This document shows, in pieces, positions 1 through 37,378 of a DNA stretch of 37,378 nt. Where the stretch lies: positions 1-37,378 of IMG/VR virus record IMGVR_UViG_3300046171_000147. The stretch is one strand, 5' to 3'. The translations under genes were made by a program, and so were the position numbers. This DNA comes from a virus. The notes beneath the pieces are model-generated. The model saw nothing but the letters and a program-made list of their open reading frames with translations. It searched no databases and was not told where the DNA came from. Every line of letters begins with the position of its first letter. Position 1 is the first letter of the stretch.

Positions 1-12
1 CCCACACAGAAA

Positions 13-417
13 TCACTCCACCTGAGCATTGCCCCAGCTGAGCGTCACCGTGCCACTGCTCTGCTTGTTATCGTCTGCCTTGTCTCTGATCCCAAGAGGC
101 TGCATCTGCCTGATATGCTTGTCCTTGTGATCTGCCTCAAGCCTTCTACGTTGCACCTCAGCCATTGCCAGCTTCGGATCACTTGGCAGCTCTGCCTCGA
201 CAAGATCTATAATCTGATCACGCATGACCTCGCACTGCAAAGTCCTTGCAATCCGGTAAGCCTTGTACGCTTCTTCGTCCTCCTGCACCCATCTCAGCAC
301 AGTACGCCATGAGGGCAGCTCATCACTGTTGTTGCAAATTCTGGTCAGAGATCTCCCGTTGGCAATCTCATCGCAGATCTGCTCCATCTGTTTCTTTGTG
401 ACACGAACCTTAGCCAT
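13..417 (-). CDS. terS: Terminase small subunit (terS)
   Basis: A 134-residue protein whose N-terminal half has the usual small-terminase DNA-binding helix-turn-helix: a run of helix, then SLTRICNNSDELPSWRTVL and a W-x-x-E helix. The C-terminal part is charged and helical, as expected for oligomerisation and contact with TerL. In the family this protein recognises the packaging site on concatemeric DNA. An SD-like GGAG lies just upstream of the ATG. The stop is only 12 bp from the left edge, and terL is the next minus-strand gene if the window ends are joined, which argues for a circular or circularly permuted genome. The identification rests on motif style and position. Confidence 0.8.
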   Translation of the reverse strand: MAKVRVTKKQMEQICDEIANGRSLTRICNNSDELPSWRTVLRWVQEDEEAYKAYRIARTLQCEVMRDQIIDLVEAELPSDPKLAMAEVQRRRLEADHKDKHIRQMQPLGIRDKADDNKQSSGTVTLSWGNAQVE

Positions 418-431
418 GATGCTCCAAAAAG

Positions 432-467
432 AACCCAGCCATTCTCAGGGACGAAAATGACTGGGCT
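432..467. repeat. Imperfect 12-bp inverted repeat upstream of terS
   Basis: Arms at 432-443 and 456-467 pair at 10 of 12 positions (AACCCAGCCATT against AATGACTGGGCT) around a 12-nt loop. On the minus strand this lies in the 5' leader of terS, between the ATG and a candidate promoter. It could be an mRNA structure, a regulator site or part of the packaging signal. There is no U-tract, so it is not a clear terminator. Confidence 0.45.
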
Positions 468-527
468 AGGTAACACTCTTACGGAGGAAACGCATGAAAT
501 CGCAACATCTTGCGTATCTTACCGAAA

Positions 528-556
528 AAGCTACCCCATTTAGCGCATTGGCGCAA
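528..556 (-). promoter_or_regulatory. Candidate promoter ahead of terS
   Basis: Read on the minus strand, TTGCGC (551-556) and TAGCTT (528-533) are separated by 17 nt. They lie in the only sizeable gap (418-574) between the early minus genes and terS. The same TAGCTT hexamer is the proposed -10 of the promoter at 4356-4384. This could start late transcription, but the -35 is weak and no operator palindrome is present here. Confidence 0.3.
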
Positions 557-574
557 GTCCCTTGATCTTTTCCG

Positions 575-961
575 TTACAGCATCCTGTAACTCAGCTGCA
601 CCAGTACATCCTTGTAACGCGCCTTGACCACTCTGGGGTCATGCAACCCCAAGATCCTCGCCAGCTTCGACCACTGGGCTCCACGGCGCCTGTAGGCAGC
701 CGAGTGGGCCACAGCCCACACAAGCCTGCGCTCATCATCCTGCAGCTGCTCACAGGCAATCCTGATAGCCCTGTCATACGCATCAATCTGTGAAGGAGTA
801 GCTTTGAGGGTGGGCGCTTCGAAGCTGGTGTAGCCATACGCATCCCAGCTCTGCACATAGTCAGGCCACGCTGACATCTTCTGCCTGACCATCGCCGGCG
901 GCATCTTGCGCTCTGTCTCGCAAGCCTCGACGAACATATCATGCAACTGCGTGACATTCAT
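575..961 (-). CDS. Helix-turn-helix protein, DUF6362-like
   Basis: A 128-residue protein. Its C-terminal part carries the pattern DAYDRAIRIACEQL, then DDERRLVWAVAHS, then WSKLARILGLHDPRVVKARY, which resembles the DUF6362 family of phage proteins. In that family a sigma-factor-like helix-turn-helix (W-x-x-hA-x-x-hG) follows a conserved R-x-LVW helix. Being the last gene before terS, it is a reasonable candidate for a late-transcription regulator, but that role is inference. Its ATG overlaps the upstream stop (ATGA). It is the last translationally coupled gene in the cro operon. Confidence 0.6.
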   Translation of the reverse strand: MNVTQLHDMFVEACETERKMPPAMVRQKMSAWPDYVQSWDAYGYTSFEAPTLKATPSQIDAYDRAIRIACEQLQDDERRLVWAVAHSAAYRRRGAQWSKLARILGLHDPRVVKARYKDVLVQLSYRML

Positions 962-1434
962 CGTCTGATCTTTTCTGCCTCCAGCTCCAGCTCACTGAGG
1001 AACACCTGACGCTGAAAAGGCGGTAATCCACTGATATGGTTCTGCAGCTCGCTGAACCGATCAGCTGAGTAGCTTGGCCTGAGCTTCTTCATCACCCTGC
1101 GCTGCAGCTCGTCCAGCGGTGATTGCTTTGAACGCTGGATTGCCTCGCGATACTTAGAGTTACTATGCTTAGCTATGTTCTGGATTATAGAATTTATTTG
1201 GGGGTTTGCAGAAGCGCTGTGAGCGCTTTGTTCGCTATGCTTAGCAGCGGGATTGCGGGGATTGTAATTATTTCGTCGATTCATTGTCAACCCTTCTTTC
1301 TCTATTTCGTTAACACCTTTGATGCAATCCGACAAGGCGCACACGAAATGCTTACTTGCCAAAATAACCCAGCTGCCATCCCTGATGTTGTGCAGCTTGC
1401 CGCAAACGCAGCACCTTTCGGGACTGATGCTCAT
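958..1434 (-). CDS. Small protein with N-terminal zinc-finger-like cysteines
   Basis: I chose the ATG at 1434 because it overlaps the methyltransferase stop (ATGA); the protein is 158 residues. The N-terminus has CCVCGK and, about 25 residues later, CALSDC, a likely four-cysteine zinc site. The middle is Asn/Ser rich and the C-terminal 60 residues are charged and helical. An internal Met (sequence MNRRNNYNP) could start a shorter, cysteine-free product. No family was recognised. Its position suggests a DNA- or RNA-binding accessory factor of the early operon, but no function can be assigned. Confidence 0.55.
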   Translation of the reverse strand: MSISPERCCVCGKLHNIRDGSWVILASKHFVCALSDCIKGVNEIEKEGLTMNRRNNYNPRNPAAKHSEQSAHSASANPQINSIIQNIAKHSNSKYREAIQRSKQSPLDELQRRVMKKLRPSYSADRFSELQNHISGLPPFQRQVFLSELELEAEKIRR

Positions 1435-1955
1435 ACCCAGCTGAGCTGCGTTGCGCCGTTGTAACAGCCTGCCCAGACAAACCACGCATAAGCCGTCGTG
1501 CCTGTCGAAGTGGCCTCCTCACCACCGCGCCACATCGTCAATCTCTTGGAAAACACATGGACCCGAGCTGGCGGGTGATGCAAAAACAGACTGTCATGCC
1601 GGCCCTTGCCCTCTAAAAAGCTCAGGCGCAGCAGCCACGCATGTTTGCCAACACCCAGATCAATCGCGTGTTGAATGAACTGCTCTGCCAGCTTGTAAGG
1701 CGGGTTCGTGACAAGCGAATTGCTCTCTGCCTTCGTCGTCATCAGAAAATCAACGCCGGCGGTGCAATAACCATAATCGACAAGATCCGAGGCGACCACA
1801 TCGTAGCAGGCAGCGCGCAGCACCTCGCAGATTGCGCCATCACCAGCTGCAGGCTCCCAGATGCGCTCGTCAAACAGCTCGACATCAAGCAGGCGCTTGG
1901 TCGCAACCGGAGGCGTGGGATACCAATCATCTTTCTGCCTAGCCATCGAAGTCAA
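1431..1955 (-). CDS. DNA adenine methyltransferase-like protein
   Basis: A 174-residue class I SAM-dependent methyltransferase. WYPTPPVAT is at 11-19, the AdoMet-binding loop EPAAGDG at 34-40 (motif I), an acidic SDLVD at 56-60 (motif II), and the catalytic NPPY at 84-87 (motif IV, typical of N6-adenine enzymes). It is short and has no visible target-recognition domain. There is no cognate restriction enzyme, so it is an orphan that may protect phage DNA or mark it for regulation. A TTG at 1955 has a GGGGAGGG ribosome site seven nt upstream; an ATG at 1946 is the alternative. It overlaps both neighbouring genes by 4 bp. Confidence 0.8.
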   Translation of the reverse strand: MTSMARQKDDWYPTPPVATKRLLDVELFDERIWEPAAGDGAICEVLRAACYDVVASDLVDYGYCTAGVDFLMTTKAESNSLVTNPPYKLAEQFIQHAIDLGVGKHAWLLRLSFLEGKGRHDSLFLHHPPARVHVFSKRLTMWRGGEEATSTGTTAYAWFVWAGCYNGATQLSWV

Positions 1956-2722
1956 AACTTCACCCTCCCCGTAGCCTTGAGGACTTTGAGCTGATCCAGC
2001 GCCTTGTCATTCGAAGCGTGTTGCACCTCCGGCCCGAGGAATACATGCCGGCGGTGGTAATCCATGAAAGACTGGCGCAGATGATAATCCTGCAGCGCAT
2101 CCTTGTAGCGCTGCTGCGCGGCCCTGAATTTGTTGAAAGCCGCATCAACTTGCCATTTCGGCAAGTCCATTTTGCGAATCTGGTTAATTGACGAAAAGAT
2201 GTTCAAACCCGCATTGAAAGGCGTGTTCCATGTCATCTTCTGCGGCACGACAACCGCAGGGATCTTGCACTTGTCATCGCCATTCGCCCACGCTGCCAGA
2301 ATGAAATCGCCAAAACCTGACTGCAGCTGCTCACCCCAGTTTGTGCCGAGAGCATCGTAGATCTTGTGCGAAATCATCAGTCGCCTGCCTTCGTCAAAAG
2401 AGATGAAACCCTTGTCAAAAAGCAGATCAATATGCTTGTTCAACAAAAGCCCGTTCATTGGCGAGACAGCCTCAGCACGATCTTTGCAATGCCTGAAAGG
2501 CTTAATGTGTGATGCGACCAGCGACGGCTGATAACACCAGCCTGTCATCTGACAGACCCTTTGACGGGTCAACAGCTCCTTGCGGAACTCTGACCTGATT
2601 GCCTGCATCTCCACCTTGTTCAAACCTTTGTAAAACGCGGTGTGATCGTTGCCCTCGACAGTCAGGACGCTCGGGTTGTCAACGCCGAGGCGTATTAACT
2701 CAGACTTAATCGAATTAATCAT
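1952..2722 (-). CDS. HNH endonuclease
   Basis: A 256-residue protein starting at the ATG at 2722. Residues about 50-115 form an HNH domain of the HNH_2 type: RQRVCQMTG, then LVASHIKPF (first His), then MNGLLLNKHIDLLFDKGFIS (Asn, His and the conserved D-x-LFD-x-G). These residues build the beta-beta-alpha metal nuclease site. The C-terminal 90 residues are helical and of unknown role, perhaps DNA targeting. It lies between a Cys-rich protein and a DNA methyltransferase, so a modification-linked nuclease, a homing-type nuclease or a packaging cofactor are all possible. It overlaps the MTase by 4 bp. Confidence 0.82.
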   Translation of the reverse strand: MINSIKSELIRLGVDNPSVLTVEGNDHTAFYKGLNKVEMQAIRSEFRKELLTRQRVCQMTGWCYQPSLVASHIKPFRHCKDRAEAVSPMNGLLLNKHIDLLFDKGFISFDEGRRLMISHKIYDALGTNWGEQLQSGFGDFILAAWANGDDKCKIPAVVVPQKMTWNTPFNAGLNIFSSINQIRKMDLPKWQVDAAFNKFRAAQQRYKDALQDYHLRQSFMDYHRRHVFLGPEVQHASNDKALDQLKVLKATGRVKF

Positions 2723-2909
2723 CAAACTCGCCCTTCTGGCCCTTGTTGTTGAACATATCGGGGTCCATCAGCGGCTCCTCGCCACTGCCGGCGCAGCGAG
2801 GACACAAGGCAGATTGCACACAACCATGGCCGTCAGGCTCGTAGATCCAGCCCTCCTTGCAGCGCGTATAACTGTTCCTGTAAGTGCATTTTCTGCCGCT
2901 CCAGCTCAT
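2715..2909 (-). CDS. Small cysteine-rich protein
   Basis: A 64-residue protein starting at 2909, where its ATG overlaps the VRR-NUC stop (ATGA). It has seven residues spaced as possible metal ligands: an early C-x8-C, a later C-x4-C and C-x2-C (RCAGSG), and a His in PDGHGC. The C-terminus is acidic. It is probably a small zinc-ribbon protein. No family was recognised. It sits between two nucleases in the early minus operon, so a role on DNA is plausible but unproven. Confidence 0.6.
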   Translation of the reverse strand: MSWSGRKCTYRNSYTRCKEGWIYEPDGHGCVQSALCPRCAGSGEEPLMDPDMFNNKGQKGEFDD

Positions 2910-3277
2910 GTGCCGGCCCTCAGCTTGACCAGCGGCGACAGGATCTCCTCCACCTGTTCCAGAGAGCGCGCCAGCCCCCAGTGGCAACCGGCATCAAGTA
3001 ACGCATCGCGCATCTTCTGCTGGTTTTCGTTCAGCCTGCCGCCCTTCGGACGCTTGAGCTCAATAAAAATGGACGAGCTAATACCCGTCCTTGAAGCGTC
3101 TGCTGGCACAAAAATTTCAAGATCCGGCCACCCGAAGCGCGTTCCCATGCGCCTAAGTTTCATTTTGAACGCCACATGGCGGGTGCCTTCGTTTGGCGAA
3201 TGATGGAAAACGCAGCCAACAGGCAACGCCAGCTCCAGCCAGTCTGCCACTTGCGTCTGCAGCTCGTCCTCAGTCAT
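2906..3277 (-). CDS. VRR-NUC domain nuclease
   Basis: A 123-residue stand-alone VRR-NUC protein of the PD-(D/E)XK superfamily. It shows the family order: an N-terminal E-x-x-x-Q (TEDELQTQVADWL), then PNEGTR, then G-WPDLEIFV with the catalytic Asp at about 52, then FIELKRPKGGRL with the E-x-K at about 73-75, then a conserved NENQQ. The length fits phage homologues. In the wider family these enzymes resolve or cut branched DNA. It is the second gene after the Cro-like gene, overlapping it by 8 bp. Confidence 0.85.
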   Translation of the reverse strand: MTEDELQTQVADWLELALPVGCVFHHSPNEGTRHVAFKMKLRRMGTRFGWPDLEIFVPADASRTGISSSIFIELKRPKGGRLNENQQKMRDALLDAGCHWGLARSLEQVEEILSPLVKLRAGT

Positions 3278-3482
3278 GGCGAATGTAGAAATCGTTTGGC
3301 ATGACTTCGCCTTGGGTCAGCAGCATGACCTTGTCCATATTGTCTGGATTCGGTATCAACCGCTGTTTGTCGCCATGCGGCAAGCACCAGCGGCGCACCA
3401 CAGTTGCGTGGCTTGCACCCAGCAAACGCGCCAGCTGGCTATAGGACCAGCCCTTTTTTTGTCGATAATTGTTAAGCTGCAT
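3270..3482 (-). CDS. Cro-like helix-turn-helix regulator
   Basis: A 70-residue DNA-binding protein starting at 3482. The segment WSYSQLARLLGASHATVVRRW is a clear helix-turn-helix (Q-LA-x-LLG-x-S-x-x-TV-x-RW). It is the first gene of the minus early operon and is divergent from the repressor gene at 3596, the classic Cro position. Its promoter shares a palindromic operator with the repressor promoter. The call as a Cro analogue is by position; a YdaS-like activator is an alternative. Confidence 0.75.
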   Translation of the reverse strand: MQLNNYRQKKGWSYSQLARLLGASHATVVRRWCLPHGDKQRLIPNPDNMDKVMLLTQGEVMPNDFYIRHD

Positions 3483-3492
3483 TACGTTTTCC

Positions 3493-3511
3493 GGACAGTT
3501 AATATTTGTCC
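3493..3511. promoter_or_regulatory. Inverted repeat GGACA-N9-TGTCC near the cro start site
   Basis: GGACA (3493-3497) and TGTCC (3507-3511) frame an A/T-rich centre. It lies just downstream of the proposed cro -10 box, where a bound protein would block cro transcription. It is unrelated to the TTGACG palindrome, so it could be the site of the second regulator of the switch. Confidence 0.4.
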
Positions 3512-3512
3512 T

Positions 3513-3541
3513 AATGTAAGCAGCTTGACTTATTTCGTCAA
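3513..3541 (-). promoter_or_regulatory. Promoter of the cro early operon
   Basis: Read on the minus strand: TTGACG (3536-3541), a 17-nt spacer and TACATT (3513-3518), 31 bp ahead of the Cro-like ATG. The -35 box is one arm of the operator palindrome at 3525-3541, so binding there would silence this promoter. Confidence 0.7.
3525..3541. promoter_or_regulatory. Operator palindrome, copy 1 (shared by cro and repressor promoters)
   Basis: TTGACT-TATTT-CGTCAA is one of six copies of the TTGACG-N5-CGTCAA palindrome in this window. Its two arms are the -35 boxes of the two divergent promoters, so occupancy could control both genes at once. Confidence 0.7.
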
Positions 3542-3553
3542 TGCGCTTATCTC
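3525..3553 (+). promoter_or_regulatory. Promoter of the repressor gene
   Basis: TTGACT (3525-3530), a 17-nt spacer and TATCTC (3548-3553), 42 bp ahead of the chosen repressor start. A second operator copy lies immediately downstream at 3564-3580, overlapping the expected start of transcription and the ribosome site. Confidence 0.55.
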
Positions 3554-3563
3554 TTTCCTGACA

Positions 3564-3580
3564 TTGACGCATAACGACAA
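3564..3580. promoter_or_regulatory. Operator palindrome, copy 2
   Basis: TTGACG-CATAA-CGACAA, followed directly by the AAGGAGG ribosome site of the repressor gene. It lies downstream of the repressor promoter and would suit autoregulation. Its right arm plus ribosome site (CGACAAGGAGG) is repeated at the integrase-operon leader near 10683-10693. Confidence 0.65.
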
Positions 3581-3595
3581 GGAGGTATGCTTGCC

Positions 3596-4345
3596 ATGGT
3601 AACACTCAACAAGGACTACAACATGGCGCCTAACAATCTAAATAAGATGATTCAGCGCTCTGGCTTGACGAACAAGATGGTCGCAGAGCTTAAGGGTATT
3701 CAACCAGCAACCTTATCACGGCATAAGTCCGGTGACATCGGGATCTCCCTTGCCGACGCGGAGGAATATGCTGGCATACTTAACTGCGAGCCGCAGCAGA
3801 TATTTTTTTCAAACCCGCCGATCCCAATACTCGCAACGGTTCAAAACATAGAGACAGCGCACTGCGAGGTTGATTTAAAAAGTTTGACAGAGCCTACTCT
3901 GGTGCTTTGCCAACACCTCAGCAAACATGGCAGCGAGAGGTTTTACAACAAATCTGTCTATCTGCATGGCAATTACAATCATTCGACCATGTGCATCGTC
4001 TGGGACTTGGATCAAGACATTGAGCACCCAGCAAGCTGGCAGCACGGCAATCTCGACATCATCAACGCAGACCCCATTTGGCATCATTATGTCGATAAGA
4101 ACGCGCTTGGGGGCCATTACTGCATCGCAATGACAGATGATGACCGGCTGCTTTACGGCGAGCTGTATCAAACAGGCCGCAATAAATACAACATAAATTC
4201 ATGGAATTTCGGATGTTATGAAAATCTCAAATTAAAATGGGCTACACCAATCGTTGACATGGTAATCAGGCCCGATCTCAGGCAAATAGAGTTTAAGGAT
4301 ACTGACAATGAGGCTTGGGCGAAGGCTTTGGGTGCAACGTATTAA
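3596..4345 (+). CDS. CI-like phage repressor
   Basis: A 249-residue protein. The start at 3596 is chosen because AAGGAGG ends 10 nt upstream; the ATG at 3587 is too close to it, and 3623 is a further option. Residues about 12-70 form a Cro/CI-type helix-turn-helix (ELKGIQPATLSRHKSGDIGIS). The C-terminal 150 residues are rich in aromatic residues and resemble the sensor half of phage repressors. I do not see a convincing Ser/Lys S24 autoprotease dyad, so induction may not be by RecA-style self-cleavage. It stands alone and divergent from the Cro-like gene and is the likely owner of the six-copy palindrome. Confidence 0.75.
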   Translation: MVTLNKDYNMAPNNLNKMIQRSGLTNKMVAELKGIQPATLSRHKSGDIGISLADAEEYAGILNCEPQQIFFSNPPIPILATVQNIETAHCEVDLKSLTEPTLVLCQHLSKHGSERFYNKSVYLHGNYNHSTMCIVWDLDQDIEHPASWQHGNLDIINADPIWHHYVDKNALGGHYCIAMTDDDRLLYGELYQTGRNKYNINSWNFGCYENLKLKWATPIVDMVIRPDLRQIEFKDTDNEAWAKALGATY

Positions 4346-4355
4346 AGAAAGCCTA

Positions 4356-4384
4356 TTGACGTAATCCGTAAAGGACATTAGCTT
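4356..4384 (+). promoter_or_regulatory. Promoter with operator, recombination operon
   Basis: TTGACG (4356-4361), 17 nt, TAGCTT (4379-4384). The -35 is the left arm of palindrome copy 3, TTGACG-TAATC-CGTAAA (4356-4372). It lies 11 bp after the repressor stop and 28 bp before the nuclease ATG, so it can drive 4413-7486 independently of the repressor gene while being repressed by its product. Confidence 0.65.
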
Positions 4385-4412
4385 ATCCCGAAATGTAACG
4401 GGAGAAGCCTAA

Positions 4413-5348
4413 ATGTTCCATGACATCCCTGACTGGGCCGAGCGACATCACTATCGCCACCACTCAAACCCAAAATCCAAATCCCGAGCTAAGACCTTTT
4501 TTGAAAAGGTGCATCTGCGCCCAACGCTGACCGCAGCTTGGGAAATCGTCAAAGCAAAGAACGATCCGCGCCTGCCCGATGCTTGGGCAACCATCAAAAA
4601 ATTCGATCAAAAATATTCTGGGGCTGACAACGCCAACATGCTTGGCGGCAGGCTTGCACAGCTGATCGCTGACAAGGTTCTGCTGGAAGGCATGGACATT
4701 GGTGATTCAGTCAAGCTCGCTTTCGAAAAATACGACGCTTACAAGCCCCGTGACTGGGATGACGGCACCGATGCTGCCAAGGCCAAGCAATACCGCGAGG
4801 AGCTGCCAGAGGTGGCTGCAAACGCGATTATCGGCCTGAAAGAAGCAATGGCTAGGGAAAACAGGATCATCGGCGAGATTGACTTGCATGACCTGATCGG
4901 CGGCCTTGCCCTGCCCCACTTTACCAAACCTGACTATGCCCGTCGCGGCGATCTCAAGACAAAGTGGTCAAAGAAAAGCGCGACAAGCAAATCTGGGTTT
5001 GCCAGCAGCTCACTGCCGAAGCATCTGGGCGGGATGTTTGAGCAGGCCCATGTCTATCAGGTTGCCGGTTTCTGGGCGCTCAACGGCCACCAGCCACCCT
5101 TTCTGGTCTACGCCAACAAAACCGATTGCACGGTATTCACACCGGACAATGCGCCTGAGCTGCGCGATGACAACCTCGCTGCGATAGTCGAGGACATCAA
5201 GCTCTATCACAAAACCACCGAAAATCTGCTGCGCGCTGCCGAGCACAAGGACGAGCTGTTCTCTCTGGTTTCGCCAGATTTCTCCGAGCTGTGCTGGCAA
5301 GAGCCGCCGGCAATCGTCGAGGAGGCAAAGCAAATATGGAAATTGTGA
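4413..5348 (+). CDS. PD-(D/E)XK family nuclease, probable recombination exonuclease
   Basis: A 311-residue protein. The core IIGEIDLHDL (about 152-161), then KPDYARRG, then GDLKTKW (about 179-185), matches the E...D...D-x-K layout of Cas4/RecB-type nucleases. Asp180 and Lys182 are the likely catalytic pair, and Q in EQAHVYQVAGFW is a typical motif-IV residue. It heads the operon holding a probable annealing protein and an SSB-like protein, the usual phage set for recombination-dependent replication. A GGGAG ribosome site precedes the ATG. The family call is by motif only. Confidence 0.7.
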   Translation: MFHDIPDWAERHHYRHHSNPKSKSRAKTFFEKVHLRPTLTAAWEIVKAKNDPRLPDAWATIKKFDQKYSGADNANMLGGRLAQLIADKVLLEGMDIGDSVKLAFEKYDAYKPRDWDDGTDAAKAKQYREELPEVAANAIIGLKEAMARENRIIGEIDLHDLIGGLALPHFTKPDYARRGDLKTKWSKKSATSKSGFASSSLPKHLGGMFEQAHVYQVAGFWALNGHQPPFLVYANKTDCTVFTPDNAPELRDDNLAAIVEDIKLYHKTTENLLRAAEHKDELFSLVSPDFSELCWQEPPAIVEEAKQIWKL

Positions 5349-5467
5349 GACTGACCATGTGGGAGTGGATTCGAGAGATCTTCGCCACCCTGCTTTTTTT
5401 CACCGCCATGGCATTGGTCTGTGTCGTGATGGTGCTGATTTTCCCAGACCCGCTGTTATGGAGGTAA
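5336..5467 (+). CDS. 43-residue single-span membrane peptide
   Basis: The ATG at 5336 overlaps the end of the nuclease gene by 13 bp and the stop lies 2 bp before the next ATG. After a charged N-terminus (MEIVRLTMWEWIREI) comes one hydrophobic helix of about 25 residues. GGAGG lies about ten nt upstream. Tight packing between two genes supports it as real. Its function is unknown; superinfection exclusion or membrane anchoring are guesses. Confidence 0.55.
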   Translation: MEIVRLTMWEWIREIFATLLFFTAMALVCVVMVLIFPDPLLWR

Positions 5468-5469
5468 CA

Positions 5470-5820
5470 ATGCAGACAGAAATCGACTGGGGTGACACTG
5501 GCCCGATCACCCACAAAAACGGGCCAGACACAGAGCAGATGGCTGCTGATTTTATGGCAAACAAGGTCACGGGACTGAGGCTACAAGCCCTGAGAAGCAT
5601 CGCCTCAGTCACCGCTGGCCTGTCATCTAGTCAGGTTGTCCGGAGTGTCGGCGCCTATGAGTATAGCGTCAAGCCCCGCATAACCGAGCTGCAGCGCCTC
5701 GGGCTGGTTGTCGATACTGGCCTGCGGCAAAAAAACGAGCGCAACAGGCAGGAAGTCGTCTGGGCTGCAACGCCGAAGGGCCATGAGCTGCTCGGGGGGA
5801 TTGATGCGAAAAATTCCTGA
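5470..5820 (+). CDS. Winged-helix DNA-binding protein
   Basis: A 116-residue protein with a GGAGG site just before the ATG at 5470. Residues about 40-110 form a MarR-like winged helix: an SSSQV helix, then YSVKPRITELQRLGLVVDTG (recognition helix leading into the wing) and KNERNRQEVVWAATPKG. Such small winged-helix proteins occur in phage replication/recombination operons as regulators or origin binders. Here it sits between the nuclease and the annealing-protein candidate and overlaps the latter by 17 bp. Confidence 0.65.
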   Translation: MQTEIDWGDTGPITHKNGPDTEQMAADFMANKVTGLRLQALRSIASVTAGLSSSQVVRSVGAYEYSVKPRITELQRLGLVVDTGLRQKNERNRQEVVWAATPKGHELLGGIDAKNS

Positions 5821-6481
5821 GAAGCTGGTCGCTCTGTTCAAGGATATGGGCATCACCTCAAGCGAGGCTGTCTGGGATTGCCACGGCACACCCGTCGTGA
5901 ATCATAAATCTTTGGAGCGTGTTGCAGCCCACCTGAAGATCTCTTTTGACGAGCCATCGGTGATCGAAAGTGACGCGCAGACAAAAACTGTCGTCATGCT
6001 TGTGACCGGCCGGCTCGGCGAAAAGGTTGAATGGTCGATTGGCGAGGCGGCGCCGTACAACAATAAAAACGGCTACCCCTACGCCATGGCTGAAAAGCGC
6101 GCAAAGGACCGCGTGATCCTCAAGCTCATCGAAGTCTCCGGCGATGTCTACTCAAACGAGGAGGCCGAGGATTTCAAAGCTGAGCAAGCCCGTCTGGCGC
6201 GTGAGGCGTCTGGCAGGGAGGAAGTCGTAAAGACTGAAGATCCTGAGCCAACGCCCGACGAGCTGGAGGCACAGTGGCTGAGCTGGTGCAAATCTCAAGT
6301 GCCGAAAATAGAGGCAAGCACACAAACCAAGCAGCTGACGCTGTGGACGCATGAAAACCGCGATCACATGCGGAACCTCAAAAACTTCTCCGAGGCCAAG
6401 TGGCAACGCTTGACCAATATCTACAACGACAAATTCGAAAAACTTAACACCGGCTTGCCGCCGGAAGGAGACAACCAATGA
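5804..6481 (+). CDS. Probable single-strand annealing protein
   Basis: A 225-residue protein starting at MRKIPEK. The N-terminal 120 residues include VVNHKSLERVAAHL, a beta-rich stretch (TVVMLVTGRLGEKVEWSIGE), then YPYAMAEKRAKDRVILKL. The last is like the A-x-x-KR-A...L helix of Rad52/Erf-type phage recombinases. The C-terminal half is acidic and helical. The position between an exonuclease and an SSB-like gene supports a role in annealing single strands. No catalytic residues are expected in this family. It could instead be a related replication accessory of unknown fold. Confidence 0.55.
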   Translation: MRKIPEKLVALFKDMGITSSEAVWDCHGTPVVNHKSLERVAAHLKISFDEPSVIESDAQTKTVVMLVTGRLGEKVEWSIGEAAPYNNKNGYPYAMAEKRAKDRVILKLIEVSGDVYSNEEAEDFKAEQARLAREASGREEVVKTEDPEPTPDELEAQWLSWCKSQVPKIEASTQTKQLTLWTHENRDHMRNLKNFSEAKWQRLTNIYNDKFEKLNTGLPPEGDNQ

Positions 6482-6894
6482 GCTATGGCACACTGCCACA
6501 CCTTTCACGCAGCGAAGTGAAGCTGCGCCAGCCTGTCGATATGCAAACACCAGCTGGGGTGCCGGTAATCTATCGCGGGTCTGCTTATCTTCAATTCAAA
6601 ACAGCGTGGGACGATAACAGTCATAGATATGAGCCTATGACTGACGAACAGAAAAAGGTCTGTGATGACATGGCAAAGCAGCTGCTTGACCATGGAATCC
6701 AGATATCTGTCTCGTTGCAGGCAAAAATCGGCGAGGAGCCGCGCAGCTGGCCGAAAGTGCTGACGATGACCCTTTTGCCCAACAAGCCGCGAGATAGCGA
6801 CCAGCAGGCTCCTATGGGCCAGCAACAGGCATCAGCGCCATCCGCACCACCTCAGACATCAAAGGAGATTCTTGATGACGATATCGGATTCTAA
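6478..6894 (+). CDS. SSB-like single-stranded DNA-binding protein
   Basis: A 138-residue protein. Its C-terminus is a Gln/Pro/Ser-rich linker ending in DDDIGF, almost identical to the acidic DDDIPF tip by which bacterial SSB recruits partner proteins. The N-terminal 100 residues are beta-rich and could be an OB fold, though I cannot match them to SSB directly. It overlaps the annealing-protein gene by 4 bp. With no phage polymerase or helicase visible, this tail may recruit host PriA, RecO, RecQ or Pol III chi. Confidence 0.65.
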   Translation: MSYGTLPHLSRSEVKLRQPVDMQTPAGVPVIYRGSAYLQFKTAWDDNSHRYEPMTDEQKKVCDDMAKQLLDHGIQISVSLQAKIGEEPRSWPKVLTMTLLPNKPRDSDQQAPMGQQQASAPSAPPQTSKEILDDDIGF

Positions 6895-7132
6895 TCTGCT
6901 GCCAGCAAAGAAAGCTGCGGCCATCTGCTTCGGGGATAACCATGAAAACAGCTATCGAAGATTTCTGCGCCTTTTGGCGAGCAAAGAGCTGGCATCTGTC
7001 AGGGTCGGCAAAGCGATCTACGTCAAACGCACAGATCTGGAAAACTGGCTCGGAATTTCTGGTCTACCCGTCGGGGAACGATCTTTGCGCGCTGATCGAC
7101 GGCCAGCTGCACAAGAGACAGCTGACGGCTGA
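6875..7132 (+). CDS. Excisionase-like MerR-type DNA-binding protein
   Basis: The ATG at 6875 follows AAAGGAG by a good distance. The first 55 residues show the excisionase (HTH_17/MerR) pattern: LLPAKKAAAICFG, a helix (SYRRFLRLLASKEL), then ASVRVGKAIYVKRTDLENWLG. In temperate phages such proteins bind attP and switch the integrase to excision. The last 26 residues (after about 7070) look unnatural and Arg-rich. The +1 frame from a GGGG run at 7073-7076 continues as a normal-looking helical tail to 7214, so the true protein may be about 112 residues. Confidence 0.6.
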   Translation: MTISDSNLLPAKKAAAICFGDNHENSYRRFLRLLASKELASVRVGKAIYVKRTDLENWLGISGLPVGERSLRADRRPAAQETADG

Positions 7133-7214
7133 TGAGCTCGACAACCTCGCGTTCAGATTCCACGAAGCCGCCCGAGAAACCCGACGAAGGGTTTACGGAC
7201 GACCCGAGAGCTGA
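7077..7214 (+). CDS. Frame-shifted continuation of the excisionase-like protein
   Basis: This +1 frame encodes NDLCALIDGQLHKRQL, then TADELDNLAFRFHEAARET, a well-behaved amphipathic sequence, and ends in TGA inside the strong GAGGAGG site of the next gene. It has no ATG, GTG or TTG of its own after 6942. The simplest reading is that one base in the GGGG run is extra, or that the ribosome shifts +1 there. Confidence 0.45.
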   Translation, partial: NDLCALIDGQLHKRQLTADELDNLAFRFHEAARETRRRVYGRPES

Positions 7215-7233
7215 GGAGGCTGACAAGCATGGT

Positions 7234-7434
7234 GTGTACTACCAGCCCGAGACAATCGTGCCGAGCGTCACACTGGACAACTATTTGGCATCACCAGACT
7301 ACATGCCATATCACGCAAGACATCAGAAGGGACAAAATGATGCAAAAGAAAAAAGCAAGGAGCTGGACGCCAGCTCAGAAAGCGAACCAATCAAAAAAAA
7401 TGAGAGCCTACTGGGCCGCAAGAAAAGAGAATGA
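7234..7434 (+). CDS. Small hypothetical protein
   Basis: A 66-residue frame using a GTG 14 nt after GAGGAGG. The first 35 residues (YYQPETIVPSVTLDNYLASP and onward) look like a real folded protein and the tail is charged and Lys-rich. The same frame is open from an ATG at 7132, but the sequence before 7234 looks like a shadow of the excisionase tail. No family was recognised, and the start is uncertain. Confidence 0.4.
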   Translation: MYYQPETIVPSVTLDNYLASPDYMPYHARHQKGQNDAKEKSKELDASSESEPIKKNESLLGRKKRE

Positions 7435-7486
7435 ACAAAAGCCGGAACCATGGTGGCGCCGGCTGCTGCAATCGGTCTTTTCTTGA
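7337..7486 (+). CDS. Small basic protein, last gene of the recombination operon
   Basis: 49 residues from the ATG at 7337 after GAAGGGA. It contains RSWTPAQKANQSKKMRAYWAARK, the W-T/S-P-x-Q-x-x-x-S-x-x-M-x-A-YW motif of tiny phage and bacterial proteins that is probably nucleic-acid binding, then an aromatic tail (PWWRRLLQSVF). It overlaps the previous gene in another frame and ends 10 bp before the terminator. Confidence 0.5.
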   Translation: MMQKKKARSWTPAQKANQSKKMRAYWAARKENEQKPEPWWRRLLQSVFS

Positions 7487-7495
7487 ACTCGAACT

Positions 7496-7518
7496 GGGGG
7501 CTTTACAGCCCCCTTTTT
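7496..7518 (+). terminator. Rho-independent terminator of the recombination operon
   Basis: Stem GGGGGCT (7496-7502), loop TTAC, stem AGCCCCC (7507-7513), then TTTTT. It closes the plus-strand operon. The convergent minus-strand gene stops inside the loop (TTA at 7503-7505), so the two units share a boundary with no spare sequence. Confidence 0.85.
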
Positions 7519-7838
7519 ACTGCCATGAACGGTTTGTTGGTCACGATTGCTGGCCTGTTGTCGTTATCTTCTTCGCAGACACCCGCAATCCAGTTTCTCA
7601 CATCACAAAGCTGATCATCTGACATTGTGGGGCAGCGAACCTCCAGCCATTCTGGGAAGCCTTTTACCTCCCAAGTCCCAGAGATGCGCGCATTAGCGTG
7701 CATGTGATATTGCCAGTTGCCGCGCCGCACCCTTACGCGGATCTCATGGTCGCCAAATGCCCAGCGTGTTTCGTGTGCGCCCTTGGTCTTGTAGCCGCCA
7801 CCGACACGATACATTTCGATCAGGCGCGCGGCTTCCAT
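7503..7838 (-). CDS. Hypothetical protein
   Basis: 111 residues. It has an N-terminal helix, then basic beta-like strands (HEIRVRVRRGNWQYHMHANA), an EWLEVRCP strand and a C-terminal DQLCDVRNWIAGV helix. Two cysteines are spaced about 10 apart. No family was recognised. It is the last gene of the five-gene minus operon starting at 9023; its ATG lies directly after the upstream stop. Confidence 0.6.
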   Translation of the reverse strand: MEAARLIEMYRVGGGYKTKGAHETRWAFGDHEIRVRVRRGNWQYHMHANARISGTWEVKGFPEWLEVRCPTMSDDQLCDVRNWIAGVCEEDNDNRPAIVTNKPFMAVKRGL

Positions 7839-8051
7839 CTATTCGGCCTCCTCAACCAACCACCAGAAAACAGTCTTACCGATGACTTTTGTTTTCGCCT
7901 CTTTGTTGTGGAGGAATGTTGCCTCCCAGAACTCCTCAAGCGCCTCAAAAGTATCGAAAGTTTTTTTCGCGTATTGCTTGCCGTTCTTTTCGGCAGCGTA
8001 CCCATCGCCGTCCGTAAACTTCGCGAGAATTTTTACACCGTTGTCTGTCAT
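7839..8051 (-). CDS. Small hypothetical protein
   Basis: 70 residues with many Lys, Glu and aromatic residues; it ends in VFWWLVEEAE. The start ATG overlaps the stop of the zinc-ribbon gene (ATGA), and an AAAGGAGATT site precedes it. No domain was recognised. It is co-transcribed with the zinc-ribbon protein and may act with it. Confidence 0.6.
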   Translation of the reverse strand: MTDNGVKILAKFTDGDGYAAEKNGKQYAKKTFDTFEALEEFWEATFLHNKEAKTKVIGKTVFWWLVEEAE

Positions 8052-8653
8052 GCAATCTCCTTTGGCCGTTGAATGACTGTCTGTTTGGTCCCGTCATACT
8101 CGTCGTGGGCCTTGACAGTCGCTTTGATTTTTATGGCGTCGCCTTTTTGTCCGAGGCGATTGCCCCGATAGTGGAACACGTTGCCAGCTGGGTCGGTCAT
8201 GGTGTTGAACCATGTGGTGCCGTAGTACCCATCGAAGCTTTTTGCGAACACGATCTTGGCGTCGATCTCAATCCGCTCGCCGACTTTGCCGACGTGCTGG
8301 CTGACAGCTGCAGCCTTGATCTTGGCAATCGCAGCGAAACCCCGCGCGACTGTGAACTTGAGATCTTTGATCTTGAGGATTTCAAGGTTGACTAGGAACC
8401 GCGCTTTTTCTTTGGCTTTTGTCTTGGCCCGTGCCTTGATATGGCCGGCGGCCTGCTTGGCTGTGTAAAGCCGAGCTGGCTTCGTGCCGATGCCCCAACA
8501 ATGAAAACACCGGCCGCCTTGGACGTGCATGTAAATGAGTCGGACGCCATTGTCACAATATCCACAAGGCGCCCTGCCGTAGAGCTTGCCGTCTTTTGTC
8601 GTGACGGCGCCCGTGTATGGTTTGTCAGCAGCGTAGAGGTAGTGCTCGGTCAT
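8048..8653 (-). CDS. Zinc-ribbon protein with OB-like C-terminal domain
   Basis: 201 residues. Near the N-terminus PCGYCDNG and, about 20 residues on, CFHCWG form a C-x2-C...C-x2-C zinc ribbon. A Lys/Ala-rich linker follows. The C-terminal 80 residues are beta-rich (GERIEIDAKIVFAKSF, GDAIKIKATVKAHDEY, TKQTVIQRPKE). The pattern K-x-T-V-K-x-H-x-E-Y-x-G-x-K-Q-T recurs in phage and plasmid proteins thought to have an OB fold. A single-strand DNA-binding or replication accessory role is plausible. Confidence 0.55.
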   Translation of the reverse strand: MTEHYLYAADKPYTGAVTTKDGKLYGRAPCGYCDNGVRLIYMHVQGGRCFHCWGIGTKPARLYTAKQAAGHIKARAKTKAKEKARFLVNLEILKIKDLKFTVARGFAAIAKIKAAAVSQHVGKVGERIEIDAKIVFAKSFDGYYGTTWFNTMTDPAGNVFHYRGNRLGQKGDAIKIKATVKAHDEYDGTKQTVIQRPKEIA

Positions 8654-8922
8654 CCGGCCACCCCGTTCACTTCCCAGTTATAAATCTCAAGAGCCTCATC
8701 GAGCATCTCGTCAAACACAGCGACGAGCTCATCCCGATAGAGCCCAGTGAACGCTGTCTTTGTTTCATTCTCAATACCCAGCGTTTTCATAATGTAGGCT
8801 AGTGTTTTCGCAGTCTTTGCCATCCCAACAGCGCCAGCGTCAGCGTCAAAGCAAATGACCTTGACGGCCTCTTTGCCCAACTCGCCGTTGAAATCCATCC
8901 CGAAAGTCTTGATTTTACCCAT
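8650..8922 (-). CDS. Small hypothetical protein
   Basis: 90 residues from the ATG at 8922, which overlaps the stop of the membrane peptide (TAATG), with GGGAGG as ribosome site. It has a strand-helix start (VKVICFDADAG), then a helical acidic C-terminal half (DELVAVFDEMLDEALEIYN). No family was recognised. The helical tail could mediate dimerisation. Confidence 0.6.
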   Translation of the reverse strand: MGKIKTFGMDFNGELGKEAVKVICFDADAGAVGMAKTAKTLAYIMKTLGIENETKTAFTGLYRDELVAVFDEMLDEALEIYNWEVNGVAG

Positions 8923-9023
8923 TACGCAGCACCTCCCACTATCGCCAAAAATAATGGGCCGCAAAGCGTTAAAGCGCCGGCGACCCACATGAACATTTCT
9001 TCGGTAGTCATTTCTAAAACCAT
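8922..9023 (-). CDS. 33-residue membrane peptide, first gene of operon
   Basis: A short frame with a strong AAGGAG site seven nt before the ATG at 9023. It has an acidic N-terminus (MVLEMTTEEMF) and one hydrophobic helix (about residues 12-31) ending in GGAA. The TAATG overlap with the next gene argues for translation. It is the first gene after the 9044-9072 promoter. Function unknown. Confidence 0.5.
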   Translation of the reverse strand: MVLEMTTEEMFMWVAGALTLCGPLFLAIVGGAA

Positions 9024-9043
9024 CAAACACTCCTTACACAATT

Positions 9044-9072
9044 AATATGGGGTGCTTGACGTATTCCGTCAA
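9044..9072 (-). promoter_or_regulatory. Promoter with perfect operator palindrome, 9023 operon
   Basis: On the minus strand TTGACG (9067-9072), 17 nt, CATATT (9044-9049). The -35 is one arm of palindrome copy 4 at 9056-9072, TTGACG-TATTC-CGTCAA, the only copy with perfect 6-bp arms. It lies just downstream of the integrase stop, so the 9023 operon has its own repressible promoter. Confidence 0.7.
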
Positions 9073-9078
9073 GGTATA

Positions 9079-10221
9079 TTACGCAAAAATATCGTCGATT
9101 GTGTTGGCGAGCTCAATTTCCTCCTCCTCGTCAGCAAGCCAATGACCATAGGTATCTTGCGTGATCAGCGTGTTTTCGTGGCCCATCAGGTTCGCAACGG
9201 TCCACAGATCTTCCTGACCAAATTTCTTGAGCAGCATCGAAGCGTAGTGGTGCCGCAGCTCATGCCATGTAACGTGCTGGACACCCGCATCCGAACAAGC
9301 CTGCGAGATTGCCTCGACAAAGCGCTGTCCAGCGAGCACCAGCCCTGTCGTCGAAGGCCAGACGTAGGTGTGCAGCTCGGGCCGGCCTAACGCCATGTAG
9401 CGCTCCCGCAGCTCGTCTGCGACAAAGGCAGGAACATTGACATCTCGGATGCCAGCTTCTGTCTTGGGCTCTCCGATATCGTAGGTGCGAGCTTTGACAG
9501 CTTTCGTTACATGCACCTTACAACCCAAGTTGCTGGGCTCAAGCAGGCCGGTGAAGTCACCCCATGTCAGGCACCGCTGCTCGCCTTGCCGCAGGCCGGT
9601 TGTCCGAGCGAACTGTGCCATCAGTTTCCACTTGCCGCGCATCGCACCGATGATCTTGTCAATCAGCTGTGGGCTGATCCGTCGCGCTTTCTCTTTCTTT
9701 TTCTCTGTAACCCCGCCGTGAATCGGCCGCACAACTTTTGCAGGATTGGTGGTCCGACAGCCACACTTGATAGCGTGGGTCAGCATCGGCTTGAGAGCTG
9801 CCCAGAAATTCTTGCATGTCTTGAGCGTCCGTCCCTCCATGACTTGCGGCAGCAGATCCATTTCTAGGTGCGCTGCGGTGAGCTCGGACACGACAACATC
9901 CTTGAGCTTCTTACCGGCCACTGTCATTTGAAGCATGGCTGACATATCACGCTGCTTGTTGATATGCGTTCCGGCTGTCAGGTTGCCGACATCGACGCGC
10001 AGCTGCTCAGCTTTTGACCACTCGACGAACAGCTTGCCCATCGTCCAGTCCCACGCATCAGAGCCAGTGTTTTCCTCATTAAACAGCTGGGCATAGCTCT
10101 GTGCTTTTTGTTTCGTGGCGAAGTAACGCTGTTTGCCACCAACAGCGCGCGCATCGACTGCAAATTTAGACCAGCCTTTTTTCGCGCGCGACTTGTGAAC
10201 TTTTACCTCAACAGCAGTCAT
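9079..10221 (-). CDS. int: Tyrosine integrase
   Basis: A 380-residue phage tyrosine recombinase of normal length. Residues 1-60 are basic and likely bind the arm sites, about 60-170 form the core-binding domain, and the rest is the catalytic domain. Active-site residues visible: Arg211 (TTGLRQGE), Lys253 (EPKTEAG), His320 and Arg323 (WHELRHHYA), His348 (MGHEN) and nucleophile Tyr358 (DTYGHW). The ATG overlaps the stop of the upstream gene (ATGA). It is the last gene of the unit starting at 10675 and lies next to attP, as in typical integrating phages. Confidence 0.95.
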   Translation of the reverse strand: MTAVEVKVHKSRAKKGWSKFAVDARAVGGKQRYFATKQKAQSYAQLFNEENTGSDAWDWTMGKLFVEWSKAEQLRVDVGNLTAGTHINKQRDMSAMLQMTVAGKKLKDVVVSELTAAHLEMDLLPQVMEGRTLKTCKNFWAALKPMLTHAIKCGCRTTNPAKVVRPIHGGVTEKKKEKARRISPQLIDKIIGAMRGKWKLMAQFARTTGLRQGEQRCLTWGDFTGLLEPSNLGCKVHVTKAVKARTYDIGEPKTEAGIRDVNVPAFVADELRERYMALGRPELHTYVWPSTTGLVLAGQRFVEAISQACSDAGVQHVTWHELRHHYASMLLKKFGQEDLWTVANLMGHENTLITQDTYGHWLADEEEEIELANTIDDIFA

Positions 10222-10484
10222 GCGGCAGCTCCGGCGTAGTACGGAAACATCTCGACGCTGAAATCATCGTTGCCCTGCATGTGATCAACGTAATACTCGT
10301 AGGCGCAATGCTGAACATTCTGGTCGATTATGTCAGTGACGCCCAGATCAATAGCATCCACCCATGCCCAGAACGCATATTTGTTGACTTGCTCTTGCCC
10401 CCCCAATCCAGAGAAGCCGCCAAGATTGAAAAACAGATCTTGTAGTCTCCACTTTTCGGCTGTTGTCATTTTTAATTTTGTCAT
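10218..10484 (-). CDS. Small hypothetical protein upstream of integrase
   Basis: 88 residues from the ATG at 10484, which overlaps the upstream stop (TAATG); a GGAGGAG site is about ten nt upstream. The protein is acidic and aromatic (KYAFWAWVDAIDLG, NVQHCAYEYYVDHM). No family was recognised. Coupled to the integrase by a 4-bp overlap, it may influence integration or be a passenger. Confidence 0.55.
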   Translation of the reverse strand: MTKLKMTTAEKWRLQDLFFNLGGFSGLGGQEQVNKYAFWAWVDAIDLGVTDIIDQNVQHCAYEYYVDHMQGNDDFSVEMFPYYAGAAA

Positions 10485-10675
10485 TACCACTCTCCTCCTT
10501 CCGTCACTGGACGAGCTGTCACAAGGAATGGCTTAACGCCAAATTCAGGAGCCTCCTTCCAAGCGCGCGCGATGCCGTCCTCCTCAGCGCCACGCCATGT
10601 GAAAGCCTTGAATGGCTCATGGTCTTGTTTGACTGTGAGATCAGGCCAGACCCAGATTTCGTAATGTTCCGTCAT
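10484..10675 (-). CDS. Small hypothetical protein, first gene of integrase operon
   Basis: 63 residues, rich in Trp (YEIWVWPDL, KAFTWRGAEE, final W). A CAAGGAGG site precedes the ATG. Sequence and size do not match a known directionality factor. It is the first gene under the 10686-10732 promoter/operator, so it would be expressed together with the integrase. Confidence 0.55.
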   Translation of the reverse strand: MTEHYEIWVWPDLTVKQDHEPFKAFTWRGAEEDGIARAWKEAPEFGVKPFLVTARPVTEGGEW

Positions 10676-10685
10676 TCGTTAACCT

Positions 10686-10732
10686 CCTTGTCGTTACACG
10701 TCAAATATAGGCACGTTTTAGGATAACTTCAA
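10686..10732 (-). promoter_or_regulatory. Integrase-operon promoter with downstream operator
   Basis: On the minus strand TTGAAG (10727-10732), 17 nt, TATATT (10704-10709). Operator copy 5, TTGACG-TGTAA-CGACAA, follows at 10688-10704 over the start of transcription. Unlike the other units, the palindrome here blocks from downstream rather than supplying the -35. Confidence 0.65.
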
Positions 10733-10773
10733 CCGTGTGAATCGAAAAATCCTACACACGGGAGGTTTTTGCT

Positions 10774-10792
10774 TGTGATGCGTTTGTGATGC
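10774..10792 (+). repeat. Left arm-type repeats of attP (two TGTGATGC)
   Basis: TGTGATGC at 10774-10781 and 10785-10792, 3 bp apart, on the integrase side of the tRNA-like core. The same pair with the same spacing recurs at 10982-11000 and, inverted, at 37288-37306. This is the layout expected of integrase arm-binding sites. Confidence 0.65.
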
Positions 10793-10797
10793 GAAGC

Positions 10798-10834
10798 AAA
10801 AAAAAGCCCCCGTTTCCTAATGAAAACAGGAGCT
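10798..10834 (-). terminator. Terminator following the tRNA 3' end
   Basis: On the minus strand, arms 10822-10834 and 10805-10816 pair with two G-U wobbles (AGCTCCTGTTTT against AAACGGGGGCT) and are followed by eight Ts (10798-10805). It directly follows the tRNA CCA end, so it is probably the host tRNA gene's own terminator captured in the att core. Confidence 0.7.
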
Positions 10835-10839
10835 TAGAA

Positions 10840-10865
10840 TGGTGGTGAGGGTAGGATTCGAACCT
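10840..10865 (-). tRNA. tRNA 3'-end fragment within attP (not a complete tRNA)
   Basis: Minus strand: T-arm GGTTCGAATCC, then acceptor strand CCTCACC (10844-10850), A73 and an encoded CCA (10840-10842). The partner 5' acceptor (GGTGAGG) and anticodon arm are absent upstream, so this is only the 3' part that restores a host tRNA on integration. The isotype cannot be told from the fragment. Confidence 0.75.
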
Positions 10866-10981
10866 CCAAGAAAAGATCCCACCATATCCTCTAATCACCG
10901 GCAATGTCCTGTGAACATACCTTTCTATGACATATCGGGAAGCTCTGTGCAACCTCGGGATGCACAGGGATGGGAACATCT

Positions 10982-11022
10982 TGTGATGCGTTTGTGATGC
11001 GAAAAAATCCTGCTTGTGATGC
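10982..11022 (+). repeat. Right arm-type repeats of attP (three TGTGATGC)
   Basis: TGTGATGC at 10982-10989, 10993-11000 and 11015-11022 (spacers 3 and 14 bp). With the left pair this gives a two-plus-three arm arrangement around the core, all in the same orientation. Confidence 0.65.
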
Positions 11023-11041
11023 GGGTTTTTCGTAAATGCCC

Positions 11042-11070
11042 TTGACGTTTTACGTTAAGCTACATATCTT
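11042..11070 (+). promoter_or_regulatory. Promoter with operator, accessory gene cluster
   Basis: TTGACG (11042-11047), 17 nt, TATCTT (11065-11070). The -35 is the left arm of palindrome copy 6, TTGACG-TTTTA-CGTTAA (11042-11058). It lies 24 bp upstream of the first ATG of the five-gene plus-strand cluster, after the last attP arm site. Confidence 0.65.
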
Positions 11071-11094
11071 TATAGTGTAGCTAGAGGAGGAAAC

Positions 11095-11436
11095 ATGACC
11101 ATTAGTTTTTACAGCGAGGAAATGGCCTACGAGACAAACGGCCTGATCACCAAAACGACGTTAGACTACGACCCTGCCAAATACGAAACCGCAGAGGCAG
11201 CTGCCAAGGCGTTATACGGTGCTCTGGTTGCCAAGTACGGCAAAGGCGAGGTTGCCATCTACAGCCCAGAAGAAACAGCCAAGAACATGGGTGACAACTA
11301 CGCCTATTGGTGGGTCGCACATGAGGCCGGCGAGTATGACTGGGCTGTAGAAGCCAGCTTCAAGGTAGCCGGCAACGGCTGGCACACAGAGCCCTATTAC
11401 GGGTTTGACCTGATGTTTTTTGAAGATGACGAATAG
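11095..11436 (+). CDS. Strongly acidic hypothetical protein
   Basis: 113 residues, preceded by AGGAGGAAAC. By my count it has 21 Asp/Glu, 7 Lys and no Arg, with many Tyr and Trp, ending FFEDDE. Such composition is common in DNA-mimic and other host-takeover proteins but is not proof. No domain was recognised. It is the first gene of a cluster of five small genes that run opposite to all neighbours and lie between attP and the late operon. Confidence 0.65.
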   Translation: MTISFYSEEMAYETNGLITKTTLDYDPAKYETAEAAAKALYGALVAKYGKGEVAIYSPEETAKNMGDNYAYWWVAHEAGEYDWAVEASFKVAGNGWHTEPYYGFDLMFFEDDE

Positions 11437-11444
11437 GAGGAAAC

Positions 11445-11693
11445 ATGACTGCTTTCAATACATGGCTGGACACTTTTGTAGAGGAGAAGGGCATCGACAC
11501 TGAGATGACCTTCGAAGTCTACGGCGACGAATGGGGCTGGAATCTGATCCCGCTAGGTGCCGTGGTCGAGTACCTCAAGCATTGTGACGCCGGCACTCAG
11601 GCAGCGTTCAAAAACAAGGCTGTCCAGATCGACTTCAAAAACGGCAAGCTCGTCCCGTTCTTCGAATATCTCGCCAAAGGACTTGCCCAGTAA
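11445..11693 (+). CDS. Small acidic hypothetical protein
   Basis: 82 residues with AGGAGGAAAC just before the ATG. It is helical with a VYGDEWGWNLIPLGAVVEYL segment and a C-terminal FFEYLAKGL helix. The Asp/Glu excess is modest. No family was recognised. It shares its ribosome-site style and short spacing with the other members of the cluster. Confidence 0.6.
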   Translation: MTAFNTWLDTFVEEKGIDTEMTFEVYGDEWGWNLIPLGAVVEYLKHCDAGTQAAFKNKAVQIDFKNGKLVPFFEYLAKGLAQ

Positions 11694-11706
11694 CAGGAGG
11701 ACAAAC

Positions 11707-11949
11707 ATGCAGTACACACTGAACGGCACATACACCAGCGACGACGTTGTTCGCTTCATCGCAAGCATGGAGGCTATCGGTTACGAATGGACCGGCCTCG
11801 ACCCCAACACGATGCGCGACGACGGCACCATGGTTCAGCGGATTGAGCTGCACAACCAGCCTAAGTTCAAGGGTTTGTGCGGCCCCATGTGGGACGGCGA
11901 CAAGATCCGTTATGAAACGTGGGAAGTTTACGAAGCTCTGAGCAGATAG
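11707..11949 (+). CDS. Small hypothetical protein
   Basis: 80 residues from the ATG at 11707, eight nt after CAGGAGG. It starts with a beta hairpin (MQYTLNGTYTSDDVVRFI), then a helix and further strands (VQRIELHNQ, KIRYETWEVYE). The compact alpha/beta look suggests a folded domain. Not recognised. Confidence 0.6.
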   Translation: MQYTLNGTYTSDDVVRFIASMEAIGYEWTGLDPNTMRDDGTMVQRIELHNQPKFKGLCGPMWDGDKIRYETWEVYEALSR

Positions 11950-11959
11950 GAGGGAAGGC

Positions 11960-12211
11960 ATGAACAAGAACAAAGCCTACAAAATGGTCAGAACGCTGGG
12001 AAAAACTTTCCACAACGCAGCTGTCGATATTGAGTGCGTCAAACAAAAAGACGGCTGGAACAGCGACTTGTTCAACGGGCTCGCAGGGTTCAAGATCCTC
12101 AACTTAACAGACGAGGACATCCCTGACATCACCAAAGCCGTGGACATTGTGATGCGCGATGTCACCGAGCTCGTCTGGGAAGGCGTCCAGAAACACTACG
12201 AAGCAAACTAG
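11960..12211 (+). CDS. Small hypothetical protein
   Basis: 83 residues with a TAGGAGGGAAGG site. It has a basic N-terminal helix (NKNKAYKMVRTLGKTF), then a mostly helical, mildly acidic remainder (EDIPDITKAVDIVMRDVTELVW). No family was recognised. Fourth gene of the accessory cluster. Confidence 0.6.
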   Translation: MNKNKAYKMVRTLGKTFHNAAVDIECVKQKDGWNSDLFNGLAGFKILNLTDEDIPDITKAVDIVMRDVTELVWEGVQKHYEAN

Positions 12212-12219
12212 GAGGACAA

Positions 12220-12405
12220 ATGGCAATCACGGTTTTTGATATGAACAAGGAAGTCGAGCGGCTCAAACGTCGGCCGACATGGGAGCTCAAGGCGATGGTC
12301 AAGGCTCTCGGATTTCATGCGTGGGGGAATACCGACGAGGAGAACATGCGGCGTGAAGCCGGCAAGGCGGTTCTCAAGGAGCGTCGGAAAAAAGGCGGGA
12401 AGTAA
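12220..12405 (+). CDS. Small basic hypothetical protein
   Basis: 61 residues with AGGAGGACAA ahead of the ATG. It is helical and basic (EVERLKRRPTWELKAMVKALG, then EENMRREAGKAVLKERRKK), reminiscent of small nucleic-acid-binding helices. Last gene of the cluster, ending 25 bp before a strong terminator. Confidence 0.6.
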   Translation: MAITVFDMNKEVERLKRRPTWELKAMVKALGFHAWGNTDEENMRREAGKAVLKERRKKGGK

Positions 12406-12430
12406 TCTCGCTGACAACTAGCCAGCTGTG

Positions 12431-12462
12431 AGCTGGGGGCAAAACCCCCAGCTTTTATTTTT
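12431..12462 (+). terminator. Rho-independent terminator of accessory cluster
   Basis: A perfect 9-bp stem, AGCTGGGGG (12431-12439) and CCCCCAGCT (12445-12453), with a 5-nt loop, followed by a T-rich tail to 12462. It ends the plus-strand cluster. The convergent late operon finishes in the tail (stop at 12455-12457). Confidence 0.88.
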
Positions 12463-12571
12463 TGGATTTCATTATTTTCTTCTGAAGAAACTTGGGCAGC
12501 GTTTTCTGTTTTGCTGTCAGCTTGCCGGCTTTCTTTGCAGCCATCTTTTTTGCAGGCATTTTCTTTTTCAT
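12455..12571 (-). CDS. Very basic 38-residue peptide
   Basis: MKKKMPAKKMAAKK and onward, with nearly half Lys, ending KKIMKSKK. Its ATG lies 4 bp after the stop of the preceding small gene. The histone-tail-like composition suggests nucleic-acid binding. It is the last gene of the long late operon and stops inside the shared terminator. Confidence 0.5.
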   Translation of the reverse strand: MKKKMPAKKMAAKKAGKLTAKQKTLPKFLQKKIMKSKK

Positions 12572-12575
12572 GGCG

Positions 12576-12713
12576 TCACTTCTTCTTTTTCTTTTTCGGG
12601 AACCCAGCCTTCATGTTTGCATAGGCTTTCGGGCTGATCGTGCTTTTCTTCTTGCTCCGGCTGGTGCCGGCTTTGCGACGGGCATTTATGTTTGCGTACA
12701 ATCCACGGGGCAT
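12576..12713 (-). CDS. Small basic phage protein (MPRGLYANI family)
   Basis: 45 residues starting MPRGLYANINARRKAG and ending in a run of Lys. The start MPRGLYANI-x-A-R/K-R/K is one I recognise from short uncharacterised proteins of marine and other environmental phages. GGAGAGG is the ribosome site. It follows the lysis genes in the late operon. Function unknown. Confidence 0.65.
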   Translation of the reverse strand: MPRGLYANINARRKAGTSRSKKKSTISPKAYANMKAGFPKKKKKK

Positions 12714-12725
12714 GGGCCTCTCCTG

Positions 12726-12977
12726 TTAACATTTCCATCTGCGCCTTGCGGCTTTTCCTCTTGGGCCGGTCCAGCTTTTTGACCGAGCACAAAAGCTCTT
12801 GCGCCTTTTGGCAGCCTTGCTGCCGGCTTTGACTTTGCCTGTGACTGGTGCTTTCAGTTTGCTGCCTGTTGCGCGGTTGTATTTGGCGCGGCCTTTTGCA
12901 GTCAGGCCACCGCCCTGCTTGACAGAGCGTTTCTCGCCCCTGCCAACAGACAGATTCACGCTTTTCTTTTTAGCCAT
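12726..12977 (-). CDS. Basic DUF6321-like phage protein
   Basis: 83 residues from the ATG at 12977, overlapping the endolysin stop by 8 bp. The sequence KSVNLSVGRGEKRSVKQGGG, followed by GLTAKGRAKYNRATGS, then SFCARSKSW and RGKAARRRWKC, is typical of a widespread marine phage family (DUF6321). All members are short, very basic and uncharacterised. DNA condensation or virion binding would fit the charge but is not shown. Confidence 0.75.
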   Translation of the reverse strand: MAKKKSVNLSVGRGEKRSVKQGGGLTAKGRAKYNRATGSKLKAPVTGKVKAGSKAAKRRKSFCARSKSWTGPRGKAARRRWKC

Positions 12978-13419
12978 CCTTGAGCAGCCCTTGTCTGTAA
13001 CCATTGACGCGGTCATAGGTCAGCAGCTGCTTGCGCGGCTCATGGACATAGCTGCAATGTATCCAGCCGGTGTTGCCGCCCGTGTAACATTCAAGGATCA
13101 GCTGATCGAATTGCAGCTCAGTTTCGATCCACTTAGCCAGATCGTAGTTGTCCACGTTTGCCACTTCGAAGTCAGCTGCCTGACCCTTGCAATGCTGTGA
13201 CTTGTGAGAGCTGCCCACGGCCACCGACAGCTCCGCGCACCGGAAGCCTGACGAAACAATGAATGACCCGAACTCATCGCGGATCGGCTGCAAGATGTTC
13301 TCGGCCAGCTTGGTCAGGTGTTCGATAGCTGCAGCATCGGGCGTGTTGTCGATACCCTTGCGCTCTGCTGTCTGACTTTTCGTTAATTCACGCAACGTGA
13401 AGTTTTGTGAAAGTTGCAT
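12970..13419 (-). CDS. Endolysin, peptidase M15 family
   Basis: 149 residues starting at 13419 (TGATG overlap with the holin). M15 zinc-site residues are visible: SSGFRCAELSVAVG, then S-x-H-x-x-G-x-AAD (HKSQHCKGQAADF; His76 and Asp83) and GWIHCSYV (His121). These enzymes cut peptide cross-links in peptidoglycan (L-Ala-D-Glu or D-Ala-D-Ala type). The length is standard for a single-domain phage M15 lysin. There is no signal peptide, so it needs the adjacent holin to reach the wall. Confidence 0.88.
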   Translation of the reverse strand: MQLSQNFTLRELTKSQTAERKGIDNTPDAAAIEHLTKLAENILQPIRDEFGSFIVSSGFRCAELSVAVGSSHKSQHCKGQAADFEVANVDNYDLAKWIETELQFDQLILECYTGGNTGWIHCSYVHEPRKQLLTYDRVNGYRQGLLKDG

Positions 13420-13817
13420 CACTTTTTCCTATTTATTAGCTGCAAGCCCTGCTTGCCAAACCGATAGCCGAAGGAGCTGCCGATCACGATGTAGAGCATG
13501 TGATGAAACCAATCAGGAGTGTGTTGGTCGAGAAACACAAACCCGTTTTTTACATACTCTTGAGTCCAAGGCAGGAAGCAACCAGTCAGGACAAGCACAA
13601 ACCAAATTGTCCAAATTTCATCTTTGATGCTGTCGCCCATGTGATCGGTCAGCCGCTGTTCCATAAGCGTCTGGCTTGTTGCTTCTGTTTCGTAAACTCT
13701 GGCCTCAGCTTTTTTCATAGCCACCTTGGCCTCAGTCTCAGCTGCTTTTGTCGCCGCTTTTGACTTTAACCAGCCGCCAGCCAGCTCGGCTATCGGACCA
13801 ATCAATGCTTGGATCAT
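13419..13817 (-). CDS. Holin
   Basis: 132 residues. It has an N-terminal Gly/Ala-rich segment, an Ala/Glu/Lys coiled coil (about 18-50), then two hydrophobic spans (IWFVLVLTGCFLPW and the MLYIVIGSSFGYRFG region) and a basic tail. This matches the 3TM-type phage holins found just before M15 lysins. It would open the inner membrane to release the endolysin. Overlaps of 1 and 4 bp with its neighbours show tight coupling. Confidence 0.7.
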   Translation of the reverse strand: MIQALIGPIAELAGGWLKSKAATKAAETEAKVAMKKAEARVYETEATSQTLMEQRLTDHMGDSIKDEIWTIWFVLVLTGCFLPWTQEYVKNGFVFLDQHTPDWFHHMLYIVIGSSFGYRFGKQGLQLINRKK

Positions 13818-14134
13818 TTTCTACTCATCCACGCTGTTGTTCCCATGTAAGCCCCGACAATGCCGGCGCCGGAAATATAGAAAAGGTTTGAGATCTCGCT
13901 GAGCGCGTCGATACGCTCGACACTTACCCAAGGCGTAAACATCATTGCCGTGAACGCGCCCATGCCGATCAGCGTGAACCTCGCCATGCGGAGCTGTGCC
14001 AAGCTCTTACGCAGCTCGCGCTCTGTTTGTTTCATCGCCTTGGCGTGTTCCAGCTCCTCATCTGTAACGACCCCGTCACCGTCGAGATCGTATTGCTCAA
14101 ACTCGCTTTGTGGCTGCAGCTTCTTCTGTGTCAT
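13814..14134 (-). CDS. EF-hand membrane protein of the lysis cluster
   Basis: 106 residues. Residues about 15-26 are a canonical EF-hand calcium loop, DLDGDGVVTDEE, flanked by helices. A basic helix follows, then two membrane spans (FTLIGMGAFTAMMF and YISGAGIVGAYMGTTA). It starts at an ATGA overlap and ends 4 bp into the holin gene. The position suggests a second holin, antiholin or lysis regulator. Calcium control is an attractive but untested idea. Confidence 0.65.
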   Translation of the reverse strand: MTQKKLQPQSEFEQYDLDGDGVVTDEELEHAKAMKQTERELRKSLAQLRMARFTLIGMGAFTAMMFTPWVSVERIDALSEISNLFYISGAGIVGAYMGTTAWMSRK

Positions 14135-14238
14135 TTCTGGCTCTCCCGAATTGCCTTGAGCGTATCCCTCATGCTTGGCGGCTTGGGCGCATCAGGCACG
14201 AAGTCACACAGATACTCACGCGGGAACCACTCATTCAT
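14131..14238 (-). CDS. 35-residue peptide in lysis cluster
   Basis: The ATG at 14238 sits in the end of the previous gene (8-bp overlap) and the TGA overlaps the next ATG. The sequence runs MNEWFPREYLCDFVPDAP, then a short amphipathic helix. It fills the only gap between two lysis-cluster genes, which supports translation. No hydrophobic span, no known family. Confidence 0.5.
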   Translation of the reverse strand: MNEWFPREYLCDFVPDAPKPPSMRDTLKAIRESQK

Positions 14239-14821
14239 TCCAAAGCTCATTGTCTCTTGGGTGTTCCATGCGCCCTCTGTAGACGCACCAGCGCTGGCCT
14301 TGGAAAACATCGCACCCGACCAGCCGGCACTGGACGTGCTCGGGCTGTGCGTTAGCCGTATGGGCCTTGAGCAGCATGACGAAACCGAACAAGACCCCGC
14401 AGCCGATCAGTGCCACAACAGCCCATGCACAAATCTCAATAAACTTTCTACGCTTCTGCCGTTGCTTATAGATTGTCTCAGCCCTTTGCTTTCGGATTCT
14501 GCCTTCGGTTGCCAAGAGCTCATTCCAAGCTGACTGTCCGAGCGTGAGGCTGATCCATTGTTTGAGCTCGTTGCGTTGCTCCTTAGCGCGCCGCGAGGCA
14601 GCGAACACTTGCAACGCTTCCTCCTCAATAGATTTGGAGAACATCCGTTTCCAGATGGGGGGGTCGGATAGCTCTTTTTCCAGAGCCTCCAAATCCGAAG
14701 TGCATGACATCCACTTCGACAAAGTCTCTGTCATGGCAAGGACATCCTTGCCCATTGCCAGACCTTTTTTCAAAGTTTCAAAACTTGCAGTGGCACTGGC
14801 GATAACTGTAATCGGGTCCAT
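14231..14821 (-). CDS. Coiled-coil membrane protein of the lysis cluster
   Basis: 196 residues from the ATG at 14821 (ATGA overlap). The N-terminal 140 residues are helical and charged (DLEALEKELSD, SIEEEALQVFAASRRAKEQR). A single membrane span follows (FIEICAWAVVALIGCGVLFGF), then a short tail with three cysteines (CRLVGCDVFQGQRWC), probably periplasmic and disulphide-bonded. A spanin-like or antiholin role is possible. Topology is inferred from the sequence only. Confidence 0.6.
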   Translation of the reverse strand: MDPITVIASATASFETLKKGLAMGKDVLAMTETLSKWMSCTSDLEALEKELSDPPIWKRMFSKSIEEEALQVFAASRRAKEQRNELKQWISLTLGQSAWNELLATEGRIRKQRAETIYKQRQKRRKFIEICAWAVVALIGCGVLFGFVMLLKAHTANAQPEHVQCRLVGCDVFQGQRWCVYRGRMEHPRDNELWNE

Positions 14822-15045
14822 CAATACAGCCTCTGGTCAGTGTTTTCTGGAATCTCAACGGGCAAGCAATAGGCCGTTATTTTGTCGGTGCCAGCTCGGT
14901 AGAACTCGTAATTGCCATAGGTTTTGACAATACGCTGGGCATACCACTGGCAATCGACCAGTGATCTGAAAAGCATTTTGTCGTGGATAAGTCGTTTGTC
15001 CTCGCCCAGCCCCATGTAGACGCTGAGAACGAAAACGGTAAGCAT
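14821..15045 (-). CDS. Small protein with N-terminal signal-like segment
   Basis: 74 residues with a hydrophobic start (MLTVFVLSVYMGLG), then a charged helix containing CQWYAQRIVK and a final strand with another Cys (AYCLPVEIPEN). It could be a secreted or anchored periplasmic protein with one disulphide. Located in the lysis cluster, 2 bp after the previous stop. No family was recognised. Confidence 0.55.
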   Translation of the reverse strand: MLTVFVLSVYMGLGEDKRLIHDKMLFRSLVDCQWYAQRIVKTYGNYEFYRAGTDKITAYCLPVEIPENTDQRLY

Positions 15046-15047
15046 GG

Positions 15048-15221
15048 TTAGAGGCCGCCAATCACCATTGACAGGAGCAGCACAATCGTCGTTCCGGCCG
15101 ACGCGATCATGATGTGCTCAATCCGCTTGATCCGCAGGATAGTCTCTTTCCATCGCTCCGCACATACCGCCTCGTGTGTATCTATCTGAGCCTGCACTGA
15201 TGATGCTGTTGGCTTTGCCAT
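15048..15221 (-). CDS. 57-residue XhlA-like membrane protein, possible holin partner
   Basis: Starts at an ATG overlapping the preceding stop (TAATG). The first 35 residues are a charged amphipathic helix (IDTHEAVCAERWKETILRIK). The last 20 are a hydrophobic span (MIASAGTTIVLLLSMVIGG). This head-helix plus C-terminal span layout is that of XhlA-type haemolysin/holin partners. It is the first membrane gene after the fibre genes. Confidence 0.55.
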   Translation of the reverse strand: MAKPTASSVQAQIDTHEAVCAERWKETILRIKRIEHIMIASAGTTIVLLLSMVIGGL

Positions 15222-15433
15222 TACTCAGCATCCGCTATGGTCAAGTCACCAGCCTCGATCTGCCGCATAAGTTCAACGTAGTGACGATTAGCTGGGTCAA
15301 GAGGTATGTCCATCTGAACACCATCTACCGTTGCTTTAACTGAGTGGTTCACACCATCAAGCACAAGTTCATCACTGTCATTCAAAATTGAATTTTGCTG
15401 GTATTGTGCTGATGTAATGTTCATTTCATCCAT
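15221..15433 (-). CDS. Small acidic hypothetical protein after fibre genes
   Basis: 70 residues. A Gln/Asn-rich start is followed by VNHSVKATVDGVQMDIPLDP and a helix HYVELMRQIEAGDLTIADAE. Small proteins of this kind after fibre genes are often fibre-assembly or virion-decoration factors, but I have no match. An AACATGGATGAAATGAAC start offers two in-frame ATGs. Confidence 0.55.
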   Translation of the reverse strand: MDEMNITSAQYQQNSILNDSDELVLDGVNHSVKATVDGVQMDIPLDPANRHYVELMRQIEAGDLTIADAE

Positions 15434-15435
15434 GT

Positions 15436-16509
15436 TTACAACTCCGCATCGAACTTCATTGCATTGTTAATCGCTATAACAGTGTATGTATAAGTACCCG
15501 CATCACTGGCAGGGACAATGCGTATAATACACCTGTGCCTTGTTATATTATGAGCCGTAAATGTTCCTGTTGTATTAGAAATCGAAGGTAAATTAATTGT
15601 GTTAGTCTGTGTACTAAACGTGGGGTTTGCTCTCATCGTGACAGGATAAACAACTGGTCCATAATACTGATTACCATTATTGTAGCTGCGAACTGTGTGA
15701 ACACTATGCTCACTATCTGGTGTCTGATAATAGTACCGCTGACACATCGCCAACTCATCGCCAAACGACCGATGCTCAAACGGCGTGGCCTGTTCGCCTA
15801 TTTCTAATTGGACACCTGTGATTTGCCAATTATTACTGGTGCTATCTGCATGGTTAACTTGCCCTACAGCCTCATTAGCAGTGGTATATGAACCCCAAGT
15901 ATTCATAATACTACCAGAAGTTCTTGATGACCCAGCCGCCAAATGCCATATACAAATAAAACCTCTAGTATTGTCGTTCGTAATTACGTCACCTGTATTG
16001 CCAACAAAAGTGAGTGTTTTGTATTCCCAAGTATTACTAGCGTTAATAGTGTATTGTGCATTTATCATATCTCCGGCATCGTCCTGATACAGCATCACGA
16101 CATTTGTTCCTGTCTTTGTAGCCTTTACCCAGAAAGATAATGTTATTTTTTCAGCAGAAGATGTCCCATACTTTAACTGTTGTAAATTCTGTCCTTCAAA
16201 TCTTTGTTGAAACTGAATGTAATCCCCTGCAGCAAGGGATGAATCAGCAGTTGTGCAATCCGCTTTAAATGAATTTGTAAAACCAGAACCAGCAGGGGCA
16301 TCCGTAGATTGAGATACCGTCCAAGTTCCAGCAGAATTAATGTTAAAATACCACCTATCACAAGTTGGATAAGACGCTGAAGTTATACCTGTCGAACTGG
16401 TGCCACGCTGCGCCACCTGCATAGCACCGTTGACAATCAAATTTTTGCCTGTGATACCGCCTGCATCAGCCGCACCAGCAAGGTCTGCGAAATCTCTTGC
16501 TCTACTCAT
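15436..16509 (-). CDS. Distal tail fibre / receptor-binding protein
   Basis: 357 residues. After SRARDFADLAG it runs GKNLIVNGAMQVAQRGTS, the common opening of phage fibre carbohydrate-binding modules. A jelly-roll-like beta-rich stretch follows with CDRWYF, repeated Thr/Asn strands and LEIGEQATPFEHRSFGDELAMCQRYY. That last block is very typical of phage tail-fibre proteins with carbohydrate-binding-like domains. It probably binds the host surface at the tip of the long fibre encoded upstream. A-T content is higher than in its neighbours, hinting at exchange. Confidence 0.8.
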   Translation of the reverse strand: MSRARDFADLAGAADAGGITGKNLIVNGAMQVAQRGTSSTGITSASYPTCDRWYFNINSAGTWTVSQSTDAPAGSGFTNSFKADCTTADSSLAAGDYIQFQQRFEGQNLQQLKYGTSSAEKITLSFWVKATKTGTNVVMLYQDDAGDMINAQYTINASNTWEYKTLTFVGNTGDVITNDNTRGFICIWHLAAGSSRTSGSIMNTWGSYTTANEAVGQVNHADSTSNNWQITGVQLEIGEQATPFEHRSFGDELAMCQRYYYQTPDSEHSVHTVRSYNNGNQYYGPVVYPVTMRANPTFSTQTNTINLPSISNTTGTFTAHNITRHRCIIRIVPASDAGTYTYTVIAINNAMKFDAEL

Positions 16510-16751
16510 TCTGCCGTGTACCCTTTGCCAGCCGTGATAGCAGCGTTCACTGCTGTCATGTTCTCATCTGTCCAGTAGTCTTTAGCTACCATCAGTTGCA
16601 GATGCTCAACATTGCGGTCAACGCAACCCTGACGCTCTTCTGCTTCTTCATCTGCCATTGCATCACCTGCAATAACGTCTGTGATGAGTTGCACGGAATG
16701 ACCCATAGCGGTGTAGTTCTGTGCAATTTGTTCTGTTGTAATTTCGTCCAT
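16506..16751 (-). CDS. Small protein between the two fibre genes
   Basis: 81 residues from the ATG at 16751 with an AAAGGAG site. Helical and acidic (EITTEQIAQNYTAMGHSVQL, DEEAEERQGCVDRNVEHLQL). The position between a fibre and its distal subunit suggests a fibre chaperone or connector. No match is claimed. It overlaps the distal fibre by 4 bp. Confidence 0.6.
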   Translation of the reverse strand: MDEITTEQIAQNYTAMGHSVQLITDVIAGDAMADEEAEERQGCVDRNVEHLQLMVAKDYWTDENMTAVNAAITAGKGYTAE

Positions 16752-16762
16752 TTTATTCTCCT

Positions 16763-19700
16763 TTAACAAGCCATCAACACACAAGGCACACAGTATGACC
16801 CATCGTCATAGGTGTGCGATACATTGGTTGATGTTACTTTTGCGATTGTTTTGCTGCGAACAATGTCGTCACCTTGCGGCTTTGCCGTGCCATCGCCAGC
16901 ACTCATTAGCAAGTCACCCCGTGCGACAGTTGTGCCTTGTGCAATGCGGATAATCATGTCGCCTGTCATTGCGACATTCATGTCGGCGGTGTAGTCCTCG
17001 TCATCATTATCCCAGTTGACGAACACGCCAGCAACATTTGGGTCACCTTCAACTGAAGACACAGCCATACAGTTAAGCTGTTCGTTATCTTCTGTCACGC
17101 CATCCTTAGTCCACTCAGCCATCTGGTCTAAGTTAGTCATCACGGTGCCTTTGAGCAGGCCGTTAATACGGTTGCCGTCTGTAGCTTGTGACCAACGAGA
17201 CAGGTGTCCACCGTTGTATGACACGGTAGTGCCAGATACTGAAATACTACCTTCAGCAGCGCCAGCCTGATAAAAAACTATTAAATCACCGTCAGAGGCG
17301 TTTCTATCTAAATATAATAAATTTGCGCCGCCTGTAATGCCAATATATCCAGCGCCACTGCCAGTATGTCCGTCAAGTACAATACCATTTCTTCCACTTA
17401 CAGAACCCGTATTTGGGAAAAAAGTATTTTGACCACTATGTGAAATTCTCCAGCGTTCACTATCAGACCACATACGAATATTGCCAGCGCCATCTGACAG
17501 CACGACTCTGTTGCTGGCTGTGCGGATGTCTAGACCATCCTGATTGCCGTTGTAGCGGCCAAGAATGGTGTTATTAGAGCCTGTGGTGATATTGTCGCCA
17601 GAGCCTTGCCCAAAGAAACTATTTAATGCCCCAGTAGTTATGGATGCACCAGCAGCATGACCAAAAAATGCGTTTTGATACCCTGTAGTATTGGCAGTTC
17701 CAGCCTGATACCCAAACGCGGAATTGGTTGTACCAGTGGTGTTTGAAAGAAGTGCATTGTAACCTACCGCCGCATTTGAATGACCACTAATGTTTGCTTG
17801 CAGAGCGGCATAGCCCATACCAGTATTGTTGGCACCAGTGGTGGTGTTCAACAGAGCGTTTACACCGACAGCGGCATTGCCACTAGCCGTAGTGTTTTTA
17901 TTCAGTGCAGCACTTCCCACTGCGGTGTTACTTACCCCCGTGGTGTTCAAAGCCAACGCCCCATTACCCACAGATGTATTGTCTGCTCCAGTAGTATTTG
18001 CTGATAGCGCAAGCCGACCTAGCCCAGTATTTCTATCTGCCGTGGTGTTTGCACTCAACGCTTGATAACCCACCGCTGTATTTCTTACGCCTGTAGTGTT
18101 AGCATCAAGTGACGAATGACCAACAGCCGTGTTCTGAGTGCCAGTGGTATTTGCATCCATCGCTGCATAACCAACAGCCGTGTTGGCGTTTGCTGTCGTA
18201 TTGTTCTGCAAACTAGCCCTGCCTACAGCAACATTCTCTTCTCCTGTAGTATTCGCGGTCATAGAGTTTTGACCGATTGCGGTGTTAAGAGCGCCAGTGG
18301 TGTTTGCGTTCAAAGCAGACGTGCCGACAGCAGTGTTGTTACTTGCGGTAGTATTGTTTCGTAACGCTCCTGCACCCACAGCAACACTGTTGCTTCCCGT
18401 GGTGTTCGCTTTCAAGGCATTTTTACCTAAAGCGGCGTGTTGCTCACCAGTGGTGTTTACGTTCAAAGCCTCACCACCAACCGCAGTATTAGATGCGCCA
18501 GTGGTGTTTGCGTAAAGCGCATCTTTGCCCAGCGCAGTGTTGTTGCTTGCAGACGTATTGGAAAACAACGAGCCGGAACCAACAGCTACGTTAAATGCAC
18601 CGCCTTCATTCTCTGACAGAGCCTGATAGCCAATCGCTGTGTTTGCACCACCAGAAAGTGAGCCGTCATCAAGGGCTTGGTCACCAAGTGCTACGTTGTT
18701 GCTGCCTGTCGGGTAGTTACCGTCCAGCTTGATGGTGCCGCCGTCAGCAGTTAGGTTGCCGCTAAAAGTCACATTGCCAGAGAACGTGCCGCCGTTAGTC
18801 TTGCTCACCATGTCAGCCGTAGTAAAGCTCTTGAACGCATAGATGTTCACAATGTCATTGAGAGCCGCACCAGAGGCCAACACAACGCTTGTGCCATTGG
18901 TAGCTGTAAAGTCAGATGGGTCAAGGATGACCCCGTTCATCACCACTTGCAGATTGTCTGCTGTGTAAGACAGCGTTGCACTGTTGTCGTCAGAGCCGGA
19001 GAATGTAGTCTGTCCTGCTGTTGCTGTGTACTCGTACAGAATCAGGCTGACACTGCCAGCAGATGTAGCTGCAATCCAGTTTGCGCCATCATAGACACGC
19101 ATCTCGTTGGCGGTGCTATTGAAATATAATGCGCCAGAAACCAGCGAGTTTCCGTCATTGTCCTGAGAAGGATCTGATGATTTAGGGCCAAGATATCTGT
19201 CATCAAAACTATCAAAACTAGAAGCCGCAGAAGAAGCACTTGCCGCCGCCGCAGTCTGTGATGCAGCCGCAGCCGTGGCAGACGATGCCGAAGCAGTTGC
19301 CGATGACGCACTATTCGAGGCAGAGGTCGAGGCTTCAGCGGCCTTAGTCGTCGCCGTGCCTGCATCTGTCGAGGCAGAAGAGGCGCTTGATGCCGCAGCA
19401 GCTTTGTCAGTGGCTACCGTTGCTTTGTCTGCTGCCACTGTCGCTTTGTCTGCTGCTACTGTCGCTTTGTCTGCTGCGACAACACCCTTATCAGTATTTA
19501 CTTGGGCGCGGTCAGCAGTCGTAGTTGCTGCATCAGCATTGGTGGATACTACATCCGCATTTGTGGACACTACATCAGCGGCAGTTGAAACTGCGTCTGC
19601 GGCAGTTAAAACCGCCTTTGCAGTCGCGATGCCAGCCTGAGTTGAAGCTGTTGCAGCGCTTGTCGATGCCTCTGCGGCCTTGGTCGTCGCTGTGGACGCG

Positions 19701-20467
19701 CTTGTGCTGGCCGAGCTGGCGCTGGACGCGGCTGCTGTCTGAGCGCTCGTTGCAGATGCAGCATCAACAATCAGTGACCACTTGGCGCTATCTGTGTTCG
19801 TCGTCAGCGGCTGGGAGCCGGAGCTGGTGTGCGATGTTGTGCAGATGAAAATGTTGTTTGTGCTTGTGTCCTTGACGAGATCGCGCGCGTTGTAGGTTGT
19901 TGACGCAGCCCAGTTTCCAACAAACGTGCCGAGCTCCTGTGTGACAGACAGATCACCCGATCCATCGAAAGCGAATATTTTGTTAGCACGATCCGTGGCA
20001 GACACAGTGAACTCAGAGCTGCTGAATGTGTTAGTCACAGAGGCTTTGACCGAGCGGTCAACTTCTTCTTGGATCTGCTGCGTGATCATCGTCAGCCGGT
20101 CCAGAGCATCCTCATGTGATTCAGCTGGGAAAGCATCATTTGCGACATAGTCTGTGCCTTGTGTCAGCGTCAGTGATCTTGTGATCACAACAGTCTCGCC
20201 GTTTGCCGGTCGCTGGTCGGTCCCGCTGTAATGCGCGTCTGAAGCATCCCCAGTGTTGAATTTGAACAAAATGTTGCCACCGCTGTCGTTGCCAGCGTTA
20301 GTGACAATGTAATGCGTGTTCAGCGTTTTCGTTGTCTCTGTGCCAGTCGAGCTGCGAACTACGACGGTAAGGTCAGCGTCAGCGAAAATCTTGAAGCCAT
20401 AAGCAAACGAATGGGCCGTGCCATTCGCGCTGTAACTATTTTTTGTGGTGGTGCTGGAAACGCTCAT
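16763..20467 (-). CDS. Tail fibre with T7 gp17-like N-terminus and YadA-like head repeats
   Basis: 1234 residues. Residues 1-150 match the T7 fibre attachment domain (NSYSANGTAHSFAYGFKIF, LTLTQGTDYVANDAFPAESH, then an EEVDRSVKAS helix) that docks on the tail tube. About 250-400 is an Ala/Ser/Thr-rich heptad region (repeated ATVAADK) expected to form a trimeric coiled coil. Residues 609-965 are 21 tandem 17-residue repeats of the form NTAVGxxALxANTTGxx, as in YadA-type trimeric adhesin heads. The C-terminal 250 residues hold a further domain (VSVSGTTVSYNGG, DQMAEWTKDG). It is about twice the length of T7 gp17. The stop is followed by two smaller fibre genes. Confidence 0.88.
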   Translation of the reverse strand: MSVSSTTTKNSYSANGTAHSFAYGFKIFADADLTVVVRSSTGTETTKTLNTHYIVTNAGNDSGGNILFKFNTGDASDAHYSGTDQRPANGETVVITRSLTLTQGTDYVANDAFPAESHEDALDRLTMITQQIQEEVDRSVKASVTNTFSSSEFTVSATDRANKIFAFDGSGDLSVTQELGTFVGNWAASTTYNARDLVKDTSTNNIFICTTSHTSSGSQPLTTNTDSAKWSLIVDAASATSAQTAAASSASSASTSASTATTKAAEASTSAATASTQAGIATAKAVLTAADAVSTAADVVSTNADVVSTNADAATTTADRAQVNTDKGVVAADKATVAADKATVAADKATVATDKAAAASSASSASTDAGTATTKAAEASTSASNSASSATASASSATAAAASQTAAAASASSAASSFDSFDDRYLGPKSSDPSQDNDGNSLVSGALYFNSTANEMRVYDGANWIAATSAGSVSLILYEYTATAGQTTFSGSDDNSATLSYTADNLQVVMNGVILDPSDFTATNGTSVVLASGAALNDIVNIYAFKSFTTADMVSKTNGGTFSGNVTFSGNLTADGGTIKLDGNYPTGSNNVALGDQALDDGSLSGGANTAIGYQALSENEGGAFNVAVGSGSLFSNTSASNNTALGKDALYANTTGASNTAVGGEALNVNTTGEQHAALGKNALKANTTGSNSVAVGAGALRNNTTASNNTAVGTSALNANTTGALNTAIGQNSMTANTTGEENVAVGRASLQNNTTANANTAVGYAAMDANTTGTQNTAVGHSSLDANTTGVRNTAVGYQALSANTTADRNTGLGRLALSANTTGADNTSVGNGALALNTTGVSNTAVGSAALNKNTTASGNAAVGVNALLNTTTGANNTGMGYAALQANISGHSNAAVGYNALLSNTTGTTNSAFGYQAGTANTTGYQNAFFGHAAGASITTGALNSFFGQGSGDNITTGSNNTILGRYNGNQDGLDIRTASNRVVLSDGAGNIRMWSDSERWRISHSGQNTFFPNTGSVSGRNGIVLDGHTGSGAGYIGITGGANLLYLDRNASDGDLIVFYQAGAAEGSISVSGTTVSYNGGHLSRWSQATDGNRINGLLKGTVMTNLDQMAEWTKDGVTEDNEQLNCMAVSSVEGDPNVAGVFVNWDNDDEDYTADMNVAMTGDMIIRIAQGTTVARGDLLMSAGDGTAKPQGDDIVRSKTIAKVTSTNVSHTYDDGSYCVPCVLMAC
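17573..18643 (-). repeat. 21 tandem 51-bp coding repeats (YadA-like)
   Basis: Each 51-bp unit codes for 17 residues with consensus N-T-A-V-G-x-x-A-L-x-A-N-T-T-G-x-x. The spacing from the first to the 22nd unit is exactly 21 x 51 bp. A degenerate 22nd unit runs to 17522. Such in-frame repeats can expand or contract by recombination, changing fibre length. Confidence 0.85.
19401..19620 (-). repeat. 21-bp repeats coding for heptads
   Basis: Near-identical 21-bp units encode ATVAADK four times, next to related DVVSTNA heptads. The seven-residue period indicates a coiled-coil shaft. Confidence 0.75.
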
Positions 20468-23409
20468 CTCACTGCCTCATTGATCCTGTTCCGCTTTTCC
20501 TGTTGGAGCTCCCCGAAAGCCTTGATCCGTGCGGTTACGGCTGGGCCTACGTTCTGGTCGTCAATCAGATCTTGCTTTGCTTGTTTTCTTGCTTTTGTGA
20601 TTTCACGATTGAAGGCGTCGTGCAGAACGGCCCTTGCATCAAGATCGCCAGCAAGCGCAGCCTCTTTTAAAGCCTTGTATCCATCATCTTCAATCATCGC
20701 CGACAGCCGCTCAAAAGAGCGCATACCGGCATATTGATGGAATATGGCTATCTCTCTGTCAGTCAGGCCGACACCCTCACGCATGACTTCCGGATGCTTG
20801 CTCGGCCCGTACCGCAGATCAATAAACTCTTGGTCAATCGCAAACGCTTTCTCAGCATAAGCCTCAGCGCCCATGCCGGCATCAATCTCGGACAATTTGT
20901 TAGGCCCATAGGTGCTGGAATAAATCGGGCTGATAAGATCAGGACCAGCTGCTCCAGAGCTAAACACTTTCATGCCCCAGAAATTGCGCTTTGCCTCCAG
21001 CTCTCCACTTAGCGCTGGAATCTGTGATCTGATCTGGTCAAGTTTGCCGCGCGCTGCGCTGACTGTGGGGTCTGTCTGCCTTTCTATCTGGGCGAAAATT
21101 CTTGGTACAACAGATCTTGCCAGCCGGTCAGTCAGGCTGCCGCCATAGCGCGATGGGTCATTCAGCGTTGCGACGAAGTCAGCAAAGCCCGACATAAAGG
21201 TTTTATCAGTTACTTGGTTCGCCGCAGCCGCGATAAGGCCGTTGCCTATTTCTTCCATTGCATCGCCGTCGAGCGCGCCAGATATCCCGACCTCGGCAAA
21301 ATCTGCAGCCATGCCGATAATTGACGAGAAAGGCTCTGAGCCTTGATAGCTGTAATACTGATCGCCGACCCTCACTGAGTAAGGCTGCCATCCGGAGCGG
21401 ATCATTGCTCTACGCAAGTCAGGATCGTTCGGCCCAGCTCCTGTGATTTGACCGTCGAGGGCATACCCAGTGACGACTGCCATTGTGGTGCTGCCCATAG
21501 CGATCCTCGCCTTTGCCATATCGGCGGCAGCTCTGTCTGCATCCGTCGCATCCGGCGCCCTGCCGCGCTTGATGATGCGGCTACTTTCGCCCCAGAACAT
21601 GCCTATGGGGCTCCTGTCGATCATCGCGTATTTAGTGGCGTTGTATGGCGTTTTGAAAAACGGAACCATAAGTCGCATCAATGCGTTGTTCCGCACTCCG
21701 TTTAGATCCTTGCCGAGCTTGTCGAGATCGGTTTGCAAGGTCACATATTGGGCGTGGGCATCTGCACCCTTTAGCGCTTCTGCAGGCGGGTCCATCATAA
21801 ACTCAGCGATGTGCGTTGATAACGCCTCGCCGTTCAGGCCTTTGGTGCGGCCTGTCCTGTAAGCGTTTTGGTAAAGGCTCATGCGCTGAGCCATAACCTT
21901 GAAAAGCGTATCCTCGAACTCAAGCGCCCTAGTCGGCACCCTGCCCAGCGTCATCAGATTGCCGAGCATATCGACTGTAGTGCCAAGGTTGCCAGACGCG
22001 CCAAAGCCCTCAGCGCTGAAAGCGTTGATGTGATCACGGCCACCGACCATCTCAATCTTTGAGCCTGCAATCGGGCGCTCGCCCGTCTTGAATGACCGGC
22101 CAGCTGCAGCAAAGGCGTCACGCATCGACATCATTGCGCCAAACATGAGAGCCCTGCCCTCGCCCATATACATACCGCCCTGACCACCCATAGCCCTGCG
22201 GGTTGTCCCTATGGCGCCGCCGACAACAGTTTCGGGGATGTGTGCGAATGTTGTTAAAAAAGCACCGGCAGTGTTCTTCACATGTGTCACTGGGCTAGAC
22301 AGAAGGATGTTTATCCACGCTTCATAGAAGGCATCAAAGGTTTTCGCAGTCGCGCCTTTACGGGCAACCGCAAGCCGCTGTGACCTTGTGTTCGCCTGAT
22401 TGTAGGCAGCGGCCATGTCGCGGATGTTATCTGCCCCGCCATGCTGGTTTAGCATCGCGGAAAGATCTGTGCCGCGCAGCGCATCCGGTGCGTTGCCGGT
22501 TCTGGCCGGTATGCGAAACGAGCCTAGAGCTCTGGCGATTTCTGTCTGCGACCCCTTGATTTGAGCTTGCATCTGCGCGACCAGCTCCAGCTGCTGACGA
22601 AACGCAAGAGCGTCCTCGTCTGTGCCAGTCGCAGCCTTCTTTGCCAGACCGTCGAGTGTTTCGGATTCCTTGACCAGCAGATCTCTTGCGGCAAGCATTG
22701 TCTCTGCGAGCCCCATGCCTTCTTGGAAAATTACGCCACCGCGTTTACGGTTCAGTATGTTGTTTGTCAGCTTGTTAGGCGTGACACCTATGTAATCAGC
22801 CAGCTCTCTTGTCGCTTGCTGGGTCTGCACACCGCGCGTGGCCTCGTCAATCGTGCCGCGATATGTCTGGCTGATGCCATCAATCGTTGACAGGATGCTG
22901 CCCTCATCGGGAATCTTGGCGTCGCCGGCGCTGCCAACAGCTCTGAAATCACGCAACATCCCATCATCTGAGATCTGTGCTGGCTGATCCATAGCGGCTG
23001 CGACCTCAGCTGCCTGCTCCTCAGTCGCCAAGCCTGCGTCCTTCACCCTGACATTTTCATCAGCCGCCTGCATTTCGTCCAGCAAGGCATCGTTGTCAGC
23101 CTCATCAGGCAGCTGCTCGCGTGTCCTCAGATCCTCCAGCTCGTCAGCTGAACGGCTGAACACGTTGTCGAAGTCACCCGAAAACATACGAACCAGCGGC
23201 CGCGTCAACCACCGAGCACTGGCGAGCTCAACAACTTCTTGATCAATGTTTTGTGGTGGCGCGACGACATCAAGCCCGATCATAGACGAGCCAGATGCTA
23301 CGCTGGGAGCGGATTGCAGGACATCGTTTCCCTGCAGGGGATCTGTTAGGCCACCCGTCAGGATTGATGACTGGGCCAGATCGTCTGGTGCCGTTTTGGG
23401 TATCGCCAT
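20464..23409 (-). CDS. Large internal virion / DNA-ejection protein with LPD38-like region
   Basis: 981 residues in the T7 gp16 position. The acidic N-terminal 200 residues are followed by long helices. The middle has ILLSSPVTHVKNTAGAF and MVPFFKTPYNATKYAMIDRS, then SGWQPYSVRVGDQYYSYQGS. These signatures are shared with large phage polyvalent and ejection proteins (LPD38-type). No lytic transglycosylase motif was found, unlike T7 gp16. It is likely packaged in the capsid and ejected to make the trans-envelope channel. It overlaps the fibre gene by 4 bp. A terminator-like hairpin lies 10 bp before its start and the ribosome site is weak. Confidence 0.7.
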   Translation of the reverse strand: MAIPKTAPDDLAQSSILTGGLTDPLQGNDVLQSAPSVASGSSMIGLDVVAPPQNIDQEVVELASARWLTRPLVRMFSGDFDNVFSRSADELEDLRTREQLPDEADNDALLDEMQAADENVRVKDAGLATEEQAAEVAAAMDQPAQISDDGMLRDFRAVGSAGDAKIPDEGSILSTIDGISQTYRGTIDEATRGVQTQQATRELADYIGVTPNKLTNNILNRKRGGVIFQEGMGLAETMLAARDLLVKESETLDGLAKKAATGTDEDALAFRQQLELVAQMQAQIKGSQTEIARALGSFRIPARTGNAPDALRGTDLSAMLNQHGGADNIRDMAAAYNQANTRSQRLAVARKGATAKTFDAFYEAWINILLSSPVTHVKNTAGAFLTTFAHIPETVVGGAIGTTRRAMGGQGGMYMGEGRALMFGAMMSMRDAFAAAGRSFKTGERPIAGSKIEMVGGRDHINAFSAEGFGASGNLGTTVDMLGNLMTLGRVPTRALEFEDTLFKVMAQRMSLYQNAYRTGRTKGLNGEALSTHIAEFMMDPPAEALKGADAHAQYVTLQTDLDKLGKDLNGVRNNALMRLMVPFFKTPYNATKYAMIDRSPIGMFWGESSRIIKRGRAPDATDADRAAADMAKARIAMGSTTMAVVTGYALDGQITGAGPNDPDLRRAMIRSGWQPYSVRVGDQYYSYQGSEPFSSIIGMAADFAEVGISGALDGDAMEEIGNGLIAAAANQVTDKTFMSGFADFVATLNDPSRYGGSLTDRLARSVVPRIFAQIERQTDPTVSAARGKLDQIRSQIPALSGELEAKRNFWGMKVFSSGAAGPDLISPIYSSTYGPNKLSEIDAGMGAEAYAEKAFAIDQEFIDLRYGPSKHPEVMREGVGLTDREIAIFHQYAGMRSFERLSAMIEDDGYKALKEAALAGDLDARAVLHDAFNREITKARKQAKQDLIDDQNVGPAVTARIKAFGELQQEKRNRINEAVR

Positions 23410-23418
23410 TCGCGCAAC

Positions 23419-23440
23419 AAAAAAGGCAGCCGCAGCCGCC
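23419..23440 (-). terminator. Terminator-like hairpin inside the late operon
   Basis: On the minus strand GGCGGC-TGCG-GCTGCC (23425-23440) is followed by six Ts (23419-23424). It lies in an 80-bp gap, one of the few in the late operon, between the RelA/SpoT-domain protein and the large ejection protein. It may reduce expression of the downstream genes. Confidence 0.6.
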
Positions 23441-23490
23441 TATTCTCCCATTAATATAGTTGTTTTTAGGGTCACTCGCTACAAAAAATT

Positions 23491-24792
23491 TTACTGCAGT
23501 GCCACGCCGATCTGGTCATAAATAGGCTGCCACATTTGCTGGCCGGCGAGCAGTGCGGCCGCAGCCGCCTCGGCTCCTTGCCTCATCTGGTCGTCATAAC
23601 TTTGTTTGGCTTCTGAGTTGCCAGCTTTCGCTGCCTTCTCAAACTTTTGCGCTTCTTCGTAATATTTGTGCAGATCTTCTTTGATATCGGAGATTTCTCG
23701 ACTGAATAATTGCACTTCTGCTGTTTTGCCCTCGGGGGTCTTGACCATGATTTTACGGTCAAAATAGCCGCCGCCATACAACTGCCAGCCCTCGTCTGTG
23801 ATCTCATAGTTTTTGGCAAGAGCCGCAACCACTGCGTCTGCCTCGTCAGGCCGGTCAACAGTGACGCCAGCCCTGACGATATCTGTAAAGTCATCGGGGC
23901 TATCGTAGCCCTTGCGCTTCACTTTTGCGCGCGCACGGGCTTTCCCTTTGATTTTTGGATCTATCACATTTGGCCCTGTGTCTGAAATTACCGGCCGGCC
24001 GTCAACCTCAAGAGGCTCCTCCTCCACAGCTTTTCGCAAGTAGGACACGAGCCCTTCCTGCGCCTCCTCAGCATTTTCATAAACCTTTGTGAGCAGCCGC
24101 TCTGTCGGGTTTATCTTTTTGTAAATTGCAGTTGCGCCCTGCGGTACAGCACCAGCGAGTATAAGGCCAGCTGCGGCGCCAACTCCTGTGCTCACAAGGT
24201 TCTGGCCGAAGTCGAACTCCTCCTGCCCAGATACGTCTTTTGCGGCTATGCTAACAGTCTGTCTGCTTGCGTCATCCGCAGACATGATCAACCCGCCCTC
24301 AGCTGCACCAGCTGCAGCTGTAGCGCCGTGGCGCTGCAGATACTGCATGAACGCGCTTTTGCCAGCTTGCTTGACACCGGCCTTGCCGATAAAGCCAAAC
24401 CCCATAGTCCCGAGCCCCACATAAGTTGTCGGATCTTGGAACATGTTTTTGATGGCCCTGCGTGTGCCGCGCCATGTCGCCGGCTTTGCGTCATAGGACT
24501 GCATCAGTCGGAACATCGCACCTGCGACCTCGGGCGGCGCGTCCATGGTTTGAGCTGCCCTGATGCCCATTTTGGGTAAGTTATAGTTAAACTCGCCCAT
24601 GAACTCTAAGCCCCATTGACCGAAATTTGTTGGCGGCTGCTTGGCAGCTTCGGCGTTCAATGTCGCCATGTCAGCACCTTCTGCCATCATCTGCTGCATA
24701 GACATGCCGTTGGACGGGCGCAGACTGGCGAAATAGTCATGGACGAATCCGGCTGTCCTGTTGCCATGAGGCGTTGTTTGCAAGCTCGTCAT
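23491..24792 (-). CDS. Virion protein with C-terminal RelA/SpoT-like domain
   Basis: 433 residues from the ATG at 24792. The N-terminal 230 residues are helical with Gly/Ala-rich hydrophobic stretches (GVGAAAGLILAGAV), as in ejection proteins. Residues about 282-390 resemble a RelA/SpoT nucleotidyltransferase: a basic stretch (KARARAKVKRK), then DIVRAGVTVD (candidate catalytic Asp, about 304), then GGGYFDRKIMV (Tyr, about 343), then TAEVQLF (the E-x-Q motif, Glu about 359) and DLHKYYEE. The residues that bind ATP, metal and the acceptor nucleotide in alarmone synthetases have counterparts here. It sits between gp15- and gp16-position genes, so it is probably packaged. A 24737-24949 frame may supply the true N-terminus. 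Confidence 0.65.
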   Translation of the reverse strand: MTSLQTTPHGNRTAGFVHDYFASLRPSNGMSMQQMMAEGADMATLNAEAAKQPPTNFGQWGLEFMGEFNYNLPKMGIRAAQTMDAPPEVAGAMFRLMQSYDAKPATWRGTRRAIKNMFQDPTTYVGLGTMGFGFIGKAGVKQAGKSAFMQYLQRHGATAAAGAAEGGLIMSADDASRQTVSIAAKDVSGQEEFDFGQNLVSTGVGAAAGLILAGAVPQGATAIYKKINPTERLLTKVYENAEEAQEGLVSYLRKAVEEEPLEVDGRPVISDTGPNVIDPKIKGKARARAKVKRKGYDSPDDFTDIVRAGVTVDRPDEADAVVAALAKNYEITDEGWQLYGGGYFDRKIMVKTPEGKTAEVQLFSREISDIKEDLHKYYEEAQKFEKAAKAGNSEAKQSYDDQMRQGAEAAAAALLAGQQMWQPIYDQIGVALQ

Positions 24793-24949
24793 CAGCGTCA
24801 GGCTCCGGCACTCCGATGACATCATTGTCGAACATATAGTCGGAGTTTACGAAATCACTCAGACCCTCATCTTCTATGCGCTTTGCAAACCTAGCTTTCT
24901 GCGCCATGCGTCGGCGAGCGGTGACATAATCATGTGCAAGATCGTTCAT
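24737..24949 (-). CDS. Small protein overlapping the RelA/SpoT-domain gene
   Basis: 70 residues with an AGGTGA site before the ATG. Basic helix (RRRMAQKARFAKRIEDEG), then an acidic part (DNDVIGVPEPDADDEL). It overlaps the next gene by 56 bp, whereas other neighbours overlap by 1-17 bp. The +1 frame leads straight into the next protein, so this may really be its N-terminus. Confidence 0.5.
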   Translation of the reverse strand: MNDLAHDYVTARRRMAQKARFAKRIEDEGLSDFVNSDYMFDNDVIGVPEPDADDELANNASWQQDSRIRP

Positions 24950-24956
24950 TTTTCAC

Positions 24957-25328
24957 CTATTGTGGGTTTGCCAGCGCATCTTCGCGGGACTGGATAGAAT
25001 CATCGCCGCCGAGGTATTGCTGGATTTGGTCTACGACTGTCGGGGCTCCAGCTCCTGTTTCTTGGTTATTTTCCTCGACAACTGGGGCGCCTTCAAACAA
25101 CCCTTCTTCTTCCATGTAAGCCTCAAGCAGTTGCAGCGTTTCCATTTCCAGATCCTGCTGCAACGGCGTTAAACGCAAACCCGCAGCGGTTGTCATGCTC
25201 CTAACGCTTATTTTAGCTTTGACGAAATCCTGCCTTGTCCACTTTGAAAAATCTTTTTTGCCGACAACACTATATGTTGCGGTGCTGGGGGCTATAAACG
25301 CCAGATCTTGTGCTACTGCCTTCCCTAT
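24957..25328 (-). CDS. Downstream part of the gp15-like protein in the +1 frame
   Basis: An open frame without stop from inside the end of the gp15-like gene to TAG at 24957. It encodes IGKAVAQDLAFIAPSTATYS, VVGKKDFSKWTRQDFVKAK, then an acidic C-terminus with LQQDLEMETLQLLEAYMEEE. An ATG at 25196 could start a 79-residue protein, but no good ribosome site precedes it, and the sequence before that ATG looks equally coding. It is best read as the C-terminus of the preceding protein after a +1 shift near the AAAA run (25328-25331). Confidence 0.5.
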   Translation of the reverse strand: MGKAVAQDLAFIAPSTATYSVVGKKDFSKWTRQDFVKAKISVRSMTTAAGLRLTPLQQDLEMETLQLLEAYMEEEGLFEGAPVVEENNQETGAGAPTVVDQIQQYLGGDDSIQSREDALANPQ

Positions 25329-26751
25329 TTTGCAACAACACTTCTTGATACGCTTGGCGCGGCGGGATCGGATCGTCGGGGTCTGTGGTCAGACGATGGT
25401 ATGTATCCAGAGCGTCATTGCGGCGTTCAATCGTTTCTGCCGACGGGCCTGAGTTGCCAAATATAACGATCCCATCTGTCTTAACGCCGATGCCTTTTTT
25501 GAGCAGCCCTTCATAGTGTTTGATGTCCCGCGCCTCCGGCGTTTTGGATTTTGCGCCATCAGCCAAACTCAGGATAGATATTGCATCTGCCATTTTAATG
25601 TCGCCAGCTGGCCCCAGATGCGTGTATAGCTCCGTCGTGATTTCGTCGATTTCTTCGGCGGTTTCAGCTTGCATTATCTTTTGACGAAAATTCATTGCGA
25701 CCTGTGTATTTGTGGCAGGCGCGTCGCGTCCTTCGATAGCATCGCTTATCGCTTTATACTGTGTTTCTGTCAGCTCCTGATTGCCGCGCATCGTAATAAC
25801 GTCCAGCAAATTTGGCAGACTTGCACCATCAATACCCTCATTTGCTCGCCGCACTTGTGTCATTAAGTCAGCAAAATTAGCGTTCTGTTTCGCTTTCATT
25901 TTTTTTGCGGCGTTTGTATCTGCTTTTGCCTCAGCTGCAACAGCTGCTCGCTGGAGAGTTTCAGCCAATGTGTTTGCCTGTCCTGTCAGGCTGTCACGGT
26001 CGGCAGGCTTCAGATATTTGAAATTTGCCGGATCTTGCAGCTGCTGCAAAACCGCCATCGCGTTTGCCGGATCTTTGCTGATTGACGCTGCGTTTAGCTG
26101 CTGCCTGACACTTGACCTGTCAATCTGTGACCTTGCGTCTGATTCCAGCTCAACGCGCCGCTGCTGCGTGATGTAACCGGCGTCTGCCATATATTGATAA
26201 AGACCAACAGAGCTTGATGTTCCGAAAAGCGTTTCGGTTGCCATCTGGCGCTCTGTGGCGTTACCGGATGCGGCATTTCTGATGTGTGTCTCGGCGCCCT
26301 CGTAGAAGGCAGCTGCCTCGCCGTCAATGGCTCTGGCACGGGCATCCTGCAGCACAGACAGCCGTTTGGCGATTGTCAGATCTTCGGCCTTGGACAAAAA
26401 CCTTTTGCGCGACACCGTGTCTGTGATTGAGCTTGCAATGCTTGCAGCTGTCGATTTTGCCTGATTGTCGAAAAACCCACGCACTTGCGGCGCTTCAACA
26501 TCTTTGGACTGCACAACCGTTTCCTGCAGCCTTACGTTAAAATCATTCTCCGCTCGCGCCACTTCTGCGGCGCGCTGGTTACCCAGCTCTGTTTTGTACC
26601 AATTCGCGCTGATCTCAGCTGCGTTATTCGCAACTTGTGTGATCGCCGCGTTGGACTGGTTCAAAGCGTTAGCGTTGGCCTGCACCGTCATCTGGATTCC
26701 GCTGACGCGATTGGTGCGCTGGGTCTGGGCTGTGTATGTTGGCACTTTCAT
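25270..26751 (-). CDS. Internal virion protein, T7 gp15-like position
   Basis: 493 residues, starting at a TAATG overlap. Almost entirely helical, with long Ala/Gln/Glu-rich stretches (AQTQRTNRVSGIQMTVQANA, QLQDPANFKYLKPADRDSLT), like the internal core proteins that line the ejection tunnel. At 493 residues it is much shorter than T7 gp15 (about 750). The last 20 residues (STRSGVYSPQHRNI) look out of frame; the +1 frame carries on for about 120 residues. With that extension the protein is about 610 residues. Confidence 0.7.
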   Translation of the reverse strand: MKVPTYTAQTQRTNRVSGIQMTVQANANALNQSNAAITQVANNAAEISANWYKTELGNQRAAEVARAENDFNVRLQETVVQSKDVEAPQVRGFFDNQAKSTAASIASSITDTVSRKRFLSKAEDLTIAKRLSVLQDARARAIDGEAAAFYEGAETHIRNAASGNATERQMATETLFGTSSSVGLYQYMADAGYITQQRRVELESDARSQIDRSSVRQQLNAASISKDPANAMAVLQQLQDPANFKYLKPADRDSLTGQANTLAETLQRAAVAAEAKADTNAAKKMKAKQNANFADLMTQVRRANEGIDGASLPNLLDVITMRGNQELTETQYKAISDAIEGRDAPATNTQVAMNFRQKIMQAETAEEIDEITTELYTHLGPAGDIKMADAISILSLADGAKSKTPEARDIKHYEGLLKKGIGVKTDGIVIFGNSGPSAETIERRNDALDTYHRLTTDPDDPIPPRQAYQEVLLQNREGSSTRSGVYSPQHRNI

Positions 26752-27254
26752 TATGCTGTCGCCTGTATGTAGCTTGCGTTAGATGCGCCCGATAGCAGTG
26801 TTCCGAGCGCCCTCATCCTGCCGGCATCCCGCGCTGATCTGCCATACATGCGGTTGAGATTGCCAGCCATGCGCTGCTGCAAGCCTTCTTCTCTGGCCTG
26901 CCCCGCCCCGACCTTGGCGTTGAAGCGGCGAATGGCTATTTCCTCATCTGCCTCCTGAGCCGACGCGAGCGCTACAAGCAAGGGTGTGTCGCCATCAGCC
27001 ATCCAGCCGTTATATCTGAACGCCTGCTGTTGCGCGTCTGCAAAGCCGGCATATTCACGTTTGAACCTTTCAATCGCCAGCTCCTCTGACATAACGATCT
27101 GGGCTGCTTCCTGATCCTTAATAAGCGCATTACGGTCATTGATTGCTGCGTTGTAATCACTGGCAGCTTTTGCCGTGCGTCCTTGCTGTAAAGATCCATA
27201 GGCGCTGACAGCCGTTGCGCCAGCCATTGCAGTCATCGCTAGTTTTGGAGACAT
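26751..27254 (-). CDS. Internal virion protein, T7 gp14-like
   Basis: 167 residues from the ATG at 27254. The N-terminus MSPKLAMTAMAGATAVSAYG is a small hydrophobic helix, followed by a long Ala/Gln/Arg-rich helix region (KAASDYNAAINDRNALIKDQ, AFRYNGW). This small core protein with an N-terminal hydrophobic segment, placed just before the gp15-like gene, is the standard gp14 position. It would join the outer-membrane part of the ejection channel. Overlaps the upstream gene by 16 bp. Confidence 0.7.
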   Translation of the reverse strand: MSPKLAMTAMAGATAVSAYGSLQQGRTAKAASDYNAAINDRNALIKDQEAAQIVMSEELAIERFKREYAGFADAQQQAFRYNGWMADGDTPLLVALASAQEADEEIAIRRFNAKVGAGQAREEGLQQRMAGNLNRMYGRSARDAGRMRALGTLLSGASNASYIQATA

Positions 27255-27694
27255 TCTTTCACCCAAGCATATCTATAGTAGTCGGAACCGTCAGGCCCGT
27301 ACCGTTTCATAACGCCTTCATTTTGCATCCCGAAAAACTCTGCATAACGCATTGCCTCGGGCCAATCTGTACGGACGCAAGCCTGCACCCGCCAGAAATT
27401 CTGGTGTGTAATCATCTGCCATAAAAGGCGCTTTGTGGCCCGTACAACGGCCATTCTGTTTTCGTGCAGCAGACTGCTGGCGATGACCCAAGCCTCGCCC
27501 ACACCCTCCCAGAGCGGGTTTATGCCAGCACAGCAGACCAGACCTTGCTCGGCAACGCCGGTGAAGGACATCTCAGGCACAACAAGGTCATCTGCAAAAT
27601 CACGCATCCCCAGCACATTTTGAGGTGCGCCTTTGTTCATGTGGCCGTTGATTATCTCTCTGGCATGATCGGCCTGATAATCCAGAATGATCAT
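27239..27694 (-). CDS. GNAT-like / T7 gp13-like virion protein
   Basis: 151 residues with the acetyltransferase-like layout seen in podovirus gp13-position genes: GLVCCAGINPLWEGVGEAWVIASS (strand 4 and loop), then a helix (RMAVVRATKRLLWQMI), then FWRVQACVRTDWPEAMRYAEFFGMQNEG (the final strand-helix-strand). The Q/R-x-x-G-x-G/A acetyl-CoA loop is not clear, so catalysis is doubtful. In T7, gp13 is needed for correct virion assembly. Overlaps the tail tube gene by 4 bp. Confidence 0.7.
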   Translation of the reverse strand: MIILDYQADHAREIINGHMNKGAPQNVLGMRDFADDLVVPEMSFTGVAEQGLVCCAGINPLWEGVGEAWVIASSLLHENRMAVVRATKRLLWQMITHQNFWRVQACVRTDWPEAMRYAEFFGMQNEGVMKRYGPDGSDYYRYAWVKECLQN

Positions 27695-29976
27695 CTGTCG
27701 AATGTCTGCAACCTCGGGATGATCGACAACAGGGTCAGAGGGAGGGGCTGATCCTGCTGCACGACCACAAACCCATCAGTTTCGAAGCCTCCCCGAAACT
27801 CGACGAATTTATCTCCTGTAAAAAGCCCAATAGCGGCATCCATCGCGTCTGCCGAGCTTCTGAACGGTATCCTGTCCATTTCTGCCGTCGAGCTGCCCAC
27901 CTTGGCGCCGACGCTTTCGAACAGCCGCAGAGTAACGTCCTGCACCCGTTTTGTTTTGCCCTGCGAGGTTCCTTCTGTGCCACCGGCATCAAGGCGCATG
28001 GTCTGAAGCGTCGAGGTGTAGCCAAGACCGACATGCGCTTTTGTGGCAGACGATGCCAGCGCTACAGCCCCGCTTGCCACTGTCCTGTCTGGGTGTGTGG
28101 CTCCATTCGCCAGAATCGAGACTGATTGGCCCTCAAGGTGGCTGAGCCCTGATATACTTGTTGCAGCCGAGCCGCTGTACGTCAGGCCACAATCTACGAA
28201 GAACGCATCTGCGACATCGTCGCCGAAATCGCTAACCGTGAAAAACTCCACATAGCGTTTTGTCGCGCCGCCAATCGTGCGCTTTACAACAAGATAAACT
28301 GTATCCTCATTGAGATCCCCAGCTATAGACGCGACGCTCTCGACATACCCATAAGCGTATGTCGTGCCGCCATCAGTAAAGCTGCCGCCCATCAGATGCT
28401 GGTGCCATGCAACAACATCTTCCTCACGACGATAGGTCATGCCGACCAGCTTGCCGTTGTTGAGGACACACCACACCACATTGTTTGGCTCTTGCTGCAG
28501 TGAGATCTCTTTGATTCCGCTCTCTGTTACATGCTCTGCAAGTATGGTCATATCCGGCGCCACATAGCTGTCTGTGTTCAGATCGAACACCAGCTCGCGC
28601 AGTTTGCGACGGGCGCGCTGCACGAACAGCGTCACGTTGCCAACTTGCACCGGCTGAACGTCAGCCGACCCGTATGTGGCTTGCCTGCGGATAACCGTGT
28701 TCGTTGGCGATATCGGCGCATCTTCTGAGGCGGTGACAACAAACTCGCCGCCTGATGTCCCAACAAGCAGGACACGGCCTGATTGCAGATACCGGATGAC
28801 GTTGACCTGATTAGACCCCAGCGTGTAGATCAGCGCAGCTGACGCATCGACACCACCCGTGAAGTTTTCAAAATCACCACTGACACTGAAAAACACGGTT
28901 TGCGGCTGCTCTGTCGTTGCTGCAAAAACTAGCCGCGACTGATAGAAAGTCACAGCCGCTGGGTGGCCTGTTGTCGCAGAAAAAGCGCCAAGGCTCCATC
29001 CATCGTCAGCTGCTATAACGCCGGCAATCGTTACGCTCTGCCCTGCACTCTCATCGACCAGATCAACAGACGGGCTGAGCAGTATCGTATCGCGTGTGAC
29101 CTGTACGATCAGCGCAGATGATTTGTTGTTCCCACCATTGCTTGCACCCGAAATCACGACAGACATGCCGACTTCGAAGCCCTGCTCGACAAACTTGCCG
29201 GCGGTATCGACCATCCGGTCATTGTGCTCCAGCCCTGTCGAGCTCGGATCTCCTTCGTGGAAACTGATGGTTGTTGCTGTGTAACTTGGCTCCAGCTCTG
29301 TGTTGCCCAATTCGTTTTCCTGCACGGCTGCCACGACTGTTGTGGCGTTGGTAAAGGACGAGATCTTGGCATAGCCGTTATGTAGCTTGACCAGCCGGCC
29401 GACATCGGTGCTGGCAAAAGTGTCAGCACTTGCCGTGATCGTCACGTTGCCGGTTCTGGCCGACGCTGTCAGGGTTGTTGTTGTCGTGTTCGCGTCCTGC
29501 ATCGGGCCACGCCGGAACGCAACTTCTGTGATCGTCCAAGCCGTGTGGCTGGTTCTTGTGATCTTTCTGGGCGCGTGATTGGGGTGGACAATGTACATGA
29601 CATCGGCCGATTGCGTGAACTTGAGCTCTGCGAGCTCGGTCTGCAGATACGGCGTTGTGACTTCCACAGCGCTTCCAGAAGAAGTAACTGTCCCACCATC
29701 TTTGTGAATCCGAAAATATTGGTCGCCAAACTCTAGGATGTAAGATTGCGTCACGTTAAATTCGAAAGGTATCAGACGCGCGTTGTGAGCGCTGTTCTTG
29801 ACCTCATTGACAAACTTGGTGCCGGATCTTCGCGACGCACCGCCGTGCGGCTGCACAACAAAATTCTGCAGCGTCTTGCAACCGTTGCCATATTTGGCAA
29901 CATCGGTGCGCCCATCCAGCCTCGGGCTCAGCTCGCCGGCTGTGAAATTAGAAAGTATCGGAGATGCTTGTGCCAT
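27691..29976 (-). CDS. Tail tubular protein B (T7 gp12-like)
   Basis: 761 residues starting MAQASPILSNFTAGELSPRLDGR, then TDVAKYGNGCKTLQNFVVQP and HGGASRRSGTKFV. This is the hallmark N-terminus of podovirus nozzle proteins. The rest is beta-rich and repeats strands typical of the gp12 beta-propeller. It forms the tail nozzle where fibres and the ejection channel meet. The length matches the family (about 750-800). One bp separates it from the gp11-like stop. Confidence 0.9.
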   Translation of the reverse strand: MAQASPILSNFTAGELSPRLDGRTDVAKYGNGCKTLQNFVVQPHGGASRRSGTKFVNEVKNSAHNARLIPFEFNVTQSYILEFGDQYFRIHKDGGTVTSSGSAVEVTTPYLQTELAELKFTQSADVMYIVHPNHAPRKITRTSHTAWTITEVAFRRGPMQDANTTTTTLTASARTGNVTITASADTFASTDVGRLVKLHNGYAKISSFTNATTVVAAVQENELGNTELEPSYTATTISFHEGDPSSTGLEHNDRMVDTAGKFVEQGFEVGMSVVISGASNGGNNKSSALIVQVTRDTILLSPSVDLVDESAGQSVTIAGVIAADDGWSLGAFSATTGHPAAVTFYQSRLVFAATTEQPQTVFFSVSGDFENFTGGVDASAALIYTLGSNQVNVIRYLQSGRVLLVGTSGGEFVVTASEDAPISPTNTVIRRQATYGSADVQPVQVGNVTLFVQRARRKLRELVFDLNTDSYVAPDMTILAEHVTESGIKEISLQQEPNNVVWCVLNNGKLVGMTYRREEDVVAWHQHLMGGSFTDGGTTYAYGYVESVASIAGDLNEDTVYLVVKRTIGGATKRYVEFFTVSDFGDDVADAFFVDCGLTYSGSAATSISGLSHLEGQSVSILANGATHPDRTVASGAVALASSATKAHVGLGYTSTLQTMRLDAGGTEGTSQGKTKRVQDVTLRLFESVGAKVGSSTAEMDRIPFRSSADAMDAAIGLFTGDKFVEFRGGFETDGFVVVQQDQPLPLTLLSIIPRLQTFDR

Positions 29977-29977
29977 C

Positions 29978-30568
29978 TTAGTACCGGCTGTTTACAAAGG
30001 TATCAGCTGAGAAGTTGCGGCTATCCGCTATATTCGTCGATGATGTGGTGTTATCCTCCGTTGCGTCTACGAAACGCGCCTCTTTCAACTTGTCTTGATA
30101 AAACGTGTACATGTTCGCAGCCAGCGTCGAGCTGCCGACCAGAGGATATGCAAGGTCATAAGCAAGTGCAGCTGCAAGCGTTTCGATCAGCAGCGTGTCA
30201 TATTCGTTTACGTCAGTGACGCGCCCGACATAGATCAGGTTGACCGTGCTGTCGTCAGTCAGCAGCTTGCGACCTTCGATGCGGAAAAGAATGTTTGTAT
30301 CCAGAAGCCCCAGAACGCGCAGACAGAACGGGTCTGTCGGCAGCTGATACTGGAAGGCATATTCGAAAGCAGGCGCTGTGCTGTCAGCTGCAAGCGTAGT
30401 GCGGTGAATAAGGCAATTCCATGGGTGGGCTCTAAATACGCTATCGCGCAGAAACTCAAAACGCTGGTTACAGATCCGAGCGGCCTTGCTGTCCTCAGTC
30501 AGACTGATGATATTGGACGCGCCGATCTGGTTGAGAGCGCTGTTGCAGATGTCTACTACCGAAGCCAT
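29978..30568 (-). CDS. Tail tubular protein A (T7 gp11-like)
   Basis: 196 residues. MASVVDICNSALNQIGASNI, then TEDSKAARICNQRFEFLRDS and HPWNCLIHRTTLA, is the conserved adaptor sequence of T7-like tail tube A proteins. It forms the ring between portal and nozzle and contacts the fibres. Length is as expected. Confidence 0.92.
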   Translation of the reverse strand: MASVVDICNSALNQIGASNIISLTEDSKAARICNQRFEFLRDSVFRAHPWNCLIHRTTLAADSTAPAFEYAFQYQLPTDPFCLRVLGLLDTNILFRIEGRKLLTDDSTVNLIYVGRVTDVNEYDTLLIETLAAALAYDLAYPLVGSSTLAANMYTFYQDKLKEARFVDATEDNTTSSTNIADSRNFSADTFVNSRY

Positions 30569-30619
30569 GCCAATCCCCTGATAAAGAGAAATGGGGCAGC
30601 CTGAGCTGCCCCACCTGTG

Positions 30620-31084
30620 TTAGTTGACGACGTAAAGCATCGTTACAGCAACGGAGCCTGTGCCTGCGGCACCGCCCATGGTTACTGTTACGACCTTGCC
30701 GTTCTCATCGGCGTCCACTTCCTCGCCATTCAGCAGAGCGAGCGTGGCAACGATGTCCACGATCTGTGCTGATGTCGAGGCAGCGGCAGCCTTGTACGCA
30801 GCAGCGGATGCTGAAACAGCTGTTCCATCTGCTTTGCTGTGGGCTGCGAAGCCTACTGAGAGGGTTGTCGATGAACCCATCGCGTCATGGGCCAGCTGAC
30901 CTTGCAGGATGCGCGCGCCGTCAGGCAATGCGAACATCTCAATGACATCACCAGATGCCAGAGAAGATGCCTCGTATGTGCCGTGTGCAACACGAACTTC
31001 ACCGCCAAGCTCGTTAGCTTTGACCATGTCGGTTGGGTTGTTCTGGGTCAACGAAGTGCGTTGAGTTGAATAAACTGTTGCCAT
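30620..31084 (-). CDS. Probable head decoration / minor capsid protein
   Basis: 154 residues, beta-rich, with Ala/Ser/Thr-rich repeats and a regular pattern ending VVTVTMGGAAGTGSVAVTML. It lies directly downstream of the capsid gene with a strong ribosome site (GGAGAG). Proteins like this after the capsid gene often decorate the head or form head fibres. The assignment is by place and composition. Confidence 0.5.
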   Translation of the reverse strand: MATVYSTQRTSLTQNNPTDMVKANELGGEVRVAHGTYEASSLASGDVIEMFALPDGARILQGQLAHDAMGSSTTLSVGFAAHSKADGTAVSASAAAYKAAAASTSAQIVDIVATLALLNGEEVDADENGKVVTVTMGGAAGTGSVAVTMLYVVN

Positions 31085-31095
31085 GTCAACTCTCC

Positions 31096-31959
31096 TTATG
31101 CTGATTCATCACAGAGGATAGAAACAACTTTTTCTTCCTCCATGCGGGTCGCCCCGAAGGTTGCACAATAGTAAACCTGAGTTGAGTAGCTCTTATCTGA
31201 CCGCTCGTCTATGCGGCTCATCACGTCTTTGCCAACAGCAAGTTTAACGCCATCTTCTGCCCACGCGAAACAAGTCCGGATGTTTGAAGCAACAGCCAGA
31301 CGAGTTGAGGTGATGAACTTGAAACCGAGGAAGGTATCAATCTCACCCTGCACCAGAGCTTTGACTGTGTTGAAGTCAGCGCTTGTTACAGATGTGGTGT
31401 TCAGCAGAGCTTCGATCTGATCCGGACCGACGGCGATATACCGTGGGATGGATGGATCGACTGATGCAAGGTCAAGAGTTTTCTTGGCCGTGATCAGCTT
31501 TGCGATGGTCAGATCAGCTGAACCGTGAGCAATAACATGCGAAGCTGTCATCGCTGTGCTGGTTGAGCCTGACTTACCTGTCAGAGCGTTGCCGGTTGCG
31601 GCCGAAATGATCGCATCATCCATCGCACGACCCATAGCTGCGGCAGCTGCCTTGGCATAAGTCGAGGTGGGGTCAGCAAGCATCCGGACCTTGTCAGCGT
31701 CGTCGATTAGGTCTGCCCATTCATACGAATCCATAGTCACCATCCGGCGGCTATGGGGGGTCTCAACCATGGGTGTATCCCCATGACGAGAGGTGCGCTT
31801 GACAGCAGCTGTGGAGCCGATTTGATCGAAGAAAGCCTTTTCACCTGTTACGCTTTCTTCATCAACAGACCCACGCAACAAAGAACCAGTCTGCTGCGAG
31901 AGCATCTGGACGTTGGCGCTAAACTGCTGGACAAACGCGGTTGTGATTTGATTGCTCAT
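31096..31959 (-). CDS. Major capsid protein
   Basis: 287 residues resembling the phage_capsid_2/Gp10-like capsid group. The N-terminal helix region (TTAFVQQFSANVQMLSQQ) leads to a QIGSTAAVKRTSRHGDTP loop, then PHSRRMVTMDSYEWADLIDD and DKVRMLADPTSTYAKAAAAA. The spine-like helix and the C-terminal beta strands (VGKDVMSRIDERSDKSYS) fit an HK97-fold capsid. An AGGAGG site precedes the ATG, as expected for a highly made protein. Located after the scaffold gene. Confidence 0.88.
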   Translation of the reverse strand: MSNQITTAFVQQFSANVQMLSQQTGSLLRGSVDEESVTGEKAFFDQIGSTAAVKRTSRHGDTPMVETPHSRRMVTMDSYEWADLIDDADKVRMLADPTSTYAKAAAAAMGRAMDDAIISAATGNALTGKSGSTSTAMTASHVIAHGSADLTIAKLITAKKTLDLASVDPSIPRYIAVGPDQIEALLNTTSVTSADFNTVKALVQGEIDTFLGFKFITSTRLAVASNIRTCFAWAEDGVKLAVGKDVMSRIDERSDKSYSTQVYYCATFGATRMEEEKVVSILCDESA

Positions 31960-32049
31960 TGCAATCCTCCTTCACGTTGCGTTTTGACTAATCGCTACCC
32001 TGCGGGGTGCAGGACGAAGGGTTTTGCAAGTACGGTTGCGGCGCGGGGG

Positions 32050-32232
32050 CTAAGCTGCTTTTCCCGTTTTATTGCCTTGGTTGCCTGTCTCTCGGGCCTT
32101 TGGCTTGTCGAGAGTGTCGAGCACCCACTGCAAATTCTTTTCGGCATGGCCCAGCGGGTCAGCGATGACCGCAGCCGAGCCGGTTTCCATTGTCAGACGG
32201 AGAACCTCAAGCCTTAATTCCTGTTCATTCAT
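32050..32232 (-). CDS. Small helical protein between scaffold and capsid
   Basis: 60 residues: MNEQELRLEVLRLTMETGSA, then an amphipathic helix (HAEKNLQWVLDTLDK) and a basic tail. Its ATG overlaps the end of the frame-shifted scaffold extension by 8 bp. That is the usual spacing in this genome and supports that extension. Function unknown. Confidence 0.6.
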   Translation of the reverse strand: MNEQELRLEVLRLTMETGSAAVIADPLGHAEKNLQWVLDTLDKPKARETGNQGNKTGKAA

Positions 32233-32432
32233 CGGTCATCAGCTCCCTCAATCTGAGGCTTTCCTGCACATACCAGTCATGCTCAGGATGCCGCGCATCG
32301 AACATCGGGCCATCCGGCCGTGTGATCTCGCGCAGTCGCTCGTTAGCCTCATCAGGCGTCATGCCACCTTTGCTTTTGACGCCGAGCAGCTGATCTTCGC
32401 CGATCTTCTCCTGTATATATTGGCCCAGATTA
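32225..32432 (-). CDS. C-terminal part of scaffold protein in the +1 frame
   Basis: An open +1 frame beginning at the scaffold stop: NLGQYIQEKIGEDQLLGVKS, then MTPDEANERLREITRP and HPEHDWYVQESLRLRELM, ending TGA. This is just the sequence expected at the end of podovirus scaffold proteins (a conserved ED-x-L helix, then P-x-EA-x-x-x-L and H-P-x-H). No start codon with a good ribosome site is present. It would add about 68 residues. Confidence 0.6.
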
Positions 32433-33035
32433 ACAGGCCAGCCTGACCATTTCTGGGTGATCTTTCAGCGCTCTGCCGTCTGCCAGCTGCAGCTGCGTAA
32501 GCTCTGGGTTGCCAAACTGCTGCAGGACGCTGTCGCCAGCTGCAATCCGCTCCTCAAACGCGGAGCCATATTCACGCTGCATCTCTCTGACGCCATCCTC
32601 ATAGAGCCGCGTGACATCAGCCTCGCTGTTCTGCTGCTGTGAGCCGGCGCGCTCCAGATATCCATTCATCAGCTTTTGTGCCTGATCAGGCCGCAATCCC
32701 GCGCTGTGGGCCAGATCCTTGAACCAGTTGCCTGTGTCCTCGTCGATATCGACCTCACCCAGCTCGTAGCCTGCCGGCTCCTCCGGCCTGCCTGTCTTGG
32801 CATAGAAGTCGGTCCATTCATCAGGCGTGGCACTAGCCGGCGGGATAACAACCTTGTCAGCGCCGATCATAGACTGCGCGTGGACAAAGCCTTTTGCCAG
32901 ACTGCCAACATCCTTGATTGTTTCCAGTGATTTGTGTCCCGCGATTTCCTCGGGGATTTGCGAGCGCCAGTCAAAGTCTGGCACAGACGGTGCTACCTCC
33001 TCAACGGAGACATCCGCTACCTGTTCTTCACTCAT
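32430..33035 (-). CDS. Scaffolding protein
   Basis: 201 residues, very acidic and helical. It shows the podovirus scaffold landmarks: an acidic N-terminus, SLETIKDVGSLAKGFVHAQS and MIGADKVVIPP, then DEWTDFYAKTGRPEEPAGYE and a long charged coiled coil (DVTRLYEDGVREMQREYGSA). It stops at ALKDHPEMVRLAC, about 70 residues short of the usual end. The missing part lies in the +1 frame. It guides capsid assembly and is lost on maturation. Overlaps the upstream gene by 8 bp. Confidence 0.85.
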   Translation of the reverse strand: MSEEQVADVSVEEVAPSVPDFDWRSQIPEEIAGHKSLETIKDVGSLAKGFVHAQSMIGADKVVIPPASATPDEWTDFYAKTGRPEEPAGYELGEVDIDEDTGNWFKDLAHSAGLRPDQAQKLMNGYLERAGSQQQNSEADVTRLYEDGVREMQREYGSAFEERIAAGDSVLQQFGNPELTQLQLADGRALKDHPEMVRLAC

Positions 33036-33255
33036 CTGATGATAATTCCTCTAGCTGTTTTGTATCGCGCAGCATTGCTTCAATAAACAGAACTACCGTG
33101 CGCTGCCCCTCACGATAGGCTGTCTCTGTCGCATCTGGGGAGAATGTCGTCCCCGAGATGTGATACCGTGTCCTCAGATCACCCAAGATCTCCTGACCTT
33201 CTGGGCTGTTGAAAACTTGCTTGTAAGTCGTCCTCAAATCTTCGGGGTTGATCAA
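33028..33255 (-). CDS. Small Bbp19-like head protein
   Basis: 75 residues: TYKQVFNSPEGQEILGDLRT, an intermediate stretch with F and T, then YREGQRTVVLFIEAMLRD. The pattern F-x-S-x-G-x-x-x-L-x-D-L and EG-x-R-x-x-V-x-x-I matches the Bbp19-type small proteins that sit between portal and scaffold genes in podoviruses. Role unknown. Overlaps portal (4 bp) and scaffold (8 bp). Confidence 0.65.
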   Translation of the reverse strand: MINPEDLRTTYKQVFNSPEGQEILGDLRTRYHISGTTFSPDATETAYREGQRTVVLFIEAMLRDTKQLEELSSDE

Positions 33256-34862
33256 CGTCCCATGTCCTTAGTTGCCTGCACGAATGGCGCGACCTGACCG
33301 GCTGCCTCTGCTGTCTGCATCAGCTCCTGCTGCTGAGCTGCAGCTGCTTCTGCCTGCTGGCGCTGCTCGCGGAGCTGCATGACTTCCATGTCGCCCCTGA
33401 TCGCTGTTGCCGGCACGGCCAGAACCTTGATCAGATGCTTGGAAAGCCCGTCTGTGTCGATGTGATCCATGATCGCTGGGTCCAGCTGTGTCAGCGGCAT
33501 CATCAGCTCCATCAGGCGCTGCATCGACTGTATGTCACCCTGACGCTGTGCTTTAGCTAGAGGCGATACATATTCGATTTCTATATCCTGATCCGACATG
33601 AACTCGGGAGCTGCATCGAACATCTGCTGACGCGCCAGAATATTATAGACCCGAGAGATCATCGGCTGCAGCAGCTCGGCCTGCAATCTTCCCAGAACGG
33701 GTCCAAGCAGCCTCATTTTTTCTTCGGTGCGCTGGACAACCTCGGTTGCCGTCATCTGCGGCCCTTCACCGAGGATCAGCTGGTCTACATAAAAGGCAGA
33801 GCGGATGGCACCCCTGCGCTGCTCCTCCATGTTCAGACCGAGCGGGTTGTTTGCACCGATGTTCAATGGCTCAATCCGGTCCCTTGTGCCTGAGCGATAG
33901 AAATTCAGGCCACTTGGCACCGTCCTGATAGGCAAGATGAACCCGTCGTCAGGGACAAGGAGCGGCGGGTCCACCTGTTTTTGTGCCGCCCTGATGGTTG
34001 TCTCACTCATTTTGTTGAGCATTTTGACATCAGCGAGGCAGCTCATCGCAGGAGATCTGCCATAACCGATCTCAAACGAGCTCTTGAGGAACCTCGGGCA
34101 AGTGTAAGGCATTTCGTCAAAGCCGGATTCAGACAGGACAACCCGTTCTTCTGGGTCAAGATAGACGGACGCAATCGGCTTCTGATCGCTTGTGTCCTTT
34201 GTGATATCCCGCTCTGTCCTTGGATATACCGCATGAACCAGCGTGATCAGCTCATAAGGATTTTCGCCGGCTTTTTTCTGCATTTTCTTGGACAATGCAG
34301 CTTCGCCGAAACGCTCAATGACCGCCCGTGCAGGCATCTTGAATTTTCTGTAGACAGTATCGACGCGGCCCTTTGCATCTTCCGACAGATAGCACTCGGA
34401 GATGTGCCGCGTTGAGAATTGCAGCTGCTGCTCAGGATCGGCCTCGATCATCATTATGCCGGTGCCGAATGTAATCAGATCGTGGTAGAGCTCATGGACC
34501 TGTTCTTGGAAATTAGAGCGGTTAAACGCCTGATACATGACATCTTCGACGCTTTCCAGCCACTCTTTCGCCTCGTCATCACCGTCAAGCTGACGGTCAC
34601 GAAAGCGCAGAGAGAACCAGCTGGTCGATGCGTTGGTGAGCATACCATGCAAGCTGGCGCTGAGCAGCTCGGCCGCATGGATCGCGGTGCTGTCGAACAC
34701 CAGCTCGGAACGCTTGTCGCCGGCAGACCGCTGTTTTGTGACATCTGCCTTGCGTGGAACGACGAAGTCAGCGACTTCCTGCCAATGGCTCTCCCATGTC
34801 TGGCGCTGGTTTTCCAAGCTACCAAAGCGCTTCATCAGTTTGATGGCGAGATCATCAGCCAT
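33252..34862 (-). CDS. Portal (head-tail connector) protein, T7 gp8-like
   Basis: 536 residues. The opening KRFGSLENQRQTWESHWQEV, then FVVPRKAD and SASLHGMLTNASTSWFSLRF, is the canonical podovirus connector N-terminus. The middle holds a CPRFLKSSFEIGYGRSPAM stretch, then LGEGPQMTATEVVQRTEEKM, then a long helix and a Gln-rich C-terminus. It forms the dodecameric DNA channel. Length is normal for the family. It overlaps the next gene by 4 bp. Confidence 0.93.
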   Translation of the reverse strand: MADDLAIKLMKRFGSLENQRQTWESHWQEVADFVVPRKADVTKQRSAGDKRSELVFDSTAIHAAELLSASLHGMLTNASTSWFSLRFRDRQLDGDDEAKEWLESVEDVMYQAFNRSNFQEQVHELYHDLITFGTGIMMIEADPEQQLQFSTRHISECYLSEDAKGRVDTVYRKFKMPARAVIERFGEAALSKKMQKKAGENPYELITLVHAVYPRTERDITKDTSDQKPIASVYLDPEERVVLSESGFDEMPYTCPRFLKSSFEIGYGRSPAMSCLADVKMLNKMSETTIRAAQKQVDPPLLVPDDGFILPIRTVPSGLNFYRSGTRDRIEPLNIGANNPLGLNMEEQRRGAIRSAFYVDQLILGEGPQMTATEVVQRTEEKMRLLGPVLGRLQAELLQPMISRVYNILARQQMFDAAPEFMSDQDIEIEYVSPLAKAQRQGDIQSMQRLMELMMPLTQLDPAIMDHIDTDGLSKHLIKVLAVPATAIRGDMEVMQLREQRQQAEAAAAQQQELMQTAEAAGQVAPFVQATKDMGR

Positions 34863-34865
34863 TCA

Positions 34866-35642
34866 TCAACCCCCCATCAAGATCCGGTCAGACTGCGTTT
34901 TGCTCAAAAGCCCTTTTGCCATGAGCTCCCGCGCCCTATCCGTTCCCATAAGATTTTTCGTTTTCTTCTTTGCCGCAGCGCCAACTGCAGTCGATACCGT
35001 GCCGCCTGTCGCATCTTCGGGCGCTGGCGCTTCCGGCGCAGATGCAGGAGGCGCCGGCGTGGTGTTGGAACCGCCACCCATCAGGCCGCCGGTATTCATG
35101 GGGTTATACTCGGATCTGCCGGAATACACCCTGCCACCCATTGCGTTCTCACTGGTGGCACCCATGATCCTGCCGCTGCTGTCAAAGACAGGATCGGCGC
35201 CATCTGCTATTTTCTGCATGATGTTTTGCGCGTTTTTCTTGCCGATAGTGTTCAGCACATTTGCCGCCACGCTCAATCCACCAACACCGACCCTCATATC
35301 GGCCATCTGACCCGCGCCTGCTCTGGTTTGCAGATCTCCGAGGTTATCCTTGTTGATGTCATCTCTGCCAGACAGCTTGCCGGCCATCTCATCGCTGCCG
35401 GTGATTGCCTTGACAGCTAACGGGCTCATGCCCTGAGCGCGCTGATAGTCATCCTCTCGGCCGATTTTCGGGCCTGTTGGCGTATATCTCACCCCGACCT
35501 CTGCCTGTTTTGCAGACGCGGCCTTTTTAACATCTGTTTGAATCGGCTTCGGCTTTGGAGGCGGTGGCCTGTTCACAGATGTTTTTGGGCGCGGAGGCGT
35601 AACCTTGCCGCCGCCACCGCCACCAGATGTTTCACCAGCCAT
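34866..35642 (-). CDS. Proline/glycine-rich hypothetical virion-region protein
   Basis: 258 residues with a poly-Gly/Pro/Lys N-terminus (GGGGGGK, then PPRPKTSVNRPPPPKPKP), a central ordered part (VGGLSVAANVLNTIGKKNAQ) and a low-complexity Ala/Pro segment before the basic C-terminus. Located between terL and portal, where T7-like marine phages often have one or two unknown genes. It could be a minor virion protein. Confidence 0.55.
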   Translation of the reverse strand: MAGETSGGGGGGKVTPPRPKTSVNRPPPPKPKPIQTDVKKAASAKQAEVGVRYTPTGPKIGREDDYQRAQGMSPLAVKAITGSDEMAGKLSGRDDINKDNLGDLQTRAGAGQMADMRVGVGGLSVAANVLNTIGKKNAQNIMQKIADGADPVFDSSGRIMGATSENAMGGRVYSGRSEYNPMNTGGLMGGGSNTTPAPPASAPEAPAPEDATGGTVSTAVGAAAKKKTKNLMGTDRARELMAKGLLSKTQSDRILMGG

Positions 35643-35860
35643 CAGTTGCCTCCAAGTAAATTCTTGTACTCAACCGGCGCATCAGTCACCAAGCCTCGCG
35701 GCCCCGTCATCAGCGTCTGTTTAGGCCCGACCCTCGCGGGGTCATTCATCTTGCGCTTGACCTCATCCTCTACTGTCGTCACCGGATCTGGCACAACAGG
35801 ATCGGGCGGTGGCGGTGGAGGTGGTGGAGGCACCGGCACTTTTGGCGTCATAAAACTCAT
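35642..35860 (-). CDS. Small proline-rich protein
   Basis: 72 residues with nine consecutive prolines near the N-terminus (FMTPKVPVPPPPPPPPP), then a charged helix (TTVEDEVKRKMNDPARVGPK) and LVTDAPVEYKNLLGG. Poly-proline stretches stall ribosomes without EF-P, so its translation may be slow. It overlaps terL by 4 bp and the next gene by 1 bp. Function unknown. Confidence 0.6.
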   Translation of the reverse strand: MSFMTPKVPVPPPPPPPPPDPVVPDPVTTVEDEVKRKMNDPARVGPKQTLMTGPRGLVTDAPVEYKNLLGGN

Positions 35861-37137
35861 GCGATTGCTCCAAAGGGGTTATACTTACTCTCAGCCATAA
35901 CTTGCGGCGGCCGTTCCATGGCCGATGTATCCTTGATGCCTACAGCGCAGTAGCGCCACGCATCAGCTGCATGTGATGACCAGTCATGCACCGGACTGTT
36001 CCGGAACGTCCTCAGCCTCTCATTGTATGCGCGATGATATTGTCTCAGCGCCTCAAGTCCGGCCTTACACGCAACCTTGTCGAACCAGCATTTCGCAAGA
36101 AGCATCTGTCCTGCATGTATGCCATCCTCGACGGGCAGCTTCGGGACGACCCGAAAGTTAATGCCAAGATCCCACGCAACCTCACGCCGGCTCTTGCCGC
36201 TGCCCAGCTCACGAACCTCAATGTCGTGCGGGGCATTATGCGTCCCATAAAAATAATCTTTTTCCTGCAAGACCCGCGCATAATGCGGCAAGCCCTCGCC
36301 CCTGTTCTCGTAAAAATCCACAACATGAACAGCCCTGCCAACAGACTGCGTAAACCATATCGCCGTGCTGTCACCTATACCCAGATCCCACCAAGTATCG
36401 ACCCGCACTGTCGGCTCTACCGGCACCGAAGATATGCGGCCCTTCTCATGCAGATCCTGCAGCTCCTTGCCGTAGACAGCCCCCGCCACATTGGCGACCC
36501 AAGAGCACTCATATTCCTGATTGTACTGATCAGCCGACATCATCGACCTCGCAGCCTCTAGCTCCTCGTCGTCAACAATGCCTGTCTCGCTGGCCTTGTA
36601 AGTCCGGACAAACCATTCGTCCTGCCCCTCAGCAGCGCTGTAGAGCTCATAAAAAGCGTTATGCCCTCTAGGCGTACCAATAAACAATGCCCACCCTTTA
36701 CGGTCACTCAGAGCCGGCCTGATGATCTCAGGAAACAAACTCTCAGGCATATCTGCCATCTCATCAAGGCAGGCACCATCCAAGTAAATGCCACGCAGGC
36801 TGTCAGGGTTCTCAGCACCTAGCAGCTGTATCCTCGCACCATTCGGCAGATCACACCGCAGCTCAGTCTCATGGAAGCGCACCATAGGTACAGCTCCCGC
36901 GAACTGCTTGAGATAATCCCAAGCAACAGCCTTGGCCTGCTTGTAGCTCGGCGCAATGTAAGCATACCGAGGGTTCGGCTTGCTGCAGAGAATAGCATCC
37001 CTGAGCAAGTGGTTTATCGCCATCACCGTTTTGCCAAATCTGCGATGGCAAACAACAGCGCCCCATCTGTGCTTGTCTAGCTCAGCGTGGAGCTCGGCTT
37101 GCAGACGCCTCGGAGCGTAGGGGATTTCGATGTTCAT
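35857..37137 (-). CDS. terL: Terminase large subunit
   Basis: 426 residues from the ATG at 37137 (a TTG at 37155 is the other option). ATPase: Walker A VVCHRRFGKT (about 28-37), Walker B and catalytic acids in GIYLDGACLDEMAD (about 117-130), coupling motif near FIGTPRGHN. Nuclease: first Asp in WWDLGIGDSTAIW, last in HDWSSHAADAWRY. It pumps DNA into the prohead and cuts the concatemer. A short N-terminus is usual in this group. First gene of the head module; preceded by a 240-bp non-coding region. Confidence 0.95.
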   Translation of the reverse strand: MNIEIPYAPRRLQAELHAELDKHRWGAVVCHRRFGKTVMAINHLLRDAILCSKPNPRYAYIAPSYKQAKAVAWDYLKQFAGAVPMVRFHETELRCDLPNGARIQLLGAENPDSLRGIYLDGACLDEMADMPESLFPEIIRPALSDRKGWALFIGTPRGHNAFYELYSAAEGQDEWFVRTYKASETGIVDDEELEAARSMMSADQYNQEYECSWVANVAGAVYGKELQDLHEKGRISSVPVEPTVRVDTWWDLGIGDSTAIWFTQSVGRAVHVVDFYENRGEGLPHYARVLQEKDYFYGTHNAPHDIEVRELGSGKSRREVAWDLGINFRVVPKLPVEDGIHAGQMLLAKCWFDKVACKAGLEALRQYHRAYNERLRTFRNSPVHDWSSHAADAWRYCAVGIKDTSAMERPPQVMAESKYNPFGAIA

Positions 37138-37190
37138 GTGAGACAGTGTCTCCAAGATCTATTATACGTCTAGTGACAGGCGGCCACTTC

Positions 37191-37233
37191 TGGGGGTGGG
37201 TGGGGGTCCGGTTTTTCAGCGACACCCCCCACC
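37191..37233. repeat. G-rich tract and hairpin
   Basis: GGGGGTGGGTGGGGG (37192-37206) is followed 18 nt later by ACACCCCCCACC (37222-37233), giving a G/C stem of about 10 bp with one bulge. It could be a terminator-like or packaging structure, or form a G-quadruplex of limited stability (three G runs). Confidence 0.55.
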
Positions 37234-37236
37234 AGC

Positions 37237-37306
37237 AGGATCGAATCCTACCCACGACCCTGCAGGATCTGGGCATCACAGAGCGCTGCATCACAAACGC
37301 ATCACA
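37237..37306 (-). other. Second att-like element (inverted relative to attP)
   Basis: AGGATCGAATCCTACCC (37237-37253) matches the reverse complement of attP core 10849-10865 at 16 of 17 bases. It is followed by GCATCACA at 37273-37280, 37288-37295 and 37299-37306, the last pair with the same 3-bp spacing as in attP. No CCA end or full tRNA is present. Confidence 0.6.
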
Positions 37307-37316
37307 GAGAAACAAT

Positions 37317-37337
37317 GTTAACTGAAAATCAGTTGAC
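37317..37337. repeat. Hairpin GTTAACTGA-AAA-TCAGTTGAC
   Basis: A 9-bp stem with one G-U pair around AAA. It is the first of three adjacent inverted repeats near the right end. Confidence 0.65.
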
Positions 37338-37340
37338 TGG

Positions 37341-37374
37341 GTGCCTCGTGCGCGCGAGCACTGCCATGTGGCAG
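37341..37374. repeat. Two adjacent palindromes at the right end
   Basis: GTGCCTCG and CGAGCAC pair (37341-37361, one bulged C) around TGCGCG. CTGCCA and TGGCAG pair (37361-37374) around TG, a near-perfect 14-bp palindrome ending 4 bp from the right edge. They may belong to a cos or pac site. Confidence 0.6.
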
Positions 37375-37378
37375 ACCA

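Follow-up and report, generated by a model that had tools for sequence, protein, structure and literature searches.

Lambdoid and T7-like phages carry optional early gene clusters that serve host takeover and anti-restriction, and the five small genes described here invite comparison with them. Temperate marine phages that are assigned to SAR116 and have genomes of some 35 kb (groups G16 and G18, PMC3861242) resemble the window, by which we mean the whole 37,378-nucleotide stretch of viral DNA analysed, in having an integrase, a SAR116-assigned tRNA attP and a similar genome size. The late module of the window is HTVC010P-like, and TerL of the HTVC010P-type phages is 56-58% identical to that of the window. 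A nucleotide search of annotated phages with a 6-kb region returned short matches only, around the lysis genes; the repressor is without a close match in annotated phage records, and a literature search for a matching cassette yielded nothing relevant.

The five genes have attP on one side and the lysis genes on the other (Table 1). They probably constitute an optional and exchangeable early cassette of a temperate marine SAR116 phage, silenced by the repressor in the lysogen and expressed upon infection or induction, with counter-defence or host takeover as its probable role. All of the evidence is derived from sequence, and what supports this reading is that operators are common to several phage promoters and change together at them, and that both the gene content and the genomic position of the cassette vary.

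Genes and signals of the cassette

Table 1. Features of the cassette, of attP and of the presumed regulatory circuit, in window coordinates
Feature	Coordinates	Strand	Remarks
HTH repressor, presumed cassette regulator	3596-4345	+	Pfam HTH_26
Perfect operator copy	9056-9072		upstream of 9030-8048 (-) genes
Integrase operon	9079-10675	-	integrase (9079-10221) and two small genes; operator at 10688
Two TGTGATGCG arm-type repeats, integrase side of core	10774-10793	+	starts 10774, 10785
attP core: SAR116 tRNA-Tyr(GTA) 3' end and its downstream terminator	10804-10864	-	sequence match; terminator-like stem 10835-10804
Three TGTGATGCG arm-type repeats, cassette side of core	10982-11023	+	starts 10982, 10993, 11015
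17-bp palindromic operator TTGACGTTTTACGTTAA	11042-11058	+	overlaps cassette -35 box; at most one mismatch to TTGACG-N5-CGTCAA
Sigma-70-like cassette promoter	11042-11076	+	hexamers match at 9 of 12 positions
gp1	11095-11436	+	113 aa; member of an unnamed virus-only family, acidic in this branch
gp2	11445-11693	+	82 aa; phrog_6004 (function unknown)
gp3	11707-11949	+	80 aa; 86% identical homologue in L004 cassette
gp4	11960-12211	+	83 aa; 41% homologue at end of G005 cassette
gp5	12220-12405	+	61 aa; basic, pI 10.3
Intrinsic terminator ending cassette	12430-12454	+	10-bp stem, 7 GC pairs, T tail

The initial annotation had described a self-contained group of five genes running against the late operon, each with a near-perfect GGAGG site and together enclosed by their own promoter and terminator, and this description is borne out. 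All five reading frames are present and each has homologues, every right-hand neighbour is on the minus strand, and both the terminator and the promoter-like hexamers were located. The intergenic gaps within the cassette are just 8-13 nt, with 11707 as the start of gp3 (the list of reading frames gives a longer version that opens at a false GTG). AGGAGG precedes each of the five genes, whereas AGGAGG or better precedes only three of 30 genes checked elsewhere.

That genes so small and nameless might be chance reading frames without function has a negligible probability, given the homologues of all five and their five strong Shine-Dalgarno sites. Moreover, dN/dS values against homologues are approximately 0.13-0.25 for the four genes tested (gp1, gp2, gp3 and gp5; about 0.17 for gp1 and 0.14 for gp3), which refutes chance reading frames since such ratios indicate that these four proteins are under purifying selection. 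Downstream of the cassette, several very short Lys/Arg-rich proteins (phrog_25774, phrog_10346) are encoded on the minus strand at 12455-13016, and in the relatives G003 and G005 their counterparts are near the endolysin.

The initial annotation had called all five proteins unrecognised, and none of them indeed has a known function, but the statement fails for gp2, which is a full-length member of phrog_6004 (E 1.4e-23, residues 1-82 on profile positions 1-85 of 88). Other members of this family are in Mycobacterium phages and in Methylophilales Melnitz phages, and no function is recorded for it. The AlphaFold model of gp2 is a small alpha-beta domain (pLDDT 94.7), for which a fold search found no relative in the PDB. 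The gp3 and gp4 proteins have no match in annotated phages. As sole query against viral contigs gp4 gave no confirmed relative, and its homologues, which are also in L118, L222, L228 and L234, surfaced only through neighbouring genes. Homologues of gp5 that are 47-71% identical are encoded in the cassettes of G003 and G005, and the family spans at least 177 viral loci. Searches of the cassette proteins against Pfam, NCBIfam, PADLOC (whose models are of defence rather than anti-defence) and PDB sequences gave no match, and none of the five genes could be assigned to any known family of defence or anti-defence proteins in these libraries.

The composition of gp1 is exactly as initially annotated (21 Asp/Glu, 7 Lys and no Arg); with a pI of 4.25 and a net charge of -14 in 113 residues it is the most acidic, per residue, of the 48 window proteins. 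This composition had prompted the suggestion that gp1 is a DNA mimic, acting in anti-restriction or anti-defence. The suggestion is weakened because the gp1 family, which spans at least 166 viral loci, does not conserve this acidity: its net charges range from -16 to +5 with a median of about -3, and some members are neutral or positive. Extreme acidity is a trait of this gp1 branch only. The conserved motifs (W-x-V..EAG..W and EPYY.FDL) are aromatic rather than an acidic run, with the most conserved residues being aromatic and within the C-terminal half. No family was found in Pfam, PHROG, NCBIfam or PADLOC and no match among PDB sequences, and a fold search with a model of moderate quality (mean pLDDT 77) gave no PDB match at E ≤ 0.001. 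We thus regard a DNA-mimic gp1 as highly improbable.

An operator common to several phage promoters

The palindrome on the -35 box of the cassette promoter recurs at other phage promoters. TTGACG-N5-CGTCAA, with one mismatch or none, occurs at six sites in the window where 0.1 are expected, and all six are intergenic. Two (3525 and 3564) are upstream of the repressor gene and one (4356) is downstream of it, before the early operon; the remaining three precede the 9030-8048 genes (9056), the integrase operon (10688) and the cassette (11042). In relatives the sequence of the operator differs, but it does so in concert at the cassette, repressor and integrase sites, giving types TTGACG, TTGGCA, TTGACA and TTGACT. 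Halves of the TTGGCA type are present at the cassette, repressor and, where seen, integrase sites of G005, L222, L228 and L234, those of L251 are of the TTGACA type, and those of L257, L258 and L266 are of the TTGACT type. The cassette operator of G003 is TTGACGTATTGCGTCAA, and its integrase-operon site differs by one change.

Because the operators change together at separate promoters, a single regulator presumably controls them, and this co-change is the best evidence suggesting that the cassette, repressor, early-operon and integrase-operon promoters are under common control. The initial claim that the cassette is repressor-controlled is therefore supported at the level of sequence, and the cassette can be described as a self-contained unit with its own operator-promoter that belongs to the repressor regulon of the phage. 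We infer that the repressor binds the cassette operator, and go no further because the recognition helix fails to explain two loci: the helix SRQ is paired with TTGGCA in five loci, but with TTGACG in L239 and L261. The repressor-operator link is thus not clean at the protein level, L239 having a helix of the TTGGCA group and operators of the TTGACG type, and this counts against our preferred reading. The operator may instead be bound by a Cro-like protein, encoded on the minus strand at about 3270-3480, or by both this protein and the repressor. The operator types would predict immunity groups among these phages.

With the shared operator on its promoter, the cassette would be held off by the phage repressor in the lysogen, and upon infection or induction it would be transcribed together with the early genes. 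Its products would then be dispensable proteins that act upon the host cell, perhaps most likely in counter-defence or host takeover, and each might be useful against only some hosts.

attP and the integrase arm-type repeats

The attP that the initial annotation placed beside the cassette is real. Its core is identical to the 3' end of a host tRNA, flanked by arm repeats, with the integrase adjoining. The core matches tRNA-Tyr(GTA) 3' ends exactly over 25 nt in four SAR116 genomes, the terminator sequence being matched too, and the longest match, up to 42 nt, is with L029. The TGTGATGCG repeats most probably serve the integrase as arm sites, because they bracket the core and because the same arrangement recurs about a different tRNA core in the relatives G003 and G005; these two observations also rule out the repeats as the operator of the cassette. 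We likewise reject a derivation of the cassette from a host through imprecise excision next to attP, as its genes and its operator belong to the phage group. A search of 136 SAR116-order genomes for integrated copies found neither an integrase match at E ≤ 1e-40 nor gp1; the absence of gp1 counts in favor of an optional phage cassette.

Integration would leave the cassette at the end of the prophage opposite the integrase, which is a usual site of lysogenic-conversion genes. A moron expressed from the prophage at that end would agree with the cassette's own promoter and terminator, with its orientation against the late genes and with the adjoining attP. It is nonetheless unlikely, for the operator overlapping the -35 box matches the repressor's own operators, which predicts no cassette expression in the lysogen, and the cassette of relatives is located elsewhere than at the prophage end.

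Repeats of the arm type are also present in the spacer between TerL and TerS (37273-37306), where they are spaced by 11 bp and agree in sequence with the arm repeats at attP in the same genome (10774-11023 in the window). Four types were recognized at the two places: TGTGATGC (the window, G003 and G005), CGGTCACTG (L222, L228 and L234), GGTCACA (L215) and GTACCCA (L251); L257, L261 and L265 gave no clear match between spacer and arm repeats. L240 (the same as G005) and L222 are 97% identical in TerS and 95% identical in integrase, and the repeat type switches at both places; ten of the 17 integrase substitutions are in residues 6-25. The N-terminal region of such integrases binds arm sites. 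Most simply, these sequences would mean that the integrase has further binding sites close to the terminase genes, which might couple integration to packaging. A literature search by title and abstract gave no evident account of arm-type repeats between TerL and TerS, and their switching together with the attP arms is perhaps more surprising than the cassette. In the same spacer, ahead of the repeats, GGATCGAATCCTACCCACGACC (37236-37257) is similar to the 3' end of tRNA-Tyr in the attP core; it is either a degenerate attP-like half-site or a chance likeness.

The cassette in relatives and its possible roles

A scan based on the repressor recovered 76 loci; most relatives are metagenomic fragments, and locus counts here are lower bounds from pattern-based scans. 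Where relatives have the cassette it usually occupies the interval from TerS to DUF6362, on the opposite strand, often with gp5 and gp4 at its end and with gp1, gp2, gp3, y92 or c78 exchanged upstream. The gene orders in this interval are c101-c77-c78-[..]-y92-gp5-gp4 (L228), c78-gp1-y92-gp5-gp4 (G005), c78-[..]-gp2-gp5-gp4 (L234), c101-c77-c78-gp2-[..]-gp5-gp4 (L118), c93-c69a-gp1-x72-gp5-c69b (G003) and c101-c77-c78-gp3 (L004). The interval of L214, L215, L239 and L198 holds no cassette, since the gap is only 62-212 bp. The gene content thus varies and the cluster is sometimes absent, so that comparison of the locus, proposed with the initial annotation as a check against an invariant cluster, leaves its reading standing.

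The position beside attP was seen in one contig only, the window; the sequence of G001, almost the same phage, breaks off within the integrase and leaves the cassette region uncovered. As none of about 25 relatives with a sequenced integrase-lysis interval has a recognizable cassette there, the arrangement of the window, with gp4 before gp5, appears to be a rearrangement seen once. At the left of the window, an HNH endonuclease gene (1952-2725) adjoins a partial-length DNA methyltransferase gene (1431-1955, phrog_799); among related genomes the former was detected only in the window, G001 and L239, and the latter in many.

The proximity to TerS bears on the main rival to a host-directed function, in which the cassette proteins regulate or assist the cycle of the phage itself, in packaging, replication or integration. 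The cassette adjoins TerS in most relatives and attP in the window, and in 42 further marine viral loci (L047-L113) the gp1 family is divergent from TerS; gp1 could accordingly have a virion or packaging role. In these same loci a nuclease-like gene and an Api92-like gene (DUF1281_C, a weak match) are often nearby. But the content is shuffled, the TerS-DUF6362 interval is without a cassette in relatives that have the same TerS and integrase modules, and small optional early genes are host-directed more often than not. We consider such a role within the phage cycle rather doubtful, less so than the moron, and continue to favor a host-directed cassette, although the lack of a family, fold or defence-library match for its proteins (phrog_6004 apart) also counts against that reading.

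More tentatively, the cassette could be an interchangeable set of new counter-defence modules, with gp1, gp2 and y92 as alternatives to each other ahead of a core made up of gp5 and gp4, and with gp1 as the founding member of a widespread but unnamed marine counter-defence family; we hold this to be possible, and only slightly less doubtful than a role in the cycle of the phage itself. With the cassette, temperate phages of SAR116, an abundant and mostly uncultured marine clade, offer a set of genes that is defined, regulated and exchangeable, and its small protein families, some of them in well over 100 viral contigs, are a ready list for counter-defence testing.

The cassette shares with morons, the insertions made up of promoter, gene and terminator, its own promoter and terminator, its location on the opposite strand and its optional presence; it differs from them in that its promoter bears the operator of the phage repressor and its gene set belongs to the phage regulon. 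It is like the optional early clusters of the lambdoid and T7-like phages in its small proteins, its early or repressor-type control and its variation in presence and absence, and differs from these in that none of its five proteins is related to a characterized one.
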